DNA from: Streptomyces sp. PKU-EA00015
GTDB lineage: Bacteria; Actinomycetota; Actinomycetes; Streptomycetales; Streptomycetaceae
Assembly: GCF_013387495.1 (NCBI RefSeq)
Contig: NZ_JABZEE010000010.1
Span: forward strand, 186,001 to 250,000
Reading direction: 5' to 3'
DNA length: 64,000 bases
The notes under the pieces are model-generated. The model did not search any database and was not told the DNA's origin. It saw only the letters and a list, made by a program, of their open reading frames with translations. Numbering within the stretch: the stretch's first letter is position 1; each line of letters begins with the position of its first letter. The position numbers and the translations under genes are program-made. Positions 1 to 64,000 of this stretch are shown here, piece by piece.

Positions 1-99
1 CAGCGTCATGGAGCCGCGCAGCACCAGACCGCCGCTCCACGGAGCAGTGGCGATCAGACGCAGCGCATGATCGAGGGCCGCGCGACGGGCCTCGCGCAC
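1..99 (-). CDS. Partial gene, possible AbiEii/AbiGii-type nucleotidyltransferase N-terminus
   Basis: The frame runs off the window at base 1, so only the first 33 codons are visible. A GTG at 97-99 has a GGGAGG ribosome site eight bases upstream, which decides the start. The peptide is a short basic helix followed by LVLRGSMTL. A helix followed by an L-x-L-R/K-G-G/S turn is how many AbiEii-type nucleotidyltransferase proteins (toxin half of type IV toxin-antitoxin pairs) begin. The D-x-D motif that would prove this lies outside the window. The gene follows the reductase on the same strand after 63 bases. The existence of a gene is fairly likely; the family is a guess. Confidence 0.45.
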   Translation of the reverse strand, partial: MREARRAALDHALRLIATAPWSGGLVLRGSMTL

Positions 100-162
100 G
101 GTGCACACCTCCCAGGTCGGCACGGGCGGTGCGACCGTAACAGGTGCCGCCGACAGGCCCTC

Positions 163-954
163 TCAGCGGCGGTCGCGCTGGGCCGCGACCAGCTGCCGCA
201 GCGTCTTCTCGCCGGGTCCGCCGCGCTGGACACGTTCCGCGAAACCGGGAAACTGTCCCGCTATGGCGCTCAGGAGCCTCAATTCGAGCGGAGCGACGTT
301 GATCTCGGCGACGTCGCGTTCCACGGCCCGCATCACGCCGGCCACCACCTGACGCGGTGACACCGTCCGTATGCCCGCCGGGGGCTTCGCGCCCGTCTCG
401 GCGAACATGCCCGCGTCCCGGACGAAGCCCGGCTGGACGACCGAGACCCCGACGCCCGTGCCGTGCAGGTCCTGGCGCAGCCCCAGCGCGAAGCCCCGCA
501 GTCCGAACTTGGTGCCGCTGTACAGCGACGCCGACTTCGTGGCCGCCTTGCCCGATATGGAGCCGATGAACGCCAGATGGCCCCGGCCCGCCGCCACCAT
601 GGCGGGGGCGAGCAGGCGGGCGAGCATGGTCGGCGCGTGCAGGTTCACGGCGAAGGCGCGCTCGACCTGCTCGGGGGTGTAGTCGAGGAGATCGCCGCTG
701 GAGGGCAGCGCGGCGTTGGAGATCAGGACGTCCGTGCCGGCGGCTTCGTCGGCCAGGCGGCGCACGTCGTCCGGTTGGGCCAGATCGGCGACGACCGCGC
801 GGGCGCCGTGGCGCTCGGCGAGGGGGCGCAAAGCCTCGGCTCGCCTGCCGCTCACCGTCAACGTGGCCCCGCGGGCCACGAATTCGGCTGCCAGGGCGCC
901 GCCGATTCCGCCGGTGGCGCCGGTGAGCAGAACGCTTGCTCCGGTGATCCGCAT
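163..954 (-). CDS. Short-chain dehydrogenase/reductase (SDR)
   Basis: Cytosolic NAD(P)-dependent oxidoreductase of 263 residues, the usual length of a classical SDR. The Rossmann motif TGATGGIG is at residues 11-18, the NAG-like motif (ISNAA) near 78-82, and the catalytic Ser132, Tyr145 and Lys149 (Y-x3-K) are all present. The ATG at 952-954 is chosen because GGAGGG lies seven bases upstream; the open frame extends further but starts inside the divergent promoter region. It is divergent from the amidase gene, with a perfect palindrome between them, and is probably controlled by the TetR protein encoded beyond the amidase. The substrate cannot be inferred. Confidence 0.9.
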   Translation of the reverse strand: MRITGASVLLTGATGGIGGALAAEFVARGATLTVSGRRAEALRPLAERHGARAVVADLAQPDDVRRLADEAAGTDVLISNAALPSSGDLLDYTPEQVERAFAVNLHAPTMLARLLAPAMVAAGRGHLAFIGSISGKAATKSASLYSGTKFGLRGFALGLRQDLHGTGVGVSVVQPGFVRDAGMFAETGAKPPAGIRTVSPRQVVAGVMRAVERDVAEINVAPLELRLLSAIAGQFPGFAERVQRGGPGEKTLRQLVAAQRDRR

Positions 955-972
955 CTGGTTACCCTCCAGTTC

Positions 973-990
973 TGTTCGTTCGAACGAACA
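973..990. promoter_or_regulatory. Perfect 18-bp palindrome, probable TetR operator
   Basis: TGTTCGTTCGAACGAACA is its own reverse complement across all 18 bases. It sits in the 55-bp gap between the divergent reductase and amidase starts, where one dimeric repressor could block both promoters. A TetR gene lies just downstream of the amidase. The palindrome is seen; its link to that regulator is inferred. Confidence 0.7.
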
Positions 991-1009
991 ATAAGGAGGC
1001 GGGGGCAGC

Positions 1010-2443
1010 GTGTCCACAGACCCGTTCGGCGGACTGGCCGAGCACGCAAGGGCGTTGGCGGCGGGCGAGACCACGTCCGAGGCGCTCGTGACGGGCGCGC
1101 TCGCCCGTATCGAGGCCACTCAGGGCACCCTCAACGCCTTCCGTACCGTGCGCGGCGAGGCCGCCGTCGAGGAGGCGCGGGCGGCCGACCGCAGGCTCGC
1201 CGCGGGGGAGAGGCTGCCGCTGCTCGGCGTGCCGATCGCGGTCAAGGACGACACCGACGTGGCCGGTGTGCCCACGTTCTTCGGCTGCGCGGGCGACATC
1301 CCGCCCGCCGCGGAGGACGGAGAGGCGGTGCGCCGGCTGCGGGCCGCGGGGGCGGTGATCGTCGGCAAGACCAACACGTGCGAGCTGGGCCAGTGGCCGT
1401 TCACCGAAGGCCCGGCCTTCGGCGCCGCCCGCAACCCCTGGTCCACCGGCCATACGCCCGGCGGTTCCTCGGGCGGCTCGGCGGCGGCCGTGGCGGCGGG
1501 ACTGGTGCCCGCGGCGCTCGGCTCCGACGGAGCGGGATCCATCCGCATTCCCGCGGCCTGGACCCATCTCGTGGGCATCAAGCCGCAGCGCGGGCGCGTC
1601 TCCGTCCACCCGTACGACGACTGCTTCCAGGGCCTGACCGTCAACGGCCCGCTCGCCAGGACCGTGGCCGACGCCGCCCTGCTGCTCGACGCGGCCGCGG
1701 GCGCCCACCCGCGGGAGCGCTTCCGGCCGGCCGCGATCGACGCGTCGGCGGCGGCCCGCCGGCAACCGGGACGACTGCGCATCGCCCTGGCCCTGCGTCC
1801 GCCGCTCACCCTCACGGGCGCCCGTGCCCACCCCGAGGTGCGCCGCGCGGTCACCGCGCTCGCCGAGACACTGGCCCGCCTCGGCCACGACGTCGAGGAG
1901 GCCCGCCCTCGTTACGGCCTGGTCGGGTTCGCCTTCCTGCCCCGCGCGGCGGCCGGCATCGCCGCGTACGCCGACCGCCACCCCGACCCCGCCCTGCTCG
2001 ACCCGCGCACCCGGTCGGCGACGCGCTCCGGCCACCGCCTCGGCCGTCTCGTGCCCGCCGCACGCGCCCGCGAGGCCGCGCAGCACCGCAGGATCGGCGC
2101 CTTCTTCGGCGGCTTCGACGTGCTGCTCACCCCCACCACGGCCGTCCCGCCGCCACGGGTCGGGGCCTTCGACGGCCTGTCCGCGCAGCGCACCGACATC
2201 AAGATCACCGCGGCGTGCCCGTACGCCTGGCCGTGGAACGTGCTCGGCTGGCCCGGGGTGAACGTGCCCGCCGGCCTCACCTCCGCCGGACTGCCCGTCG
2301 GCGCCCAACTCCTCGGCCCCGCGGGCAGCGAGGAACGGCTCATCTCCCTCGCCGCCCAACTGGAGGCCGATCAGCGGTGGTACGAGAAGCGTCCGCCCTC
2401 GCCGCACGGCCTGGCGGCCGTCGGCGGCACCCCCACCCCGTGA
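1010..2443 (+). CDS. Amidase (amidase-signature family)
   Basis: Hydrolase of 477 residues in the amidase-signature family, which cleaves carboxamides with a Ser-cisSer-Lys triad. Lys79 lies in the motif PIAVKD, the glycine/serine loop GGSSGGS is at 151-157, and the nucleophile is Ser177 in GSDGAGSIR (the common form is GSDTGGSIR, so Thr-Gly is Gly-Ala here). The GTG start follows AAGGAGG at a good distance. GatA of the tRNA-Gln amidotransferase belongs to this family, but no gatB or gatC is nearby and the context is a regulated reductase-amidase pair, so a catabolic or detoxifying amidase is more likely. Confidence 0.88.
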   Translation: MSTDPFGGLAEHARALAAGETTSEALVTGALARIEATQGTLNAFRTVRGEAAVEEARAADRRLAAGERLPLLGVPIAVKDDTDVAGVPTFFGCAGDIPPAAEDGEAVRRLRAAGAVIVGKTNTCELGQWPFTEGPAFGAARNPWSTGHTPGGSSGGSAAAVAAGLVPAALGSDGAGSIRIPAAWTHLVGIKPQRGRVSVHPYDDCFQGLTVNGPLARTVADAALLLDAAAGAHPRERFRPAAIDASAAARRQPGRLRIALALRPPLTLTGARAHPEVRRAVTALAETLARLGHDVEEARPRYGLVGFAFLPRAAAGIAAYADRHPDPALLDPRTRSATRSGHRLGRLVPAARAREAAQHRRIGAFFGGFDVLLTPTTAVPPPRVGAFDGLSAQRTDIKITAACPYAWPWNVLGWPGVNVPAGLTSAGLPVGAQLLGPAGSEERLISLAAQLEADQRWYEKRPPSPHGLAAVGGTPTP

Positions 2444-2477
2444 TCAGCGGGAGTGCGCCGATGGGACAATGGCGTCC

Positions 2478-3089
2478 ATGTCCACCGCCGCCCGCGCCGT
2501 CGCCACCCGGCAGCGCATCATCGAGGCCGTCCTGCACATCATCGGCAGGGACGGGGTCGCGGCGGTCACCAACCGGCGGATAGCCAAGGAGGCCGGGGTC
2601 TCGCTCGGCTCGGTGACGTACCACTTCGCCACCCAGCACGACCTGCTGCGGGAGAGCCTGCTGCACTTCGTCCGCGACGAGACCCGGCGCTTCACCGCAC
2701 TCGCCGACCAGTGCCGCAGCGAGGGCGTCGACATCGCGGGCGCGGCGGCGCTCGCCGGCCGGGTGGCAGGCGGAATCGGCTTCGACAGCGAGCACATCGC
2801 CACGTTCGAGCTGTACGTCGAGGCGGGGAGGGACGAGCGGCTGCGGGAGGCGGCGGCCGAGGCGTTCGCCGCGTACGACCGGCTCGCCGCCCAGATCCTG
2901 ACCGGTCTCGGCGTCCCGGACGCCGAGCGGTACGCGGCGACGACGGTCGCCCTGGTGATGGGCCTGCAACTGCGCCGTCTGGCCACCGGCGGGCCCGCCG
3001 AGGACCTGGTCGACGCGTTGCTGCTGCTGGCGCGGGGCGCGGTCGCTCCGAGCGGAAACGGCGTGCCCGTACCGCCCGCCGGGCGCTGA
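2478..3089 (+). CDS. TetR/AcrR family transcriptional regulator
   Basis: Repressor of 203 residues. A TetR helix-turn-helix spans roughly residues 10-60 (RIIEAVLHIIG ... VSLGSVTYHF); the rest is the all-helical ligand and dimer domain. ATG 2478 is chosen over ATG 2469 because a -10-like GACAAT (2465-2470) ends seven bases before it, the leaderless arrangement seen at other genes in this window; the upstream ATG would add three residues. It lies 34 bases after the amidase gene. The 18-bp palindrome in the reductase/amidase gap is its likely target. Confidence 0.88.
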   Translation: MSTAARAVATRQRIIEAVLHIIGRDGVAAVTNRRIAKEAGVSLGSVTYHFATQHDLLRESLLHFVRDETRRFTALADQCRSEGVDIAGAAALAGRVAGGIGFDSEHIATFELYVEAGRDERLREAAAEAFAAYDRLAAQILTGLGVPDAERYAATTVALVMGLQLRRLATGGPAEDLVDALLLLARGAVAPSGNGVPVPPAGR

Positions 3090-3122
3090 CGCCCGCCTGA
3101 TGCGGGCCGGACACCACGAAAT

Positions 3123-3128
3123 TACCCT
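3123..3128 (+). promoter_or_regulatory. Leaderless -10 box (TACCCT) of the M15 peptidase gene
   Basis: TACCCT fits the actinobacterial TANNNT -10 consensus and ends six bases before the GTG at 3135, so transcription probably begins at the start codon. There is no room for a separate ribosome-binding site. Confidence 0.5.
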
Positions 3129-3134
3129 GAAAGG

Positions 3135-3791
3135 GTGCATATCGCTCGCCGATGCGCCGCGCTCGCCCTGGGGCTGGGGCTGGCGCTCGGTCTCCTGCCC
3201 GGCCACGCCCCCGCGGCCGACGCGCCCCGGCTCGCGGCGACCGTGCGGGACGTGCCGGGGGAGAAGCTCGGAGCCAGTCACGGGCCCGGCTGCCCGGTGC
3301 CGCCGCAGCGATTGCGGCTGATCACCATGAACCACTGGGGCTTCGACGGGCGCGTCCACCGCGGCGAACTGATCGTCCATCAGGACATGGTCCGCCCCGT
3401 GCTGCGCGTCTTCCGGGAGATCTTCGACGAACGCTTCCCGATCCGGCGCATGCGCGTCATGGCGGAGTACGACGGGAGCGACGCGCGCGCCATGGCGGAC
3501 GACAACACCTCGGCCTTCAACTGCCGACGGGTGACGGGCGACGCCGGCCACCTGTCCCGCCACTCCTACGGCGACGCCGTCGACATCAATCCGCTGGAGA
3601 ACCCGTACGTGGACCGCTCGGGCGCCGTCCACCCGCCGGCCGCCGGCCGCCACCTGGAGCGCGACCCGGCCGCCGAGGGGCTCATCATGCCCGGCGACGC
3701 CGTCACCCGCGCCATGGAGAGCGCCGGCTGGCAGTGGGGCGGCCACTGGTCGCCGCCCGACTACCAGCACTTCTCCGCCGACGGCACCTGA
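3135..3791 (+). CDS. Secreted M15-family metallopeptidase (D-Ala-D-Ala carboxypeptidase-like)
   Basis: Exported zinc peptidase of 218 residues, probably trimming peptidoglycan stem peptides. Residues 1-28 form a signal peptide (basic start, Ala/Leu/Gly-rich core, A-x-A end). The M15 zinc ligands are His143 and Asp150 in SRHSYGDAVDIN and His212 in DYQHF; this spacing matches the peptidase M15_4 (VanY/L-alanyl-D-glutamate peptidase-like) group. The gene stands alone behind a leaderless promoter. The exact bond cleaved (D,D or L,D) cannot be told from sequence. Confidence 0.87.
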   Translation: MHIARRCAALALGLGLALGLLPGHAPAADAPRLAATVRDVPGEKLGASHGPGCPVPPQRLRLITMNHWGFDGRVHRGELIVHQDMVRPVLRVFREIFDERFPIRRMRVMAEYDGSDARAMADDNTSAFNCRRVTGDAGHLSRHSYGDAVDINPLENPYVDRSGAVHPPAAGRHLERDPAAEGLIMPGDAVTRAMESAGWQWGGHWSPPDYQHFSADGT

Positions 3792-3899
3792 GCGGCGCCC
3801 CGGGGCGCCCGGCGTGCCGAACCGCGGGGGAACGCGGGGTTACGGGGCGGGGAACCGGCCGCCTCCCGCGATGTCAGCGGGGCGTGGTTGGCTGGTGAC

Positions 3900-4718
3900 A
3901 TGATGGATGACTTTCTGACCGGTGATCTCTCCGACGTCGAGGAGGCGCTGCGCAAGGCGGCCGCCGCCGAGATCACGCCGCGCTTCCGGCAGCTCGCCGA
4001 GCACGAGATCGTCGAGAAGAACGGCCCGCACGACCTCGTCACCGCCGCCGACCGGCTTGCCGAGGCGCATCTGACCGCCTCGCTGACCGCCCTGCTGCCG
4101 GGCTCCGTGGTCGTCGGCGAGGAGGCGGTGCACGCGGATCCGGCGGTGTACGAGGCGCTGCACGGCGACGCGCCCGTGTGGATCGTGGACCCCGTCGACG
4201 GCACGCGCCAGTTCGTCCACGGCGAGCCCGGCTTCTGCACCCTGGTCGCGCTCGCGCACCGCGGCGAGGTCCTCGCCTCCTGGACGTACGCGCCCGTGGC
4301 CGACGAGCTCGCGGTCGCCGTGCGCGGCGGGGGTGCCCGGCTGGGCGGCGAGGTGCTGCGTTCCGGCTCGCCCGCCCCCGGCGCCGTGCTCGAGGTCGCC
4401 ATGTCGCACCCGGACTACACGACCCCCGAGCAGAAGCGGGCGCTGGTCGGACTCGCGGAGCCCGGGGTGCTGGCGCGCCCGTGCGGATCGGCGGGTCTGG
4501 AGTACCTGGACGTCGCCAGGGGCGTCCTGGACGCCGTCGCCTTCTCGTGGGAGTACGCCTGGGACCACGCGGCCGGACTGCTGCTGGTCACCGAGGCGGG
4601 CGGCGCCCACCTCACCGTCACCGGCGCACCGTTCCGCATCACGGGCGGCAACAGCCTGCCCTTCACCGCTGCCCGTGACGAGGCGACCGCACGGCGTATA
4701 CGGGAACTGCTGACCTGA
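3900..4718 (+). CDS. Inositol monophosphatase family phosphatase
   Basis: Magnesium-dependent sugar-phosphate phosphatase of 272 residues, typical for the family. The metal-binding motifs are intact: Glu74-Glu75 (GEE), D97-P-V-D-G-T (97-102) and WDHAAG in the C-terminal third. Members hydrolyse inositol-1-phosphate, histidinol phosphate or related substrates; nothing nearby selects one. ATG 3900 is preferred over TTG 3888 because it is a canonical codon and the family aligns from about here; the ribosome site is weak. It converges with the next gene across a shared terminator. Confidence 0.88.
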   Translation: MMDDFLTGDLSDVEEALRKAAAAEITPRFRQLAEHEIVEKNGPHDLVTAADRLAEAHLTASLTALLPGSVVVGEEAVHADPAVYEALHGDAPVWIVDPVDGTRQFVHGEPGFCTLVALAHRGEVLASWTYAPVADELAVAVRGGGARLGGEVLRSGSPAPGAVLEVAMSHPDYTTPEQKRALVGLAEPGVLARPCGSAGLEYLDVARGVLDAVAFSWEYAWDHAAGLLLVTEAGGAHLTVTGAPFRITGGNSLPFTAARDEATARRIRELLT

Positions 4719-4756
4719 CCCGTCCGGCAGCCCCCGGCCGGTGCGGTCAGGTCAGC
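4709..4756. terminator. Bidirectional hairpin terminator overlapping both stop codons
   Basis: GCTGACCTGACC (4709-4720) pairs perfectly with GGTCAGGTCAGC (4745-4756), a 12-bp stem whose loop holds a second 5-bp CCGGC/GCCGG hairpin. The stem contains the TGA of the phosphatase gene on one side and the TGA of the convergent nucleotidyltransferase gene on the other. There is no T-run, as is common in Streptomyces. Confidence 0.65.
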
Positions 4757-5541
4757 CGTGACCTGACCTCCCGCACCAGCTCGCCCGCGGACTCCACCGC
4801 CGCCGCGTCCAGACCGGCGAGCGCCGCCGACACGCGCGCGGTGAAGTCACCGGGCACACCCGGGAGCGCGGCGGCGGCCGCCAGCGCGCCCTTCTCGTTC
4901 AGGCACCACGCGCGGTGATACGCGTGCAGCGACTGCACCAGGACGCCGAACGCCCGGGACAGGCACAGCGAGACGTGCAGCGTGTCACCCGACGCCGCCG
5001 ACTTGCGCGCCACCGCGACGGAGAACTCCGCCTCCCAGGCGGCCTCCACCAGCGCCGCGCGCAACGGCTCAGGGTACGTCGCCGTCTGCGCCCGGAGCTC
5101 CGCCAACTCGCCTGTGGGATCGGCCAGTACGCGGCACAGCGCCACCTCGCCGGCGTAGGCGGGCGACCAGAAGCCCAGGGGATGCCCCGGCTGCGCACCC
5201 GTCTCGTAGCGGCCGGCGCGACAGTCCGCCCACACACGCCGCACCCGGTCCAGATCCCGCAGGATCCAGTCCACCGCCGCCCCGTCCACGGTGAGCCAGG
5301 CCCCGCCGTCGACCCACGGCCCCCAGCCGCCGGGCCCGGCGACCTCCACCGGCTCACCGGTCAGTTCGGACGCGAGCTCCGCGAGGGCCGCGACATCGGG
5401 CTCGCCGCGGTAGTACACGCCCAGGTCCCAGTCGGAGTCCGTCCGGTGGGCGCCGCGTGCCCGGCTGCCGCCGAGCGCCACCGCACGGATCCCGGCAACG
5501 GTCGTGAGCCGCCGGGACATCGTCTCGATCGTGGTCTCCAT
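4747..5541 (-). CDS. Nucleotidyltransferase domain protein
   Basis: Protein of 264 residues with a minimal nucleotidyltransferase head: GGSRARG at 24-30 followed by D-S-D-W-D (35-39), the Gly-Ser and two-Asp signature that binds NTP-magnesium. The C-terminal half is helical and resembles the substrate-binding part of kanamycin-nucleotidyltransferase-like and DUF4037-like proteins. It may transfer a nucleotide to a small molecule or protein; the target is unknown. ATG 5541 is used; ATG 5520 is an alternative, and neither has a strong ribosome site. It is divergent from the flavoprotein gene at 5630. Confidence 0.78.
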   Translation of the reverse strand: METTIETMSRRLTTVAGIRAVALGGSRARGAHRTDSDWDLGVYYRGEPDVAALAELASELTGEPVEVAGPGGWGPWVDGGAWLTVDGAAVDWILRDLDRVRRVWADCRAGRYETGAQPGHPLGFWSPAYAGEVALCRVLADPTGELAELRAQTATYPEPLRAALVEAAWEAEFSVAVARKSAASGDTLHVSLCLSRAFGVLVQSLHAYHRAWCLNEKGALAAAAALPGVPGDFTARVSAALAGLDAAAVESAGELVREVRSRLT

Positions 5542-5629
5542 CGGGAGGGAACGGTACCCGTGGCCCCGCTGTCGGCGCCCCGGAATATCCTGGGTCCTCA
5601 TGGCCGTCGGCTGACAAAGGAGTCCGAAG

Positions 5630-7045
5630 GTGCCGTCGATGCTCGATGCCGTCGTCGTGGGGGCGGGCCCCAACGGACTGACAGCCGCGGTCGAACTGGC
5701 CCGCCGCGGCCTGTCCGTCGCCGTGTTCGAGGCCCTGGACAGCGTGGGCGGCGGTGCGCGCACCGAGGAGCTGACCCTCCCCGGCTTCCGCCACGACCCC
5801 TGCTCCGCCGTGCACCCGCTCGGCATCGGATCGCCCGCGTTCGCCGGCATGCCGCTCGCCCGGCACGGCCTGGAGTGGCTGCACCCCGAGCTGCCCCTCG
5901 CGCATCCCTTCCCCGACGGCTCGGCCGCGGTCCTCAGCCGCTCGGTCGGCGAGAGCGCCATGTCCCTCGGCGCCGCCGACGCGGGCGCCTACCGCCGCCT
6001 GGTCGCGCCGTACCTGGGGCACTGGGACGACCTCGCGGCCGACTTCCTGCGTACGCCCTGGGACGGCCTGCCCCGCGCCCCGTACCGCTTCGCCCGCTTC
6101 GGACTGGACGCGATCCAGCCCGCCACCTGGCTCGCCCGCCGCTTCCGGGGCGAGAAGGGCCGGGCGCTGCTCGCCGGGCTGGCGGCGCACGCGATCGCGC
6201 CCACGAGCGGGGTCGCCACGGGCGGCATCGCCCTGATGTTCGCGCTGGCCGCGCACGAGGTCGGCTGGCCGGTGCCCCGGGGCGGCTCCCAGGCCATCTC
6301 CGACGCCCTCGCCTCCTACCTGCGCGAGCTCGGCGGCACCGTGCACACCGGCGTCGAGGTCAGGCGCCTGGACGAGCTGCCGCCCGCCCGCGCGTACGTC
6401 TTCGACACCTCGCCGACCGCGCTCGCCAGGATCGCCGGACTGGGCCACGCGTACTGGCGCTACCGGTACGGCGCCTCCGCGTTCAAGATCGATTACGCGC
6501 TGTCCGGCCCGATGCCGTGGACCGCGAAGGAGGCCCGCGCGGCCGGTACCGTGCACATCGGACCGACCGCGGGCGAGATCGACGACGCCCTTCGGCGGGC
6601 CGTCGAGGGGCGCGATCCCCGGGCCCCGTTCCTGATCACCGCCCAGCCCAGCCTGATCGACCCCACCCGGGCGCCCGAGGGCCGCCATGTCCTGTGGGCG
6701 TACGGCCATGTGCCCGCCGGCTGGGAGGGGGACGCGACGGAGGCCGTCGAGCGGCAGCTGGACCGGTTCGCGCCCGGCTTCCGCGACCTGGTCCTCGCCC
6801 GCGCCGTCGCCGGCCCGCCCCAACTGGCCGCCCGCAACGCGAACTACGTCGGCGGTGACATCGCCTGCGGAGCGTTCGCCGGCCTCCAGACCGTGCTGCG
6901 CCCCCGGCTGGCCCGCGTCCCGTACGCCACCACGCACCCCGCCGTGTTCCTGTGCTCGTCGGCGACCCCGCCGGGGCCGGGGGTGCACGGCATGTCGGGG
7001 CACCACGCGGCGAAGGCCGTCTGGCGGCGACTGCGTCAGCGCTGA
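5630..7045 (+). CDS. FAD-dependent oxidoreductase, phytoene desaturase/PYROXD2-like
   Basis: Flavoprotein of 471 residues. The dinucleotide-binding motif VVGAGPNGL (9-17) is followed by an acidic end to the second beta strand and the GGGARTEE segment of amine-oxidase/phytoene-desaturase-like enzymes. The C-terminal [14 protein letters not shown] closes the FAD site. The GTG start has AAAGGAG a few bases upstream. No phytoene synthase or other carotenoid gene is nearby, so a true carotenoid role is unlikely; the PYROXD2-like subgroup has no agreed substrate. Confidence 0.82.
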
Positions 7046-7091
7046 CGCCGCCTGCCGCCTCCGCCGGGCGCGGGTCGGCATCATGGGGCGC

Positions 7092-7625
<534 letters not shown>

Positions 7626-7653
7626 CGCCGCCGGTCCCGGCCCGGCGTCCGGG

Positions 7654-8673
7654 TCATGGCGCCATGAGCACGGCCACCCCGGTGATCCGGCCCGTCGCCA
7701 GGTCCGACAGGGCACGGTCGGCCTGCCGCAGGGGGTAGCGCGTGACCCGTACCGCGGGCCGCAGCCGCGCCGCTTCGGCGAGGAAGGCGCGGCCGTCCTC
7801 GCGCGTGTTGGCGGTGACGCTGCGCACCGTGCGTTCCTGGAAAAGGTGCACGTCGTAGTCCAGCGGGGGGACCGCGCTGAGGTGGATCCCGGCGATCGCG
7901 AGTGTGCCGCCGCGGTCCAGTGCCGCCAGCGCCACCGGCACCAGGCCCCCGGCCGGGGCGAACAGGATCGCGGAGTCCAGTGGTTCCGGCGGGTCGCCGG
8001 CTCCCGCGGAGGCCGCGCCCAGCTCCCGCGCCAGACGCTGCGCCCGCGCCGACCGGGTGACGACGTGGACCGTGGCGCCCTGGGCCACGGCGAGCTGGGC
8101 GGTCAGGTGGGCGGACGCCCCGAAGCCGTAGATTCCGAGCCGGCCGCCGGGCGGCAGCTCCGCCAGGCGCAGGGCGCGGTAGCCGATGATGCCTGCGCAC
8201 AGCAGCGGTGCGGCGTCCTCGTCACGCCACCCTTCCGGCAGGCGGTAGGTGAACGGGGCGTCCACCAGGATGTGGTCGGCGAATCCGCCGTCGATGTCCC
8301 AGCCGGTGTAGCGGGACCCGGGGCACAGGTTCTCCCGCCCGGCGCGGCAGTGACGGCACCGTCCGCAGGTCCCCGCGAGCCAGGCCGCCCCCAGCCGGTC
8401 GCCTTCCCGCAGGCCGGTGACACCGGGCCCGGCGGCGACGACCTCGCCGACGACCTCATGGCCCGGTGTGCAACGCGGCCTGCGCGGCGGCAGGTCGCCC
8501 TCGGCCAGGTGCAGGTCGGTCCGGCACACCCCGCAGGCGCGTACCCGTAGCAGGAGTCGGTCCGGTCCGGGCTCCGGCGTCGTGCGCTCCAGCCGGCGCA
8601 GCGGGGCCGACGCGATCGGACCTGGGGACTCGACCACCCAGGCCGACGTCGCTCCCGGCACCGGGGGTGCCAT
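7654..8673 (-). CDS. Zinc-dependent alcohol dehydrogenase (AdhA-like MDR)
   Basis: Medium-chain dehydrogenase of 339 residues. Catalytic zinc ligands Cys50 (in CGVCRTDLH), His72 and Glu73 are present, as are the structural zinc cysteines 103, 106, 109 and 117. The cofactor motif is YGFGASAHL rather than the usual GxGxxG with glycine in all positions, which is normal for the AdhA-like Streptomyces/Mycobacterium subgroup. ATG 8671-8673 is used because GGGACGAGG precedes it and the family begins here. It is convergent with the macrodomain gene and 66 bases downstream of the baeRF gene on the same strand. Confidence 0.9.
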
Positions 8674-8739
8674 CCTCGTCCCGCCGCTTCCGTCATGTGT
8701 CCGGTACCGGCCCGGCGAGGGGCCGGGCCGGCGGTTCAC

Positions 8740-9891
8740 TCACATACTCCAGCGCAGCACCGCCCCGAGTCCGCCCGCCGGGCCGTGCATACCTTCGGGA
8801 ACCATGAGGACTTCGCCGCCCGACGCGGCGGCGGAGCGCAGCAGCGCGTCGTCCGCGCGTGCCCGTTCGGGCTTGGCCACACCCATCGCCTGCGCCTGGC
8901 CGCGCTGCACCGCGACCTGGTCCACGCCGGGGCCGATCCACACCTCGCGGCCCGCGTCGGCCGCGTCCGGTGTGAGGAGCAGGGTCGCCACCTGGTGCTT
9001 GCGCACCGCGTCCACGACGGCGGGCATGCCTTCGGCGGCCTCTCCGGGCCCGGTGTCGACGGCGGCGGTCTCGCGGTGCTCGCCGGGCCTGCCCCGTCCG
9101 ACACGGAAGCGGTCGAGCGCGCTCTCGAGCCGGTCGCGCGCGAACTTCTCGCACGCCTCGGCGATCTGCCGGTCGAGGAGGCTCGTGGACGCGCCCGGCG
9201 ACCTGCTGCCGTTCCCGGCCTCGACGGTGACGGCCTGGACCCGCTCGGGGAGCCGGTTGAAGACGGCCCTGCGCTCGCGGGGATCGCCGGTCAGGACGAT
9301 GAGTTCGGTGTTGCTCTCGGACAGCCTGCGGGCGAGTTCGCGGGCGATGATGTCGGCGGTCTCGTTCCAGCTGTTCTCGACTTTGTTCCGGTAGTGCCAC
9401 TCGTACCGGTCCGCGGGAATGCTGCGGTGCCCGCGGCCCTGCCACTCCTTGCCGTTCGCCTGGCCCAGGGCCTCGCGGTGGTGTGCGTCGCGCAGCTCGA
9501 GATCGGCGCCCATGCGGTCGATGTACGCGACCAGGCACGCCGGCCGGTCACCCCGCAGGTCCGCGAGCGGCGCGACGTGGGGCAGGATCGACCACGTCGC
9601 CGGAATGCCGGCCGGCGGCACCGAGAGCGGGGTGTCGAGCACGACCTCCGCGCCCGCGGCGAACAGGGCCCGTCCGGGCGGTGCGCCGGAGACTGGCTCG
9701 TGGGCGAGCTTGTCCATGACGGCCCTGACGGTGTACGCGTCGGCACCGGCCTCGATGAGCTGGGAGGCGACGGCGCGCTCGCGGAGCTGCTGCACCTTCT
9801 GTGCGTCCTCGGTCGCACGCGTGGTCTCGATGTAGACGGAAGCCCATGGGCCTGGCCGGGCGAAGAGCGGTTTGAGGAAGCCGAGTTCCAT
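8740..9891 (-). CDS. Bacterial eRF1-like (baeRF2/Vms1-type) protein
   Basis: Protein of 383 residues resembling actinobacterial eRF1-like proteins related to Rv2629 and annotated as baeRF2 or Vms1/Ankzf1-family peptidyl-tRNA hydrolase. Seen: an N-terminal strand-rich domain opening MELGFLKPLF, a central domain with the VLTGDPRERR segment, and a C-terminal domain ending LMVPEGMHGPAGGLGAVLR. Family knowledge suggests ribosome or tRNA-related stress functions; no catalytic residue can be assigned by eye. ATG 9891 is chosen because GGGGG lies five bases upstream; the frame is open further but in intergenic-type sequence. Confidence 0.75.
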   Translation of the reverse strand: MELGFLKPLFARPGPWASVYIETTRATEDAQKVQQLRERAVASQLIEAGADAYTVRAVMDKLAHEPVSGAPPGRALFAAGAEVVLDTPLSVPPAGIPATWSILPHVAPLADLRGDRPACLVAYIDRMGADLELRDAHHREALGQANGKEWQGRGHRSIPADRYEWHYRNKVENSWNETADIIARELARRLSESNTELIVLTGDPRERRAVFNRLPERVQAVTVEAGNGSRSPGASTSLLDRQIAEACEKFARDRLESALDRFRVGRGRPGEHRETAAVDTGPGEAAEGMPAVVDAVRKHQVATLLLTPDAADAGREVWIGPGVDQVAVQRGQAQAMGVAKPERARADDALLRSAAASGGEVLMVPEGMHGPAGGLGAVLRWSM

Positions 9892-10157
9892 GATTACCCC
9901 CAGGCAATCGTGGATGGTGAATACCACCAGATTATGCCGGTATAGCGCCTGTGGAGCGCGTGGCGACCAATGACGTGACGACGCCGTGAGTGCCCCCGTT
10001 CGGCCGTCCGAAACGGGCGGCAGGGATACGGTGACCGCACGCGTCCACCCGGATGCCGCTCGTGGCCGCCCAGGCTCTCGGACCAGTGCCGGCAGTGCGG
10101 CGTTGATGTCGGATTTCCGCCAGCCCCCGGGTGTCGGCGTGCCCGATGCTTGACCCC

Positions 10158-11633
10158 ATGCACACCGACACCGAGCGCTGCGTACGCGCCGTCCGGTCCA
10201 AGGACGGGCGGTTCGACGGATGGTTCTTCACCGCCGTCCTGACCACACGGATCTACTGCCGTCCCAGCTGCCCGGCCGTGCCGCCGAAGGCCGAGAACAT
10301 GACCTTCTACCCGAGCGCCGCCGCCTGCCAGCAGGCAGGGTTCCGCGCCTGCAAGCGCTGCCGGCCCGACACCAGCCCGGGCTCGCCCGCCTGGAACGCC
10401 CGTGCCGACACCGTGGCCCGCGCCATGCGGCTCATCGGCGACGGGGTCGTCGACCGCGAGGGCGTGCCCGGGCTCGCCGCCCGGCTCGGGTACTCCACGC
10501 GCCAGATCGAGCGCCAGCTCCTCGCCGAGCTGGGCGCCGGGCCGCTCGCTCTCGCCCGTGCCCAGCGCGCCCAGACCGCCCGGCTGCTCGTCGAGACGAC
10601 GTCCCTGCCCATGGCCGAGGTCGCCTTCGCCGCCGGGTTCTCCTCCATCCGCACGTTCAACGACACCGTCCGGGAGGTCTTCGCCCTCGCGCCCGGCGAC
10701 CTGCGCACCCGTGCGTCGGGCCGCCGCTCCGCGCCGCCCGCCACGCCCGGGGTGATCGCGCTCAGGCTGCCGTACCGCGCGCCGCTCAACCCCGGCAACC
10801 TGTTCGGGCACCTCGTCGCCACCGGCGTCCCCGGCGTCGAGGAGTGGCGGGACGGCGCCTACCGGCGCACCCTGTCCCTCCCGTACGGGCACGGCATCGT
10901 GGCGCTCACGCCGCGGCCCGACCACATCGCGTGCCGGCTCTCCCTCACCGACCTGCGCGACCTCACCATCGCCATCAGCCGCTGCCGGTGGATGCTCGAC
11001 CTCGACGCCGACCCCGTCGCCGTGGACGACCGGCTGCGCGCCGACCCCGAGCTCGCCCCGCTGGTCGACAAGGCCCCCGGCAGGCGCGTGCCGCGCACCG
11101 TCGACGCGGCCGAGTTCGCCGTGCGCGCGGTGCTGGGCCAGCAGGTCTCCACCGCCGCCGCCCGCACCCACGCGGGCCGGCTGGTCACGGCGCACGGTGT
11201 GCCGGTCGAGGACCCCGAAGGCGGGCTCACCCACCTCTTCCCGGCCCCCGACGCCCTCGCGGCGCTCGACCCCGAGGCCCTCGCCCTGCCGCGCAGCCGG
11301 CGCACCACCCTGACCACACTCGTCGCCGCGCTCGCCGACGGCTCGCTGCGGCTCGACCCGGGCAGCGACTGGGACCGGGCCCGCGCACAGCTCGCCGGGC
11401 TGCCCGGCTTCGGCCCCTGGACCGTCGAGGTGATCGCCATGCGCGCGCTCGGCGACCCCGACGCCTTCCTGCCCACCGACCTCGGGATGCGCCGCGCCGC
11501 CGCCGGACTCGGCCTGCCCGCCACGCCGGCCGCCCTCACGGCACGCGCCGCGGCCTGGCGGCCCTGGCGGGCGTACGCGGTCCAGTACCTCTGGGCCTCG
11601 GACGACCACCCCATCAACCACCTCCCCGCGTAA
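10158..11633 (+). CDS. alkA: AdaA-AlkA fusion: alkylation-response regulator and 3-methyladenine DNA glycosylase
   Basis: Protein of 491 residues joining three modules of the adaptive response. Residues 1-80 are the Ada zinc domain with Cys34, Cys38, Cys65 and Cys68 (Cys34 being the expected methyl acceptor); 83-185 is an AraC-type DNA-binding domain; about 200-490 is an AlkA glycosylase with the helix-hairpin-helix LPGFGPWT and the catalytic Asp in PTDLGMRRA. It should sense methylphosphotriesters and also excise alkylated bases. The start ATG 10158 fits the Ada N-terminus. ogt follows after 13 bases, forming a repair operon. Confidence 0.93.
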   Translation: MHTDTERCVRAVRSKDGRFDGWFFTAVLTTRIYCRPSCPAVPPKAENMTFYPSAAACQQAGFRACKRCRPDTSPGSPAWNARADTVARAMRLIGDGVVDREGVPGLAARLGYSTRQIERQLLAELGAGPLALARAQRAQTARLLVETTSLPMAEVAFAAGFSSIRTFNDTVREVFALAPGDLRTRASGRRSAPPATPGVIALRLPYRAPLNPGNLFGHLVATGVPGVEEWRDGAYRRTLSLPYGHGIVALTPRPDHIACRLSLTDLRDLTIAISRCRWMLDLDADPVAVDDRLRADPELAPLVDKAPGRRVPRTVDAAEFAVRAVLGQQVSTAAARTHAGRLVTAHGVPVEDPEGGLTHLFPAPDALAALDPEALALPRSRRTTLTTLVAALADGSLRLDPGSDWDRARAQLAGLPGFGPWTVEVIAMRALGDPDAFLPTDLGMRRAAAGLGLPATPAALTARAAAWRPWRAYAVQYLWASDDHPINHLPA

Positions 11634-11646
11634 GGAAGTCCGGAGC

Positions 11647-12141
11647 ATGACCAGGCAGCACACCGTCGTCGACAGCCCCTACGGCCCGCTCACGCTCGTC
11701 GCCACCGACGGCGTGCTCAGCGGGCTCTACATGACCGGTCAGCGGCACCGCCCGGGGGAGGAGACCTTCGGCGTACCCGACGAGGCGCCGTTCGGCGCGG
11801 CCGTCGAGCAGCTGGCCGCGTACTTCGCCCGCGAACTCACCGTCTTCGACCTGCCGGTGCACTGCGACGGCACACCGTTCCAGCGCAGTGTCTGGGACCA
11901 GCTGCGGCGCATCCCCTACGGCGAGACCCGCACCTACGGCGAACTCGCCGAGATCCTCGGCAACAAGGCAGCCTCTCGCGCGGTCGGTCTCGCCAACGGC
12001 AGGAACCCGATCGGGATCATCGTCCCGTGTCACCGGGTGATCGGCTCGTCCGGCAGCCTGGTCGGCTACGGCGGCGGGCTCGACCGCAAGAAGCGCCTGC
12101 TCGCCTTCGAGCACGGCACGCCGGACGACGCGCTGTTCTAG
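11647..12141 (+). CDS. ogt: Methylated-DNA-protein cysteine methyltransferase (Ogt)
   Basis: Suicide repair protein of 164 residues that takes the methyl group from O6-methylguanine. The active site PCHRV has its acceptor Cys128; the upstream YGETRTYGELA segment and the RAVGLANGRNP DNA-recognition stretch are intact. The ATG is preceded by AAGGAAG. It is the second gene of an operon with the AdaA-AlkA fusion, whose methylated form would be expected to switch both on. Confidence 0.95.
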   Translation: MTRQHTVVDSPYGPLTLVATDGVLSGLYMTGQRHRPGEETFGVPDEAPFGAAVEQLAAYFARELTVFDLPVHCDGTPFQRSVWDQLRRIPYGETRTYGELAEILGNKAASRAVGLANGRNPIGIIVPCHRVIGSSGSLVGYGGGLDRKKRLLAFEHGTPDDALF

Positions 12142-12180
12142 GAGCGCGTTCCAGGAGCGCGCTGCCCGGTCGGCCCGCCC

Positions 12181-12927
12181 TCAGGACGCCAGGTGCTCCG
12201 GCGGCTGGGCCGCCAGGCGGTCGAGCAGCGCCGGAAGCGCCGTGCCGATCGGCTCGCGCACGATCTCGTCGGCCAGTTCGTCGTACGGCGTCGGCTCCGC
12301 GTTCACCACGATCAGCCGTGCCCCGTGCTCGACCGCGATCCCCGCCAGGGACGCGGCGGGCTGCACCTTCAGCGTGGTGCCGACGGCGACGAACACCTCG
12401 CACGCCTTGGCGATGGCCATCGCCTGGCCCAGCACCTCCGGGTCGAGCCGCTGGCCGAACATCACGGTCGCCGACTTGAGGATCCCGCCGCACGCGAGGC
12501 ACGCCGGATCCTCCTCGCCCGCCTCCACGCGGGCCAGCGCGTCGGCCATCGGCGAGCGCACATGGCAGCGTGTGCACGTCACCGTGCGCGCGGTGCCGTG
12601 CAGTTCGAGCACCTTGCGGTCGGGCATGCCGCCGAGCTGGTGCAGTCCGTCCACGTTCTGGGTGATCACCCGGACGGCGACCCCGGGCCGGCGGTCGAGC
12701 TCGGCGACGGCGCGATGCGCGGCGTTCGGCTCGGCGCGCCAGGTCGCGCTCTCGCGGCGCATGATCCAGGAGCGGCGCCGGATGTCGGGGTCGGACATGT
12801 AGTAGTCGTACGTGACGAGCTTCTCGGCCTCCGGATCCCGCCGCCACAGGCCCTGCGGGCCGCGGTAGTCGGGGATGCCGGAATCGGTGGAGATACCGGC
12901 GCCGCTGAGGATCGCGACGAGTGTCAT
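12181..12927 (-). CDS. Sirtuin, NAD-dependent protein deacylase
   Basis: Sir2-family enzyme of 248 residues. GAGIS...GIPDYRG near residues 9-23, TQNVDGLH, the catalytic His in LHGTA and two zinc-binding Cys pairs (CTRC and CLAC) are all present. It removes acetyl or acyl groups from lysine using NAD and releases O-acyl-ADP-ribose. The R-x-Y substrate motif of desuccinylases is not obvious, favouring a deacetylase. It converges on ogt with a 39-base gap. Confidence 0.93.
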   Translation of the reverse strand: MTLVAILSGAGISTDSGIPDYRGPQGLWRRDPEAEKLVTYDYYMSDPDIRRRSWIMRRESATWRAEPNAAHRAVAELDRRPGVAVRVITQNVDGLHQLGGMPDRKVLELHGTARTVTCTRCHVRSPMADALARVEAGEEDPACLACGGILKSATVMFGQRLDPEVLGQAMAIAKACEVFVAVGTTLKVQPAASLAGIAVEHGARLIVVNAEPTPYDELADEIVREPIGTALPALLDRLAAQPPEHLAS

Positions 12928-13012
12928 ACGAACGAGCGTACGCAGCCCGGCGGGCCGGCGGCGACCGATTTGGCCGCCGCCGGCCCGCCCGACTGCCGCT
13001 CCGCGGCGGTCC

Positions 13013-14170
13013 CTAGGGGGTGACCTTGGCGAACGGCGTCGGTGTCAGACCCGTCCAGCGTTGCTGGACCGCCTTGCCCGACTCCTTCACCACATCGCCG
13101 TCCGGGACCCTCGCCGTCTCGGCCAGGTAGAAGCGCCCGTCGTCGAGCGAGACCAGACCGTACTGCCCCGTCGACTGCCAGCCGTAGGTGCCCGAGGGTT
13201 CGTGGTGCAGTCCCTCACGCAGCAGGGGCAGCAGCCGCCCGGTCTCCGGCTCCTGCTGGCCGCGGATCTCGCCCCATCGGGGTCTGCCGTCGCCGTCGAC
13301 GACGAACAGCGAGTAGTTGGGAAAGCCGGGCTTGGAGCCCTTGTACGCGGCCATCAGCCAGTTGCCGCTGTGCCCGTCGTACTCCAGGTTCTGCACGCCG
13401 TACCTGGTGTTGCCGGTGTAGAGGAAGAACTTGCCGTCCGTGCGCGCCGGGCCGCTGCGGTGCGGCGCCGACTCGGTCAGCGGCCGCTCGTACTTGCGCC
13501 ACTGGCGTACGTCGTACTGGAGCAGGACCTGGTGGTCGTTGTCCTGGCGCGTCGTGTTGGCGTACACGCCGTAGGCGATGGTCAGCTTCTGCGGCCCGTT
13601 CTTCCTGCCGAACACCGGGCCGAAGGCGACCCCGTCGATGCCGCTGCACCCGTAGCGGTGGTCGGCCGTCGCGCCCGTGTTGCCGTCGAAGACGCCGTCG
13701 CCGTTCATGTCGGCGGTGTAGTCCTCCACGACCTCCCTCAGGTGGACCGTGGTGACGACCCCGCTCGTCTCCGCGTCCATGTTCATCCGGTCGATGCGGT
13801 CGCCGTCCACGATCGCGATGTAGAACGCCTCGGCCGCCTTGTACTCCAGCGAGCCGTAGACGCGCCCGTCCGCCGTGTTGAAGTCCAGGTCGCCCAGATG
13901 GCCGGTGAACCCGGTCACGGATCCGACCGGCCTGCCCTGCAGGTCCGTCTTGACCAGCAGGTTCGTGAACGAGAAGTACATGAACCCCTTCTGCCGGTCC
14001 AGCGCCATGCCCTGCAGGTGCCCCGCCTGCCAGGCGCCGCCGTCCACCGTGAGGGGTGGCTCGGCCGCCTCGGGGGGCGGGCCGGCGGCGGTCGCGGGGG
14101 TGGTGATGCCGATCGTCGCGGCGGCCACGAAGGCGGCGGCCGTCAGCAAACCGTACGCGTGCCTGTGCAT
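13013..14170 (-). CDS. Secreted protein with Ca-loop-like motif, copy A of a tandem pair
   Basis: Unrecognised exported protein of 385 residues. A signal peptide occupies about 1-29 (ends ATAAG). The mature part starts with VDGGAWQAGHLQGMALD, repeats short strand-turn units of a beta-propeller-like kind, and contains NGDGVFDGNTG, which fits the D-x-D-x-D-G calcium loop with one Asn substitution. The next gene upstream encodes a close paralogue of the same length. GGAGGG precedes the ATG. A carbohydrate- or surface-related role is possible but not shown. Confidence 0.8.
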   Translation of the reverse strand: MHRHAYGLLTAAAFVAAATIGITTPATAAGPPPEAAEPPLTVDGGAWQAGHLQGMALDRQKGFMYFSFTNLLVKTDLQGRPVGSVTGFTGHLGDLDFNTADGRVYGSLEYKAAEAFYIAIVDGDRIDRMNMDAETSGVVTTVHLREVVEDYTADMNGDGVFDGNTGATADHRYGCSGIDGVAFGPVFGRKNGPQKLTIAYGVYANTTRQDNDHQVLLQYDVRQWRKYERPLTESAPHRSGPARTDGKFFLYTGNTRYGVQNLEYDGHSGNWLMAAYKGSKPGFPNYSLFVVDGDGRPRWGEIRGQQEPETGRLLPLLREGLHHEPSGTYGWQSTGQYGLVSLDDGRFYLAETARVPDGDVVKESGKAVQQRWTGLTPTPFAKVTP

Positions 14171-14211
14171 GATCCCTCCGGTGTCCTCGAAGTCCGGATG
14201 GTGCCCAGCGG

Positions 14212-14246
14212 GGGTGTGCGCGCCGTACCGGACGGCGCGCACACCC
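14212..14246 (-). terminator. 15-bp perfect hairpin between the secreted-protein paralogues
   Basis: GGGTGTGCGCGCCGT (14212-14226) pairs perfectly with ACGGCGCGCACACCC (14232-14246) around a 5-base loop. It lies 82 bases beyond the stop of copy B and 41 bases before the start of copy A, so it probably ends the copy B transcript. No T-run follows. A role in the copy A leader is the alternative. Confidence 0.6.
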
Positions 14247-14328
14247 GTAAGCGGCATACCCAGATGTACTGATGCTCTGTCAACGGAAGGCGGCGGAGGC
14301 GTCATCGGGGACCGGCGCGCGGCGGCCG

Positions 14329-15537
14329 TCAGCCGGTTGCCGCACCGGAGCCGGTGAGCGGGGCGAACGGCAGGGGAGTGCGGCCGGTCCAGCGGTGCAG
14401 CAGCGCCTTCCCCGTCTGGGTGGCGGTGCCGCCGCGCGCCTTCGCCGACTCGCCGACGTAGAAGCGGCCGTCGTCGAGGGAGACCAAGCCGAACTGCCCC
14501 GGCGCGTGCCAGCCGTACGTCCCCGAGGGCGCGTGGTGCTCCCCCTGCGGAAGGAGCGACAGCAGCATGCCCCGCTCCGGCCGCCGCTGGCCGCGGACGC
14601 CGCCCTCGACGGGCGGCCTGCCCGCGTCGACGGCGAAGAGCCCGTAGTTGGGGAACTGGCGTTTGGCGCCCCTGTACACGGCCATCAGCCAGATGCCGCT
14701 GTGCCCGTCGTACTCCAGGTTCTGCACGCCGTACGTCGTGTTGCCGGTGTACACGAAGTACTTGCCGTCGTGCCCGGCGGGCCCGCTGCGGTGCGGACGT
14801 GACTCGTTCAGCGGGCGCTCGTACCGCCTCCAGTCCCGTACGTCGTACTGGAGCAGGACCTGGTGGTCGTTGTCGCGCCGCGCGGTGTCGGTGTACACGC
14901 CGTAGGCGACGGTCAGCATCTGGGGGCCGCCCGTCGTCCCGAAGGCGGGGCCGAAGGCGACGCCGTCGATGCCGGCGTTCCCGTACCGGTGGTCGGCGGT
15001 GTGGCCGGTGTCGCCGTCGAAGACGCCGTCGCCGTCCATGTCCGCGGTGAAGTCGCGGGCGACCTCCCCGAGGTGGACGGTGGTCAGGACCCCGCTGGTC
15101 CGGGCGTCCATGTTCATGCGCGTGATGCGCCTGCCGTCGAAGACGGCGATGTAGAACGCCGCGTCCCTGCCGTACTCCAGCGAGCCGTAGACGCGGCCGT
15201 CCGCCGTGTCGAAGTCGAGGTCGCCCAGGTGGCCGCCGATGCCACGGACCGACCCGAGCGGCCGGCCGCTCAGGTCGGTCTTGACGAGCATGTCGGTGAA
15301 GGAGAAGTACAGGTGGCGCCGGGCCCGGTCGAGCGCCATGCCCTGGAGATGGCCGGAGCGCCAGGAGCCGCCGTCGACCGCGAGGGGCAGCGGTCGCGCA
15401 GGCAGCTGGGGAGTCCTGGCCGCGGTCTGCGGGGGTCGTGCGGGGATCTCGTGCGGGGTGGCGGCGGGGGCCGCGCCGGCGATGGTCAGCGCCAGAGCGG
15501 CGAGGGCGGTGATCCAGCCGCGCAGTTGCGTGAGCAT
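14329..15537 (-). CDS. Secreted protein with Ca-loop-like motif, copy B of a tandem pair
   Basis: Paralogue of the adjacent copy A, 402 residues. Signal peptide about 1-26, a Pro/Arg-rich linker to about 50, then the same core: VDGGSWRSGHLQGMALD, MDGDGVFDGDTG (complete D-x-D-x-D calcium-binding loop), YDGHSG and a C-terminal SLDDGRFYVGESAK. The two mature proteins align over their whole length at clearly more than half identity, and parts of the two 5' flanks also match (CCCTCCGG ... TGCCC), indicating a tandem duplication that included the leader. Function unknown. Confidence 0.8.
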   Translation of the reverse strand: MLTQLRGWITALAALALTIAGAAPAATPHEIPARPPQTAARTPQLPARPLPLAVDGGSWRSGHLQGMALDRARRHLYFSFTDMLVKTDLSGRPLGSVRGIGGHLGDLDFDTADGRVYGSLEYGRDAAFYIAVFDGRRITRMNMDARTSGVLTTVHLGEVARDFTADMDGDGVFDGDTGHTADHRYGNAGIDGVAFGPAFGTTGGPQMLTVAYGVYTDTARRDNDHQVLLQYDVRDWRRYERPLNESRPHRSGPAGHDGKYFVYTGNTTYGVQNLEYDGHSGIWLMAVYRGAKRQFPNYGLFAVDAGRPPVEGGVRGQRRPERGMLLSLLPQGEHHAPSGTYGWHAPGQFGLVSLDDGRFYVGESAKARGGTATQTGKALLHRWTGRTPLPFAPLTGSGAATG

Positions 15538-15674
15538 GGTCCCTCCGGAGTCCTGGGGATCCGGAGGCTGCCCGGTGGGTGTGCACGGGCCTGGGCGGCG
15601 CGGACAACGCGCCGTGAACGCCCGTCTACGGTACGGCGGTCACCGGCATTCGGCACAAAACGCCCATCGTGGGG

Positions 15675-16169
15675 TCACGGCTTCGGCGGCAGTCCGTTCT
15701 CCAGCTCGACCGCCCCCGTGCCGGACGCCAGCGCCTCGAGCGACGCCTCGACCCGCAGGCACAGCGAGCCGAGCAGGTAGTGGGACAGGTCCTCGCGTCC
15801 CACCAGTCGCCAGGACAGCAGCTCGTCCTCCTGGAGCCTGATCGCCTCGAACTGAGCGTCGGTCAGCACGCCGCCGTCGTACACGTACGCGGCGATCGGC
15901 GGCCGCCCCTCGCCCGGTACCCAGTCCACCGTGAGCAGCGCGCCCAGCTCGAGATCGAGACCGATCTCCTCCAGCGTCTCCCGGCGCGCGGCCTGCCGGG
16001 GCGTCTCGCCGAGGTCCGACTCCACGGTGCCGCCGGGCAGCGCCCAGCCCTTGCGGTAGTTGGGCTCGACGAGCAGCACCCGCCCCTCGGCGTCCCGCAA
16101 CAGTGCGGCGGCTCCGGCGAGGATGCGGGGGAGGGAGGCGATGTAGGCGGCGTAGTCGGAGGTCGTCAC
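15675..16169 (-). CDS. Nudix hydrolase
   Basis: Pyrophosphohydrolase of 164 residues. The full Nudix box G-x5-E-x7-R-E-x2-E-E-x-G is visible at about 46-70 (GGTVESDLGE ... RETLEEIG). It cleaves nucleoside diphosphates linked to another moiety; the substrate cannot be predicted. The start is a GTG at 16167-16169. It is divergent from the glycerate kinase gene. Confidence 0.9.
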   Translation of the reverse strand: MTTSDYAAYIASLPRILAGAAALLRDAEGRVLLVEPNYRKGWALPGGTVESDLGETPRQAARRETLEEIGLDLELGALLTVDWVPGEGRPPIAAYVYDGGVLTDAQFEAIRLQEDELLSWRLVGREDLSHYLLGSLCLRVEASLEALASGTGAVELENGLPPKP

Positions 16170-16354
16170 GGCAGGCAGCGTAGGTCATCCGCCTCCTGCC
16201 GCGGCGGGTGCGCCATGCCCCGGTGGCGCCGCATATGGAGGAAACACCCACGTGTCCGCCCTGACGCCGTCCGATGCCGGGGTAGCAGGGCGCCCGAGGG
16301 TGCGGATAGGGTCGGGGACGGCGCGACTGCCTGTTCGACAGCAAGGGATACACG

Positions 16355-17488
16355 GTGAGGGACGGAGCAGTTTCTCAGCCTGCGCGGGTGCTCGTCGCAG
16401 CTGACAAGTTCAAGGGCTCGCTCACAGCGGTGCAGGTCGCCGAGCGGGTGACGACCGGGCTGCGGCGGATCGTCCCGGACCTGGAGGTCGACACCCTGCC
16501 CGTCGCCGACGGCGGCGACGGCACGGTCGCCGCGGCGGTGGCGGCGGGGTTCGAACGCCGTGAGGTACGGGTGACCGGGCCGCTCGGCGACCCCGTGACC
16601 GCGGCGTACGCCCTGAAGGACGGCACCGCGGTCGTGGAGATGGCCGAGGCGTCGGGCCTCCAGCACCTCCCGGCCGGCGTCTTCGCACCGCTCAGCGCCA
16701 CGACGTACGGCTCCGGGGAACTGCTGCGCGCCGCGCTCGACGCGGGCGCGCGCACGATCGTCTTCGGCGTCGGCGGCAGCGCGACCACGGACGGCGGGGC
16801 CGGGATGCTGGCCGCGCTCGGCGCCCGCTTCCTGGACGCGGACGGCAAGCCCGTGCCGCCGGGGGGCGGCGGCCTGAGCGCGCTCGCGACGGCGGATCTG
16901 TCGGGCCTGGACGCCCGTTTCGATGACGTCGACCTGATCCTCGCCAGCGACGTCGACAACCCGCTGACCGGACCGAAGGGCGCGCCCGCGGTCTACGGCC
17001 CGCAGAAGGGCGCGACGCCGGACGACGTGGCCGCCCTCGACGAGGCACTCGCCCACTACGCGTCCGTCCTCGGCCCCGACCTGGCCGACGCGCCCGGCGC
17101 GGGCGCGGCGGGCGGCATCGGCTACGGCGCGCTGGTCGCGCTCCGTGCCCGCTTCCGGCCGGGCATCGAGGTCATGCTGGACGTGCTGGGCTTCGCGCAG
17201 GCGCTGGAGCGGGCGACGCTGGTCATCACCGGCGAGGGCTCGCTGGACGAGCAGACGCTGCACGGCAAGGCCCCGGCGGGCGTGGCCTCGGCGGCCCGCG
17301 CGCAGGGCATCGAGGTGGTCGCGGTCTGCGGCCGCCTGGCCCTCCCGCCGGAGGCCCTGGGCCGCGCGGGCATCCGCCGCGCCTACGCCCTGACCGCCCT
17401 GGAACCGGACCCGGCGATGTGCATGGCCCACGCGGGCCCGCTGCTGGAACAGGCGGCGGAGTCGATCGCCCGCGACTTCCTCACCTGA
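16355..17488 (+). CDS. Glycerate kinase (GarK/GlxK family)
   Basis: Phosphorylates D-glycerate to 2- or 3-phosphoglycerate. The 377-residue protein shows the family's ADKFKGSLTA start (16-25), PVADGGDGT (near 49-57), GVGGSATTDGGAGML and TGEGSLDEQTL motifs. The GTG start follows AAGGG. It is monocistronic, ends in a strong intrinsic terminator, and would feed glycerate from glyoxylate or serine metabolism into glycolysis. Confidence 0.94.
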   Translation: MRDGAVSQPARVLVAADKFKGSLTAVQVAERVTTGLRRIVPDLEVDTLPVADGGDGTVAAAVAAGFERREVRVTGPLGDPVTAAYALKDGTAVVEMAEASGLQHLPAGVFAPLSATTYGSGELLRAALDAGARTIVFGVGGSATTDGGAGMLAALGARFLDADGKPVPPGGGGLSALATADLSGLDARFDDVDLILASDVDNPLTGPKGAPAVYGPQKGATPDDVAALDEALAHYASVLGPDLADAPGAGAAGGIGYGALVALRARFRPGIEVMLDVLGFAQALERATLVITGEGSLDEQTLHGKAPAGVASAARAQGIEVVAVCGRLALPPEALGRAGIRRAYALTALEPDPAMCMAHAGPLLEQAAESIARDFLT

Positions 17489-17552
17489 CGGGACGCCCCA
17501 GGGCGCGGCGGCTTCGGGCCGCGCCGCTGCGGCCACCGCCCGCGAGGCCCCG

Positions 17553-17601
17553 GCCCCGCCCCCCTGGCCCGCGCCGCCCGGGGGCGGGGCGTCTTTTTTT
17601 T
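17553..17601 (+). terminator. Intrinsic terminator of the glycerate kinase gene
   Basis: GCCCCGCCCCC (17553-17563) pairs with GGGGGCGGGGC (17580-17590), an 11-bp GC stem, followed after three bases by eight T residues (17594-17601). This is the clearest textbook terminator in the window. Confidence 0.9.
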
Positions 17602-17768
17602 GTGGAGCCCCCGCAGCGATGGGCCTCGACCGTCCGCCGCCACGCACGCGGTACGTGCGGATTCCCCCGTGCAGGAAGGCGGCCACTGGGTACCCGCCAC
17701 ATGGCACGACGTGCACAGCCTGCGCGGGCAGACCCCGCCCCGCGGCAGATCCAGGAGGAGGCGCGGAA

Positions 17769-18227
17769 ATGAGCACGGTGAAGGAGACCGTCGAGGTCGA
17801 GGTCCCCGTCAGCACCGCCTACAACCAGTGGACGATGTTCGAGGAGTTCCCGAACTTCATGGAAGGCGTGGAGGCGGTCACCCAGGTCGACGACCGCCAC
17901 AACCACTGGACCACCAGGATCGGAGGAGTACAGCGGGAATTCGACACCGAGATCGTCGACCAGCTCCCCGACGAACGCATCGCCTGGCGGACCATCAGCG
18001 GCGACACCAAGCAGAAGGGCATGGTGAGCTTCCAGCGCCTGGACGACACGCACACACGGGTGGAACTCGTGATGGACGTCGAGCCCGGCGGCATGGCCGA
18101 GAAGGCCGCTGACATGACGGGAATGATCGACCGGCGCGTCAAGGGCGACATGCGACGCTTCAAGGAGTACATCGAGCACCAGGGCGGCGAGAGCGGAGCC
18201 TGGCGCGGCCGCATCAAGCCCGGGTGA
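17769..18227 (+). CDS. SRPBCC (START-like) family protein
   Basis: Small cytosolic protein of 152 residues with the helix-grip fold that encloses hydrophobic ligands. The opening VKETVEVEVPVSTAYNQWT and the FPNFMEGVEAV segment are typical of polyketide cyclase/dehydrase-like proteins in Streptomyces. The ATG 17769 has AGGAGGAGG upstream; the frame is open further but in the region after the terminator. No cyclase partners are nearby, so a general ligand-binding or stress role is as likely as catalysis. Confidence 0.85.
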   Translation: MSTVKETVEVEVPVSTAYNQWTMFEEFPNFMEGVEAVTQVDDRHNHWTTRIGGVQREFDTEIVDQLPDERIAWRTISGDTKQKGMVSFQRLDDTHTRVELVMDVEPGGMAEKAADMTGMIDRRVKGDMRRFKEYIEHQGGESGAWRGRIKPG

Positions 18228-18323
18228 CGCCGGTCCCGGAGCGGCTCACACCGCCCGATGGCCGATCCTCACCGGCAGCGGGGAACCGAGGCCGAATCGC
18301 CGGCCCCGGTTCCCCGCTCCCGA

Positions 18324-18329
18324 TACGCT
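18324..18329 (+). promoter_or_regulatory. Leaderless -10 box (TACGCT) of the VOC gene
   Basis: TACGCT fits TANNNT and ends six bases before ATG 18336, so the mRNA likely starts at the initiation codon. The same hexamer and spacing occur before the GNAT gene at 63399. Confidence 0.5.
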
Positions 18330-18335
18330 CTGTGC

Positions 18336-18722
18336 ATGGTGCATGTACTGGGCAGCAGGATGCTGCTGAGCCCCACCGATCCGCAGCGCTCGCGCGACTT
18401 CTACGGCCGCGCTCTCGGGCTGGCGGTCTACCGCGAATTCGGGACCGGCCCCGAGCGGGGAACGGTGTACTTCCTCGGCGGCGGGTTCCTCGAACTCTCG
18501 GGCCGCTCCGACACCCCGCCCTCGCCGGCCGTGCGGCTGTGGCTGCAGGTGCCCGACGTGCGGGCCGCCCACGACGAACTGCTGGAGCGGGGCGTCGAGG
18601 TGCTCAGAGCGCCGCAGAAGGAGCCGTGGGGGCTGATCGAGATGTGGATCGCCGACCCGGACGGCGTGCGGATCGCGGTGGTCGAAGTGCCCGAGGACCA
18701 TCCCCTGCGCCATCGCCCGTGA
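18336..18722 (+). CDS. VOC family (glyoxalase/bleomycin-resistance-like) protein
   Basis: Protein of 128 residues with the two beta-alpha-beta3 units of the vicinal-oxygen-chelate fold: SPTDPQRSRDFYGRALGL in the first half and the C-terminal IADPDGVRIAVVEVPE. Possible metal ligands are present but do not identify a reaction. ATG 18336 is chosen from the leaderless promoter and the family start. It converges with pssA. Confidence 0.85.
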   Translation: MVHVLGSRMLLSPTDPQRSRDFYGRALGLAVYREFGTGPERGTVYFLGGGFLELSGRSDTPPSPAVRLWLQVPDVRAAHDELLERGVEVLRAPQKEPWGLIEMWIADPDGVRIAVVEVPEDHPLRHRP

Positions 18723-18736
18723 CCCACCCCGAAACG

Positions 18737-18772
18737 CCGAGGGCCCGGAAGCGAAAGCTTCCGGGCCCTCGG
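18737..18772. terminator. Bidirectional terminator with GAAA tetraloop
   Basis: CCGAGGGCCCGGAAGC (18737-18752) and GCTTCCGGGCCCTCGG (18757-18772) form a perfect 16-bp stem closed by a GAAA tetraloop. It lies between the convergent VOC and pssA genes and can serve both. Confidence 0.85.
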
Positions 18773-18789
18773 GGTACAGCACGCGTGTG

Positions 18790-19653
18790 CTACGGGATCT
18801 GCGCCGCACGGGCCTCGCGGCTCTCGCGGCGGTTGTCGCGGAACGTGTTCACGCGACGGGCGGTGGCGAAGAGGGGGATCGTCGCCGCCATCACGATCTG
18901 CAGTGCGCAGCCCATCTGCAGCAGCACCTGGCCGCCCGGCGCGTCGAACGCCCACGCCGCCAGCATGCCCATCGCCGCAACGATCCAGCCGAGCATCGCC
19001 ACCGCGAGGACACCCCGCGGCTTGGGGTACTCGACCCGGCTCACCATCAGCCACGCCGCTCCGATGATCGCCAGCAGCGTCGGGATGAAGGGCAGCTCCA
19101 GCAGCACGATCGAGACGACCGTGAGCGCTCCGAAGGGGCTCGGCATGCCCTGGAACATGCCGTCCTTCATCGTCACGCACGAGAATCTCGCAAGCCGCAG
19201 CACCACCGCCAGCAGCACCACGATCGCGGCCACCGCCGAGACCCGCTGATGGGCGTCGTCCGCGACCATGCCGTAGACCAGCACGAAGTACGCGGGCGCG
19301 AGACCAAAGCTGATCAGGTCCGAGAGGTTGTCCAGCTCGGCGCCCATCGGCGACGACCGCAGCTTGCGGGCCACGAGCCCGTCGCAGAGGTCGAAGATCG
19401 CCGCCAGCAGCATCAGGATCACGGCGGTCGCGGCGCTGTGCCGCGCCATGCCGGTCTCCTGGCTGCCCTGGAGATGCGGGATGAGGATGCCGGTGGTGGT
19501 GAAGTACACCGCCATGAATCCGCACGTGGCGTTGCCGAGCGTGAGGGTGTCCGCTATCGACAGCCGCAGAGAGAGCGGCATCTCCTCCGCGTCGTCCTCT
19601 TCCTCGGACTCCGCCGCCCAGTTCGCCTGTGTGTCGGGATCAATCACGGTCAA
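18790..19653 (-). CDS. pssA: CDP-diacylglycerol--serine O-phosphatidyltransferase
   Basis: Integral membrane enzyme of 287 residues that makes phosphatidylserine from CDP-diacylglycerol and serine. The CDP-alcohol phosphotransferase signature D-G-x2-A-R-x8-G-x3-D-x3-D is complete (CDGLVARK ... GAELDNLSD). About eight membrane segments follow an acidic N-terminus. Start TTG 19653 overlaps psd by 14 bases; GTG 19647 is an alternative. With psd it forms a coupled pair making phosphatidylethanolamine. Confidence 0.93.
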   Translation of the reverse strand: MTVIDPDTQANWAAESEEEDDAEEMPLSLRLSIADTLTLGNATCGFMAVYFTTTGILIPHLQGSQETGMARHSAATAVILMLLAAIFDLCDGLVARKLRSSPMGAELDNLSDLISFGLAPAYFVLVYGMVADDAHQRVSAVAAIVVLLAVVLRLARFSCVTMKDGMFQGMPSPFGALTVVSIVLLELPFIPTLLAIIGAAWLMVSRVEYPKPRGVLAVAMLGWIVAAMGMLAAWAFDAPGGQVLLQMGCALQIVMAATIPLFATARRVNTFRDNRRESREARAAQIP

Positions 19654-20296
19654 TGCGAGTCACCCCCGCCGTCGTGGTCTGGCCCACCTCGACAGCGACC
19701 TCGACACCCTCGGGAAGGTAGATGTCGACGCGCGAGCCGAAGCGGATCAGACCGATGCGTTCACCCTGCTCGACCTTGGTGCCCTGCGGGATGTACGGGA
19801 CGATACGCCGTGCGACCGCGCCGGCGATCTGCACCATCTCGATGTCGCCGAGTTCGGTGTCGAAGTGCCAGACAACGCGCTCGTTGTTCTCGCTCTCCTT
19901 GTTGAACGCGGGCACGAAACCGCCGGGGATGTGCTCGACCGACGTCACCGTGCCGGCGAGCGGCGCGCGGTTGACGTGGACGTTGAGCGGGCTCATGAAG
20001 ATCGCGACGCGGGTGCGTCCGTCCTTCCACGGCATGATGCTCTGCACCACCCCGTCGGCGGGCGAGATGACCCGCCCGGACGCGATCTCGCGCTCCGGGT
20101 CGCGGAAGAACCACAGCATGCCCGCCGCGAGCGCGGTGGTGGGCACGGCAACGGCCGCGGCCCGCCGCGAACGGCGGGCACGGACCAGGCTGAGTGCAGC
20201 GGTGGCGACGGTCGGCAGAAGCCACGGCGATGCTCCGCGAGCGATACGTACGCCAAAGCGGCTGTCGCGTGGTGCAGAGGTTTGGCTGTGGGGCAT
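19640..20296 (-). CDS. psd: Phosphatidylserine decarboxylase proenzyme
   Basis: Pyruvoyl-dependent enzyme of 218 residues that turns phosphatidylserine into phosphatidylethanolamine. It is the short type; the self-cleavage site is Gly187-Ser188 in IRFGSRVD, giving a small alpha chain with the pyruvoyl group. A hydrophobic segment near 48-64 anchors it to the membrane. ATG 20296 is used; a longer frame lies in the promoter region. It is the first gene of psd-pssA, 172 bases after the acyl-CoA dehydrogenase gene on the same strand. Confidence 0.93.
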   Translation of the reverse strand: MPHSQTSAPRDSRFGVRIARGASPWLLPTVATAALSLVRARRSRRAAAVAVPTTALAAGMLWFFRDPEREIASGRVISPADGVVQSIMPWKDGRTRVAIFMSPLNVHVNRAPLAGTVTSVEHIPGGFVPAFNKESENNERVVWHFDTELGDIEMVQIAGAVARRIVPYIPQGTKVEQGERIGLIRFGSRVDIYLPEGVEVAVEVGQTTTAGVTRIDRD

Positions 20297-20468
20297 GGAT
20301 GACCTTCGTAGCGGATGATGCCGCGCTGGTAACACGGGGGACGGCGGCTTTCCGGCCGATGTTATCGGGTACGGAGCACAACTGGGAAAGCCGGAAACCG
20401 AGTCGGCGGCCGGAAGATGATGACAGGGTGTGATCTTCTTCGCGGCCGAACCGACTCAAAAGCGGCAA

Positions 20469-21674
20469 TCAGCCTTGGAACCGGTACTCCTCGAGCAGTC
20501 GACGTCCGATGATCATTTTCTGGATTTCGGCGGTACCTTCGCCGATCAGCAGCATCGGAGCCTCGCGGTAGAGGCGCTCGATCTCGTACTCCTTGGAGAA
20601 GCCGTAGCCGCCGTGGATGCGGAAGGCGTCCTCGACGACTTCCTTGCAGTACTCGGAGGCGAGGTACTTCGCCATCCCTGCCTCCAGGTCGTTTCGCTCC
20701 CCGGAGTCCTTTTTGCGTGCCGCGTTCACCATCATCGCATGCGCGGCCTCGACCTTGGTGGCCATCTCGGCCAGCTTGAACTGGATCGCCTGGTGGGCGG
20801 CGATCGGCTTGCCGAAAGTGTGACGCTGCTGGGCATACGAGACACCCAGCTCGAAGGCACGCTGCGCGACACCGCAACCACGGGCGGCGACGTTCACGCG
20901 GCCGACCTCCACGCCGTCCATCATTTGGTAAAACCCTCGGCCGGTGACCCCGCCGAGGACCCGATTGGCCGGAATGCGCAGTCCGTCCATGATGAGCTCG
21001 GTCGTGTCGACGCCCTTGTAGCCCATCTTGTCGATCTTCCCGGGGATGGTCAGGCCCGGACGGACCTCGCCGAAGCCCGGCTCCTTCTCGACGAGGAAGG
21101 TCGTCATCGACTTGTGCGGGGCCGTGCCCTCGGGGTGTCCTTCGTCACTCCGGCACAGGACCGCGACGAGGGTGGACGTGCCGCCGTTCGTCAGCCACAT
21201 CTTCTGGCCGTTCAGGACGTACTCGTCGCCGTCCTTCACACCCTTGGACGTGATCGCCGAGACGTCCGAGCCGAGGCCCGGCTCCGACATCGAGAACGCG
21301 CCGCGCACCTCGCCGAGCGCCATGCGCGGCAGGAAGGTGTCCTTCTGCTCCTGCGTGCCGTGCTGCTTGAGCATGTACGCCACGATGAAGTGCGTGTTGA
21401 TGATGCCCGAGACGGACATCCAGCCGCGGGCGATCTCCTCGACGCACAGCGCGTACGTGAGAAGGGACTCACCCAGGCCGCCGTACTCCTCGGGGATCAT
21501 CAGGCCGAACAGGCCGAGCTCCTTGAGGCCGTCGACGATCTCTTGCGGGTACTCGTCCTTGTGCTCCAGCGCCGTGGCGACAGGGATGATCTCCTTGTCG
21601 ACAAAGTCACGGACGGTGGACAGGATCTCCTGCTGGACATCGGTCAGACCTGCGGTCTGGGCGAGTCGGGCCAT
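20469..21674 (-). CDS. Acyl-CoA dehydrogenase, probable methylsuccinyl-CoA dehydrogenase
   Basis: FAD enzyme of 401 residues. FSMSEPGLGSD (substrate/flavin site), RIHGGYG and the catalytic base Glu379 in GEGTAEIQ are intact. Context assigns it: last gene of the ethylmalonyl-CoA operon, so it should oxidise (2S)-methylsuccinyl-CoA to mesaconyl-CoA. The proteobacterial enzyme is notably longer; the 400-residue form is what Streptomyces operons of this kind carry. Only two bases separate it from the hydratase gene. A broader short/branched-chain specificity is possible. Confidence 0.88.
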   Translation of the reverse strand: MARLAQTAGLTDVQQEILSTVRDFVDKEIIPVATALEHKDEYPQEIVDGLKELGLFGLMIPEEYGGLGESLLTYALCVEEIARGWMSVSGIINTHFIVAYMLKQHGTQEQKDTFLPRMALGEVRGAFSMSEPGLGSDVSAITSKGVKDGDEYVLNGQKMWLTNGGTSTLVAVLCRSDEGHPEGTAPHKSMTTFLVEKEPGFGEVRPGLTIPGKIDKMGYKGVDTTELIMDGLRIPANRVLGGVTGRGFYQMMDGVEVGRVNVAARGCGVAQRAFELGVSYAQQRHTFGKPIAAHQAIQFKLAEMATKVEAAHAMMVNAARKKDSGERNDLEAGMAKYLASEYCKEVVEDAFRIHGGYGFSKEYEIERLYREAPMLLIGEGTAEIQKMIIGRRLLEEYRFQG

Positions 21675-21676
21675 GA

Positions 21677-22189
21677 CTACTTCTCCTGCGCCTTCAGCTC
21701 GGGGCGGCCGGGCTGCTCGCCGCCGCGCTCCTTGATGTACGTCTCCGTCGGGACCATCACCTTGCGCCGGAAGACGCAGACGAGGGTGCCGTCCTGCTTG
21801 TAGCCCTTGGTCTCGACGTAGACGATGCCGCGGTCGCTCTTCGACTTCGACGGGGTCTTGTCGAGGACCGTGGTCTCGCCGTAGATCGTGTCGCCGTGGA
21901 AGGTCGGCGCCACGTGCCGCAGCGACTCGATCTCCAGGTTGGCGATGGCCTTGCCGGAGACGTCCGGCACGGACATGCCGAGCAGCAGCGAGTAGATGTA
22001 GTTCCCGACGACGACGTTCTTGCCGAAGTCCGTCGTCTTCTCCGCATAGTTCGTGTCCATGTGGAGCGGGTGGTGGTTCATGGTGAGCAGGCAGAAGAGG
22101 TGGTCGTCGTACTCGGTGACCGTCTTCCCGGGCCAGTGCTTGTAGACGGCCCCGACCTCGAACTCCTCGTAGGTGCGTCCGAACTGCAT
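21677..22189 (-). CDS. MaoC-like hydratase, probable mesaconyl-CoA hydratase
   Basis: Single hot-dog-fold protein of 170 residues. The segment LTMNHHPLHMD carries the Asn/His pair expected for R-specific enoyl-CoA hydratases, and VVVGNYIYSLLLGMSV is the usual following helix. In this operon it should hydrate mesaconyl-CoA to beta-methylmalyl-CoA, the substrate of the lyase encoded next to it. It is about half the length of the duplicated Rhodobacter enzyme and probably works as a dimer. It begins 16 bases after the lyase stop. Confidence 0.85.
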   Translation of the reverse strand: MQFGRTYEEFEVGAVYKHWPGKTVTEYDDHLFCLLTMNHHPLHMDTNYAEKTTDFGKNVVVGNYIYSLLLGMSVPDVSGKAIANLEIESLRHVAPTFHGDTIYGETTVLDKTPSKSKSDRGIVYVETKGYKQDGTLVCVFRRKVMVPTETYIKERGGEQPGRPELKAQEK

Positions 22190-22205
22190 GTCGCTCAGGG
22201 CCTCT

Positions 22206-23180
22206 CTAGTTGGCGGGGATTTCGAACTTGGTGGTGCGCTGCATGCCGGCCGCGCGTCCCTTGCCGGAGATGACCAGGGCCATCTTGCGGCTGGCCTCGT
22301 CGATCATCTCGTCGCCGAGCATCGCCGAGCCCTTCTTGCCGCCCGCCTCGGACGTGTAGTAGTCGTACGCGTCCAGGATCAGCTCGGCGTGGTCGTAGTC
22401 CTCCTGGGAGGGCGAGAAGATCTCGTTGGACGCCTCGACCTGGCCCGGGTGCAGCACCCACTTGCCGTCGAAGCCGAGCGCGGCGGCGCGCTGGGCGACC
22501 TCGCGGTAGCCGTCGATGTTGCGGATCTGGAGGTAGGGGCCGTCGATCGCCTGGAGGTTGTTGGCGCGGGCGGCCATCAGGATCTTCATCAGGATGTAGT
22601 GGTACGCGTCGGCCGGGTAGCCGGGCGGCTGCTCGCCGACGACCAGGGACTTCATGTTGATGGAGGCCATGAAGTCGGCCGGGCCGAAGATGATCGTCTC
22701 CACGCGCGGCGACGCCTGCGCGATGGCGTTGACGTTGTTGAGGCCCTGCGCGTTCTCGATCTGCGCCTCGATGCCGATCTTGCCCAGCTCGAAGCCCATG
22801 GTCTTCTCGATCTGGGTGAGCAGCAGGTCGAGCGCGACGACCTGCTCGGCGGTCTGCACCTTCGGCAGCATGATGCAGTCGAGGTTCTGGCCGGCGCCCT
22901 CGACGACGGTGACGACGTCGCGGTAGGTCCACTCGGTGGTCCAGTCGTTGACGCGCACGACCCGCGTCTTGCCCGTCCAGTCACCCTCGTTCAGGAACTT
23001 CACGATGGTGTGCCGGGCCTCCGGCTTGGCGAGCGGCGCGCAGGCGTCCTCCAGGTCCAGGAAGACCTGGTCGGCGGGCAGGCCCTGGGCCTTCTCCAGG
23101 AAGCGCGGGTTCGAACCGGGCACGGCCAGGCAGGAACGGCGCGGGCGGAGACGGTTGACCGGGTGCACAGGCGTGCTCAT
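22206..23180 (-). CDS. CoA-ester lyase (beta-methylmalyl-CoA/malyl-CoA lyase, CitE/HpcH family)
   Basis: Magnesium-dependent aldolase-type lyase of 324 residues. SCLAVPGSNPRFLEKA (phosphate site), DLEDACAP, the metal-binding Glu in IEAQIENAQGL and Asp in GPADFMASI are present. It should split beta-methylmalyl-CoA into glyoxylate and propionyl-CoA, and may condense glyoxylate with acetyl-CoA to malyl-CoA. Its ATG overlaps the meaA stop codon as ATGA (23177-23180), indicating translational coupling. Confidence 0.9.
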   Translation of the reverse strand: MSTPVHPVNRLRPRRSCLAVPGSNPRFLEKAQGLPADQVFLDLEDACAPLAKPEARHTIVKFLNEGDWTGKTRVVRVNDWTTEWTYRDVVTVVEGAGQNLDCIMLPKVQTAEQVVALDLLLTQIEKTMGFELGKIGIEAQIENAQGLNNVNAIAQASPRVETIIFGPADFMASINMKSLVVGEQPPGYPADAYHYILMKILMAARANNLQAIDGPYLQIRNIDGYREVAQRAAALGFDGKWVLHPGQVEASNEIFSPSQEDYDHAELILDAYDYYTSEAGGKKGSAMLGDEMIDEASRKMALVISGKGRAAGMQRTTKFEIPAN

Positions 23181-25189
23181 GCGTGGACCTCCAGGGGGTC
23201 GAGCTTGTTCGCTTGACGGATCTCGTCGACGATACGGCCGATGATCTCCGTGATTCCGAAGTCCTTCGGGGTGAAGACGGCGGCCACACCCGCTGCCTTC
23301 AGTTCGGTGGCATCGGCGTTCGGGATGATGCCACCCACGATCACCGGGATGTCGGCCGCGCCCGCCTCACGCAGCCGCTTCAGCACGTCCGGCACCAGTT
23401 CGGCGTGCGAGCCGGACAGGATCGACAGACCGACGCAGTGCACGTCCTCCGCGAGGGCGGCGGAGACGATCTGCTCGGGGGTCAGCCGGATGCCCTGGTA
23501 GACCACCTCGAACCCGGCGTCGCGGGCCCGCACGGCGATCTGCTCGGCGCCGTTGGAGTGGCCGTCCAGGCCGGGCTTGCCGACGAGCAGCCGCAGCCGC
23601 CCCGCTCCCAGCTCGTCCGCCGTGCGGGCCACCTTCTCGCGTACGAGGGCGAGCGGGGTGCCCGCCTCGGCGGTGACCGCCACCGGGGCGCTGCTGACGC
23701 CTGTCGGCGCACGGAACTCGCCGAAGACGTCACGCAGCGCCCAGGCCCACTCGCCGGTGGTGACGCCCGCACGCGCACACTCGACGGTGGCCGCCATCAG
23801 GTTCTCGGTGCCCGCCGCGGCCTTCTTCAGCGCCGCGAGGGCCTCCGCGGCGCGGGACTCCTCGCGGCCGGCGCGCCACTCGTGCAGCTTGGCGACGACG
23901 CGTGCCTCGTTCGCCGGGTCGACCGTCATGATCGCCGTGTCGAGGTCAGCGGTGAGCGGGTTCTCCTCGGTCGTCTCGTAGATGTTGACGCCGACGATCT
24001 TCTCGTCGCCGGCCTCGATCCGCGCGCGCCGCTCGGCGTGCGAGGAGACCAGCTGCGACTTGAGGTAGCCCGACTCGACGGCCGCCATCGCGCCGCCCAT
24101 CTCCTGGATCCGGTCGATCTCCGCCAGGCACTCCTCGACGAGGGCGTCGACCTTGGCCTCGATCACGTGCGAACCGGCGAAGATGTCCTCGTACTCCAGC
24201 AGGTCCGACTCGTGCGCCAGCACCTGCTGGATGCGCAGCGACCACTGCTGGTCCCAGGGGCGGGGCAGACCCAGCGCCTCGTTCCAGGCGGGCAGCTGCA
24301 CGGCACGCGCGCGGGCGTCCTTGGAGAGCGTGACGGCCAGCATCTCCAGCACGATGCGCTGGACGTTGTTCTCCGGCTGGGCCTCGGTCAGACCGAGCGA
24401 GTTGACCTGGACGCCGTAGCGGAAACGGCGCTGCTTCTCGTTCTCGATGCCGTAGCGCTCACGCGTGACCTTGTCCCAGATGCGGCCGAAGGCGCGCATC
24501 TTGCACATCTCCTCGATGAAGCGGACGCCCGCGTTCACGAAGAACGAGATCCGGGCGACCACGTCGCCGAACTTCTCGGCCGGCACCTGGCCCGAGTCGC
24601 GGACGGCGTCGAGGACCGCGATCGCGGTGGACATCGCGTACGCGATCTCCTGCACCGGCGTGGCCCCGGCCTCCTGCAGGTGGTAGCTGCAGATGTTGAT
24701 CGGGTTCCACTTGGGGATGTGGGCCACCGTGTACGTGATCATGTCGGTGGTCAGGCGCAGCGAAGGACCGGGCGGGAAGACGTGCGTCCCGCGCGACAGG
24801 TACTCCTTGACGATGTCGTTCTGGGTCGTGCCCTGGAGCCTGGTGATGTCCGCACCCTGCTCCTCCGCGACCACCTGGTACAGCGCCAGCAGCCACATGG
24901 CCGTGGCGTTGATGGTCATCGAGGTGTTCATCTGCTCCAGGGGGATGTCCTGGAACAGCCGGCGCATGTCGCCCAGATGGGAGACCGGCACACCGACCCG
25001 GCCGACCTCGCCGCGGGCGAGGATGTGGTCGGGGTCGTAACCGGTCTGTGTCGGCAGGTCGAAGGCGACCGACAGTCCCGTCTGGCCCTTGGCGAGGTTG
25101 CGCCGGTACAGCTCGTTGGACGCCTCGGCGGTCGAGTGACCGGCGTACGTCCGCATGAGCCAGGGCCGGTCCTTCTTGCGCTCTGTCAT
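23177..25189 (-). CDS. meaA: Ethylmalonyl-CoA mutase (MeaA)
   Basis: Adenosylcobalamin enzyme of 670 residues that isomerises ethylmalonyl-CoA to methylsuccinyl-CoA. The N-terminal 520 residues are the mutase TIM barrel (YAGHSTAEASNELYRRN, TGLSVAFDLPTQTGYD, GTTQNDIVKEYLSRGTHVFP); residues from about 530 are the B12-binding domain with D-G-H-S-N-G, the D-x-H-x-x-G motif of the base-off/His-on state. ATG 25189 is the family start; the upstream open frame belongs to ccr shadows. It follows ccr by 17 bases. Confidence 0.93.
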   Translation of the reverse strand: MTERKKDRPWLMRTYAGHSTAEASNELYRRNLAKGQTGLSVAFDLPTQTGYDPDHILARGEVGRVGVPVSHLGDMRRLFQDIPLEQMNTSMTINATAMWLLALYQVVAEEQGADITRLQGTTQNDIVKEYLSRGTHVFPPGPSLRLTTDMITYTVAHIPKWNPINICSYHLQEAGATPVQEIAYAMSTAIAVLDAVRDSGQVPAEKFGDVVARISFFVNAGVRFIEEMCKMRAFGRIWDKVTRERYGIENEKQRRFRYGVQVNSLGLTEAQPENNVQRIVLEMLAVTLSKDARARAVQLPAWNEALGLPRPWDQQWSLRIQQVLAHESDLLEYEDIFAGSHVIEAKVDALVEECLAEIDRIQEMGGAMAAVESGYLKSQLVSSHAERRARIEAGDEKIVGVNIYETTEENPLTADLDTAIMTVDPANEARVVAKLHEWRAGREESRAAEALAALKKAAAGTENLMAATVECARAGVTTGEWAWALRDVFGEFRAPTGVSSAPVAVTAEAGTPLALVREKVARTADELGAGRLRLLVGKPGLDGHSNGAEQIAVRARDAGFEVVYQGIRLTPEQIVSAALAEDVHCVGLSILSGSHAELVPDVLKRLREAGAADIPVIVGGIIPNADATELKAAGVAAVFTPKDFGITEIIGRIVDEIRQANKLDPLEVHA

Positions 25190-25206
25190 CTGGGAACCCC
25201 GGCCCC

Positions 25207-26544
25207 TCAGACGTTCCGGAAGCGGTTGATGGCGTCGATGTGCTTCTCGCGCATCTCCGGGTCCTTGACGCCCAGGCCCTCCTGCGGGGAGAGCGCGAGG
25301 ACGCCGACCTTGCCCTGGTGGAGGTTGCGGTGCACGTCGTACGCGGCCTGGCCGGTCTCCTCCAGGGAGTAGACCTTGGAGAGCGTGGGGTGGATCTTGC
25401 CCTTGGCGATCAGGCGGTTGGCCTCCCACGCCTCGCGGTAGTTGGCGAAGTGCGAGCCGATGATCCGCTTCAGCGACATCCACAGGTAGCGGTTGTCGTA
25501 CTCGTGCATGTAGCCCGAGGTCGAGGCGCAGGTGGTGATGGTGCCGCCCTTGCGGGTGACGTAGACGCTCGCGCCGAAGGTCTCGCGGCCGGGGTGCTCG
25601 AAGACGATGTCGATGTCCTCGCCGCCGGTGAGCTCGCGGATGCGCTTGCCGAAGCGCTTCCACTCCTTCGGGTCCTGGGTCTGCTCGTCCTTCCAGAACT
25701 TGTAGCCCTCGGCGTTGCGGTCGATGATCGCCTCGGCGCCCATCGCCCGGCAGATGTCCGCCTTCTGGTCGCTGGAGACGACACAGATCGGGTTGGCGCC
25801 GCCGGCGAGCGCGAACTGCGTGGCGTACGAACCGAGTCCGCCGCTCGCGCCCCAGATCAGGACGTTGTCGCCCTGCTTCATGCCGGCGCCGTTGCGGGAG
25901 ACGAGCTGGCGGTACGCGGTGGAGTTCACCAGTCCGGGCGCTGCCGCCTCCTCCCAGCTGAGGTGCTTGGGCTTGGGCATCAGCTGGTTCGACTTGACGA
26001 GCGCGATCTCCGCCAGGCCGCCGAAGTTCGTCTCGAAGCCCCAGATGCGCTGCTCGGGGTCGAGCATCGTGTCGTTGTGGCCGTCCGAGGACTCCAGCTC
26101 GACCGAGAGGCAGTGCGCGACGACCTCGTCACCCGGGTTCCAGGCGTTGACGCCGGGACCGGTGCGCAGGACGACGCCCGCGAGGTCTGAGCCGATGATG
26201 TGGTACGGCAGGTCGTGGCGCTTGGTGAGCTCGGAGAGCTTTCCGTAGCGCTCCAGGAAGCTGAAGGTCGACAGCGGCTCGAAGATCGAGGTCCACACGG
26301 AGTTGTAGTTGACCGAGGAGGCCATGACGGCCACCAAAGCCTCGCCGGGTCCCAGCTCGGGGACCGGGACCTCGTCCAGGTGGATGGACTTGCGCGGGTC
26401 CTTCTCCCGGGTCTCGAGGCCGGCGAACATCTCCGTCTCGTCCTTGTGGACGGTGATCGCGCGGTACGACTCGGGGAGCTTCAGTGCGGCGAAGTCGGCG
26501 GACGTGGACTCCGTCGACTGGATCGCGTCCAGGATTTCCTTCAC
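25207..26544 (-). CDS. ccr: Crotonyl-CoA carboxylase/reductase (Ccr)
   Basis: Reductively carboxylates crotonyl-CoA with CO2 and NADPH to ethylmalonyl-CoA, the key step of the pathway. The 445-residue protein has the MDR cofactor motif WGASGGLGSYATQFALAGG (231-249). Asn81, Phe170, Glu171 and His365, the CO2-holding residues reported for the Kitasatospora setae enzyme, occur at exactly those numbers, so it should carboxylate and not just reduce. The GTG at 26544 has GGAGG seven bases upstream. First gene of a five-gene operon behind a strong promoter at about 26767-26795. Confidence 0.96.
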   Translation of the reverse strand: MKEILDAIQSTESTSADFAALKLPESYRAITVHKDETEMFAGLETREKDPRKSIHLDEVPVPELGPGEALVAVMASSVNYNSVWTSIFEPLSTFSFLERYGKLSELTKRHDLPYHIIGSDLAGVVLRTGPGVNAWNPGDEVVAHCLSVELESSDGHNDTMLDPEQRIWGFETNFGGLAEIALVKSNQLMPKPKHLSWEEAAAPGLVNSTAYRQLVSRNGAGMKQGDNVLIWGASGGLGSYATQFALAGGANPICVVSSDQKADICRAMGAEAIIDRNAEGYKFWKDEQTQDPKEWKRFGKRIRELTGGEDIDIVFEHPGRETFGASVYVTRKGGTITTCASTSGYMHEYDNRYLWMSLKRIIGSHFANYREAWEANRLIAKGKIHPTLSKVYSLEETGQAAYDVHRNLHQGKVGVLALSPQEGLGVKDPEMREKHIDAINRFRNV

Positions 26545-26766
26545 GGTGTTGCCTCCGGCGAGAAGCGCCCATGGGCGGACGCTGAGGGGTACGTCGGGTG
26601 GTGCTGCTGTGGAGGTGTGCCGTCGGTTCGGCGGATGGTGCTGCTGGCAGCGCTGGTGGGCGCGAAAGGTGCCTGTGACGCAGGCGTCCGGGCGGGCAGC
26701 CACGAAGGGTTGCTGGGACAGCCGGCGTACGAGTGTGCTCTGCACGCCGGCCGCCCGGACAACTTC

Positions 26767-26809
26767 AACGTATGGCACGCCGTGCCAGGTGGCAAGACAC
26801 TCCGTGCCA
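26767..26809 (-). promoter_or_regulatory. ccr promoter with two operator-like dyads
   Basis: On the minus strand -35 TTGCCA (26790-26795) and -10 TACGTT (26767-26772) are separated by exactly 17 bases. That spacer is filled by TGGCACGGCGTGCCA, a dyad with 7-bp arms around one base (26773-26787). A related element, TGGCACGGAGTGTCT, starts 22 bases further upstream (26809 downwards) and overlaps the -35 box; 12 of 15 bases match. Two sites two helical turns apart, one between -35 and -10, suggest repression. The adjacent TetR protein is the natural candidate. Confidence 0.65.
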
Positions 26810-26880
26810 AGAATTTCTCTCAGATGCAATCCGCTGGACACATGTGAGCGATGATCGATCGAATGAGGCCGCAAAAATGG

Positions 26881-26909
26881 CGAAGACCGCCTGAATCGGG
26901 CGGTCTTCG
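26881..26909 (-). terminator. Intrinsic terminator of the TetR gene upstream of ccr
   Basis: CGAAGACCGCC (26881-26891) pairs with GGCGGTCTTCG (26899-26909) around seven bases. Read on the minus strand it starts 20 bases after the TetR stop codon and is followed by CCATTTTTG. It separates the regulator transcript from the ccr promoter. Confidence 0.8.
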
Positions 26910-26928
26910 ACTGGGTGAGCCGGGAGGC

Positions 26929-27762
26929 TCAGCCCTCCTTCAGTGCCTGTTCGATCGTGCGCATGACCTCGCTGAGCGGTGCGTCGGTGCGGGCCACGGC
27001 CACCAGGACCTCGCCCTCGGTGCGCACGTCCGCAGGCGGAGGCTCGGCGGCCGGGGAGGCGTGCGCCGCCTTGCGGCCGGCTCCTATGCCGGTGCCGAAC
27101 GTGTCGCGGACGATGGCGAACGCGTGGTCCAGCTGGGCCTCGACGTCGCCCTGCCCGCCCGCCCGCAGCCAGCGGCGCAGCACGTGGTTGTGCGCCGTCA
27201 CCACCGCGGATGCGGCCACCTCCGCCAGCAGCGGGTCGTCGTTGCCGTCGTGGTGGTCCCGCTCGTCGAAGTGGCCCAGCAGATAGCGCGTGAACAGCCG
27301 CTCGTAGCGGGCCACCGAGGCGATCTCGCGCTCCCGCAGCGTCGGCACCTCACGGGTCAGCCGGTAACGCTCGACGGACACGGCCGGGGAGGCCGCGTAC
27401 ATCCGCATGACCTCCTTGATGCCCCGGCACACCGTGTCGAGCGGGTGCTCGTGGGGCGGAGCCGCGTTCAGGACCGCCTCGGCCCGCACCAGGGTGTCGT
27501 CGTGGTCGGGGAAGATGGCCTCTTCCTTGGAGCGGAAGTGGCGGAAGAAGGTCCGGCGCGCCACACCGGCCGCCGCGGCGATCTCGTCGACCGTCGTCGC
27601 CTCGTACCCCTTGGTCGCGAACAACTCCATGGCCGCCGCCGCGAGTTCGCGGCGCATCTTCAGGCGCTGCGCGGCGGCGCGGGAGCCTGCGGCACGTTCC
27701 GGAGCGTCGGACGCGGCGCCGGCGCGGCCGGGCCGGCGGGCGGGATCAGCGGGCTGGGGCAT
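26929..27762 (-). CDS. TetR family regulator next to the ethylmalonyl-CoA operon
   Basis: Regulator of 277 residues, longer than most TetR proteins because of a Pro/Arg/Ala-rich N-terminal arm (about 1-35) and an extended C-terminus. The helix-turn-helix is at about 36-82 (MELFATKGYEATTVDEIA, VARRTFFRHF). ATG 27762 is chosen; ribosome site weak. It sits between the 3-hydroxyacyl-CoA dehydrogenase gene and ccr on the same strand but is closed off by its own terminator. Its place makes it the likely controller of ccr, of the dehydrogenase gene, or both. Confidence 0.88.
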   Translation of the reverse strand: MPQPADPARRPGRAGAASDAPERAAGSRAAAQRLKMRRELAAAAMELFATKGYEATTVDEIAAAAGVARRTFFRHFRSKEEAIFPDHDDTLVRAEAVLNAAPPHEHPLDTVCRGIKEVMRMYAASPAVSVERYRLTREVPTLREREIASVARYERLFTRYLLGHFDERDHHDGNDDPLLAEVAASAVVTAHNHVLRRWLRAGGQGDVEAQLDHAFAIVRDTFGTGIGAGRKAAHASPAAEPPPADVRTEGEVLVAVARTDAPLSEVMRTIEQALKEG

Positions 27763-27877
27763 GACCTGAACGTACTGCATTCGCACAGCCGGGCGCGCCC
27801 GCGGGTCGGGCCCGGCCCGTTCGGACGCGGCGGGCGGGCCGCCCGGACCGAGCAGCCCGCCCCACGCGCCGTCGGGA

Positions 27878-29659
27878 TCAGCGCCGGGCATGTTCGCGGA
27901 ATCCGCGACCCGTCTTGCGTCCCAGGCACCCCGCGGCCACCAGGTGCTCCAGCAGCGGCGCGGGCGCGAGGCCCGGGTCGCGGAACTCCTGGTGCAGCAC
28001 CTTCTCGATGGCCAGCGAGACATCGAGGCCGACGACGTCGAGCAGCTCGAACGGGCCCATCGGGTAGCCGCCGCCCAGCTTCATCGCGGCGTCGATGTCG
28101 TCGAGGGTGGCGTAGTGCTCCTCGACCATCTTGATCGCGTTGTTCAGGTACGGGAAGAGCAACGCGTTCACGATGAATCCGGCGCGGTCGCCGCAGTCCA
28201 CCGGGTGCTTCCTGATCTTCGTCGTGACCTCGCGGACCGTCGCGTGGACGTCGTCGGCGGTCAGGACCGTCCGCACGATCTCGACCAGCTTCATCGCCGG
28301 CGCCGGGTTGAAGAAGTGCATCCCGATCACGTCCTGCGGCCGGGAGGTGGCGCGTGCGCAGGCCACGACGGGCAGCGAGGAGGTCGTGGTGGCCAGCACC
28401 GCGCCCTGCTTGCACACCTTGTCGAGGGTGGCGAACAGCTGCTGCTTGATCTCCAGGTCCTCGGCGACGGCCTCGACGGCCAGATCGACGTCGGAGAAGG
28501 CGTCCAGCGAGCCGGCGGGCGTGACGCGCGCGAGCGTGGCGTCGCACGCCTCCTGGGTCATCCGGCCCTTGCTCACCGAGCGGTTCAGCGACTTGGTGAT
28601 CAGGCCCTTGGCGTTCTCGGCCTTCTCCAGGCTGCGGGCCGCGAGGACGACGTCGTAGCCGGCCTTGGCGAAGACCTCCGCGATTCCGCTCGCCATGGTG
28701 CCCGAGCCGGCCACGCCGACCGAGCGGATCTCACGGCCGGCGGCGGCCGCGGCCGCACCGAGCGGCGTGAGCGCGTCCGTGACGACCTCGGCCGAGCCGG
28801 GGGCGGCGTACGTGTAGAAGCCGCGGCCCGCCTTGCGGCCGGTCAGGCCCGCCTCGCTGAGCTGGCCCAGGATCGGCGCGGGGGCGTGCAGCCGGTCGTG
28901 CGAGGCGGCGTACATCGCGTCCAGCACGGTGCGCGCGGTGTCGATGCCGATCAGGTCGAGCAGGGCGAGCGGGCCCATCGGCAGTCCGCAGCCCAGCTTC
29001 ATGGCGGCGTCGATGTCCTCGCGGGAGGCGTACCGGGCCTCGTACATGGCGGCGGCCTGGTTGAGGTAGCCGAACAGCAGGCCGTCCGCGATGAAGCCCG
29101 GCCGGTCGCCGACCGCGACCGGCTCCTTGCCGAGGTCGCGGGCGAGCGCGGTGACGGCCTCGACGGCCTGCGGCGACGTCAGCACCGAGGAGACGACCTC
29201 GACCAGCTTCATCGCCGGGGCAGGGTTGAAGAAGTGAAGACCGAGCACGCGCTCCGGGCGCTGGGACTCGGCGGCGAGCCGGGTCACCGACAGGGCGTTC
29301 GTGCCGGTGGCGAGGACGGCGTCCGGGCGGACCACGGCGTCCAGCTCGCGGAAGACCTGCTGCTTGGCCTCGTACGACTCCGGCACGACCTCGATCACGA
29401 GGTCGGCGTCCGCCGCTGCCTGCAGGTCGGAGAAGGTGCGGAAGCGTGCGAGGGTGTTGCGGCGCTCCTCCTCGGTGATCCGCTCGCGCTCCACGGCGCG
29501 GGCGGTGGAGGCCTCGAGCGCGGCGACAGCCTGGCGGGCGGCGGCCTCGCTGACGTCGATGCCGATGACCTCACGGCCGGCGCGGGCGAGGACCTCGGCG
29601 ATGCCGGTGCCCATGGTGCCGAGGCCGACCACGGCGATGGTGTGCAGAGGGGTGTCCAT
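27878..29659 (-). CDS. 3-hydroxyacyl-CoA dehydrogenase with two tandem full-length domains
   Basis: Protein of 593 residues made of two complete 3-hydroxybutyryl-CoA dehydrogenase units (about 1-290 and 305-593). Each has its own NAD motif (GLGTMGTGIAEV; GSGTMASGIAEV) and HFFNPAPAMKLVE with catalytic His and Glu. The second unit keeps the catalytic Ser (TTTSSL) and Asn (GFIVNALL); in the first these are Asn (TGTNAL) and Asp (GFIADGLL), so it is probably inactive or altered. It would make acetoacetyl-CoA/3-hydroxybutyryl-CoA interconvert and feed crotonyl-CoA to Ccr. ATG 29659 has GGAG upstream. Confidence 0.92.
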   Translation of the reverse strand: MDTPLHTIAVVGLGTMGTGIAEVLARAGREVIGIDVSEAAARQAVAALEASTARAVERERITEEERRNTLARFRTFSDLQAAADADLVIEVVPESYEAKQQVFRELDAVVRPDAVLATGTNALSVTRLAAESQRPERVLGLHFFNPAPAMKLVEVVSSVLTSPQAVEAVTALARDLGKEPVAVGDRPGFIADGLLFGYLNQAAAMYEARYASREDIDAAMKLGCGLPMGPLALLDLIGIDTARTVLDAMYAASHDRLHAPAPILGQLSEAGLTGRKAGRGFYTYAAPGSAEVVTDALTPLGAAAAAAGREIRSVGVAGSGTMASGIAEVFAKAGYDVVLAARSLEKAENAKGLITKSLNRSVSKGRMTQEACDATLARVTPAGSLDAFSDVDLAVEAVAEDLEIKQQLFATLDKVCKQGAVLATTTSSLPVVACARATSRPQDVIGMHFFNPAPAMKLVEIVRTVLTADDVHATVREVTTKIRKHPVDCGDRAGFIVNALLFPYLNNAIKMVEEHYATLDDIDAAMKLGGGYPMGPFELLDVVGLDVSLAIEKVLHQEFRDPGLAPAPLLEHLVAAGCLGRKTGRGFREHARR

Positions 29660-29991
29660 CGGGGGACTCCAGGGATGAGTGACGACTGATGAGGAGCGCG
29701 CGCGGAGGAAGCCGTACAGGCGTGGGAACGCCAACGGGCGCATGGCGCACGGGTGTTCGCGTGGGCCGACGGACTCTGTCCCGTGTCACGTCGTACTGAT
29801 GGCAGAACTGCCGAACCGACTTCCCCCATAGCCTTCGCATGGGGGTGCCCCCAACCGCGGCTGCGTCACCAGGCCGCGGCGGGTGCGGGGGTTACCCGCT
29901 CACATGAGATTAACTTGCGGGTAACGAGCGCGCCACCCCTCGGGGGGTGTGATCTGGATCGCCGTGCCGGCCCGCCGATACCCTGACCGCC
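29660..29991. other. Divergent control region between the dehydrogenase and HEAT-repeat genes
   Basis: Gene-free stretch of 332 bases. It contains a C-rich hairpin CCCCCAT (29823-29829)/ATGGGGG (29839-29845) of the kind scattered in this window, the GTTACCCGC inverted repeat at 29891-29925, and a leaderless -10 box TACCCT at 29979-29984 that ends seven bases before the HEAT gene ATG. Confidence 0.5.
29891..29925. promoter_or_regulatory. GTTACCCGC-N17-GCGGGTAAC inverted repeat
   Basis: Perfect 9-bp arms at 29891-29899 and 29917-29925 enclose 17 bases that include TAATCT on the minus strand, a plausible -10 for the 3-hydroxyacyl-CoA dehydrogenase gene. A dimeric repressor, possibly the TetR protein encoded downstream, could bind here. 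The arms do not resemble the ccr dyads. Confidence 0.55.
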
Positions 29992-30558
29992 ATGGACGAG
30001 GAGTTGCGGTCGCTCGCGACACGGCTGCGCGACGAGGCGGGCGGCGGTCCGGCGTACGAACGGCTGCTGGCCACCTCGGACCGGGAGGAACTCGCTGCGG
30101 TCCTCACCGAGCAGGAACGCCCCCTTTGGGCGCGCGAGATGGCCGCCTTCCGCCTCGGCTGCGCCGGTGACCGGCGGGCCTTCGAGTCCCTGGTCCTCCT
30201 GCTCAACCACCGCGACCCCGAGCGGTGCGTCTCCGCCGCCCACGCGCTCGGCCGGCTCGCCGACCCCCGCACGCCGCGCGCGGCGGCCGCACTCGCCACC
30301 AACGAGCTGCGGGTCGCGTACGCGCTGGTGCCGGTGCGGCTGCTGACCCGGCTGCGGGCGCCCGAATCGGTACCGGCGCTGATCACGGTCCTCGGACGGC
30401 GCCTGGCCCCCGGCGATCCGCACTGGCGGGTCGCCCTCGCCTGTGTGGAGGGCCTCGGCGCCCTCGGCGACCCGCGCGCCGGCGAGGTGCTGCGCGGGGC
30501 CCTGTCGCATCCGCGCCTGACGGCGGCGGCCTCGGCGGCCCTGGCCCGGCTGGAGTGA
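29992..30558 (+). CDS. HEAT-repeat domain protein
   Basis: Alpha-helical protein of 188 residues built from about four to five HEAT/PBS-lyase-like repeats with the pattern (A/V)-A-x-A-L-G-x-L-(A/G)-D-P-R (examples AAHALGRLADPRTP and CVEGLGALGDPRAG). Such proteins are protein-binding scaffolds or phycobilin-lyase relatives; no catalytic residues are seen and no partner can be named. The start is set by the leaderless TACCCT box. It converges with the radical SAM gene. Confidence 0.85.
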   Translation: MDEELRSLATRLRDEAGGGPAYERLLATSDREELAAVLTEQERPLWAREMAAFRLGCAGDRRAFESLVLLLNHRDPERCVSAAHALGRLADPRTPRAAAALATNELRVAYALVPVRLLTRLRAPESVPALITVLGRRLAPGDPHWRVALACVEGLGALGDPRAGEVLRGALSHPRLTAAASAALARLE

Positions 30559-30579
30559 CGCCCGGGGTGCGGCCGGGCG
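30559..30579. terminator. Short GC hairpin between convergent genes
   Basis: CGCCCGG (30559-30565) pairs with CCGGGCG (30573-30579) around a 7-base loop, starting directly after the HEAT gene stop codon. A possible terminator; short stem and no T-run. Confidence 0.4.
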
Positions 30580-30636
30580 CCGGGGGCGCGGTGCGTCGGC
30601 GAGGACGCCGGGTCATGGCTCACCCTCGCCCGTGAT

Positions 30637-31668
30637 TCACAACAGGGTCAGCTGGGTGGGCTCCGGGACCGACGGCTCGGGACGCACCGGCAGGCGGCGG
30701 TGGCCGCCGGGCCTGGCAGAAGGGCCGATCCCGAACTCGGCCGCCAGTTCGTGCACATGGCGGGTGATACGGCGCTGGTACCACTTCGGGGCGTACGCGC
30801 CCTCCGCGTACAGCCGCTCGTAGCGGGCGACCAGGTGCGGATGGTGTTCGCGCAGCCAGGCCATGTACCACTCGCGGGCGCCCGGCCGCAGATGCAGCAC
30901 GAGCGGGGTCACCGAGGTGGCGCCGGACGCGGCGATCGCGCGGACGGTCGCCCGCAGCTGGTCCGGGTGGTCGCCGAGGAACGGAACGACCGGCGCCATC
31001 AGCACGCCGCAGCCGATCCCGGCATCGGTCAGAGCGCGTACGACGTCGAGCCGGCGCTCGGGCGAGGGCGTGCCCGGCTCGACGGTGCGCCACAGCTCGC
31101 GGTCGGTGAAGCCGACCGAGACGGAGATGCCGACCTCGGTGACCTCCGCGGCCTGCCGCAGCAGGTCGAGATCGCGCAGGATCAGCGTGCCCTTGGTCAG
31201 GACGGAGAACGGGTTCGCGTGGTCGCGCAGCGCCGAGATGATGCCCGGCATCAGCCGGTAGCGGCCCTCGGCGCGCTGGTAGCAGTCCACGTTCGTGCCC
31301 ATGGCGACGTGCGCGCCCTGCCACTGGCGGGAGGCGAGCTGGCGGCGCAGCAGCTCGGGGGCGTTGACCTTCACGACGATCTGGGAGTCGAAGCCGAGTC
31401 CGGTGTCGAGGTCCAGGTAACTGTGGGTCTTGCGGGCGAAGCAGTACACGCAGGCGTGCGTGCAGCCCCGGTAGGGGTTCACCGTCCATTCGAACGGCAT
31501 CCGGGAGGCTCCGGGCACCCGGTTGAGGATCGAACGCGCGCGGATCTCGTGGAAGGTGATGCCCCGGAACTCGGGGCTGTCGAAGGTCCGGGTGGTCACC
31601 GCCGATGCCCCGAACAGGGCGGCTTCCCCGCTGGTGGCGGGGCTGTCGGCCAGATTGTCCCAGCGCAT
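30637..31668 (-). CDS. Radical SAM protein (Rv2578c-like)
   Basis: Iron-sulfur S-adenosylmethionine enzyme of 343 residues. The cluster motif is C-T-H-A-C-V-Y-C-F (C-x3-C-x2-C), directly after NPYRG, as in the Rv2578c/SplB-like group; GTNVDCYQ and the VLTKGTLILRDLDLL strand are also typical. SplB relatives repair spore photoproduct in DNA, but the Rv2578c group has no proven reaction. ATG 31668 has AGGAGG upstream; the upstream in-frame start lies in the promoter area. Confidence 0.87.
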   Translation of the reverse strand: MRWDNLADSPATSGEAALFGASAVTTRTFDSPEFRGITFHEIRARSILNRVPGASRMPFEWTVNPYRGCTHACVYCFARKTHSYLDLDTGLGFDSQIVVKVNAPELLRRQLASRQWQGAHVAMGTNVDCYQRAEGRYRLMPGIISALRDHANPFSVLTKGTLILRDLDLLRQAAEVTEVGISVSVGFTDRELWRTVEPGTPSPERRLDVVRALTDAGIGCGVLMAPVVPFLGDHPDQLRATVRAIAASGATSVTPLVLHLRPGAREWYMAWLREHHPHLVARYERLYAEGAYAPKWYQRRITRHVHELAAEFGIGPSARPGGHRRLPVRPEPSVPEPTQLTLL

Positions 31669-31808
31669 GGGGGTGCCTCCTCGCTCGCTCCGGGCTCCAG
31701 AATAGAACACGTGTTCCCATGATCGCTTCCACTGTGATTTGGGAGGGCGCGCCGGAGGTGATTGGCTAGCGGCGCATCCCGATGGAGCAACTGCTGGAGG
31801 AACAGGAC

Positions 31809-32252
31809 ATGGCGCAGGTCGAGGCCACCACGGAACGGATCATCTCGGCGGACGCGGAGACGGTGTTCGACGCGCTGGCCGACTACGAGGGCACCCGCGC
31901 GAAGCTTCTGCCCGAGCACTTCAGCGAGTACGAGGTGCGCGAGGGCGGCGACGGCGAGGGCACCCTCGTCCACTGGAAGCTCCAGGCCACCAGCAAGCGC
32001 GTCCGCGACTGCCTGCTGGAGGTCACCGAGCCCACCGACGGCGAGCTCGTGGAGAAGGACCGCAACTCCTCCATGGTCACCACCTGGCGGGTCACCCCGG
32101 CCGGTGAGGGCAAGTCCAAGGCCGTCGTCACCACCGTCTGGACCGGCGCCGGCGGCATCGGCGGCTTCTTCGAGAGGACCTTCGCGCCCAAGGGGCTCGG
32201 CCGGATCTACGACAGCGTGCTGGACAGGCTCGCCGCCCACGTCGAGAAGTAG
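31809..32252 (+). CDS. SRPBCC family protein
   Basis: Helix-grip ligand-binding protein of 147 residues, opening with VEATTERIISADAETVFDAL. It differs from the SRPBCC gene at 17769 in sequence and belongs to the polyketide cyclase/dehydrase-like or AHA1-like broad group. ATG 31809 has GGAGG eight bases upstream, which rejects the earlier ATG at 31782. It stands alone between the radical SAM gene (divergent) and the MFS gene. Confidence 0.85.
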   Translation: MAQVEATTERIISADAETVFDALADYEGTRAKLLPEHFSEYEVREGGDGEGTLVHWKLQATSKRVRDCLLEVTEPTDGELVEKDRNSSMVTTWRVTPAGEGKSKAVVTTVWTGAGGIGGFFERTFAPKGLGRIYDSVLDRLAAHVEK

Positions 32253-32464
32253 CCTCACCGGATCGGGTGGTTTTCCCCGCGGCCCGCACGTGCGCCCCTG
32301 GCGCGCCGGGTCGCGGGAAAGCCCCTGATGAGCGCCCCAAGTGCGCCTCGCGCACGCCCTGTTGGGGCAGTCTCGAACGCCCTGCCGGGAGTGCGCCCGA
32401 CTTGCTCCCCCTTCATGCGCGATGCGAAGAATGACGCCGCGCAGCGTGACGAGGGGAGCAGGAC

Positions 32465-34864
32465 GTGAGCGGCAGCACTCTGGTGAAGGACGAGCAGCCC
32501 GCCGCCGGTCCGGCGGACCCGCCGCCTCCCGTACCCGCCGCGCCGGATCCGCTGAGCCCCCGCCGCGTTCGGCTCGTGTTCATGAGCCTCATGCTCGCGC
32601 TGCTCCTGGCCGCGCTCGAGCAGATGATCGTCGCCACAGCGCTGCCGAAGATCGTGGGGGAGCTCCGGGGCCTGGACCGGATGCCCTGGGCGATCACCGC
32701 GTATCTGCTCACGGCCACGATCGGCCTGCCGGTCTACGGAAAGCTCGGCGATCTCTTCGGCCGCAAGGGCGTGTTCCAGTTCGCCATCGTCGTCTTCGTG
32801 ATCGGGTCGGCACTGGCCGGCTGGTCGCGCAGCATGAACGAGCTCATCGCCTTCCGCGCCGTCCAGGGCGTCGGCGCGGGCGGCCTCATGATCGGTGTGC
32901 AGGCGATCATCGCCGACATCGTCCCGGCACGCGAACGCGGCCGGTTCATGGGACTCATCGGCGCCGCCTTCGGACTCGCCTCCGTCGCGGGGCCTCTGCT
33001 CGGCGGCTTCTTCACCGACCATGCGTCCTGGCGCTGGTGCTTCTACTTCAACGTCCCCTTCGGGCTGATCACGCTGGTCGTGGTCAGTCTCGTGCTCAAG
33101 CTGCCGAAGCCCGCCGCCCGGGCCCGGCTCGACGTCCTCGGCACCCTGTTCCTCGCCGCCGCCTCCACCTGCCTCGTCCTGCTGACCAGTTGGGGCGGCA
33201 CCGAATACGCCTGGGACTCGCGCGTCGTCCTCGCCCTGGCCGCGGGCGCCGCCACGAGCACCGTTCTCTTCCTCGTCGTCGAGCGCTTCGCGCCCGAACC
33301 GCTCATTCCGCTGCGGCTGTTCCGCGACTCCGTCTTCACGCTCACGTCCCTCGTGGGCGCGGTCGTGGGCATCGCGCTCTTCGGGGCGGCGAGCTACCTG
33401 CCCACGTTCCTGCAGATGGTCGACGGTGCCAGTGCCACCGAGTCCGGCCTGCTCATGCTGCCGATGATGGGCGGCATCGTCGTCGCCTCCATCGTCTCCG
33501 GCCAGCTCATCAGCCGTACGGGCCGCTACCGGGTCTACCCCGTCGCGGGCAGTGCCGTCTCGGTCGTGGGCATGTGGCTGCTCTCCCGGCTGGAGGCGGA
33601 CACGCCGCGCCTCGAGTACAGCATCTGGCAGGCGGTCCTCGGCATCGGCATCGGACTCGTCATGCCGGTGCTGATCCTCGCCGTCCAGAACGCCGTGCCG
33701 CCCGCCGACCTCGGCACCGCCACCAGCGCCCACAACTACTTCCGGCAGATCGGCGGCAGCGTCGGCGCCGCCGTCTTCGGCACCCTGTTCGCCGACCGGC
33801 TCACCGACGCGCTCGCCGGCCGTGTCCCGGCCGGCGCCGGCCTGCCCGACCCGCAATCGATCACCCCGCAGCTGGTCCACGCCATGCCGCCCGCGCTGCG
33901 CGAGGGCTACATCCAGGCGTACGCGGACACGATGCCGCGGATCTTCCTGTACCTCGTGCCGGTGCTCGTCCTCGGCCTCTTCCTCGCCTTCTTCCTCAAG
34001 GAGAAACCGCTGGTGTCCCACAACGCCTCCACCGCCGAGCCCGCCGCCGTCCCGCACGCCCGCACCGCCGTGCGGGCCGTGCCCGGACCGGCCGCCGCCC
34101 CCGTCGCGGGCGTCCCCGTCTGCGGCACCGTGCAGCACCACGACGGGAGCACCGTCCCGCGCGCCGCGCTCACCCTCATCGACATCCAGGGGCAGCAGAT
34201 CGGCCGCGGCGCGAGCGGCGAGGACGGCCGGTACGCGCTGAGCGTGCCGGGCTCCGGCTCGTACGTGATGATCGCCGCCGCGGGCGGCCACCAGCCCCAG
34301 GCCGTGACGGTCACCGTCGGCGAACGGCCCGTCGAGCTCGACGTCGTGCTCGGCGGAGCGGGCCGGCTCGCTGGCGTCGTCGTCACCGCCGACGGCTCCC
34401 CGGTCCGCGACGCGGCCGTCACGCTCACCGACGTGCGAGGCGAGGTCGTGGCCTCCACCCGCAGCGGCCGGGAGGGCGGCTACGTGATCAGCGAACTGGT
34501 CGCGGGGGAGTACACCCTCGCCGCCAGCGCCCCCGCCTTCCGGCCGGCCGCGCACCCCGTGAGCGTGCAGCCGTCCCGCGAGACCCGCCAGGACATCGAA
34601 CTGGCCGGCGGGGCGGTGCTGCGCGGCACCGTGCGCGCCGGGGACGGCCGGCCGGTCGACGACGCCCGGGTCACTCTCCTCGACGCGGCCGGCAACGTGG
34701 TCGACACGCTCACCACCGGACCGGACGGCATGTTCCGCTTCGTGGACCTGTCGTCCGGCGAGTACACGGTCATCGCGGCCGGTTACCCGCCGGTCGCCAC
34801 CGTGCTCCAGGTCGCGGGCGGCGGGCGTACGGAACGCGACCTCCAGCTCGGGCACGCCGACTGA
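32465..34864 (+). CDS. MFS drug exporter (DHA2 type) fused to carboxypeptidase-regulatory-like domains
   Basis: Protein of 799 residues. Residues 35-520 are a 14-segment DHA2-type multidrug:proton antiporter with motif A ([11 protein letters not shown]) and a [16 protein letters not shown] motif C. After the last helix and a basic KEKP end, three Ig-like carboxypeptidase-regulatory units follow at about 549-630, 632-712 and 716-799, each with G-x-V-x3-(D)G-x-(P)(V)-x-(D/R)A-x-V-T-L. DHA2 topology puts this tail in the cytoplasm, which is odd for a fold usually found outside. GTG 32465 has GGGGAG upstream. Confidence 0.9.
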
Positions 34865-35053
34865 ACCGGTCCCGGGCCCGCGGCAGGGGGCTGCGCACCG
34901 GCCCGTCCGCGCGGCGGCCGGACCGGTGGAGAGCTTGACCGACGTCCATTGTGCGCGGGCGCACCACCTGTTGGGCCGTTTGCCCGGCGCGTGCACCACA
35001 CAGCGCCGTACCGTGGTCACAAGGTCCCGGATCCGGGAAGGAGCGCTCCGCCC

Positions 35054-37447
35054 ATGGACAGTGGTCTTCCGTCGGTCCCGCCGCAGGAGTACGCGGCCGC
35101 GGGGCGGATTCCGCTTGCGGTGGTCGTCGTGGACGGCGACGGCCTCGTGTCGCACTGGTCCACCGGCGCCCGGCGTCTCTTCGGCCCGGCGCGCGAGGCG
35201 GCGATCGGCCGTCCCGCCGTCGAACTGCTGCCCGTCTTCGGAGCGTTGGCGGCCGACGCTGCCGACGACTTCGTCGACGGCTACGGCGGACAGGCCCTGC
35301 ACGGCGCCCTCGGCGGCCTCACCGACTACCCGGCGGCGGGCCGCGCCCGGCTGTCCGATCCCGGCCAGGACCGTATCGACGTGCTGTGGTGGGCCTACCC
35401 CATGGTCGGGCCCGGCAGGGAACGGCTGGTCGTCCTCGCGGCGGACGCCGGCCAGTTCGCCGGGGCGGACGAGAGTGTCGAGCGCATCGCACCCGGCTTC
35501 GCCCTGCACACCGACTTCCCCGGCTTCGGCGAACTGGCGCGCGGGCTCCCCGAGATCATGCCCCGCATGAGCGTGCGCGAGTCGAACCGGATCGTCTCCC
35601 AGATCCTCGACCTCGGCTATCCCGTACTGGAGTTCAGCCACCACGACCGGGTGCCCGTAACCCCTGACTGGGGAGTGCCGCGCAGGGCCGAGCGCCTCGC
35701 GCGCCGCCGTGCCGCCGAGGAGGCCGTCGCGGCCGGGCACCCCGTGGACACCGCGGATCTGGAGCAGGACCTCGAGTACGCGGCTGTGCGCGAGCGCCTG
35801 GAGTTCCTGAACGAGGTCAGCGGACGCATCGGCTCCTCGCTCGACCTCGCCCGCACGATCCATGAGGTCAGCGCCGCGGTCGTGCCCCGGTTCAGCGACG
35901 TGGCCTGCACCTACCTGCGGGAGGAGGTCGTCGCCGGCGAGGGCTTCTCGGAAGGGGATCCCGACGCGACGACCATGTGGCACCGTGTCGCCTTCGAGCA
36001 CGTCGACGAGCCGGGGCGCTGGGACGACGTCGTGCCGGTCGGCGAATCCATGCCGTTCCCCGCACACACGCCCTTCTTCCAGTGCATGATCACCGGCGAG
36101 CCGGTCCTGGTGCCCCGTATCACCGAGGAGATGGGCACCGCGATCGCCGAGCAGTTCGACAAGCGCGACATGCGTCCGCTCATCAACGGCCGTTCGATGC
36201 TCATCGCACCGCTCAAGGCGCGCAACGTCGTCCTCGGGTGCATGATCCTGCTGCGCCACCCCGAGCGGCCCGAGTTCAACGACATGGACCGCGTCACCGG
36301 CGCCGAGCTGGCCGCCCGCGCGGGACTCGTGATCGACAACGCGCGCATGTACACCTATCAGGAGAACGTCGCCGAGACACTCCAGGACTCGATGCTCCCG
36401 CAGGTCACCCCGCGCATGGCCGGCTGTGACACGGCCACGCGCTATCTGCCGGGCACGCTGCTGGGCCGGGTCGGCGGCGACTGGTTCGACTCCGTCAAGC
36501 TGCCCGGTTCGCGCACCGCGCTCGTCGTCGGCGACGTCATGGGCCACGGCCTCAACTCGGCCGCGATGATGGGCCAGCTGCGCACCGCCGTGCAGACCAT
36601 GGCCGCCCTCGACCTGCCGCCCGAGCAGCTGCTGCGGGGCCTCGACGACCTGGCCCAGCGCATGGGCGAGCACTACCTCGCCACCTGCCTCTACGCCGTG
36701 TACGACCCCATCCGCGGCGAACTGCACCTGGCGAACGCGGGCCACATCCCGCCCGTGATCGTCCGCGCCGAGGACGGCCGCAGCGAACTTCTCGACCTGC
36801 CCACCGGAGCCCCGATCGGCGTCGGCGGCGTGCCGTTCGAGAGCGTCCGTGTGCCCGTGTCGCCCGGCGACCGGCTGGTGATGTGCACGGACGGCCTGGT
36901 GGAGGTGCGCGGCGAGGACATCGGCGTGGGCCTCGCGACGCTCTGCGAGTCGGCCGCACACCCGGCCGCGTCCATGGACGACGCCTGCGACACCATCATC
37001 CGTGCCCTCAACACCCGGGGCGGGCGCAAGGACGACGTCGCGCTGCTGATGGCCCGTCTGAACGGCATCGAGCCCGGTTCCGTCGCCACCTGGGAGCTGC
37101 CGCTCGAGCCGCGCGAGGCCGCCCGTGCCCGCCGGCTCGTCCGCGGACAGCTCGCCGGCTGGGGGCTGGACGCGCTCACCGAGACCGCGGAACAGCTCGT
37201 CGGCGAACTCGTGGCCAACGCCGTGCGCCACACCGACGGGCGGCGCGCCGAGCTGCGTCTCGTACGGGCCGGGACGCTGCTGTGCGAGGTCGCCGACGAG
37301 GACCACACCCTGCCGACGCTGCGCGGCGCAGGGCCGGAGGAGGAGGCGGGGCGGGGCCTGCGCGTGGTCAGCGCCCTCGCGCGGGAGTGGGGCACGAGCC
37401 GTACGGGGCGGGGCAAGACGGTCTGGTGCGAACTGTCCCTGCCGTAA
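35054..37447 (+). CDS. PAS-GAF-PP2C phosphatase with anti-sigma-type ATPase domain
   Basis: Soluble signalling protein of 797 residues: PAS domain (about 10-120), GAF domain (about 265-430), SpoIIE/PP2C serine phosphatase (about 440-660, with VGGDWFDSV, VGDVMGHG and CTDGLVEVRG metal motifs) and a HATPase_c/RsbW-like kinase domain (about 684-797, with ELVANAVRH and GRGLRVVSA). Such hybrids control partner-switching of stress sigma factors by phosphorylating or dephosphorylating an STAS anti-sigma antagonist. No sigma or STAS gene lies beside it. ATG 35054 has GGAAGGAG ten bases upstream. Confidence 0.93.
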   Translation: MDSGLPSVPPQEYAAAGRIPLAVVVVDGDGLVSHWSTGARRLFGPAREAAIGRPAVELLPVFGALAADAADDFVDGYGGQALHGALGGLTDYPAAGRARLSDPGQDRIDVLWWAYPMVGPGRERLVVLAADAGQFAGADESVERIAPGFALHTDFPGFGELARGLPEIMPRMSVRESNRIVSQILDLGYPVLEFSHHDRVPVTPDWGVPRRAERLARRRAAEEAVAAGHPVDTADLEQDLEYAAVRERLEFLNEVSGRIGSSLDLARTIHEVSAAVVPRFSDVACTYLREEVVAGEGFSEGDPDATTMWHRVAFEHVDEPGRWDDVVPVGESMPFPAHTPFFQCMITGEPVLVPRITEEMGTAIAEQFDKRDMRPLINGRSMLIAPLKARNVVLGCMILLRHPERPEFNDMDRVTGAELAARAGLVIDNARMYTYQENVAETLQDSMLPQVTPRMAGCDTATRYLPGTLLGRVGGDWFDSVKLPGSRTALVVGDVMGHGLNSAAMMGQLRTAVQTMAALDLPPEQLLRGLDDLAQRMGEHYLATCLYAVYDPIRGELHLANAGHIPPVIVRAEDGRSELLDLPTGAPIGVGGVPFESVRVPVSPGDRLVMCTDGLVEVRGEDIGVGLATLCESAAHPAASMDDACDTIIRALNTRGGRKDDVALLMARLNGIEPGSVATWELPLEPREAARARRLVRGQLAGWGLDALTETAEQLVGELVANAVRHTDGRRAELRLVRAGTLLCEVADEDHTLPTLRGAGPEEEAGRGLRVVSALAREWGTSRTGRGKTVWCELSLP

Positions 37448-37635
37448 CGGCCCGGTGGGCGGGTGTCCGGGGCGGATGGTCCGAGCCGTCCGGACAAGCC
37501 GTCGTCCGCCCAAGCGGCCCTTGGACAGCGGGAGTTGAACCGTTCACCTGACGGTGGCGGTGAGGTCTCCGGGGAGTCACCCGGAGGCGAAAGGATGTTG
37601 CTCGAGGTGATGCCGGGGACGAGGGGGAGGCGCCC

Positions 37636-38880
37636 GTGGAGGTCGGGGAGAGACGGACCGCCGAGGAACCGCGGCTGGGCATCAGGCGGGAGTCGCGATC
37701 GTCCTGGTCGCGGCGCAGCTTCCTCCTGACGGTCCTCCCGCTGCTGGCCGCCGTGCTGACGGGCACGACGGTGCTGGCGGTGTCGGGGAACATCCTGCTG
37801 CCCCTCGAACGGGTCGTCACGCTCGAGGGGAAGATGGCCTCCAAGCGTGACTTCTTCGAGGACGAAGAGGTGCAGCGCATCCTGATGAAGTATCACATAC
37901 GGGTGCACATCACGAGCTCGGGCTCGCGCGAGGTCGCCGTCCACGACATCTCCTCGTACGACTTCGTCTTCCCCTCGGGGCAGCCCGCCGGCGACCTGAT
38001 CACCGGCGAGCGCGCGGCGGCGAACCGGTACGCCAAGGTCCACCGTCCGTTCGTCAGCCCCATCGCACTCGCCACCTACCGCGAGTACGCCGAGACGCTC
38101 GCCGACGCCGGCATCGCGACCGCGCAGCGGGGGCCCGGTTCCGGCCAGCCGTTCTACTACGTGCTGGACATGCGGAAGTTCCTCCAGCACATCCACGACA
38201 AGCGCCGCTGGAACGACATCGGGGTGCGGCGGCACGGCATCACCAACGCCAACCGGATCGTCGCCCAGACCCCCGACGTCTGCGGCTCCAACTCCGCGGG
38301 AACCTACCTCGCGCTGGTCGCCTTCACCTGGAACGGCGGCGGCGACGAGGTGCCGGACACGGACCGGGAGGCCGACGAACGCGGCCGGGACATCCGGCAC
38401 CTCATGGAGCAGGGCCTCCCCGCCGCCGACGTCTTCCGCACCTACATCTCCCCCGAGGGCAAGAACATCGCCCCGGTGGTGGTGGCCTACGAGCACCAGT
38501 ACCTCGCCTACCAGGTGCAGTACCGCAACCGGTACGGCAAGCCGGACGCGCAGCGCGTACTGCTCTACCCGTCCGGACAGTTCGTCACCCAGCCGCAGTT
38601 CATCGCCCTCAACAAGGACGGCGACCGGCTCGGCGAACTGATCACACGCGACCCGGAGCTGCGGCGCCGCGCCATGGAACTGGGCTTCCGCATCCTCGAC
38701 CCCGCCGGCCAGGTCGCGGGCGACCAGCTCACCCGCTTCCTCCGGGAGCGCGAGGTCCCCGCGCCCGCCTTCGACGGCGACGACACCAGGTCGGAGATGC
38801 CCCGGCTGCGCTTTCTGGAGCGCATGATCTCCGCCGTCGGGGACTGTCCCGCCGCCGGCATCGCGTCCGGGCAGCCCTGA
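37636..38880 (+). CDS. Membrane-anchored extracytoplasmic protein, binding-protein-like (VWA module gene 1)
   Basis: Unrecognised protein of 414 residues. An Arg-rich cytoplasmic start is followed by one membrane segment at about 28-52 and a large outer domain. The segment ITSSGSREVAVHD...YDFVFPSGQPA and VCGSNSAGTYLALVAF resemble the anion-binding loops of periplasmic binding proteins, which suits the next gene. GTG 37636 has GGGGGAGG upstream. Its stop overlaps the next start (TGATG), so it is made together with the VWA lipoprotein. Confidence 0.75.
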   Translation: MEVGERRTAEEPRLGIRRESRSSWSRRSFLLTVLPLLAAVLTGTTVLAVSGNILLPLERVVTLEGKMASKRDFFEDEEVQRILMKYHIRVHITSSGSREVAVHDISSYDFVFPSGQPAGDLITGERAAANRYAKVHRPFVSPIALATYREYAETLADAGIATAQRGPGSGQPFYYVLDMRKFLQHIHDKRRWNDIGVRRHGITNANRIVAQTPDVCGSNSAGTYLALVAFTWNGGGDEVPDTDREADERGRDIRHLMEQGLPAADVFRTYISPEGKNIAPVVVAYEHQYLAYQVQYRNRYGKPDAQRVLLYPSGQFVTQPQFIALNKDGDRLGELITRDPELRRRAMELGFRILDPAGQVAGDQLTRFLREREVPAPAFDGDDTRSEMPRLRFLERMISAVGDCPAAGIASGQP

Positions 38881-40475
38881 TGGCGGCGCCCGGCCGCGCG
38901 ACCAGGCTGGTCGCGCTGTGCCTGGCGGGCCTGTGGCTCGCCGCGGCTACCGCCTGCTCGACGAACCGCCCCGACCCGGTCACCCTGAGCGTGCTGGCCA
39001 GCACCGAACTCGCCGACATGGCGCCCCTGCTGGACGACCTGCACCGCGAGACCGGCATCAGGCTGCGGATGGACCACCGGGGGACGCTGGACGCCAGCAA
39101 CGAGCTGGCCGGACCGGGCCCCCGTCGGCACGATCTGGCGTGGCTGTCGTCCGACCGGTACTACCTGCTGAGGGCCAAGGCGAACGGTGCGAGCGGCGAG
39201 AAGCCGTTGGCGACCAACACCATGCGGTCGCCCGTCGTCATCGGCATGAAGCGCGCCGTCGCCGACCGGCTGCGCCGGAACTCCCCGGACGGCCAGATCT
39301 CCTGGTCCGACGCGGCCGACGCCGCCGCCGACGGCTCCCTGCGGTTCGGGATGGCCGACCCGCGCCGCAGCAACAGCGGCCTCGCCGCGCTCGTCGGCGT
39401 GGCGACCGCCGCGGCCGGCACCGGCACCGCCCTGCGCCCGGCGGACGTCTCCTGCGACCGGCTGCGCGGCTTCTTCGCCGGCCACGCGCTCACCAGCGAC
39501 GCCTCGGGCTCGCTCGCCGACGGCTACGTGGCCCGCCAGGGCGAGCTGAACGCCCTGATCACCTACGAGTCCGAACTGCTCGTGCTCAACAGGAGCGGCC
39601 GGCTCCGCGAACCGCTGGAGATCGTCTATCCCAAGGACGGGATGGTCCTGTCCGACTACCCCCTGCTCCTCCTCGACCCGGCCAAGCGCGCCGCGTACGA
39701 CCGGCTGGTGGAGTGGCTGCGCAGCGAACCCGTCCAGCGACGGATCATGGAACGCACCATGCGCCGCCCGATCGACCCGGCGGTGCCCCGCGTCGCGCCG
39801 CTGCGCGAGGGAGTCGGCAACGCGCTCTACTTCCCCGACGACCAGAGAGTCGTCGACCGGCTCCTCACCGACTACGGGGACCCGCACCGCGACCGCACGG
39901 CCCAGGTGATCTTCCTGCTCGACTTCTCCACGTCGATGCGCGGGGAACGCATCGAACGGCTGCGCGCCACCTTCGACGGACTCGCCGGCGCGGACGACTC
40001 GCACTCGGGCAAGTTCGTGCGGTTCTACCGCGGCGAGACGCTGACCGTGATGCGCTTCGGCGGGCGCGTACTGGACGAGCGCAGCGTCACGTACGAGGGC
40101 CAGGACGACCTGGACCGCCTACGCGGCTTCGTCGCGTCCGACGACTTCGACGACAGCACCGCCGTATGGTCCTCCCTCGAGAGCGCCTACCGCAGCGTGT
40201 CCACGGCCCTGCGGCAGCGGCCGGGGCGCAACGTCTCCATCGTGCTGATGACGGACGGCGAGAACAACACCGGCATAGGTCTCGACGCCTTCGTCCGCCG
40301 CCACGCGCGGCTGCCGGAGGAGACCCGCGCGGTGCGCACCTATACCGTCCGCTACGGCGAGGCGGACGACGAGGAACTGGACCGGGGGGCACGGGCGACG
40401 GGCGGCCGCATGGTCGACGCCACCGGCCGTTCCCTCCTCAGCGCATTCAAGGAGATCCGTGGGTGTGTTCACTGA
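38880..40475 (+). CDS. Lipoprotein with substrate-binding and VWA domains (VWA module gene 2)
   Basis: Exported lipoprotein of 531 residues: signal peptide with lipobox LAAATAC (lipid-modified Cys26), an SBP_bac_11-like binding domain to about 320, and a von Willebrand A domain from about 338 with the metal site D-F-S-T-S (MIDAS) and LMTDGENN. VWA domains hold a divalent cation and bind protein ligands. Start ATG 38880 overlaps the previous stop; the next gene overlaps its end. No ABC permease is present, so the binding domain probably senses or scaffolds and does not import. Confidence 0.85.
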   Translation: MAAPGRATRLVALCLAGLWLAAATACSTNRPDPVTLSVLASTELADMAPLLDDLHRETGIRLRMDHRGTLDASNELAGPGPRRHDLAWLSSDRYYLLRAKANGASGEKPLATNTMRSPVVIGMKRAVADRLRRNSPDGQISWSDAADAAADGSLRFGMADPRRSNSGLAALVGVATAAAGTGTALRPADVSCDRLRGFFAGHALTSDASGSLADGYVARQGELNALITYESELLVLNRSGRLREPLEIVYPKDGMVLSDYPLLLLDPAKRAAYDRLVEWLRSEPVQRRIMERTMRRPIDPAVPRVAPLREGVGNALYFPDDQRVVDRLLTDYGDPHRDRTAQVIFLLDFSTSMRGERIERLRATFDGLAGADDSHSGKFVRFYRGETLTVMRFGGRVLDERSVTYEGQDDLDRLRGFVASDDFDDSTAVWSSLESAYRSVSTALRQRPGRNVSIVLMTDGENNTGIGLDAFVRRHARLPEETRAVRTYTVRYGEADDEELDRGARATGGRMVDATGRSLLSAFKEIRGCVH

Positions 40476-41232
40476 GGCATGGTGGGGCGTGTGGTGGCCC
40501 TGGATGCTCCTGTGGCTGACGACGGCCGCGGGCGCCGCCGTGCTGTTCGTCCTGACCGTGAAGCGGCTGGTCCGGGGCGGACGCGGCGGCCGGGACCTGA
40601 CGTACAGCATCTGCTTCTACCTGCACGACCGGTCCGTCATGGACCACTACCAGATGCGCGGCTACGCGGCGGCGCTGCGCAAGGAGGTCGAGCAGCGCAC
40701 CAGTGACAGCAAGGACGGCAGCGTACGGGCGAAGGTCTTCGGGCTGAGCGCGGGCGGCGGGCGCAAGGACAACAGGGAGATCGTCAGCAAGTACATGGAG
40801 GTCGCCGAGCCGATCTCCGTCATCGGCGTCATCATGGACGTCCTGGAGAAGAAGGACGTCATCGTCCATGTCGACCTCGTGGGCGAAACGGTACGGCGCA
40901 ACGCCGCGCTCGCCCGCGCGCTGGCGAACGATCCCCGGTCCGGCGCCTCGCCGGCGCAGACCGTGCGGCTGCGCGACATCGAGGACTTCGTGCTCATCCG
41001 CGGCCGGTTCCGCAAGATCGGCGAATCGCCCGAGTCCACGGTCCTCCTCGCCCCCTACGGCGACACCGACGACCCGTCGTCCGGTCCGCGCGTCCGCGTC
41101 ACCTGCGCGACCGAGGGGCTGCGCAACGAGGTCCCGCAGGGCACGTTCTCGGCGCGCTGCCTGGGCAAGGTGCAGGACTGGAACGCGGCCGAATCGGTGC
41201 TCGAAGTGCAGGCCATGGCCATCTTCCGATAG
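40459..41232 (+). CDS. Membrane protein with soluble C-terminal domain (VWA module gene 3)
   Basis: Protein of 257 residues with one strong membrane segment (about 10-35, rich in Trp at the outer edge) and a long soluble part. I do not recognise it with certainty; the stretch FYLHDRSVMDHYQMRGY followed by GLSAGGGRKDN and ISVIGVIMDVLEKKD resembles the layout of DUF6414-type proteins. The GTG at 40459 (or 40465) lies inside the VWA gene, close to AAGGAG, so translation is coupled. It likely forms a surface complex with the two preceding products. Confidence 0.7.
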   Translation: MGVFTEAWWGVWWPWMLLWLTTAAGAAVLFVLTVKRLVRGGRGGRDLTYSICFYLHDRSVMDHYQMRGYAAALRKEVEQRTSDSKDGSVRAKVFGLSAGGGRKDNREIVSKYMEVAEPISVIGVIMDVLEKKDVIVHVDLVGETVRRNAALARALANDPRSGASPAQTVRLRDIEDFVLIRGRFRKIGESPESTVLLAPYGDTDDPSSGPRVRVTCATEGLRNEVPQGTFSARCLGKVQDWNAAESVLEVQAMAIFR

Positions 41233-41270
41233 TGTCCGCGCGCAGCAGGGCCGTCCGGAGGAAATGCGCC

Positions 41271-41780
41271 ATGACCAACAGATCCGCGCCGTTCGACGAG
41301 CTGGACCGCAAGATCGTCGCCGCTCTCGTCGCGAACGCGCGGACGAGCTTCACCGAGATCGGCGCGGCGATCGGCCTCTCGGCGACCGCCGTCAAACGAC
41401 GCGTCGACCGCATGCGCGAGGCCGACATCATCACCGGGTTCACCACGACGGTCCGCCCCTCCGCCCTCGGCTGGCGCACGGAGGCGTACGTCGAGGTGTA
41501 CTGCGACAGCGCGGCGCCGCCGCGCCGTCTCGCGGAAGTCGTGCGCGACTACCCCGAGATCATGGCCGCGATGACCGTGACCGGCGGCGCCGACGCGCTC
41601 CTGCACGTGCGGGCCACCGACGTGGAGCACTTCGAGGAGGTGCTGGAGCGTATCCGGGCGGAGCCGTTCATCCGCAAGACGATCAGCTACATGGTGCTCT
41701 CCCACCTGCTCACCTCCAGTCCGGAGGCCGGTGCGGGAAGGGCCGCGACCATGGAGGAACCCCCTTCCGGCGAGGCGTGA
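41271..41780 (+). CDS. Lrp/AsnC family transcriptional regulator
   Basis: Regulator of 169 residues: AsnC-type winged helix (about 6-60, LDRKIVAALVANARTSFTEI) and a RAM/AsnC ligand domain (about 65-145) that usually binds an amino acid. ATG 41271 follows GGAGGAA. It directly precedes ddaH-rocD on the same strand, so arginine, ornithine or a methylated arginine is a likely effector and that operon the likely target. Confidence 0.9.
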   Translation: MTNRSAPFDELDRKIVAALVANARTSFTEIGAAIGLSATAVKRRVDRMREADIITGFTTTVRPSALGWRTEAYVEVYCDSAAPPRRLAEVVRDYPEIMAAMTVTGGADALLHVRATDVEHFEEVLERIRAEPFIRKTISYMVLSHLLTSSPEAGAGRAATMEEPPSGEA

Positions 41781-41808
41781 AGCGAACCGCCGCCGGGACA
41801 CCCGAAAA

Positions 41809-41874
41809 CGCAGCATTCCTGCGCGTACACGCAGCTCTTGTTTCTTGTCGCCGCTCCGTCCCGATTCCTACCGT
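41809..41874 (+). promoter_or_regulatory. ddaH-rocD promoter with upstream CGCAG/CTGCG dyads
   Basis: -35 TTGTCG (41845-41850) and -10 TACCGT (41869-41874) are 18 bases apart, ahead of ddaH at 41920. Upstream, CGCAG (41809-41813), CTGCG (41819-41823) and CGCAG (41830-41834) form two overlapping dyads ending 10 bases before the -35 box, a typical place for an Lrp-type activator to bind. Confidence 0.5.
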
Positions 41875-41919
41875 GGAGACGTCCACCGGACATCGAGACG
41901 AAGCGGGAGGAATCCCTCG

Positions 41920-42750
41920 GTGCCACAAAGACGTGTGCCCCGGCCCAGGCGTTACCTGGTCTGTGAACCCCGGTACTACGACGTGCAGTACGCCATCAAT
42001 CCCTGGATGCGCGAGGGCGGCGAGGTCGACCACGACCTGGCCCGCGCCCAGTGGCAGACCCTCGTCAGCACCTACCGAGACCTCGGCCACACCGTCGAGC
42101 ACGTCAAGCCGGAGCCCGGCCTGGTGGACATGGTGTTCGCCGCGAACTCGGCGCTCGTCCTCGGCGGACGGGTCTTCGGCTCCCGGTTCCACGCACCGCA
42201 GCGCAGGCCCGAGGAGGCCGCGTACGAGACCTGGTTCAAGGCCGCCGGATTCGAGGTCCACCGGCCCGAGTCGGTGTGCGAGGGCGAGGGCGACCTGGTG
42301 CCCGCGGGCGACTTCGTCCTCGCCGGCACCGGCTTTCGCACCACCCCGGCCGCGCACCGCGAGGTGCAGGAGTTCTTCGGCGTCCCGGTGATCGGCCTCC
42401 AACTGGTCGACCCGTACTTCTACCACCTGGACACCGCGCTGTTCGTCCTCGACGACGGGGACCCGGGCGGCCGTGCCCACATCGCCTACCACCCCGAGGC
42501 CTTCTCGCCCGGCAGCCGTGAGGTGCTGGCGCGCCTGTTCCCCGACGCGGTGACCGCGACCCGCGAGGACGCCATGGCCTTCGGGCTCAACTCCGTCTCC
42601 GACGGCCGCCACGTCCTCGTCGCCCCCCAGGCCGAAGGGCTCATCGGCCGCCTCGAAGCCCACGGTTACGTCCCCGTCCCCGTCGACCTTTCGGAGTTCC
42701 ACAAGGCCGGCGGCGGCATCAAGTGCTGCACCCAGGAGATCCGCGCATGA
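41920..42750 (+). CDS. ddaH: Dimethylargininase / N(G),N(G)-dimethylarginine dimethylaminohydrolase
   Basis: Guanidine-modifying hydrolase of 276 residues that converts methylated arginine to citrulline and a methylamine. The N-terminal CEPRYYDVQYAINPWM, the FAANSALVLGG substrate loop, catalytic His in YFYHLDTALFVL and nucleophile Cys269 in GGIKCCTQE fit the Streptomyces enzyme. GTG 41920 has GGGAGG nine bases upstream. The stop overlaps the rocD ATG (ATGA). An arginine deiminase-like activity on other guanidines cannot be excluded. Confidence 0.92.
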   Translation: MPQRRVPRPRRYLVCEPRYYDVQYAINPWMREGGEVDHDLARAQWQTLVSTYRDLGHTVEHVKPEPGLVDMVFAANSALVLGGRVFGSRFHAPQRRPEEAAYETWFKAAGFEVHRPESVCEGEGDLVPAGDFVLAGTGFRTTPAAHREVQEFFGVPVIGLQLVDPYFYHLDTALFVLDDGDPGGRAHIAYHPEAFSPGSREVLARLFPDAVTATREDAMAFGLNSVSDGRHVLVAPQAEGLIGRLEAHGYVPVPVDLSEFHKAGGGIKCCTQEIRA

Positions 42751-43973
42751 CCCTCACGCCCGAACGCACCGAGCGCTCCTCCGCCGAGCTGATCCGCGCC
42801 GAGGAGACCGCTCTCGCGCACAACTACCACCCGCTGCCCGTCGTCGTCGCCCGGGCCGAGGGCGTCTGGGTGGAGGACGTCGAGGGCCGCCGCTACCTCG
42901 ACATGCTGGCCGGCTACTCGGCACTGAACTTCGGTCACCGCCACCCGGATCTGATCGCCGCGGCCCACCGCCAGCTCGACGAGGTGACCCTCACCTCGCG
43001 CGCCTTCCACAACGACAGGCTCGCCGGTTTCGCCGAGGGCCTCGCCGCCCTCACCGGGCTCGAGATGACCCTGCCGATGAACACCGGGGCCGAGGCCGTC
43101 GAAAGCGCCATCAAGGTCGCCCGCAAATGGGCGTACGAGGTCAAGGGCGTCGCGCCCGACCGGGCCACGATCGTCGTCGCCGACGGCAACTTCCACGGCC
43201 GAACCACCACGATCGTCAGCTTCTCCACCGACGAGACCGCGCGCGGCGGCTTCGGTCCGTTCACCCCCGGCTTCCGCATCGTCCCCTACAACGACCTCGC
43301 GGCGCTCGAGGCGGCGATCGACGAGACCACCGCGGCCGTGCTGATCGAGCCCATCCAGGGCGAGGCGGGCGTCCTCATCCCCGACGACGGCTACCTGACC
43401 GGCGTGCGCGACCTGACGCGGCGCGCGAACTGCCTGTTCGTCGCGGACGAGATCCAGTCCGGCCTCGGCCGCACCGGCACCACGCTCGCGGTCGACCACG
43501 AGTCCGTCGTGCCCGACATGCTGCTGCTCGGCAAGGCGCTCGGCGGCGGCATCGTCCCCGTCTCCGCGGTCGTCGCCCGGCGCGACGTGATGTCCGTGCT
43601 GCGCCCCGGCGAACACGGCTCCACGTTCGGCGGGAACCCGCTGTCGGCGGCCGTCGGTTCCGCGGTCGTCGACCTGCTGGCCACCGGTGAGTACCAGCGC
43701 AGGGCGGCGGACCTCGGCACCGTCCTGCGCGACGGCCTCGCCGCGCTGACCGGACGGGGTGTCGTCGGCTTCCGCGCCCGCGGCCTGTGGGCGGGCGTCG
43801 ACGTCGACCCGGCGGTCGGCACGGGGCGCGAGATCAGCGAACGGCTGCTGGCCGAGGGCATCCTGGTCAAGGACACCCACGGCTCCACCATCCGGATCGC
43901 CCCGCCGCTCACCATCACCCGCGAGGAGCTCGAGGCCGCGCTCGCCTCCCTGGAAAAGGTACTCGGCCGATAG
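42747..43973 (+). CDS. rocD: Ornithine--oxo-acid transaminase
   Basis: PLP-dependent class III aminotransferase of 408 residues that moves the delta-amino group of ornithine to 2-oxoglutarate, giving glutamate semialdehyde. NTGAEAVESAIKVARKW, the PLP-phosphate region, VADEIQSGLGRTG and Lys263 in LLGKALGGG (Schiff base) are complete. The start ATG is fused with the ddaH stop. With ddaH it forms a small pathway for guanidino/ornithine nitrogen under the adjacent Lrp regulator. Confidence 0.94.
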   Translation: MTLTPERTERSSAELIRAEETALAHNYHPLPVVVARAEGVWVEDVEGRRYLDMLAGYSALNFGHRHPDLIAAAHRQLDEVTLTSRAFHNDRLAGFAEGLAALTGLEMTLPMNTGAEAVESAIKVARKWAYEVKGVAPDRATIVVADGNFHGRTTTIVSFSTDETARGGFGPFTPGFRIVPYNDLAALEAAIDETTAAVLIEPIQGEAGVLIPDDGYLTGVRDLTRRANCLFVADEIQSGLGRTGTTLAVDHESVVPDMLLLGKALGGGIVPVSAVVARRDVMSVLRPGEHGSTFGGNPLSAAVGSAVVDLLATGEYQRRAADLGTVLRDGLAALTGRGVVGFRARGLWAGVDVDPAVGTGREISERLLAEGILVKDTHGSTIRIAPPLTITREELEAALASLEKVLGR

Positions 43974-44312
43974 CCTCGGGAACCCCCTGAACAGCCACTC
44001 CGCGGTTTAGAGTCCTCTCTTTTGGATCAGGCCGGATCAGTGAGTGGGGGTCCCCCCACGCCCGCAGGGCGTAGGGGGAGGGTCTGGTGCCGTACATCGC
44101 AAGGCGGAGGATGGAGTCCACGCGGAGCGTCGGCGACTGACGACAACGCTGGGGGCACTCCCCCTGGCTCCGCCGGGAGGTACCCCCACCCGTGCCCGAA
44201 GGGCGACGGGGGAGAGGTGCGGTGCCAGGGCACGCGAGCCCGGCAAGATCCGAGAGAGAGGGCCTAAACTCGCGCCCCTGGGAACCGTGCACCCGTGGAA
44301 CGGAGCGTGGCT
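43974..44312. repeat. Intergenic region with C/G-rich inverted repeats
   Basis: Gene-free stretch of 339 bases before the hydrolase operon. It holds the palindrome GTGGGGGTCCCCCCAC (44043-44058) and a longer G-rich block around 44151-44215 that includes CCCCCTGGCTCCGCCGGGA (44160-44178). The latter recurs with one change at 63075-63093 (CCCCCTGGCTTCGCCGGGA), so it is a dispersed element. TAAACT near 44264 is a possible -10 box for the operon. Confidence 0.6.
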
Positions 44313-45149
44313 GTGAAGATCCTGATCAGCGCCGACATGGAGGGTGCCACGGGGGTGACCTGGCCCGCCGACGTCCTGCCCGGCACCCCCCAATGGGAAC
44401 GCTGCCGTTCCCTGTTCACCTCCGACGTCAACGCCGCCGTCCTCGGCTTCTTCGACGGCGGCGCCGACGAGGTCCTCATCAACGAGGCGCACTGGTCCAT
44501 GCGCAATCTGCTGCTCGAACAGCTCGACGAGCGCGCCCAGATGCTCACCGGACGCCACAAGTCGCTGTCCATGGTGGAGGGCGTCCAGCACGGCGACGTC
44601 GACGGCATCGCCTTCGTCGGCTACCACACCGGTGCCGGTTCCCAGGGCGTCCTCGCCCACACCTACCTCGCCAACTCCATCACCGGCGTATGGCTGGACG
44701 GAGTCCGCGCCGGCGAGGGACTGCTCAACGCCCATGTCGTCGCCGAGTACGGCGTCCCCGTCGTCCTCGTCACCGGCGACGACCTCACCTGCGAGGACGC
44801 GCTCGGCTACGCGCCCGGCGCCCTCAAGGTCGCCGTCAAGGACCACGTCTCGCGCTACGCGGCCGTGTGCCGCACCCCGGCCAGGACCGCGTCCGAGATC
44901 CGGGCAGCCGCCAAGGAGGCCGCCGCGCTCGCCGTGCGGCACGAACCGGTGCGCGGCGGACCCTTCACCATGGAGATCGAGTTCGACGCCGAGCACCTGG
45001 CCGCCGCCGCGACCGTCGTCCCCGGCGTCGCCCGGACCCACGGCGAGAGGCGCGTCGCGTACACCAGCGAGACGATGTACGAAGGCATTCGCACGTTCAA
45101 GGCGGTCACGACGATCGTCTCCGCGGCCGTGGAGGAGCAGTATGGCTGA
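44313..45149 (+). CDS. M55 family metallopeptidase (DppA-like D-aminopeptidase)
   Basis: Zinc enzyme of 278 residues related to Bacillus DppA, which removes N-terminal D-amino acids such as D-Ala. The start motif ISADMEGATGV carries the Asp/Glu zinc ligands; NEAHW and GYHTGAG hold further His ligands. GTG 44313 is chosen because GGAG sits seven bases upstream; GTG 44307 and 44295 are alternatives. It opens a four-gene operon of peptide hydrolases; its stop overlaps the M20 start by eight bases. Confidence 0.9.
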   Translation: MKILISADMEGATGVTWPADVLPGTPQWERCRSLFTSDVNAAVLGFFDGGADEVLINEAHWSMRNLLLEQLDERAQMLTGRHKSLSMVEGVQHGDVDGIAFVGYHTGAGSQGVLAHTYLANSITGVWLDGVRAGEGLLNAHVVAEYGVPVVLVTGDDLTCEDALGYAPGALKVAVKDHVSRYAAVCRTPARTASEIRAAAKEAAALAVRHEPVRGGPFTMEIEFDAEHLAAAATVVPGVARTHGERRVAYTSETMYEGIRTFKAVTTIVSAAVEEQYG

Positions 45150-46479
45150 CGTGACGACGACGCCCATGGATGCCCAGGCCCTCGACGAAGTGGTGACGTT
45201 CACCTCCGAACTCATCCGCATCGACACCACCAACCGCGGCGCAGGCGACTGCCGCGAGCGACCCGCCGCCGAATACGTCGCCGAGCGGCTCGCCGCCGCC
45301 GGACTCGAACCCGCCCTCCTGGAGCGGACACCGGGCCGCACCAACGTCGTGGCCCGCATCGAGGGCACCGATCCCTCCGCCGACGCACTTCTCGTCCACG
45401 GCCATCTCGACGTCGTCCCCGCCGAGTCCGCGGACTGGACCGTCCACCCCTTCTCCGGCGAGGTGCGCGACGGGGTGGTGTGGGGCCGCGGCGCGGTCGA
45501 CATGAAGAACATGGACGCGATGGTCCTCGCCGTCGTACGGGCCTGGGCGCGGCACGGCATCCGGCCCCGGCGCGACATCGTGATCGCCTACACCGCCGAC
45601 GAGGAGGCCAGCGCGATCGACGGCTCCGGCTATCTCGCCGACAGCCACCCCGGCCTCTTCGAGGGCTGTACGGAGGGGATCAGCGAGTCCGGAGCCTTCT
45701 CCTTCCACGCGGTCCCCGGCATGACGCTCTACCCCATCGCGGCCGGTGAACGCGGCACGGCCTGGCTGAAGCTCACCGCGCGCGGCACGGCGGGCCACGG
45801 CTCAAAAGTGAACCGGGCCAACGCGGTGACCAGGCTCGCCGCCGCCATCGCCCGGATCGGCGATCACGAGTGGCCGGTGCGGCTCACCCCCACCGTACGG
45901 GCGGCCCTCGCCGAACTCGCCGTGCTGCACGGCATCGACACCGATGTGCACGCGCCCGGCTTCGACGCCGACGCGCTCATCGCCAAGCTCGGTCCCGCCG
46001 CGGCCCTGGTCGAACCGACCGTGCGCAACAGCGCCAACCCGACGATGCTGGCAGCCGGATACAAGATCAATGTGATTCCCGGTCAGGCCACCGCGTACGT
46101 GGACGGCCGGATGCTGCCCGGTGCCGAGGACGAGTTCACCGCGACCATGGACCGGCTGACCGGACCGGACGTGGACTGGGAGTTCCACCACCGCGAGGTA
46201 CCGCTCCAGGCGCCCGTCGACTCCCCGACGTTCGCCCGACTGCGCGCCGCCGTCGAGCGGTTCGACCCGGACGGCCGCACCGTGCCGTACTGCATGCCGG
46301 GCGGCACCGACGCCAAGCAGTTCTCCCGGCTCGGCATCACCGGCTACGGCTTCTCCCCGCTGAAGCTGCCACCCGGCTTCGACTACGCGGCCATGTTCCA
46401 CGGTGTCGACGAACGCGTTCCCGTGGAAGCCCTCCACTTCGGCGTCCACGTGCTCGATCACTACCTGCGAAGCGCCTAG
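45142..46479 (+). CDS. M20 family metallopeptidase
   Basis: Dizinc exopeptidase/deacylase of 445 residues (ArgE/DapE/carboxypeptidase G2 clan). HGHLD (86-90), the bridging Asp120 in GRGAVDMKN, Glu154-Glu155 in TADEEAS and a late PGGTDAKQFS are all present, with a dimerisation domain inserted in the middle. It likely acts on dipeptides or N-acyl amino acids. ATG 45142 lies inside the M55 gene after GGAGGAG, so the two are translationally coupled. Confidence 0.9.
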   Translation: MADVTTTPMDAQALDEVVTFTSELIRIDTTNRGAGDCRERPAAEYVAERLAAAGLEPALLERTPGRTNVVARIEGTDPSADALLVHGHLDVVPAESADWTVHPFSGEVRDGVVWGRGAVDMKNMDAMVLAVVRAWARHGIRPRRDIVIAYTADEEASAIDGSGYLADSHPGLFEGCTEGISESGAFSFHAVPGMTLYPIAAGERGTAWLKLTARGTAGHGSKVNRANAVTRLAAAIARIGDHEWPVRLTPTVRAALAELAVLHGIDTDVHAPGFDADALIAKLGPAAALVEPTVRNSANPTMLAAGYKINVIPGQATAYVDGRMLPGAEDEFTATMDRLTGPDVDWEFHHREVPLQAPVDSPTFARLRAAVERFDPDGRTVPYCMPGGTDAKQFSRLGITGYGFSPLKLPPGFDYAAMFHGVDERVPVEALHFGVHVLDHYLRSA

Positions 46480-46492
46480 AGAGAAGCGGCAC

Positions 46493-48490
46493 ATGGTACC
46501 CACCGGGCCCTACGGAACCTGGCCCTCGCCGATCGGCGCCGCCCTCGCCGCCTCGCACGACGGGCAGCCGGACCACCTCGGCATCGTCGGCGACGAGGTG
46601 TGGTGGACCGCGCCACGCCCGGCCGAGGGCGGCAGGCGCACGCTGATGCGCCGGCGCCCCGACGGCCACGAGGATGCGGTGCTGCCCGCACCCTGGAACG
46701 TGCGCAGCCGGGTCATGGAGTACGGCGGCCTGCCCTGGGCCGGGACCGGGCGGGCCGACGGCGGTCCGCTGATCGTCTTCGTCCACTTCCCGGACCAGCG
46801 GTTGTACGCGTACGAGCCGGACCTGCCCGGCGCGCGGCCCCGTCCGCTCACCCCCACCGCGTCCGTCGGCGGCGGACTGCGGTGGGCCGACCCGCGGTTG
46901 CGGATCGAGCAGGGCGAGGTCTGGTGCGTCCTGGAGGAGTTCACCGGCGAGGCGCCCACCGATGTACGCCGCGTGATCGCCGCCGTGCCGCTCGACGGCT
47001 CGGCCGCCGACGACCGCGGCGCCGTCCGCGAACTCAGCGACGACCGGCACCGCTTCGTCACCGGCCCCAAGGTGTCGCCCGACGGCCGGCACGCCGCCTG
47101 GATCGCCTGGGACCATCCGCGGATGCCGTGGGACGCCACGGTCGTGATGCTCGGCGAGGTGACCGAAGGCGGACCGTTCACGCAGGTGCGCACGGTCGTC
47201 GGCGAGGCGGACGAGTCGGTCTGCCAGGTCGACTGGGCCCCGGACGGCTCCCTGCTGTTCGTCTCCGACCGTGCCAACTGGTGGGAGCTGCGCCGCATCC
47301 GCCCGGCGGGCGCCGCCCCCGGCCACGCCGCCGCCCTGTGCCCGGGGCGGGGCGAGGAGTTCGGCGGGCCGCTGTGGAAGATCGGCTCGCAGTGGTTCCA
47401 TCCGCTCGACAACGGGCTGGTCGCCGTCGTCCACGGCAGGGGCACCACCGCGCTCGGGATACTGGATCCGGAGACCGGTGAGCTCGTCGACGCCGCGGGC
47501 CCGTGGAGCGAATGGGCCGCCACGCTCGCCGTCTGCGGCGACCGGGTGATCGGCGTCGCCGCCAGTCCGCGCAGCGCGTACGAGATCGTCGAGCTCGACA
47601 CCCGTACCGGCCGGACTCGTGTCATCGGCAGCGCCCACGACGACCCGGTGGACCCCGCGTACTACCCCGAGCCGCAGATCCGCACCTTCACCGGCCCCGA
47701 CAACCGGGAGATCCACGCCCACATCTACCCGCCGCACAGCCCGGACCGGGTCGCACCGGACGACGAGCTGCCGCCGTACGTGATCTGGGCGCACGGCGGC
47801 CCCACCGGCCGCGCCGCGCTCGTACTCGACCTGGAGATCGCCTACTTCACCTCGCGCGGCATCGGTGTCGCGGAGGTCGACTACGGCGGCTCCACCGGCT
47901 ACGGCCGTGCGTACCGGGAGCGGCTGCGCGAGCAGTGGGGCGTGGTGGACGTCGAGGACTGCGCGGCCGTCGCCGAGGCACTGGCCGACGAGGGCACGGC
48001 CGACCCGCGGCGGCTGGCGATCCGCGGCGGCAGCGCGGGCGGCTGGACGGCGGCCGCCTCGCTCGCCACCACGAGCGTGTACGCCTGCGGGACGATCATC
48101 TATCCCGTTCTGGACCTGCTCTCCTGGGCGAGCGGAGAGACGCACGACTTCGAGTCCCAGTACCTCGAATCGCTCGTCGGTCCGCTCGCCGAGGTCCCCG
48201 GCCGCTACCGGGAACGGTCGCCGCTCACCCACGTGGACGGCATCACCGCACCGTTCCTCCTGCTTCAGGGCCTGGACGACGTCATCTGCCCGCCCGCGCA
48301 GAGCGAACGGTTCCTGGCGCAGATGGCCGGACGCGGCGTCCCCCACGCGTACATCGCCTTCGAGGGCGAGGGCCACGGCTTCCGCAGGGTGGAGACGATG
48401 GTCCGCGCGCTGGAGGCCGAACTGTCCCTGTACACCCAGGTCTTCGGCATCACCCGGTCCGACATCCCCGCGCTGGAGTTCAGGAAGTGA
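46493..48490 (+). CDS. S9 family prolyl oligopeptidase-like peptidase
   Basis: Serine peptidase of 665 residues: an N-terminal seven-bladed beta-propeller (to about 410) and a C-terminal alpha/beta hydrolase with Ser514 in GGSAGGW, Asp near 595 in GLDDV and His near 627 in GEGHGF. The propeller restricts access to small peptides. No signal peptide is seen, so it acts inside the cell. ATG 46493 follows GAGAGAAG. Third gene of the hydrolase operon, 13 bases after the M20 gene. Confidence 0.92.
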   Translation: MVPTGPYGTWPSPIGAALAASHDGQPDHLGIVGDEVWWTAPRPAEGGRRTLMRRRPDGHEDAVLPAPWNVRSRVMEYGGLPWAGTGRADGGPLIVFVHFPDQRLYAYEPDLPGARPRPLTPTASVGGGLRWADPRLRIEQGEVWCVLEEFTGEAPTDVRRVIAAVPLDGSAADDRGAVRELSDDRHRFVTGPKVSPDGRHAAWIAWDHPRMPWDATVVMLGEVTEGGPFTQVRTVVGEADESVCQVDWAPDGSLLFVSDRANWWELRRIRPAGAAPGHAAALCPGRGEEFGGPLWKIGSQWFHPLDNGLVAVVHGRGTTALGILDPETGELVDAAGPWSEWAATLAVCGDRVIGVAASPRSAYEIVELDTRTGRTRVIGSAHDDPVDPAYYPEPQIRTFTGPDNREIHAHIYPPHSPDRVAPDDELPPYVIWAHGGPTGRAALVLDLEIAYFTSRGIGVAEVDYGGSTGYGRAYRERLREQWGVVDVEDCAAVAEALADEGTADPRRLAIRGGSAGGWTAAASLATTSVYACGTIIYPVLDLLSWASGETHDFESQYLESLVGPLAEVPGRYRERSPLTHVDGITAPFLLLQGLDDVICPPAQSERFLAQMAGRGVPHAYIAFEGEGHGFRRVETMVRALEAELSLYTQVFGITRSDIPALEFRK

Positions 48491-49422
48491 CGAGTGAACC
48501 GCTCGGCCGGCCCGCCCGGCTGAGGCCGGGCGCCAGGGTCGCCGTCGTCGCGCCCAGCGGTCCCGTGCCGGACGATCGCCTCGACGCGGGCCTCGGCATC
48601 CTGCGCGACTGGGGCCTCGACCCCGTCGTGATGCCCCATGTCCGCGACAAGCACCCTCGGTTGGGGTACCTGGCCGGCGACGACGAGGCCCGCGCCCGGG
48701 ATCTGACCGAGGCGTGGTGCGATCCGTCCGTCTCCGCGGTGATCTGCGCCCGCGGCGGCTACGGTGTCCAGCGCATGGTGGATCTGGCCGACTGGACGGC
48801 GATGCGGGCGGCGGGCCCCAAGGTTTTCGTCGGCTACAGCGACGTGACCGCGCTGCACGAGGCGTTCGCCGTACGGATGGGGCTCGCGACGCTGCACGGG
48901 CCGATGGTGGGCGCGGTCACGTTCCTGAAGGACGCGCGCACCCAGGAGTCGCTGCGGGCCACCCTGTTCGAGCCGGAGTCGGTGCGCACCGTCGAGGCCC
49001 TGCCGCAGGCCCGCACGATGGCGCCGGGGCGGGCGGGCGGTGTCACCCTAGGAGGCTGCCTCGCCCTGCTGGCCGCCGATGTCGGCACTCCGCACGCCCG
49101 GCCGTCCGCCCGCGGCGGGCTCCTGCTGCTGGAGGACGTGGGGGAGGAGGACTACCGCATCGACCGCATACTCACCCAACTGCTGCGTTCCGGATGGCTG
49201 TCGGGCGTCGGCGGTGTGCTGCTGGGGTCGTGGGCCGAGTGCGGGCCGTACGAACAGGTGCGGGCGGTGCTGCTCGACCGGCTGGGAGGACTCGGCGTAC
49301 CGGTGGTGGAGGAGTTCGGCTTCGGACACGGCGAGACGGCGCTGACGATGCCGCTCGGCGTACCGGCCACGCTGGACGCGGATGCCCGGACACTCACGCT
49401 GGAGGTACCGGCGCTGCTCTGA
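48487..49422 (+). CDS. S66 family peptidase, LD-carboxypeptidase (LdcA-like)
   Basis: Cytosolic serine carboxypeptidase of 311 residues that removes the terminal D-Ala from murein tetrapeptides or cleaves related peptides. The nucleophile is Ser118 in VGYSDVTAL, with the Glu and His of the triad in the LLLEDVGEE and GFGHGE regions. The GTG start overlaps the S9 stop (GTGA, 48487-48490). With the M55 enzyme it points to processing of D-amino-acid peptides such as recycled wall fragments. Confidence 0.92.
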   Translation: MTSEPLGRPARLRPGARVAVVAPSGPVPDDRLDAGLGILRDWGLDPVVMPHVRDKHPRLGYLAGDDEARARDLTEAWCDPSVSAVICARGGYGVQRMVDLADWTAMRAAGPKVFVGYSDVTALHEAFAVRMGLATLHGPMVGAVTFLKDARTQESLRATLFEPESVRTVEALPQARTMAPGRAGGVTLGGCLALLAADVGTPHARPSARGGLLLLEDVGEEDYRIDRILTQLLRSGWLSGVGGVLLGSWAECGPYEQVRAVLLDRLGGLGVPVVEEFGFGHGETALTMPLGVPATLDADARTLTLEVPALL

Positions 49423-49589
49423 CTCGCGGTTCCGGTCGTGCGCCTCCGCTTCAGCTCGTTCTTTGTCTTCCGTCTCGCCGACGCCTTCATCACCGTACGC
49501 AGCTGATCCGTCAGGCATGGGCGCCCCGCCGCTGGTATGGACGGCCGAACCGCCGCCCATGGGCCCACGCCTGTCTGCACGACCTCTTG

Positions 49590-49614
49590 GCTTGTTCTTT
49601 ATGGTCTGACCTCG
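49590..49614 (+). repeat. Imperfect direct repeat, left copy
   Basis: The 25-base stretch from 49590 begins GCTTGT and ends in TGGTCTGACCTCG. Both blocks recur in the same order and spacing at 50174-50198, 20 of 25 bases matching. The two copies bracket the DUF6069 gene exactly, the right copy starting directly at its stop codon. Confidence 0.55.
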
Positions 49615-49631
49615 CAGGGCCGGGACAGGGC

Positions 49632-49662
49632 TTGACCTCAAGTGCGGTTCGGGTTGGAGGCT
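49632..49662 (+). promoter_or_regulatory. MerR-type promoter of the DUF6069 gene
   Basis: TTGACC (49632-49637) is followed after 19 bases, not 17, by GAGGCT, a weak -10. The spacer carries a partial dyad ACCTCAA...TTCGGGT (49635-49654). Long spacers with an ACCTCAAGT core are the mark of MerR-family activated promoters, but no MerR gene is in the window. Confidence 0.45.
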
Positions 49663-49720
49663 TCTTCGTATGCCGCTGGCCGTAGGGCAGCGCAGCACTT
49701 CATACGTTGGAGGAAGTCCC

Positions 49721-50173
49721 ATGTCGAGCAGTGCCGTTCCAAACTCCGGCCCCGCTGTGCCCACCGCACCCCCGGTCCGCCGTTCCGGCCTCAGCTGGTG
49801 GAAGGCGCTGGTCACCGGCGCGGTCGGCGCGGCCGTGGTCAATCTGATCGTTCTTGCCGTCGCCAAGCTGGCCGGTGCCTCCCTCATCGTCGTCGACGGC
49901 GGCGAACAGCACCCGATCACGGTCGGGGGCGTCATCGGCGCCTCCGTCGTCCCGCTGGTCGTCGGGACGGGCGCTGCCCTCTTGATGGCCCTGTGGAAGC
50001 CGGTCTTCCTGCGGATCGCGCAGTACGTGGGCGGTGGGCTGGCACTGTTGTCGGTCGCCGGCCCGCTGTCGTCCGGCGCCGACGGCGGCACCGTCGCAGC
50101 CCTGTCCCTCATGCACATCACCCTGGGCGTGGCGGTCGTCACTACCCTGAAGCTCCACCGCCGCCACCATTGA
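49721..50173 (+). CDS. DUF6069-like small membrane protein
   Basis: Protein of 150 residues with a Pro/Ser-rich N-terminus and four membrane segments (about 28-50, 68-92, 98-116, 124-142). It matches the DUF6069-type pattern of Streptomyces membrane proteins; function unknown. ATG 49721 has GGAGG seven bases upstream. It is a lone gene flanked by direct repeats and followed by a transposase remnant, so it may have been moved here. Confidence 0.75.
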   Translation: MSSSAVPNSGPAVPTAPPVRRSGLSWWKALVTGAVGAAVVNLIVLAVAKLAGASLIVVDGGEQHPITVGGVIGASVVPLVVGTGAALLMALWKPVFLRIAQYVGGGLALLSVAGPLSSGADGGTVAALSLMHITLGVAVVTTLKLHRRHH

Positions 50174-50198
50174 GCTTGTCTCTATTGGTCTGACCTCG
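50174..50198 (+). repeat. Imperfect direct repeat, right copy
   Basis: Matches 49590-49614 in GCTTGT at its start and TGGTCTGACCTCG at its end (20 of 25 bases overall). See the left copy. Confidence 0.55.
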
Positions 50199-50239
50199 AA
50201 CGATGCCCAGAACGTAATCACCCGTACGTGGATTGCGGG

Positions 50240-50772
50240 GACGTGAAACACGGCATCGACGCCGGGCGGCTGCGGCGGCCCTCGCCGCGCTGCCCCAAGG
50301 TTGATCCGGCTGGAGGTCGACCACCTGCCTGGCGGCGGAGACCCGATGCCGGTCTGGCTGTGGTCCTCGAAGACCGGCATGACCAGCGCCGACGTCGAGC
50401 TGTGCTGACAGGCGTTCCTTCGCAGATTCGACCTGGAAACACGCCTTCCGGGTGATCAGACAGACCCTCGGCTGGACCCGCCCGAAACTCCGCACCCCCG
50501 AGGCGGCAGACCGCTGGACGTGGCTGATCATCACCGCCCACACCCAGCTCCGCCTGGCCCGTCCGCTGGCCGAGGACCTCCGCCGCCCCTGGGAGAAGCC
50601 CGCCGAGCCCGGTCGGCTCACGCCGGTCCGAGTCCGACGGGGTTCCGGAACCTCCGTGCTCACCTGCCATGCCCAGCCCGTGCACCGAAACCGAACCGGC
50701 CCGGCCCCGGCAGACCCCTCGGCTCGAAGAACCAGCGACCCGCCACCCGCTACGACGTCGGCAAAACCGTGA
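50240..50772 (+). pseudogene. Degraded transposase (DDE type)
   Basis: Three fragments of one transposase can be joined. A short N-terminal piece (DVKHGIDAGRLRR, 50240-50278) is followed directly by the C-terminal part, so the middle is deleted. The C-terminal part reads RLEVDHLPGG ... in one frame, has a TGA at 50406-50408, an extra A near 50439 before HAFRVIRQTLGWTRPK, and a lost base near 50641 before FRNLRAHLPCPARAPK. RFD-L-E plus LGWTRPK and DRWTWLII..HTQLRLARPL match the E region of IS4-like/NF041680-type transposases. Clearly inactive. Confidence 0.82.
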
Positions 50773-51299
50773 GACGCCCAGAGACAAGCTCAGACGCCGC
50801 GCGGACAGGTGCGCACAGGCACCGAGACGGTGGCGCAGGTACGGGTCTGAGGGATCACGAAGTTGCGACGATCCCCGACCACTATCCGCGCGAGCACTTA
50901 CGCCTCGCGCAGCTCGTGCGGTGTCTGTGGTCCACTGACCACACTTCTTGATCAACGTCTCTGGGCGTCACGTGGGAGGGTTGCCCGATCCACAGCCAAG
51001 ATGTCCATGAACCCTGTATCACCGTGGACCGATGAGTTTGGCGCAGGTGGTTGGTCTTACCTGGTGACGATCGTCGACGTACGAGCGTCACGGAGTTGAC
51101 CTTGACGAATGACGCCGACCTGCAACCTGCTGCAGCCGCCGAGTTGTTGCCCCAACGGCCGGTTCCGGTTGCCGCTTCTCTGCTGAATTCCTGTCAGGAA
51201 GTCGGCGCAGGGGCGTTGACGTGCATTTGACACGTATCACAGCATGGGCGCGACCGTCTGCTTACTGGTCGGTATGGCGCCCTCGATGTGGAGGTCCTC
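50773..51299. other. Gene-free decayed region upstream of the secreted hydrolase
   Basis: About 530 bases without a credible gene. The plus strand at 51003-51099 reads MSMNPVSPWTDEFGAGG and then WSYLVTIVDVRASR before a stop, faintly like the first Asp of an IS3/IS481 integrase core; this may be another insertion-sequence scrap. The last 60 bases serve as leader of the gene at 51300. Base composition is less GC-rich than the flanking genes. Confidence 0.35.
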
Positions 51300-53084
51300 G
51301 TGTCACGTGCCCTGTCCGGAAGCCGCAAGCCTCTCGTATGGGCCGCGGGGACGGCGCTGCTCGCGCCCCTCGTGCTCGCATCCCCCGCCACGGCCGCCGC
51401 CGCTCCGGCGGGTCACTACACGGTCACCGCACTGAAGTTCACCGTCGAGGCGGGTGGCCGCACCTGCGTCGTCGACGCCGACCTCTACCGCCCCGAAGGC
51501 GTCGGCATCCACCGGACCGCCCCTGCCGTGCTCACCACCAACGGCTTCGGCGGCAGCAAGTCGGACGGAACGGCGGACACGGCCCGGGCGTTCGCCGCAC
51601 GCGGCTACGTGGCCATGGCCTACTCCGGGCTCGGCTTCGGCGGATCCGGCTGCCTCGTCTCCCTCGACGATCCGGAGATCGACGGCCGGGTGGCCTCCCG
51701 GCTGATCGACTTCCTCGCCGGCACGCGCCCCGCCGACGACGGCACCACGATCGACTTCGTGACCAAGGACGGCAGCGGTGACCCGCGGCTGGGCATGATC
51801 GGCGGCTCGTACGGCGGCGCGATCCAGCTCGCCACCGCCGCCGTCGACCGCCGCGTGGACGCACTCGTCCCCCTGATCACCTGGAACGACCTCAACCGCT
51901 CGATCGATCCGAACAACGCCAGGGGCACGACCGTCCCCGGCGCCTTCAAGTGGCAGTGGGCCGACGGCTTCTGGCTCATCGGCGAGGGACAGCCGCTGAC
52001 CAACCCCAGCCTCGACCCATCCCGCTTCAACTCGCTCGACTGCGTGCACTTCGTCGCCCAGGCCTGCGACACACTGCGCCTGCTCAACTCCGGCCGATAT
52101 CCGGCCGACCGCGTCGACGACATGCGGAGCTTCGCCCGCAGCGTGTCACCCGTCTCCTACCTGTCCCGGGTCGAGGCCCCCACTCTGCTCGTCCAGGGCC
52201 AGGCCGACAGCCTGTTCACCCTCAACGAGGCGCAGGCCAGCTACGAGACGCTCAGGGCCCAGGGCACCGAGACCAAGATGATCTGGCAGTCCTGGGGCCA
52301 CAGCGGCGGCATGACGGACCCCGCGTCCGGCGAGCTCAACATCGGCGCGGGCAACCTGGAGACCAGCTACGTGGGGCGGCGCATCCTCGCCTGGTTCGAC
52401 CGGTACCTGCACAGGAACGCGAACGCGGACACCGGGCCCGCCTTCGCCTACTACCGCGACTGGCAGAGCGGCTACGGCGAGGCGCGCGCCGTCCCCTCCC
52501 TGTCCCAGAAGCTCTACCTCTCCGGCGACGGCAAACTCGTCGACACCCGCGCGAAGGTCGCCCGCGGCAGCCGCACCTACGCCAACTGGCTCGTGCCCAC
52601 CAGCCACTCCGAGTCGTCCCTGTCCGGCATCGTCGGCCTGCCCGACCCCCAGCCGTACGACACTGCGGGTACCTGCCTGGGCTGGCGCAGCGAACCGCTG
52701 ACGGCCCCCGTCGACGTGGTCGGCGCGCCCAGGGCCCGGCTCCAGGTGGTCTCGCCGAAGACCGAGCGCGTGCAGCACTCGAACGACGCGGCGGACAAGC
52801 TGGTGCTGTTCGCCAAGGTCTACGACATCGCCCCGAACGGCACGAAGACCCTCGTCAACCGCCTGGTCGCGCCGGTCCGGGTGCCGGACGTGACCAGGCC
52901 CTTCACCGTCGACCTGCCGGGCATCGTGCACCGCTACGAGACGGGCCACCGGCTGGAGTTCGTGATCGCGGCGAGCGACACGGCGTACTTCGGCAACCGG
53001 GGCGTCAAGCCGGTGACGGTCATGAGCGCGCCCGAGGACGCGGGGGTGCTGGAACTGCCGGTGGTGCGGGGGAAGGTGTCCTGA
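51300..53084 (+). CDS. Secreted alpha/beta hydrolase, X-Pro dipeptidyl-peptidase/CocE-like
   Basis: Exported serine hydrolase of 594 residues. The signal peptide is about 1-33 (ends ATAAAAPA). The S15-type hydrolase core has nucleophile Ser170 in GGSYGG, Asp in QGQADSLF and His in WGHSGG; from about 390 the jelly-roll domain of X-Pro peptidases and CocE/NonD esterases follows. GTG 51300 is chosen because GGAGG lies five bases upstream. It may cut Xaa-Pro peptides or esters outside the cell. Four cysteines near 230-270 and 450 may form disulfides. Confidence 0.88.
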   Translation: MSRALSGSRKPLVWAAGTALLAPLVLASPATAAAAPAGHYTVTALKFTVEAGGRTCVVDADLYRPEGVGIHRTAPAVLTTNGFGGSKSDGTADTARAFAARGYVAMAYSGLGFGGSGCLVSLDDPEIDGRVASRLIDFLAGTRPADDGTTIDFVTKDGSGDPRLGMIGGSYGGAIQLATAAVDRRVDALVPLITWNDLNRSIDPNNARGTTVPGAFKWQWADGFWLIGEGQPLTNPSLDPSRFNSLDCVHFVAQACDTLRLLNSGRYPADRVDDMRSFARSVSPVSYLSRVEAPTLLVQGQADSLFTLNEAQASYETLRAQGTETKMIWQSWGHSGGMTDPASGELNIGAGNLETSYVGRRILAWFDRYLHRNANADTGPAFAYYRDWQSGYGEARAVPSLSQKLYLSGDGKLVDTRAKVARGSRTYANWLVPTSHSESSLSGIVGLPDPQPYDTAGTCLGWRSEPLTAPVDVVGAPRARLQVVSPKTERVQHSNDAADKLVLFAKVYDIAPNGTKTLVNRLVAPVRVPDVTRPFTVDLPGIVHRYETGHRLEFVIAASDTAYFGNRGVKPVTVMSAPEDAGVLELPVVRGKVS

Positions 53085-53208
53085 CGGGGGCTTGGAGGGC
53101 GGGTGTGCGCCATGACTTGTACGGTGGACGAGACGCGGCACTGATCAGACAGAGGGGGACGGCAGTGCTCAGGCACGACTACCGGTACGCACCGCGGGAA
53201 ACCGACCG

Positions 53209-53628
53209 GTGATCAGGCTCGGCAAGAACGGCCTGGTGGCCGTCTCCCTGTTCTTCGTCGCCCTCTCCGGCTACACGGCCACCGAGGTCATCGAGCAGAG
53301 CGCACCACCTGTCACGCCGCCGTCGCCGTACGCCTCGCAGGAACCGGCCGACTGCAGCCGGCCGGAGCTCGAACCCGTCCGCTGCCCCAACAGCGTTGGA
53401 GACGGCTGCCCGGACGCCGAGCCCTCACCCAGTGGCAGCGCCACTTCGGCATGGCTGAGCAGACCGGGGGGCGGTAGCGAGTCGCACATGATCCCCGCAC
53501 CTGGCAGCACAGTCGCCGGGGACAACGCGATCACGCCCGAGGCCGTGCCCGCGCCCACCGGGAGCTACCCCGATGCGACAGACGAAGTCCGCGATGTCGT
53601 CTGCGTCGAGGCCACGTACCCGGACTGA
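53209..53628 (+). CDS. Small exported or anchored hypothetical protein
   Basis: Possible protein of 139 residues with one hydrophobic segment (about 8-26, LVAVSLFFVALSGYTA) and a Pro/Ser/Gly-rich tail with several Cys. No family is recognised. Its GTG overlaps the stop of a 15-codon frame at 53164-53211 (GTGA) that itself has AGGGGG upstream, so it could be translated by coupling. Low-complexity composition makes it uncertain that the downstream half is real. Confidence 0.4.
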   Translation: MIRLGKNGLVAVSLFFVALSGYTATEVIEQSAPPVTPPSPYASQEPADCSRPELEPVRCPNSVGDGCPDAEPSPSGSATSAWLSRPGGGSESHMIPAPGSTVAGDNAITPEAVPAPTGSYPDATDEVRDVVCVEATYPD

Positions 53629-53882
53629 CCGCGACCCCGGTGCTGTGCGCAAGAAGCGGCGAGCAGCCCGCGCCTGCTCTCACGAAGCGAACTGCCTGGT
53701 GGGGAACATGCGAACGACAGGAAGCGCCTCTGAACGGCGAGAACAAAGGTTGTTGAGACCCTTGTTCCCCGCCTTTGGCAGAGGCGCCGCCGAGGTGAGG
53801 GAGCGTATCGAGTCCTACTCGCCAGGGAGGCGGTAGCCGAGGGGTGGTCTCGCAGGCCGGGGCGTGCGAGACCACCATCCGC

Positions 53883-54494
53883 TCATTTTCTCCTGCGGAG
53901 GAAGACCTGTCGTCGCCAAGGAGTCGCAGCGGTTGCGGTGATTCCGATGGCCAACGCGATGACGGCAACAGCCCAACTGACGGGGTCGGTGGCCGGCTTA
54001 GCCGTCCAATCCCACCAGTTGCGGGGATACCAGATCAAAGGGAAAGCCGAGGCCATGGGGATGACCCAGCCGAGTTGGTGCCCGAGCAGCCTGATGGACA
54101 GCAGGGCAAGGCCGAGCCAGATCAGTACGGAGCGGACGAAGACGACTCCATGCTCCGGTCCGACGGCGAGTGCCTCGGTACCGAAGGAGAGAGTGCAGGC
54201 CGTGAGCGTCAGTCCAATGCAGTACGCGTTGCGGAGGCGGTGCATGGTGCGTGCGCCGGTCTCCTCATGCGCCGACATCGCTCCGCCGAAGGCAGCCGTG
54301 AGGAAGACGGCTGACAGGAGCGGAAGCTCATGCCGGTAGGGCACGCCTGTGGAGAGACTCGCGCTACCGATGGATGGGAGCGCGATGCGGGTGCCACCGA
54401 AGAACGCAGACAGGACGGCGACGACCGCAGTTCCGGCTAGGATTGATCCGGCCCGGTGGACCCTTGCGTAGCGAAGCAGATCACTGCCGTACAT
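53883..54494 (-). CDS. Polytopic membrane protein of the peptide/ABC cluster
   Basis: Protein of 203 residues with about five to six membrane segments (for example ILAGTAVVAVLSAFFGG, SVLIWLGLALLSIRLL, WAVAVIALAIGITATAA) and a basic C-terminus RRRK. Not recognised. ATG 54494 is used because it overlaps the permease stop by 14 bases, the same style of coupling as between the permease and ATPase genes. It is the last gene of the cluster and may be an accessory permease or immunity protein. Confidence 0.72.
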   Translation of the reverse strand: MYGSDLLRYARVHRAGSILAGTAVVAVLSAFFGGTRIALPSIGSASLSTGVPYRHELPLLSAVFLTAAFGGAMSAHEETGARTMHRLRNAYCIGLTLTACTLSFGTEALAVGPEHGVVFVRSVLIWLGLALLSIRLLGHQLGWVIPMASAFPLIWYPRNWWDWTAKPATDPVSWAVAVIALAIGITATAATPWRRQVFLRRRK

Positions 54495-55788
54495 CAGGCT
54501 TACACCAGGTGTTCTCGCGAAGATGGCTGCGCTCCTGGGCAATCCAATTCTCCTGCTCGGCCGGCGTCATTCGTGCCGCCTCGGTTGCCTCGCGCTGGGC
54601 GGTGCCGACGCCGGTGAGGTGGAGCCCTTTGTCGGCGGCGGCCGGATCCTGGTCCATGGCCTGGTATTCCAGCCATAGGTGGATGTTGTCGATGGCCTGC
54701 CATGCCCGGCGCGCCTGTGGATCGGTGGGATTGGGGCGGCATCGACCGAGCGACGTAGTGAAAACCTGGTCGGCCATGGCGATCGCTGCGGTGCGTACGT
54801 GCCCTTCGGCGATGTCGAAACCTCGATCTCCCCATCGGGTACGCCGCAGTCCGAATTCGTAGAACTCGTTGGGTGTCTTGACCCAGGGCTGAGTAGGCCG
54901 GCCAAGGCGCTGGGCCATCCTGGTCAGCTCCGGCAGGTACTTCCGGTGCTCAGGCCATACGCACACCCGTGGGGAATGCTCGTCGGCGCGGTCGCACAGC
55001 GGCTCAGTCGCCGAGGCCGGGCGTTCCACGCGCAGTTCACCAGCGGCCGGTGCCGCGGCCAGTGCGGCCAGGGAGCTGACTGCCGTGACGATGACGACAC
55101 CGCGCGTGTGTCGTGGCAGTTTTCGACGAGGCATCTGGCGCTCGGCCTTCCTCGTCAGTGGCGGTGCTGTGACTGCCAGCACGGCGAGGGTGAGAGCCAG
55201 GAACAGACGGACAGCGAGTGGTAGCGGGCGAAGGTAGGTATCCGGCGGCCCAGCGAGGACATTGAACTTGAACGGCAGGGACAGCATGCTGATGAAGCAG
55301 CCGAGTGCGCAGACGACGGGTGTGAATCCAGGCGAGGGCCACCAGCGGCCGGCCAGGTGTCCTACCGACGCGAAGATGATGAGGGTCGCGGCGCCCAGCA
55401 GCAGGTAGGAGGGCCACAAGAAGCCCGGTCCCGCGTCGCCCAGCGAGACGGCCGCCGCGGTGAGGCACCCGATCCCGTACGCAAGGAATCCGAGCGTGAG
55501 GGTGGCGGCCAGCCTCGCGGCCTCAATCCGCCAGCCGGGTCGGGCGGCGGCGAGTAGGAAGTCGGGCATCCCCGCCCGTGAGGAGCGTCCGGCCTGCCAG
55601 GCGGAAACGCCGGCGAGCATGGGCCCCAGGAAGAGCGTGACGATCTGTGCCGCCACGCTCGCCTCGGGCCAGACGCCGATCCAGTACTGGGACCGCCCGA
55701 AGAGCACCGCCAGGTCCACGGCGATCATCACGGGGAAGGCGGTGAGTAGAGGGGAGCGTCGCAACTCGATGCGGTAAGTGTTCAGCAT
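54481..55788 (-). CDS. ABC transporter permease-like protein of the peptide/ABC cluster
   Basis: Protein of 435 residues in two parts: about six membrane segments in residues 15-230, ABC-2-like, and a soluble C-terminal domain from about 245 (ELRVERPASATEPLCDR..., helical, with Cys pairs) that probably lies outside the membrane. Its ATG overlaps the ATPase gene by seven bases. With the ATPase it should move a substrate or expel it from the membrane; the nearby secreted peptide is the obvious candidate. Confidence 0.78.
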   Translation of the reverse strand: MLNTYRIELRRSPLLTAFPVMIAVDLAVLFGRSQYWIGVWPEASVAAQIVTLFLGPMLAGVSAWQAGRSSRAGMPDFLLAAARPGWRIEAARLAATLTLGFLAYGIGCLTAAAVSLGDAGPGFLWPSYLLLGAATLIIFASVGHLAGRWWPSPGFTPVVCALGCFISMLSLPFKFNVLAGPPDTYLRPLPLAVRLFLALTLAVLAVTAPPLTRKAERQMPRRKLPRHTRGVVIVTAVSSLAALAAAPAAGELRVERPASATEPLCDRADEHSPRVCVWPEHRKYLPELTRMAQRLGRPTQPWVKTPNEFYEFGLRRTRWGDRGFDIAEGHVRTAAIAMADQVFTTSLGRCRPNPTDPQARRAWQAIDNIHLWLEYQAMDQDPAAADKGLHLTGVGTAQREATEAARMTPAEQENWIAQERSHLRENTWCKPDVRQ

Positions 55789-56558
55789 GCCGCTTCCTCA
55801 GTCGACCGGCTGTTGCCCAGAACAGTCATGTAGCCGCGCTCCAGTGGACTGTCTCCCGGGGCCATCGGCGCGGACTGTTCTGCCAGTTGTTGTGGCGTCC
55901 CGTTATGAACCACCTGGCCCTCACTCAGCACGAGGACGGTGTCACAGGCAGCGCCCACGTCCTCCACCAGGTGCGTACTGAGCACAACGGCCGCCCCCGA
56001 GCGGGCGAGGGAACGAATGAGGTCACGAAAGTCAAGGCGCTGCGCAGGATCAAGGCCGACGGTGGGCTCATCGAGCAGAACCAGAGAAGGAGAACCGACG
56101 ATGGCCGCAGCGATCCCGGCACGACGGAGCATGCCGCCGGACAACGACTTCATGCGGTCGCGGGCCCGGTCGGTCAGCCCTACGGCAGCCAGGGCCGCCT
56201 CGGCCGCCGGTCCGGCCTCCTTGGACGGAACCTCACGCAGCCAGGCACAGTAGCGGACGAAATCGGTGATGGAGAACGCCGGGTAGTAGCCGAAGTCCTG
56301 AGGTAGGTAGCCGATTCGACGACGGACTTGGCGGACGTCCCGTTCGTTGGTGACGGGTTTGCCGAACAGTTCCAGTCTCCCGCTCTGCGGTGGTGCGATC
56401 GTGGCGAGGGTACGAAACAGTGTAGTCTTGCCTGCCCCGTTGGGGCCCAACAATCCAGTGACACCCGGCTGGATGGACAGGTTGAGATCCTCGATGACGC
56501 GTCGGCCACCGTACCCCTGCGTGAGGGCCGTCAATCGGGCGACGGGAGCAATCGTCAT
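55782..56558 (-). CDS. ABC transporter ATP-binding protein of the peptide/ABC cluster
   Basis: ATPase of 258 residues with Walker A GPNGAGKTT (near 39-47), Q-loop, signature LSGGM, Walker B LVLLDEPTVGLD and H-loop STH all intact. The closest general class is the CcmA/NatA/BcrA type that pairs with ABC-2 permeases in export, drug or bacteriocin resistance. ATG 56558 lies 65 bases after the secreted-protein gene, with a stable hairpin between them. Confidence 0.92.
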   Translation of the reverse strand: MTIAPVARLTALTQGYGGRRVIEDLNLSIQPGVTGLLGPNGAGKTTLFRTLATIAPPQSGRLELFGKPVTNERDVRQVRRRIGYLPQDFGYYPAFSITDFVRYCAWLREVPSKEAGPAAEAALAAVGLTDRARDRMKSLSGGMLRRAGIAAAIVGSPSLVLLDEPTVGLDPAQRLDFRDLIRSLARSGAAVVLSTHLVEDVGAACDTVLVLSEGQVVHNGTPQQLAEQSAPMAPGDSPLERGYMTVLGNSRSTEEAAC

Positions 56559-56578
56559 AAGTGAAATCCCCGAAATAC

Positions 56579-56611
56579 GCGGTGGGCCCGCCGCAACGAC
56601 GGGCCCACCGC
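56579..56611 (-). terminator. 12-bp hairpin between the secreted-protein and ABC genes
   Basis: GCGGTGGGCCCG (56579-56590) pairs perfectly with CGGGCCCACCGC (56600-56611) around nine bases. It follows the secreted-protein stop by 12 bases and ends 20 bases before the ATPase ATG. No T-run follows, so it may act as a partial terminator that lowers expression of the ABC genes relative to the peptide. Confidence 0.65.
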
Positions 56612-56623
56612 AGCGCTGGTAAA

Positions 56624-56962
56624 CTACTGGTAAACCTTAGTTCCGTTGATCTTGAACGTGCACTCGTGGGTGTCGTACTTACCCACGTAGCCGTTGTACA
56701 ACCTGTCGAAGTGCTGCGTGTCGATCTCGGCGTTGCAGTCGTAGGTCGTAATCCACGTATGGTGGTAATAGGTGTTTGCGTCGTAGCAGTAGCCATGGCC
56801 GGCCGTTGTGTACCAGTATCCCCGGCAACCCATGTGCCAGGAACTCTCGTTGTATGCGCTCGACGTCGGAGCCGTAAGGCCGATTGCGGCAGCCGCCATG
56901 GCCGCGACAATAGCACCCTTCCCGACCTTGGTGCCCATTATTCGTGTTACGAGAGTATTCAT
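56624..56962 (-). CDS. Small secreted four-cysteine protein, candidate bacteriocin or signal
   Basis: Unrecognised protein of 112 residues. Residues 1-36 are a Sec signal peptide (basic start, VAAMAAAAIGLTA core, TSSA end). The 76-residue mature protein has exactly four Cys (46, 59, 76, 101), 12 Tyr and many His/Trp, and would form two disulfides. Codons are clearly less GC-rich than in neighbouring genes. It is followed by an ABC ATPase, a permease and a membrane protein on the same strand, the usual layout of a bacteriocin with its immunity/export genes. A purine-rich AGGGGGGGAA precedes the ATG. Confidence 0.75.
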   Translation of the reverse strand: MNTLVTRIMGTKVGKGAIVAAMAAAAIGLTAPTSSAYNESSWHMGCRGYWYTTAGHGYCYDANTYYHHTWITTYDCNAEIDTQHFDRLYNGYVGKYDTHECTFKINGTKVYQ

Positions 56963-57006
56963 TTCCCCCCCTGGGGATCGAGGTGTTGCCCTCTTATGGA
57001 GAGGCG

Positions 57007-57036
57007 ATCCTAGTTAGTGACGGGTAGTCAAAACAA
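57007..57036 (-). promoter_or_regulatory. Promoter of the secreted four-cysteine protein gene
   Basis: On the minus strand, -35 TTGTTT (57031-57036) and -10 TAGGAT (57007-57012) are 18 bases apart; transcription would begin near 57000, giving a leader of about 38 bases. Confidence 0.5.
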
Positions 57037-57208
57037 GGCTGTGCTGCGAAGTTGGTGACCTTCTCGTCAGAGGGAAACCTACTGCATCCCATTTGTGACC
57101 CGAGTAGATCCCCTTTGGGGCGGTTCCATCGCCTGCGTGTGAGACGTTGATCACTGGGCTGGCCGGACGTGACGGCCATTTCGGCGGGTGCAACCTGCAA
57201 AGAGCGCG

Positions 57209-57496
57209 GTGGTAGTCACCCAGGTCCGTGCTCGCGCACGTGCCAGCGGCGGGGAGCTTGCCTTCCCCGTCCTGCAGACGATCAGGGTCGAGGACGGGTG
57301 GATCGCCGAAGTCCGCCCCTTCTACTGAAGCGCCGAGGCGATCGCCGATGTCAGCGCAGTACTGGTGGAGCTGGTTCCCTTCGACGCGCACCTGAAGTGC
57401 GTGCCCATCGAGACTCTCACCGGGGGCGAGCTGGTCGTTGACCACCGCAAGGGCGAGAGATATAGCAACGTACGGGGATCGTTCCGAGATGAGTGA
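57209..57496 (+). pseudogene. NTF2/SnoaL-like gene remnant with a nonsense codon
   Basis: From 57209 the plus strand reads ELAFPVLQTIRVEDG, then WIAEVRPFY, the C-terminal signature of SnoaL-like (NTF2 superfamily) proteins, in which the next residue is normally Trp. Here the codon is TGA (57326-57328). The same frame then continues SAEAIADVSAV and on to a second stop at 57494. A TGG to TGA change is the simplest explanation. No start or N-terminal half is visible, so the gene is truncated as well. Confidence 0.65.
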
Positions 57497-57695
57497 CGCG
57501 GCTCCCGTGTGGTGGGACAGCGTCGCCGGCATGCTGTAAGGGACTGTCGACGCTTTGGGAACGGCGAGAGCCTTGTCCGCTGGGAGGTCGGCTGAAGCAT
57601 GGAGGCTGGCACCTGGTCGGGCCCCCGCTGTCGCTACGCCTCGTCGGGGGCGAATGACGCACACGTCATCGACGGTGAGGTGAACGAGGCGGCAA

Positions 57696-58154
57696 TCACA
57701 CCGGCTGTCCATGCGGTCGGCGGGTCAGGTCTGCCCAGACCGTTTTGGTGAACTGGTCGTTCACCGTGTATCCCCAGTGCTCTGCGTACGCCCCGACGAG
57801 AAGCAGCCCGCGTCCCGAAGTCGCCGCGGCCGCCGGTGTTGTCCGGGCGCACGGGAGGCGATCCGGGCGGGTGTCCGTGACCTCGACGCGGATGACCTCG
57901 GGCAGGAGTCGCAGCGCGAGGCGGAAGTCGCGGCCGGGTGTGCGGCCGTGCGTGATCGCGTTCGCCGCCAGCTCGGACGTCACTATCGCCACCGCGTGTG
58001 ACGTTGCCGTGGCGTGCAGGATGCCCCAGTCGGCGCGCTGCTGCACCGCGATGCGGCGGGCGAGGCGGGCGCCGCGGGGTGTGTAGCTGAGTTGTACGGC
58101 GAACATGCTTGTCGAGGGCGGTAGTTGAGGGAGAGATTGCACTTCAGTGTTCAT
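57696..58154 (-). CDS. ATP-binding protein (RsbW/HATPase_c-like)
   Basis: Single ATPase domain of 152 residues of the anti-sigma kinase type: the N-box ELAANAITHG, the DTRPDRLP turn and the G2 box SGRGLLLVGAYAEHWG are visible. Streptomyces genomes carry many such proteins next to XRE and DUF397 genes; here they are divergent, 173 bases away. The true start may be ATG 58106 (MFAVQLSYTP) instead of 58154, since the first 16 residues are poorly conserved in type. Confidence 0.87.
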   Translation of the reverse strand: MNTEVQSLPQLPPSTSMFAVQLSYTPRGARLARRIAVQQRADWGILHATATSHAVAIVTSELAANAITHGRTPGRDFRLALRLLPEVIRVEVTDTRPDRLPCARTTPAAAATSGRGLLLVGAYAEHWGYTVNDQFTKTVWADLTRRPHGQPV

Positions 58155-58327
58155 GGCGTAACCGTCTCGTCACGCAGATGGCGTGAGCCAGGTCGGGCAT
58201 GCGTACCTGGCGGCGTTGTACGGGTCGGGCGTGATGTTGTACGGGTGCCGGCCCATGTCGACGGAGTGCCTGGCGCCGTTCAACAAGCGTCAAGCACAAA
58301 CACGTTGGCGCGTGGGGGCGTGGGCTC

Positions 58328-59163
58328 ATGACGAACAGCCGCACGAAGAAGCGGGACAAGGACGACGATCGCCCGGTCATCTGGGTGGGCTACGGCAAGT
58401 TGCTGAAACTCTTCCGGGAGCGGGCGGAGTACACACAACAGGCCCTCGCGGATGCCGTCGGCTACTCGTACGAGCAGGCGGCCTCGATCGAGCAGGGCCG
58501 CCGCCCCGCGAAGGCCGCGTTCACGGACGCGGCGGAGCGCGTCCTGGACGCGGGCGGGGCGCTGGCCGTCCTCCAGGACGATGTGGACCGGGCGAAACTC
58601 CCCTCGTTCTTCTGGGACTTCGCACTGATCGAGACGGAGGCGGTGAGCAGGTTCTCGTACGATCCGCTGCTCGTGCCGGGTCTGCTGCAGACGAGGCGTA
58701 CACACGGGCGCTGTTTGCCGGGCACTGTCCGCCGCTGGACGACGAGATCATCGAGCAGCACACGGAGGCGCGTCTGGGCCGGCAGAAGCTGTTGACGCGT
58801 ACGCCGCTGGTCGACCTGTCCTTCGTGATCGAGGAGGCGGCACTGCGCAATCCGATCGGTGGACCGGAGGTGATGCGCGGGCAACTGCAACGTCTTCTGG
58901 AGGTCGGTGCGTTACGGAACGTGGAGGTCCAGGTCATGCCGTCCGGGAGGGGCTTCCATCCCGGGCTGAACGGCGCGTTCGTCGTTCTGGAGACCTTGGA
59001 GCACCGGCAGGTGGGTTATGTCGAGTCCCAGGAGACCGGTGTCGTCGTGAGCGACCCCGCAAACGTCAGTGCTTTCGGCTTACGGTATGGCAAGCTGCGC
59101 TCGCAGGCCCTGAACGCCGAAGAGTCTGCGCGTCTTATCGAACGTCTGGCAGGAGAGGCATGA
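58328..59163 (+). pseudogene. XRE/DUF5753 (Scr1-type) regulator with a frameshift
   Basis: The N-terminal helix-turn-helix (about 20-75, LLKLFRERAEYTQQALADAVG) and the first part of DUF5753 (SYDPLLVPGLLQT) read from ATG 58328. At about 58693 one G is missing and the rest of the domain (AYTRALFAGHCPPLDDEIIE to the end at 59163) continues one frame over. As written the product stops at 58795. Two TTA codons (58912, 59080) lie in the second part, so the gene would also have depended on the bldA tRNA. It may be a sequencing error; otherwise a fresh mutation. Confidence 0.82.
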
Positions 59164-59468
59164 GCACCCAGCAGGCTGCACCGGGTCCGGACCGGCTGAA
59201 GTGGTTCAAGAGCAGCTACAGCGGGTCCGGTGGCGGCGACTGCGTCGAGGTCGCGGCCTCCGCCGACGACGTCCACGTCAGGGACTCCAAGAACACCACC
59301 CGCCCGGGACTCCACGTGTCCCGGGCGAGTTGGGTGCGGTTCGTGGCCGGGTCGGTCGACGCGAGGCGCGTCAGCGCAGTGCCGCGTAACCCGGGCGGAT
59401 CACCTCGTCGATCAGACGCCGCCGCTCCGGCAGCGGCAGGAACGCGGCCTCGGCCGCCGCGACCGTGA
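59160..59468 (+). CDS. DUF397 domain protein
   Basis: Small protein of 102 residues; DUF397 covers about 12-65 ([38 protein letters not shown]). Its ATG overlaps the XRE stop (ATGA), the usual arrangement; these pairs behave like regulator and antagonist in Streptomyces development and antibiotic control. Most DUF397 proteins end near residue 65-70. Here the stop is missing and the frame runs on, antisense to the last 98 bases of add, adding a Pro/Arg-rich tail. Confidence 0.85.
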
Positions 59469-60435
59469 ACTCCTCGAAGACCTCCGGGCCGTAGCCGAAC
59501 GCCTCCGCCATGTGCACGAACTCCAGGCTCATGTCCGTCCCGGACACCAGGCGGTTGTCGGTGTTGAGGGTGACGCGGAAGCCGAGGCGGCGCAGCAGGT
59601 CGATCGGGTGCGTGTCGTACGACTTGGCCGCGCCCGTCTGGAGGTTGGAGGTCGGGCAGACCTCCAGCGCGATGCGGTTGTCGCGCACGTACGAGGCGAG
59701 GTGGCCGAGCGTGGCCGTGCCGTCGTCGTGGACCGTGATGTCGTCGGTGATGCGCACCCCGTGGCCGATGCGCTCGGCACCGCAGACCTGCACCGCCTCG
59801 TGGATCGACTCGGCGCCGACCGCCTCGCCGGCGTGGATCGTGAAGTGGCAGTTGTGGCGCTTGAGGTGCTGGAACGCCGACAGGTGCCGGGCCGGCGGGT
59901 TGCCGATCTCGCCGCCCGCGATGTCGAAGCCCGCGACGCCGCGCTCGCGGTGCGCGACGGTCAGCTCGGCTATCTCCAGCGAGCGGTCGGTGTGCCGCAT
60001 ACCGGTGAGCAGGGCGCGCACCGTGATGCGCCCGCCCGCACGCCGCTCGCCCTCGCGCAGACCCGCGTTCACCGCGTCCACGACCTCGTCGAGCGTGAGC
60101 CCGCCCTCCTGGTGCTGCTCGGGGGCGTACCGCACCTCGGCGTACACGACGCCGTCCGCGGCCAGGTCCTCCGCGCACTCGGCGGCGACGCGCTCCAGCG
60201 CCTCGCGGGTCTGCATCACCGCGCAGGTGTGGGCGAACGTCTCCAGGTAGCGCTCCAGCGAGCCGGAGTCCGCGGCGTCGCGGAACCAGACGGCGAGGGC
60301 TTCCGGGTCCTCGGTGGGAAGGGCCCGGTAGCCGCAGCCGCGGGCCAGCTCGATGATCGTGGCGGGGCGCAGACCGCCGTCGAGGTGGTCGTGGAGGACC
60401 ACCTTGGGAGCGCGCTGGATGTCAGACAAGTGCAT
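59371..60435 (-). CDS. add: Adenosine deaminase
   Basis: Zinc amidohydrolase of 354 residues converting adenosine or deoxyadenosine to inosine. The HDHLDG zinc motif, HAGE (catalytic Glu), GH of RIGHGV and the NTDN metal-Asp region are present. ATG 60435 is used. It follows the GntR gene by 43 bases and may share its transcript. The first codons overlap CTTGTCTGACA, a near copy of the GntR operator candidate, so the regulator may also act here. Confidence 0.94.
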
Positions 60436-60478
60436 GCATCGGGAGTGTACGGCACCTCCCGCCGATGCGGGAGGCGCG

Positions 60479-61222
60479 TCAGTTCGACTGGAGGACCGGC
60501 AGGGCGGGCGCACCCGTCGGCAGCATGTGCTTGGCCGCCAGGAGCGGGACGCCGTCCACCCGCACGACCTGCGTGACCAGCACGGCGGGCGTGTCCGCCG
60601 GGCGTCCCAGCTGCTCCCCGCGGCGGCGGCCGAGCAGCGTCGCGCTGATCCCGCTGTGCGCGGTCAGCGGCGTCCCCCGTGAGGCGGCCGTCAGCACCGA
60701 GAGCATCGAGGAGGCCGCCTGCGGCGCCGACCGCAGCGCCTCGGCGAAGTCCGGATGGTGCCGCTGGAGGGTCTCCTCCGCGGCCGCCCACTCCTGGCTG
60801 AGCGCCGCCGCACCGTCACCGGTCAGCAGCGACTCCCAGAAGCGCAGCTTTGCCGCAGCGGGTGCGAGCAGGTGCTGGGTGGTGAAGTCGGTGGGCTCCT
60901 CGACGGTCCGCAGCAGGGGCCGCACCCGCAGCGCCTGCCCCGCGCCCAGCAGGTCCTCCAGCGGCTGGATGTGCTCGTAACCGCGCCTGGGCGGGCCGTC
61001 GTTGACCGTGCGGCCCACGCCCCTGCGCACCGAGAGCAGGCCGTCCTCCTGGAGCAGGAGCAGTGCCTCGCGCAGGGCCGGCCGGCTCACGCCGAGCTCG
61101 GTGGCGAGGCGTGGCTCCGAGGGGAGGGTGGACCCCGGCGGATAGGTGCCGTCGTGGATGGCGTCCGCGATCCGCTCGTACAGGACCACGACCGGTCTCC
61201 GCTGCTGCCCGCTGACTGCCAC
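60479..61222 (-). CDS. GntR family transcriptional regulator with UTRA-like effector domain
   Basis: Regulator of 247 residues. The GntR winged helix is at about 12-75 ([31 protein letters not shown]); the rest is an effector-binding domain. GTG 61222 is preferred over 61240 because GAGGAGG lies just upstream of it. It is divergent from the MFS gene and upstream of add. CTTGTC-type dyads at 61239-61252 and 61382-61394 are its likely binding sites, suggesting it controls itself and the transporter. Confidence 0.88.
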
Positions 61223-61238
61223 TGGCCCTCCTCGGCTC

Positions 61239-61252
61239 ACTTGTCAGCAAGT
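61239..61252. promoter_or_regulatory. GntR operator candidate 1
   Basis: ACTTGTCAGCAAGT has 5-bp arms ACTTG/CAAGT and lies at the start of the GntR gene, overlapping the alternative GTG at 61240. It shares the CTTGTC half-site with site 2. Confidence 0.5.
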
Positions 61253-61340
61253 TATGCGAGCGCGCGCCCCCGGAGCAACGCGGGGCCGCCCCGTCCTGGC
61301 CGGACGGTACGGGCCCGTTGTGCGTCACGTCACGAAGGGC

Positions 61341-61394
61341 TTGACGTTCTACGCACGTAGATTCCACGCTGTGGGGCACAGCTTGTCTGACAAG
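61341..61394 (+). promoter_or_regulatory. MFS gene promoter with GntR operator candidate 2
   Basis: TTGACG (61341-61346) and CACGCT (61365-61370) form a possible -35/-10 pair 18 bases apart. TCTACG-CA-CGTAGA (61348-61361) is a dyad inside the spacer, and CTTGTCTGACAAG (61382-61394), a perfect 13-base dyad, lies just after the predicted transcription start where a repressor would block it. Confidence 0.55.
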
Positions 61395-61446
61395 GCTGCT
61401 GTACCTGTTCCCATCGAGGCATGACATCCAAGGCAAAGGGGCCGAC

Positions 61447-62904
61447 ATGTCGACCACGCTCGGCCGGAGGCGTTCCGGGTCCGAATCCGATCTCGCGGGC
61501 CGGGGCCCGATGCTGCTGGCCATGGTCCTGGCCGTGCTCGGCTACCAGATCAACGCGACCATGCTCAGCCCCGCACTGCCCGATGTGATCGAGCGCCTCG
61601 GCACCACCACGGCGGCCGCCGGCCTCTCCCAGACGTTGTTCTTCCTCATGGCCGCCATCGGCCAGGTCACCCTGGCCCGCCTCAGTGACCAGCGCGGCCG
61701 CAAGCCCATGATGATCGTCTGCGCGTTCGTGCTCATCGCGGGCAACCTGCTGTGCGTCTTCGCCCCGAACATCGAGATCTTCATCGCCGGCCGCATCCTC
61801 CAGGGCGTCTCCGCCGCGATGTTCACGCTCGCCTTCCTCACCCTGAACCAGCTGCTGAGCCCGGCCGGCTTCGGCAGGGCCGCGGGCATCATCACCGCAG
61901 TCAACGGCGGGCTCGCCGGTGTCGACGCCGTCGCCGGCGGCCAGATCGCCGACACGATCGGCTTCCGCGGCATCTTCGTGTGCTCCACGCTCATCGCCGT
62001 CGCCGGCCTGATCGGTGTCCGCAGGTACGTTCCCGACGTGCCGCCGACCACGGCGGACGCCCCCTTCGACGCGCGCGGCATCACCGCCCTGTCGATCGGC
62101 CTCACCGGTGTGCTCGTCGGCCTCGCCCAGGGCGCGGCCTGGGGCTGGACCTCCCCGCTGACCCTGGCCTTCCTGCTCGGCGGACTGCTGGCCCTCGTCG
62201 TCTTCGTCGTCTCGCAGAAGTCCGCGGCGAACCCCGTCATCGACATCGACGTGCTCGCCTCCCGCCGTGCCTGGCCGCTGCTGATCACCACGATCTGCAC
62301 TCTCGGCGGCGCCTTCGGCGCGATCGCGCTCACCATCCCGCTGTTCTCGCAGGACGCCCGGGTCGGCCTCGGCCTGTCCGCCGTCGCCGCGGCCTTCCTC
62401 TTCCTCACCCCCATCCAGCTCATCGGCGTGATCTCCGCGCCCCTCACCGGCCGGCTGGGACCGAAGGCCGGCTGGCGCCGGATCGTGGTGACCGGAGCGG
62501 TCGCCAACTTCGTGATCTTCGTCTTCGCCACGCTCTTCCTGCACCACGAGTGGATCCTCGTGGCCTCGCTCGCCGCGCTCGGCGTGACATACGGCGGCTT
62601 CATGCTGACCGGTCTCAACGGCCTCGCCGTCACGACCGCGCCCAAGGACAAGCCCGGCTCGCTCTCCGGCCTGAACGGCGCCTGCTTCGGCATCGGCGCC
62701 TCGCTCGGCATCGCCCTGGCGTCGGCCATGATCACGGCGGGCAGCGACGCCCACGGGCCCACGGCGGCCGGCTACCAGCACGCCATGTACGCGGCGCTGG
62801 CGCTCCTCGGCATCGGCGTCGTCGCCTCACTGCTCATCCAGCGGCCCGACCCGGCGGACGCCGAGGCCGACGGCGAGTCCCCGCTCGTGCTCGCCCACCA
62901 CTGA
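61447..62904 (+). CDS. MFS transporter
   Basis: Membrane protein of 485 residues with about 14 hydrophobic segments and motif A-like LARLSDQRGRKPMM between segments 2 and 3, typical of the drug:proton antiporter 2 group. ATG 61447 follows AAAGGGG. It is divergent from GntR and probably repressed by it. The neighbouring adenosine deaminase hints at a nucleoside or analogue as substrate, but a drug-efflux role is equally compatible. Confidence 0.9.
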   Translation: MSTTLGRRRSGSESDLAGRGPMLLAMVLAVLGYQINATMLSPALPDVIERLGTTTAAAGLSQTLFFLMAAIGQVTLARLSDQRGRKPMMIVCAFVLIAGNLLCVFAPNIEIFIAGRILQGVSAAMFTLAFLTLNQLLSPAGFGRAAGIITAVNGGLAGVDAVAGGQIADTIGFRGIFVCSTLIAVAGLIGVRRYVPDVPPTTADAPFDARGITALSIGLTGVLVGLAQGAAWGWTSPLTLAFLLGGLLALVVFVVSQKSAANPVIDIDVLASRRAWPLLITTICTLGGAFGAIALTIPLFSQDARVGLGLSAVAAAFLFLTPIQLIGVISAPLTGRLGPKAGWRRIVVTGAVANFVIFVFATLFLHHEWILVASLAALGVTYGGFMLTGLNGLAVTTAPKDKPGSLSGLNGACFGIGASLGIALASAMITAGSDAHGPTAAGYQHAMYAALALLGIGVVASLLIQRPDPADAEADGESPLVLAHH

Positions 62905-63250
62905 TCCCGGCGCTCCGGCGCCGCGCGCCTCCGCCGAACCGGGGCTTCGCCCGGTCTCGTCCAACCCGTACGGTGCTGCGGCCCAGCCCCGTACCCCGCC
63001 CGGCCCGGACAGCGCTTCGCCGCCGGAACCGGGGTTTCGGCGGGCAGGGGGTGCCCCCAGCTCCACCGGGGGCACCCCCTGGCTTCGCCGGGACCCCTCC
63101 CGCGACCGCCAGACCGTGGAGGAGTTCGCGGCGCCTGCCGGGCGTAGCGAGGCGGACCTTCCACAGCCGCCGGGCGTGGCGGGGCGCACCCCGCATGTAC
63201 GTCCCGCATCCGCCGGCGTAGGCACAGGGCCGGGGGCGGCGTCCCCAGCT

Positions 63251-63380
63251 GACGCCGCCGCACCCCGTGACCGGGGCACGACGGACGCCGCCGCACCCCG
63301 TGACCGGGGCACGACGGACGCCGCCGCACCCCGTGACCGGGGCACGACGGACGCCGTCGCCCGCGGGACCGGGGCATCAC
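63251..63380 (+). repeat. 33-bp tandem repeat, three exact copies plus one degenerate
   Basis: Units at 63251-63283, 63284-63316 and 63317-63349 are identical; a fourth, changed unit follows to about 63380. Each begins GACGCCGCCGCACCCCG and contains CCCCG-TGAC-CGGGG, a 5-bp hairpin. The length is a multiple of three and the GNAT frame is open through it (11-residue unit VTGARRTPPHP), so copy changes would not break that frame. Confidence 0.9.
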
Positions 63381-63386
63381 CCCCGC

Positions 63387-63392
63387 TACGCT
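63387..63392 (+). promoter_or_regulatory. Leaderless -10 box (TACGCT) of the GNAT gene
   Basis: TACGCT ends six bases before ATG 63399, identical in sequence and spacing to the box before the VOC gene at 18336. Confidence 0.5.
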
Positions 63393-63398
63393 GGCGCG

Positions 63399-63956
63399 AT
63401 GCCGCCTTCACCCGCCTCCCGCGCCGTGACCGGCGCCCGGGTCGTCCTGCGTCCCTTCACCCACGACGACGGGGCGGAGTTCACAGCTCGCGCCCGGCAG
63501 AGCACCGGGCACCACCGGCCCTGGCTCTTTCCGCCGCTCACCGCGGACGCCTACGCCGCCTACGCGGGGCGGCTCATCGAGGACCCGGCGAGAGCCGGTT
63601 TCCTCGTCTGTGAACGAGACACCGGCGCCATCGCGGGATTCGTCAACATCAACAACATCGTCGAAGGCGCGTTCCTCAGCGGCGCGCTCGGCTACGGCGC
63701 CTTCGCCCACGCCGCCGGACGCGGCCTCATGGGAGAGGCACTGCACCTCCTCCTCGGCCACGCCTTCGGCCCGCTCGGACTGCACCGACTGGAGGCCAAC
63801 ATCCAGCCGGGCAACACCGCCTCCATCGGCCTCGTACGGTCGGCCGGATTCCGGCTGGAGGGTTACTCGCCGGACTTCCTCCACGTCGACGGCGCCTGGC
63901 GCGACCACGAACGCTGGGCGATCACCCGCGAGATGACCGCGCCCGCCGGTCGTTGA
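63399..63956 (+). CDS. GNAT family N-acetyltransferase (RimJ/RimL-like)
   Basis: Acetyl-CoA-dependent transferase of 185 residues. The first strand RVVLRPFTHDDGAEF, the acetyl-CoA loop region (GYGAFAHAAGRGLMGEAL) and LHRLEANIQPGNTASIGLVRSAGF are those of the RimJ/RimL group, which acetylates N-termini of ribosomal proteins or small amines. ATG 63399 is chosen from the leaderless promoter and family start; a GTG at 63267 would add 44 residues encoded by the tandem repeat. Confidence 0.9.
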   Translation: MPPSPASRAVTGARVVLRPFTHDDGAEFTARARQSTGHHRPWLFPPLTADAYAAYAGRLIEDPARAGFLVCERDTGAIAGFVNINNIVEGAFLSGALGYGAFAHAAGRGLMGEALHLLLGHAFGPLGLHRLEANIQPGNTASIGLVRSAGFRLEGYSPDFLHVDGAWRDHERWAITREMTAPAGR

Positions 63957-63965
63957 TCCGTTCCG

Positions 63966-64000
63966 TCAGGCCGCCTTCTGGTCCACGTACTCGAAGACCG
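63966..64000 (-). CDS. Partial 3' end of a minus-strand gene
   Basis: The minus strand reads VFEYVDQKAA and then TGA (63966-63968), with the rest of the frame beyond the window. Ten codons with normal GC-rich usage directly after the convergent GNAT gene suggest a real C-terminus, but no family can be named. Confidence 0.35.
   Translation of the reverse strand, partial: VFEYVDQKAA

Follow-up and report, generated by a model that had tools for sequence, protein, structure and literature searches.

What does a small secreted protein with four cysteines do at the front of an ABC transporter operon, and does it belong with that transporter? We asked this for a locus in Streptomyces sp. PKU-EA00015, using as window the whole stretch of 64,000 nucleotides that was analysed. 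According to the open reading frames, the minus strand carries in order a secreted protein gene (the head), a hairpin, an ABC ATPase, a permease and a second membrane protein; the last three are called the triad here. The first-pass annotation had described a Sec signal followed by a 76-residue mature part with four Cys and 12 Tyr, and these were seen in the head ORF. The coordinates and the folding also agreed with the hairpin, ATPase, outer-domain permease and membrane protein that it had listed, including ORF overlaps of 7 bases (ATPase/permease) and 14 bases (permease/membrane protein).

56624-56962, minus strand: head gene, 112 aa, ATG start
56855-56962, minus strand: signal peptide, head residues 1-36, apparent cleavage between SSA and YNESS (read from sequence)
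56627-56854, minus strand: mature head, 76 aa, with C46, C59, C76 and C101, Tyr-rich (sequence and alignments)
56578-56612, minus strand: GC-rich hairpin between head and ATPase (folding)
55782-56558, minus strand: ABC ATPase, 258 aa (PF00005, E 1.4e-29)
54481-55788, minus strand: ABC permease, 435 aa, seven hydrophobic segments and a C-terminal outer domain (hydropathy, alignment)
54484-55041, minus strand: permease outer domain, about residues 250-435, four invariant Cys (12-row alignment)
53883-54494, minus strand: second membrane subunit, 203 aa from the ATG at 54494, 5-6 hydrophobic segments

The codon use had been called less GC-rich than in the flanks. This held against four neighbouring genes (GC3 0.726-0.791 in the head and triad genes vs 0.925-0.960), the fifth neighbour, an adjacent HATPase-type gene, having a GC3 of 0.804. 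A HATPase_c_2 gene lies at 57696-58154 (minus strand). An HTH/DUF5753 regulator at 58328-59163 (plus strand) looks frameshifted, the HTH part being read in frame 58328-58795 and DUF5753 in a second frame, 58183-59163; a DUF397 gene starts after it, at 59160. Further away, at 63251-63376, short direct repeats in tandem (offset by 33 bases, 93-96% alike) lie close to where a 229-aa ORF begins.

The head protein, the triad and the hairpin

The head has a basic N-terminus and a hydrophobic stretch ending in SSA, ahead of the 76 residues with the cysteines and tyrosines. The aligned relatives likewise begin with basic residues and a hydrophobic core and have small residues ahead of the cleavage site, and the window head has an apparent Sec signal, predicted to be cleaved between SSA and Y. 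The four Cys were present in all 22 aligned heads. C1 and C2 were 12 apart in 21 of them; the remaining one has an extra Cys in between, with the total spacing unchanged. The other spacings were 11-19 (C2-C3) and 24-27 (C3-C4), and the length counted from nine residues before C1 was 72-80. With a median net charge of 0 (from -7 to +4 over the 22 heads), the heads are not cationic, and no lipobox or anchor was seen in the head by reading. The 22-row alignment misplaces C1 of L104. The broken L025 (G082) was left out of every head alignment, and later finds (the second head of L027, the heads of L136 and those of L150-L162) are absent from the 22 rows.

As previously claimed, the head matched no known family, with no significant hit in Pfam, NCBIfam, PHROGs or PDB. 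In Pfam the window head came closest to DUF5620 (E 0.051) and Ricin_B_lectin (E 0.056), both far below the cut-off and dismissed. NCBIfam (E≤1) and PHROGs (E≤0.1) gave no match to the window head, and in PDB the 22-head profile got no better than E 0.23, which was taken as chance. DUF7155 was matched by 4 of 15 heads (best E 4.5e-4) and rejected, the best match covering residues 14-57, mostly signal. AlphaFold2 runs on two-row alignments (window and L004) gave strands only, with a pLDDT of 37.9 for the full protein and 41.6 for the mature part. No head relative was found among viral contigs and phage records, and none of the titles and abstract starts listed by full-text searches of the open-licence literature described the head family. 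On this look, the head is placed in no known family, and both the family and the transposon-like unit described below look undescribed within the open-licence literature.

Tendamistat-type inhibitors (PF01356) are secreted and fold as a six-stranded beta sandwich with two disulfides. They resemble the heads in being small, aromatic-rich Streptomyces proteins with four Cys at roughly similar spacing, but the heads extend beyond the fourth Cys and front an ABC operon. Homology was not supported (hhalign probability 0.2% against 14 PF01356 members, no Pfam match). Tendamistat-type inhibitors were present in 22 of 150 Streptomyces genomes.

In the triad, the best NCBIfam model of the ATPase was DrrA, below the cut-off, and its nearest PDB chains include ABCA, NosF and LptB; its PADLOC matches were taken as generic ATPase domain. 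The permease and the membrane protein matched no NCBIfam family at E≤1. The seven hydrophobic segments of the permease are followed by about 185 residues, which probably lie outside the cell. Within them C265, C276, C350 and C429 were invariant in 12/12 permease rows, and the closest domain, PF23866 DUF7224 (E 3.5e-5), scored 24.3 bits, below its cut-off of 27. For the second membrane protein, with 5-6 hydrophobic segments, 12 relatives were aligned.

The hairpin of the window had an MFE of -35.9, vs -23.7 (sd 3.1) for mononucleotide shuffles. Using stretches cut by hand, we found a hairpin between head and ATPase in all 14 folded head loci, window included, with differing stem sequences. The z-scores in these loci were -1.0 to -5.6 (13 of 14 at -3.1 or lower, mononucleotide shuffles), and -5.1 to -1.0 in seven further four-Cys loci (dinucleotide shuffles). 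Loci with unrelated heads were mixed (L113 -3.8, L115 -4.4; L112, L110 and L066 above 0). L024, with three tandem heads, had the hairpin solely in the gap preceding the ATPase. From four headless loci folded, L101 had a clear hairpin (-2.4), L102 a weaker one (-1.4), and L065 and L107 none; we read L101 as a locus that lost its head and retained the transporter. Because no terminator-type T-run was found at the hairpin in the window, attenuation or mRNA protection are roles that we infer for it.

The layout recalls known bacteriocin systems. Lactococcin 972 is a non-lantibiotic bacteriocin whose plasmid-borne gene precedes putative immunity ABC genes, and its family has bacteriocin activity and binds lipid II (PMC4055356). 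The head cassette is similar to what is described there, in that ABC genes follow the candidate bacteriocin gene and it occurs on plasmids; it differs in having three downstream genes vs two. Homology was not supported: hmmscan of 15 heads against PF09683 gave no match, the hhalign probability against three Streptomyces PF09683 members was 0.5%, and the four fetched PF09683 loci (L067-L070) had no relative of the window permease.

LanFEG transporters, according to PMC4239024, have one ATPase and two distinct permeases, and occur also without bacteriocin genes, in non-producers. The window triad likewise combines one ATPase with two unlike membrane subunits. It differs from LanFEG in that these subunits match no NCBIfam model (E≤1), the ATPase reaches 121.3 bits to TIGR03740 (cut-off 309.75), the permease has a C-terminal outer domain, and no modification gene was seen beside the head. 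A BceAB-type detoxification system was rejected: the same paper gives two components and a permease of 620-670 aa, whereas the window has a 435-aa permease and a separate 203-aa membrane subunit.

Occurrence of heads with and without the triad

We found the head in 12 of 392 Streptomyces genomes, the window's genome counted, and ATPase, permease and membrane protein adjoin it in 11 of the 12, including G054, where the permease is frameshifted. The survey match in G168 was a second head, downstream of the triad. G082 holds a broken remnant: its head lacks the N-terminus, its ATPase is split, the permease is reduced to residues 1-123, and no membrane protein was matched. In the class survey 11 of 394 genomes matched, and the five taken as real heads all had the triad; G709 from this survey carries the same contig as L004 (S. 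globisporus). The other six matches (E 2.1e-5 to 7.8e-4), whose frames measure 47-420 aa and whose fetched stretches showed no triad, were taken as chance. The head and the ABC genes are confirmed as a real conserved unit, more than chance.

A survey of another family of the class gave matches in 13 of 200 genomes, with the triad adjoining the head in 7 of the 13: five of six strong heads (E≤1.5e-23) and two of seven weak ones (E 9e-8 to 5e-6). The six triad-less genomes, one with a strong head match (G786) and five with weak ones, were searched whole with the permease profile and gave 0/6 at E≤1e-5; this search had no positive, the same profile having matched nine genomes in the class survey. 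Since G786 and five weaker homologues have no such permease, a head does not always come with this putative protection. The ABC operon had earlier been called private to the head, with a wide occurrence of homologues lacking the ABC genes named as evidence against the proposal. The conserved head and triad unit stands; exclusive pairing was partly contradicted, as 6 of 13 heads in the other family were without the triad, these six genomes being without the permease and one having an FtsX-type pair.

That pair follows the weak head of G574 (L159:2562-6337), which keeps C1-x12-C2. Next on its strand come an ATPase (PF00005) and a permease of the FtsX type (PF02687), which form another kind of ABC system, unrelated to the usual triad. 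L155, L157 and L161, from genomes without the permease (E≤1e-5), encode secreted four-Cys proteins of one close type with a distant likeness to the heads, possibly members of a wider four-Cys family with another role.

Several heads may share one triad, with three in tandem in L024 and two each in L027 and L136. S. leeuwenhoekii pSLE2, found with a divergent head, carries two heads and lacks the triad (plasmid record only).

Seen from the permease, 33 of 392 Streptomyces genomes matched at E≤1e-6. A four-Cys head was present in 16 of the 19 at E<1e-25 (broken G082 counted), and G147, G224 and G113 were headless at the locus. Seven headless genomes searched whole with the 22-head profile gave weak matches only, inside a 277-aa frame in G147 and in a 99-aa frame with two Cys (by eye) in G542. 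From the remaining 14 Streptomyces genomes with a permease, 10 were fetched (G130, G230, G096 and G318 were left out), and no four-Cys head was found in the stretches of these 10 with weaker permeases. By a crude hydropathy test, G163, G279, one locus of G135 and a second locus of G147 have a secreted protein of another kind ahead of the ATPase. The permease matched 9 of 394 genomes in the class survey, five of them with a head. Otherwise, G542 (which looks degenerate) and G409 were headless, the G575 locus was cut by the contig start, and G446 had an unrelated secreted protein of 170 aa instead of a four-Cys head.

Distant cassettes with the same ABC type have other secreted proteins in the head position, 133-170 aa long and with no Pfam match over the cut-off. 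Those in L112, L113 and L115 resemble each other by eye. The alternative secreted heads are:

L066, 5267-5776
L110, 4746-5168
L112, 4755-5174
L113, 3206-3622
L115, 4991-5389

Mobility and evolution of the module

The cassette was found on two linear plasmids. Among plasmid records, the window head matched only S. globisporus CP109147.1, where PLSDB's incomplete table has no gene, and the permease matched additionally Kitasatospora sp. NBC_00039 NZ_CP108290.1. In the latter, a 4,130-bp stretch is flanked by two inverted insertion-sequence arms of 2,331 bp, 100% identical, both carrying the same transposase gene (DDE type in the scanned copy). The arms enclose one head, the triad and a second head, the latter missing from PLSDB's incomplete table; only heads and triad were seen there, with no regulator or biosynthetic gene. 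No target-site duplication of at least 4 bases was found at the unit. In the S. globisporus plasmid (L029), a SUKH-4 family immunity gene lies upstream of the cassette at 6057-6626, with transposases beyond. With its low GC3, the linear plasmids and its position as cargo between identical inverted IS copies, the module reads as patchy and mobile.

Two S. globisporus strains had permeases 92-93% identical and mature heads only 63% identical. Their dS was 0.22 for the permease, 0.44 for the membrane protein, 0.51 for the mature head and 1.07 for the ATPase, differences that we read as a sign that recombination has replaced the head-ATPase part. Such divergent heads on near-identical permeases count against a tight head-permease specificity. 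The pN/pS values, from 7 of 66 possible pairs, were 0.37-0.73 in the mature head and 0.23-0.60 in its signal, compared with 0.14-0.22 in the ATPase and 0.15-0.47 in the membrane protein. By these values the head is a real protein that changes fast under constraint, and it is not the sole fast part. Head and transporter identities correlated (Spearman 0.88-0.92, 66 non-independent pairs from 12 loci, mostly between-clade signal), with 0.39-0.70 within the close clade (28 non-independent pairs).

Possible roles of the head and its transporter

Our preferred reading, with a probability of roughly 0.4, is that the head is a Sec-exported, disulfide-stapled, bacteriocin-like effector, which forms with a dedicated self-protection transporter a mobile four-gene module. 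The head would exit through Sec, fold outside with two disulfides and target the envelope of competitors. The ATPase and its two unlike membrane subunits would, similar to LanFEG, keep the head off the producer membrane, with the permease outer domain contacting it, and the hairpin may permit head production in excess over the transporter. Killing and immunity would be the putative functions of the module. Pointing to this are the 11 of 12 genomes with head plus triad, the 16 of 19 permease loci with a head, the triads with several heads, the apparent head loss in L101, the LanFEG systems known without bacteriocin genes, the mobility, the pN/pS contrast and the FtsX-type pair of G574. Against it stand the head genomes without the permease, pSLE2, the non-cationic heads, the membrane subunits without a family match, the fast change also in signal and membrane protein, and the S. 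globisporus head/permease mismatch.

Rather unlikely is that the head is an extracellular signal or cue, sensed or cleared via the permease outer domain, the triad being a receptor or clearance system and not an immunity system. The apparently outer domain of ~185 residues with its four invariant Cys would suit this, as would the lack of cationic heads and the correlated head and transporter identities, but the Kitasatospora unit has no accompanying regulator and heads occur in genomes without such a permease. These latter heads without a triad would in turn agree with a head that is secreted to serve at the surface, in structure or development, or to inhibit an enzyme, and that the triad helps to deploy without antagonism. 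Small secreted four-Cys proteins of other families do exist in Streptomyces, such as the tendamistat type (22/150). Still, we consider this role unlikely: the heads have no profile relation to PF01356, and the rare distribution, low GC3 and transposon-like copy indicate that the module is not core. Export of a small molecule or lipid by the triad, with the head as extracellular carrier or cofactor of that product, is improbable, the nearest ATPase matches (DrrA in NCBIfam, below cut-off, and the ABCA, NosF and LptB chains in PDB) being countered by a Kitasatospora unit with no biosynthetic gene and a head without lipobox or anchor (by reading).

The bacteriocin-like reading could, at a fairly low probability, be extended to an undescribed mobile class of secreted heads plus guard in actinomycetes, with interchangeable heads and a shared heteromeric ABC transporter whose permease has an extracellular domain. 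Four-Cys heads, or the 133-170 aa proteins of the distant cassettes, would front the shared ABC, and four-Cys heads also another ABC type; the heads might be narrow-spectrum antagonists, which the transporter clears from the own surface.

Within the open-licence literature, the head protein family and the transposon-like unit look new, and a secreted small protein with a dedicated ABC transporter is of an already known kind. Should the head prove to be a signal or a surface protein, its conserved unit with hairpin and ABC genes, and the mobility of that unit, would still be concrete findings in need of an explanation. The putative protection genes adjoin the head, and therefore its function is directly testable. 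Searches in Streptomyces have mostly been for small molecules and modified peptides. If the bacteriocin-like reading is true, this genus would gain a family of secreted, disulfide-bonded antagonists that is unannotated and for which no modification genes were seen.
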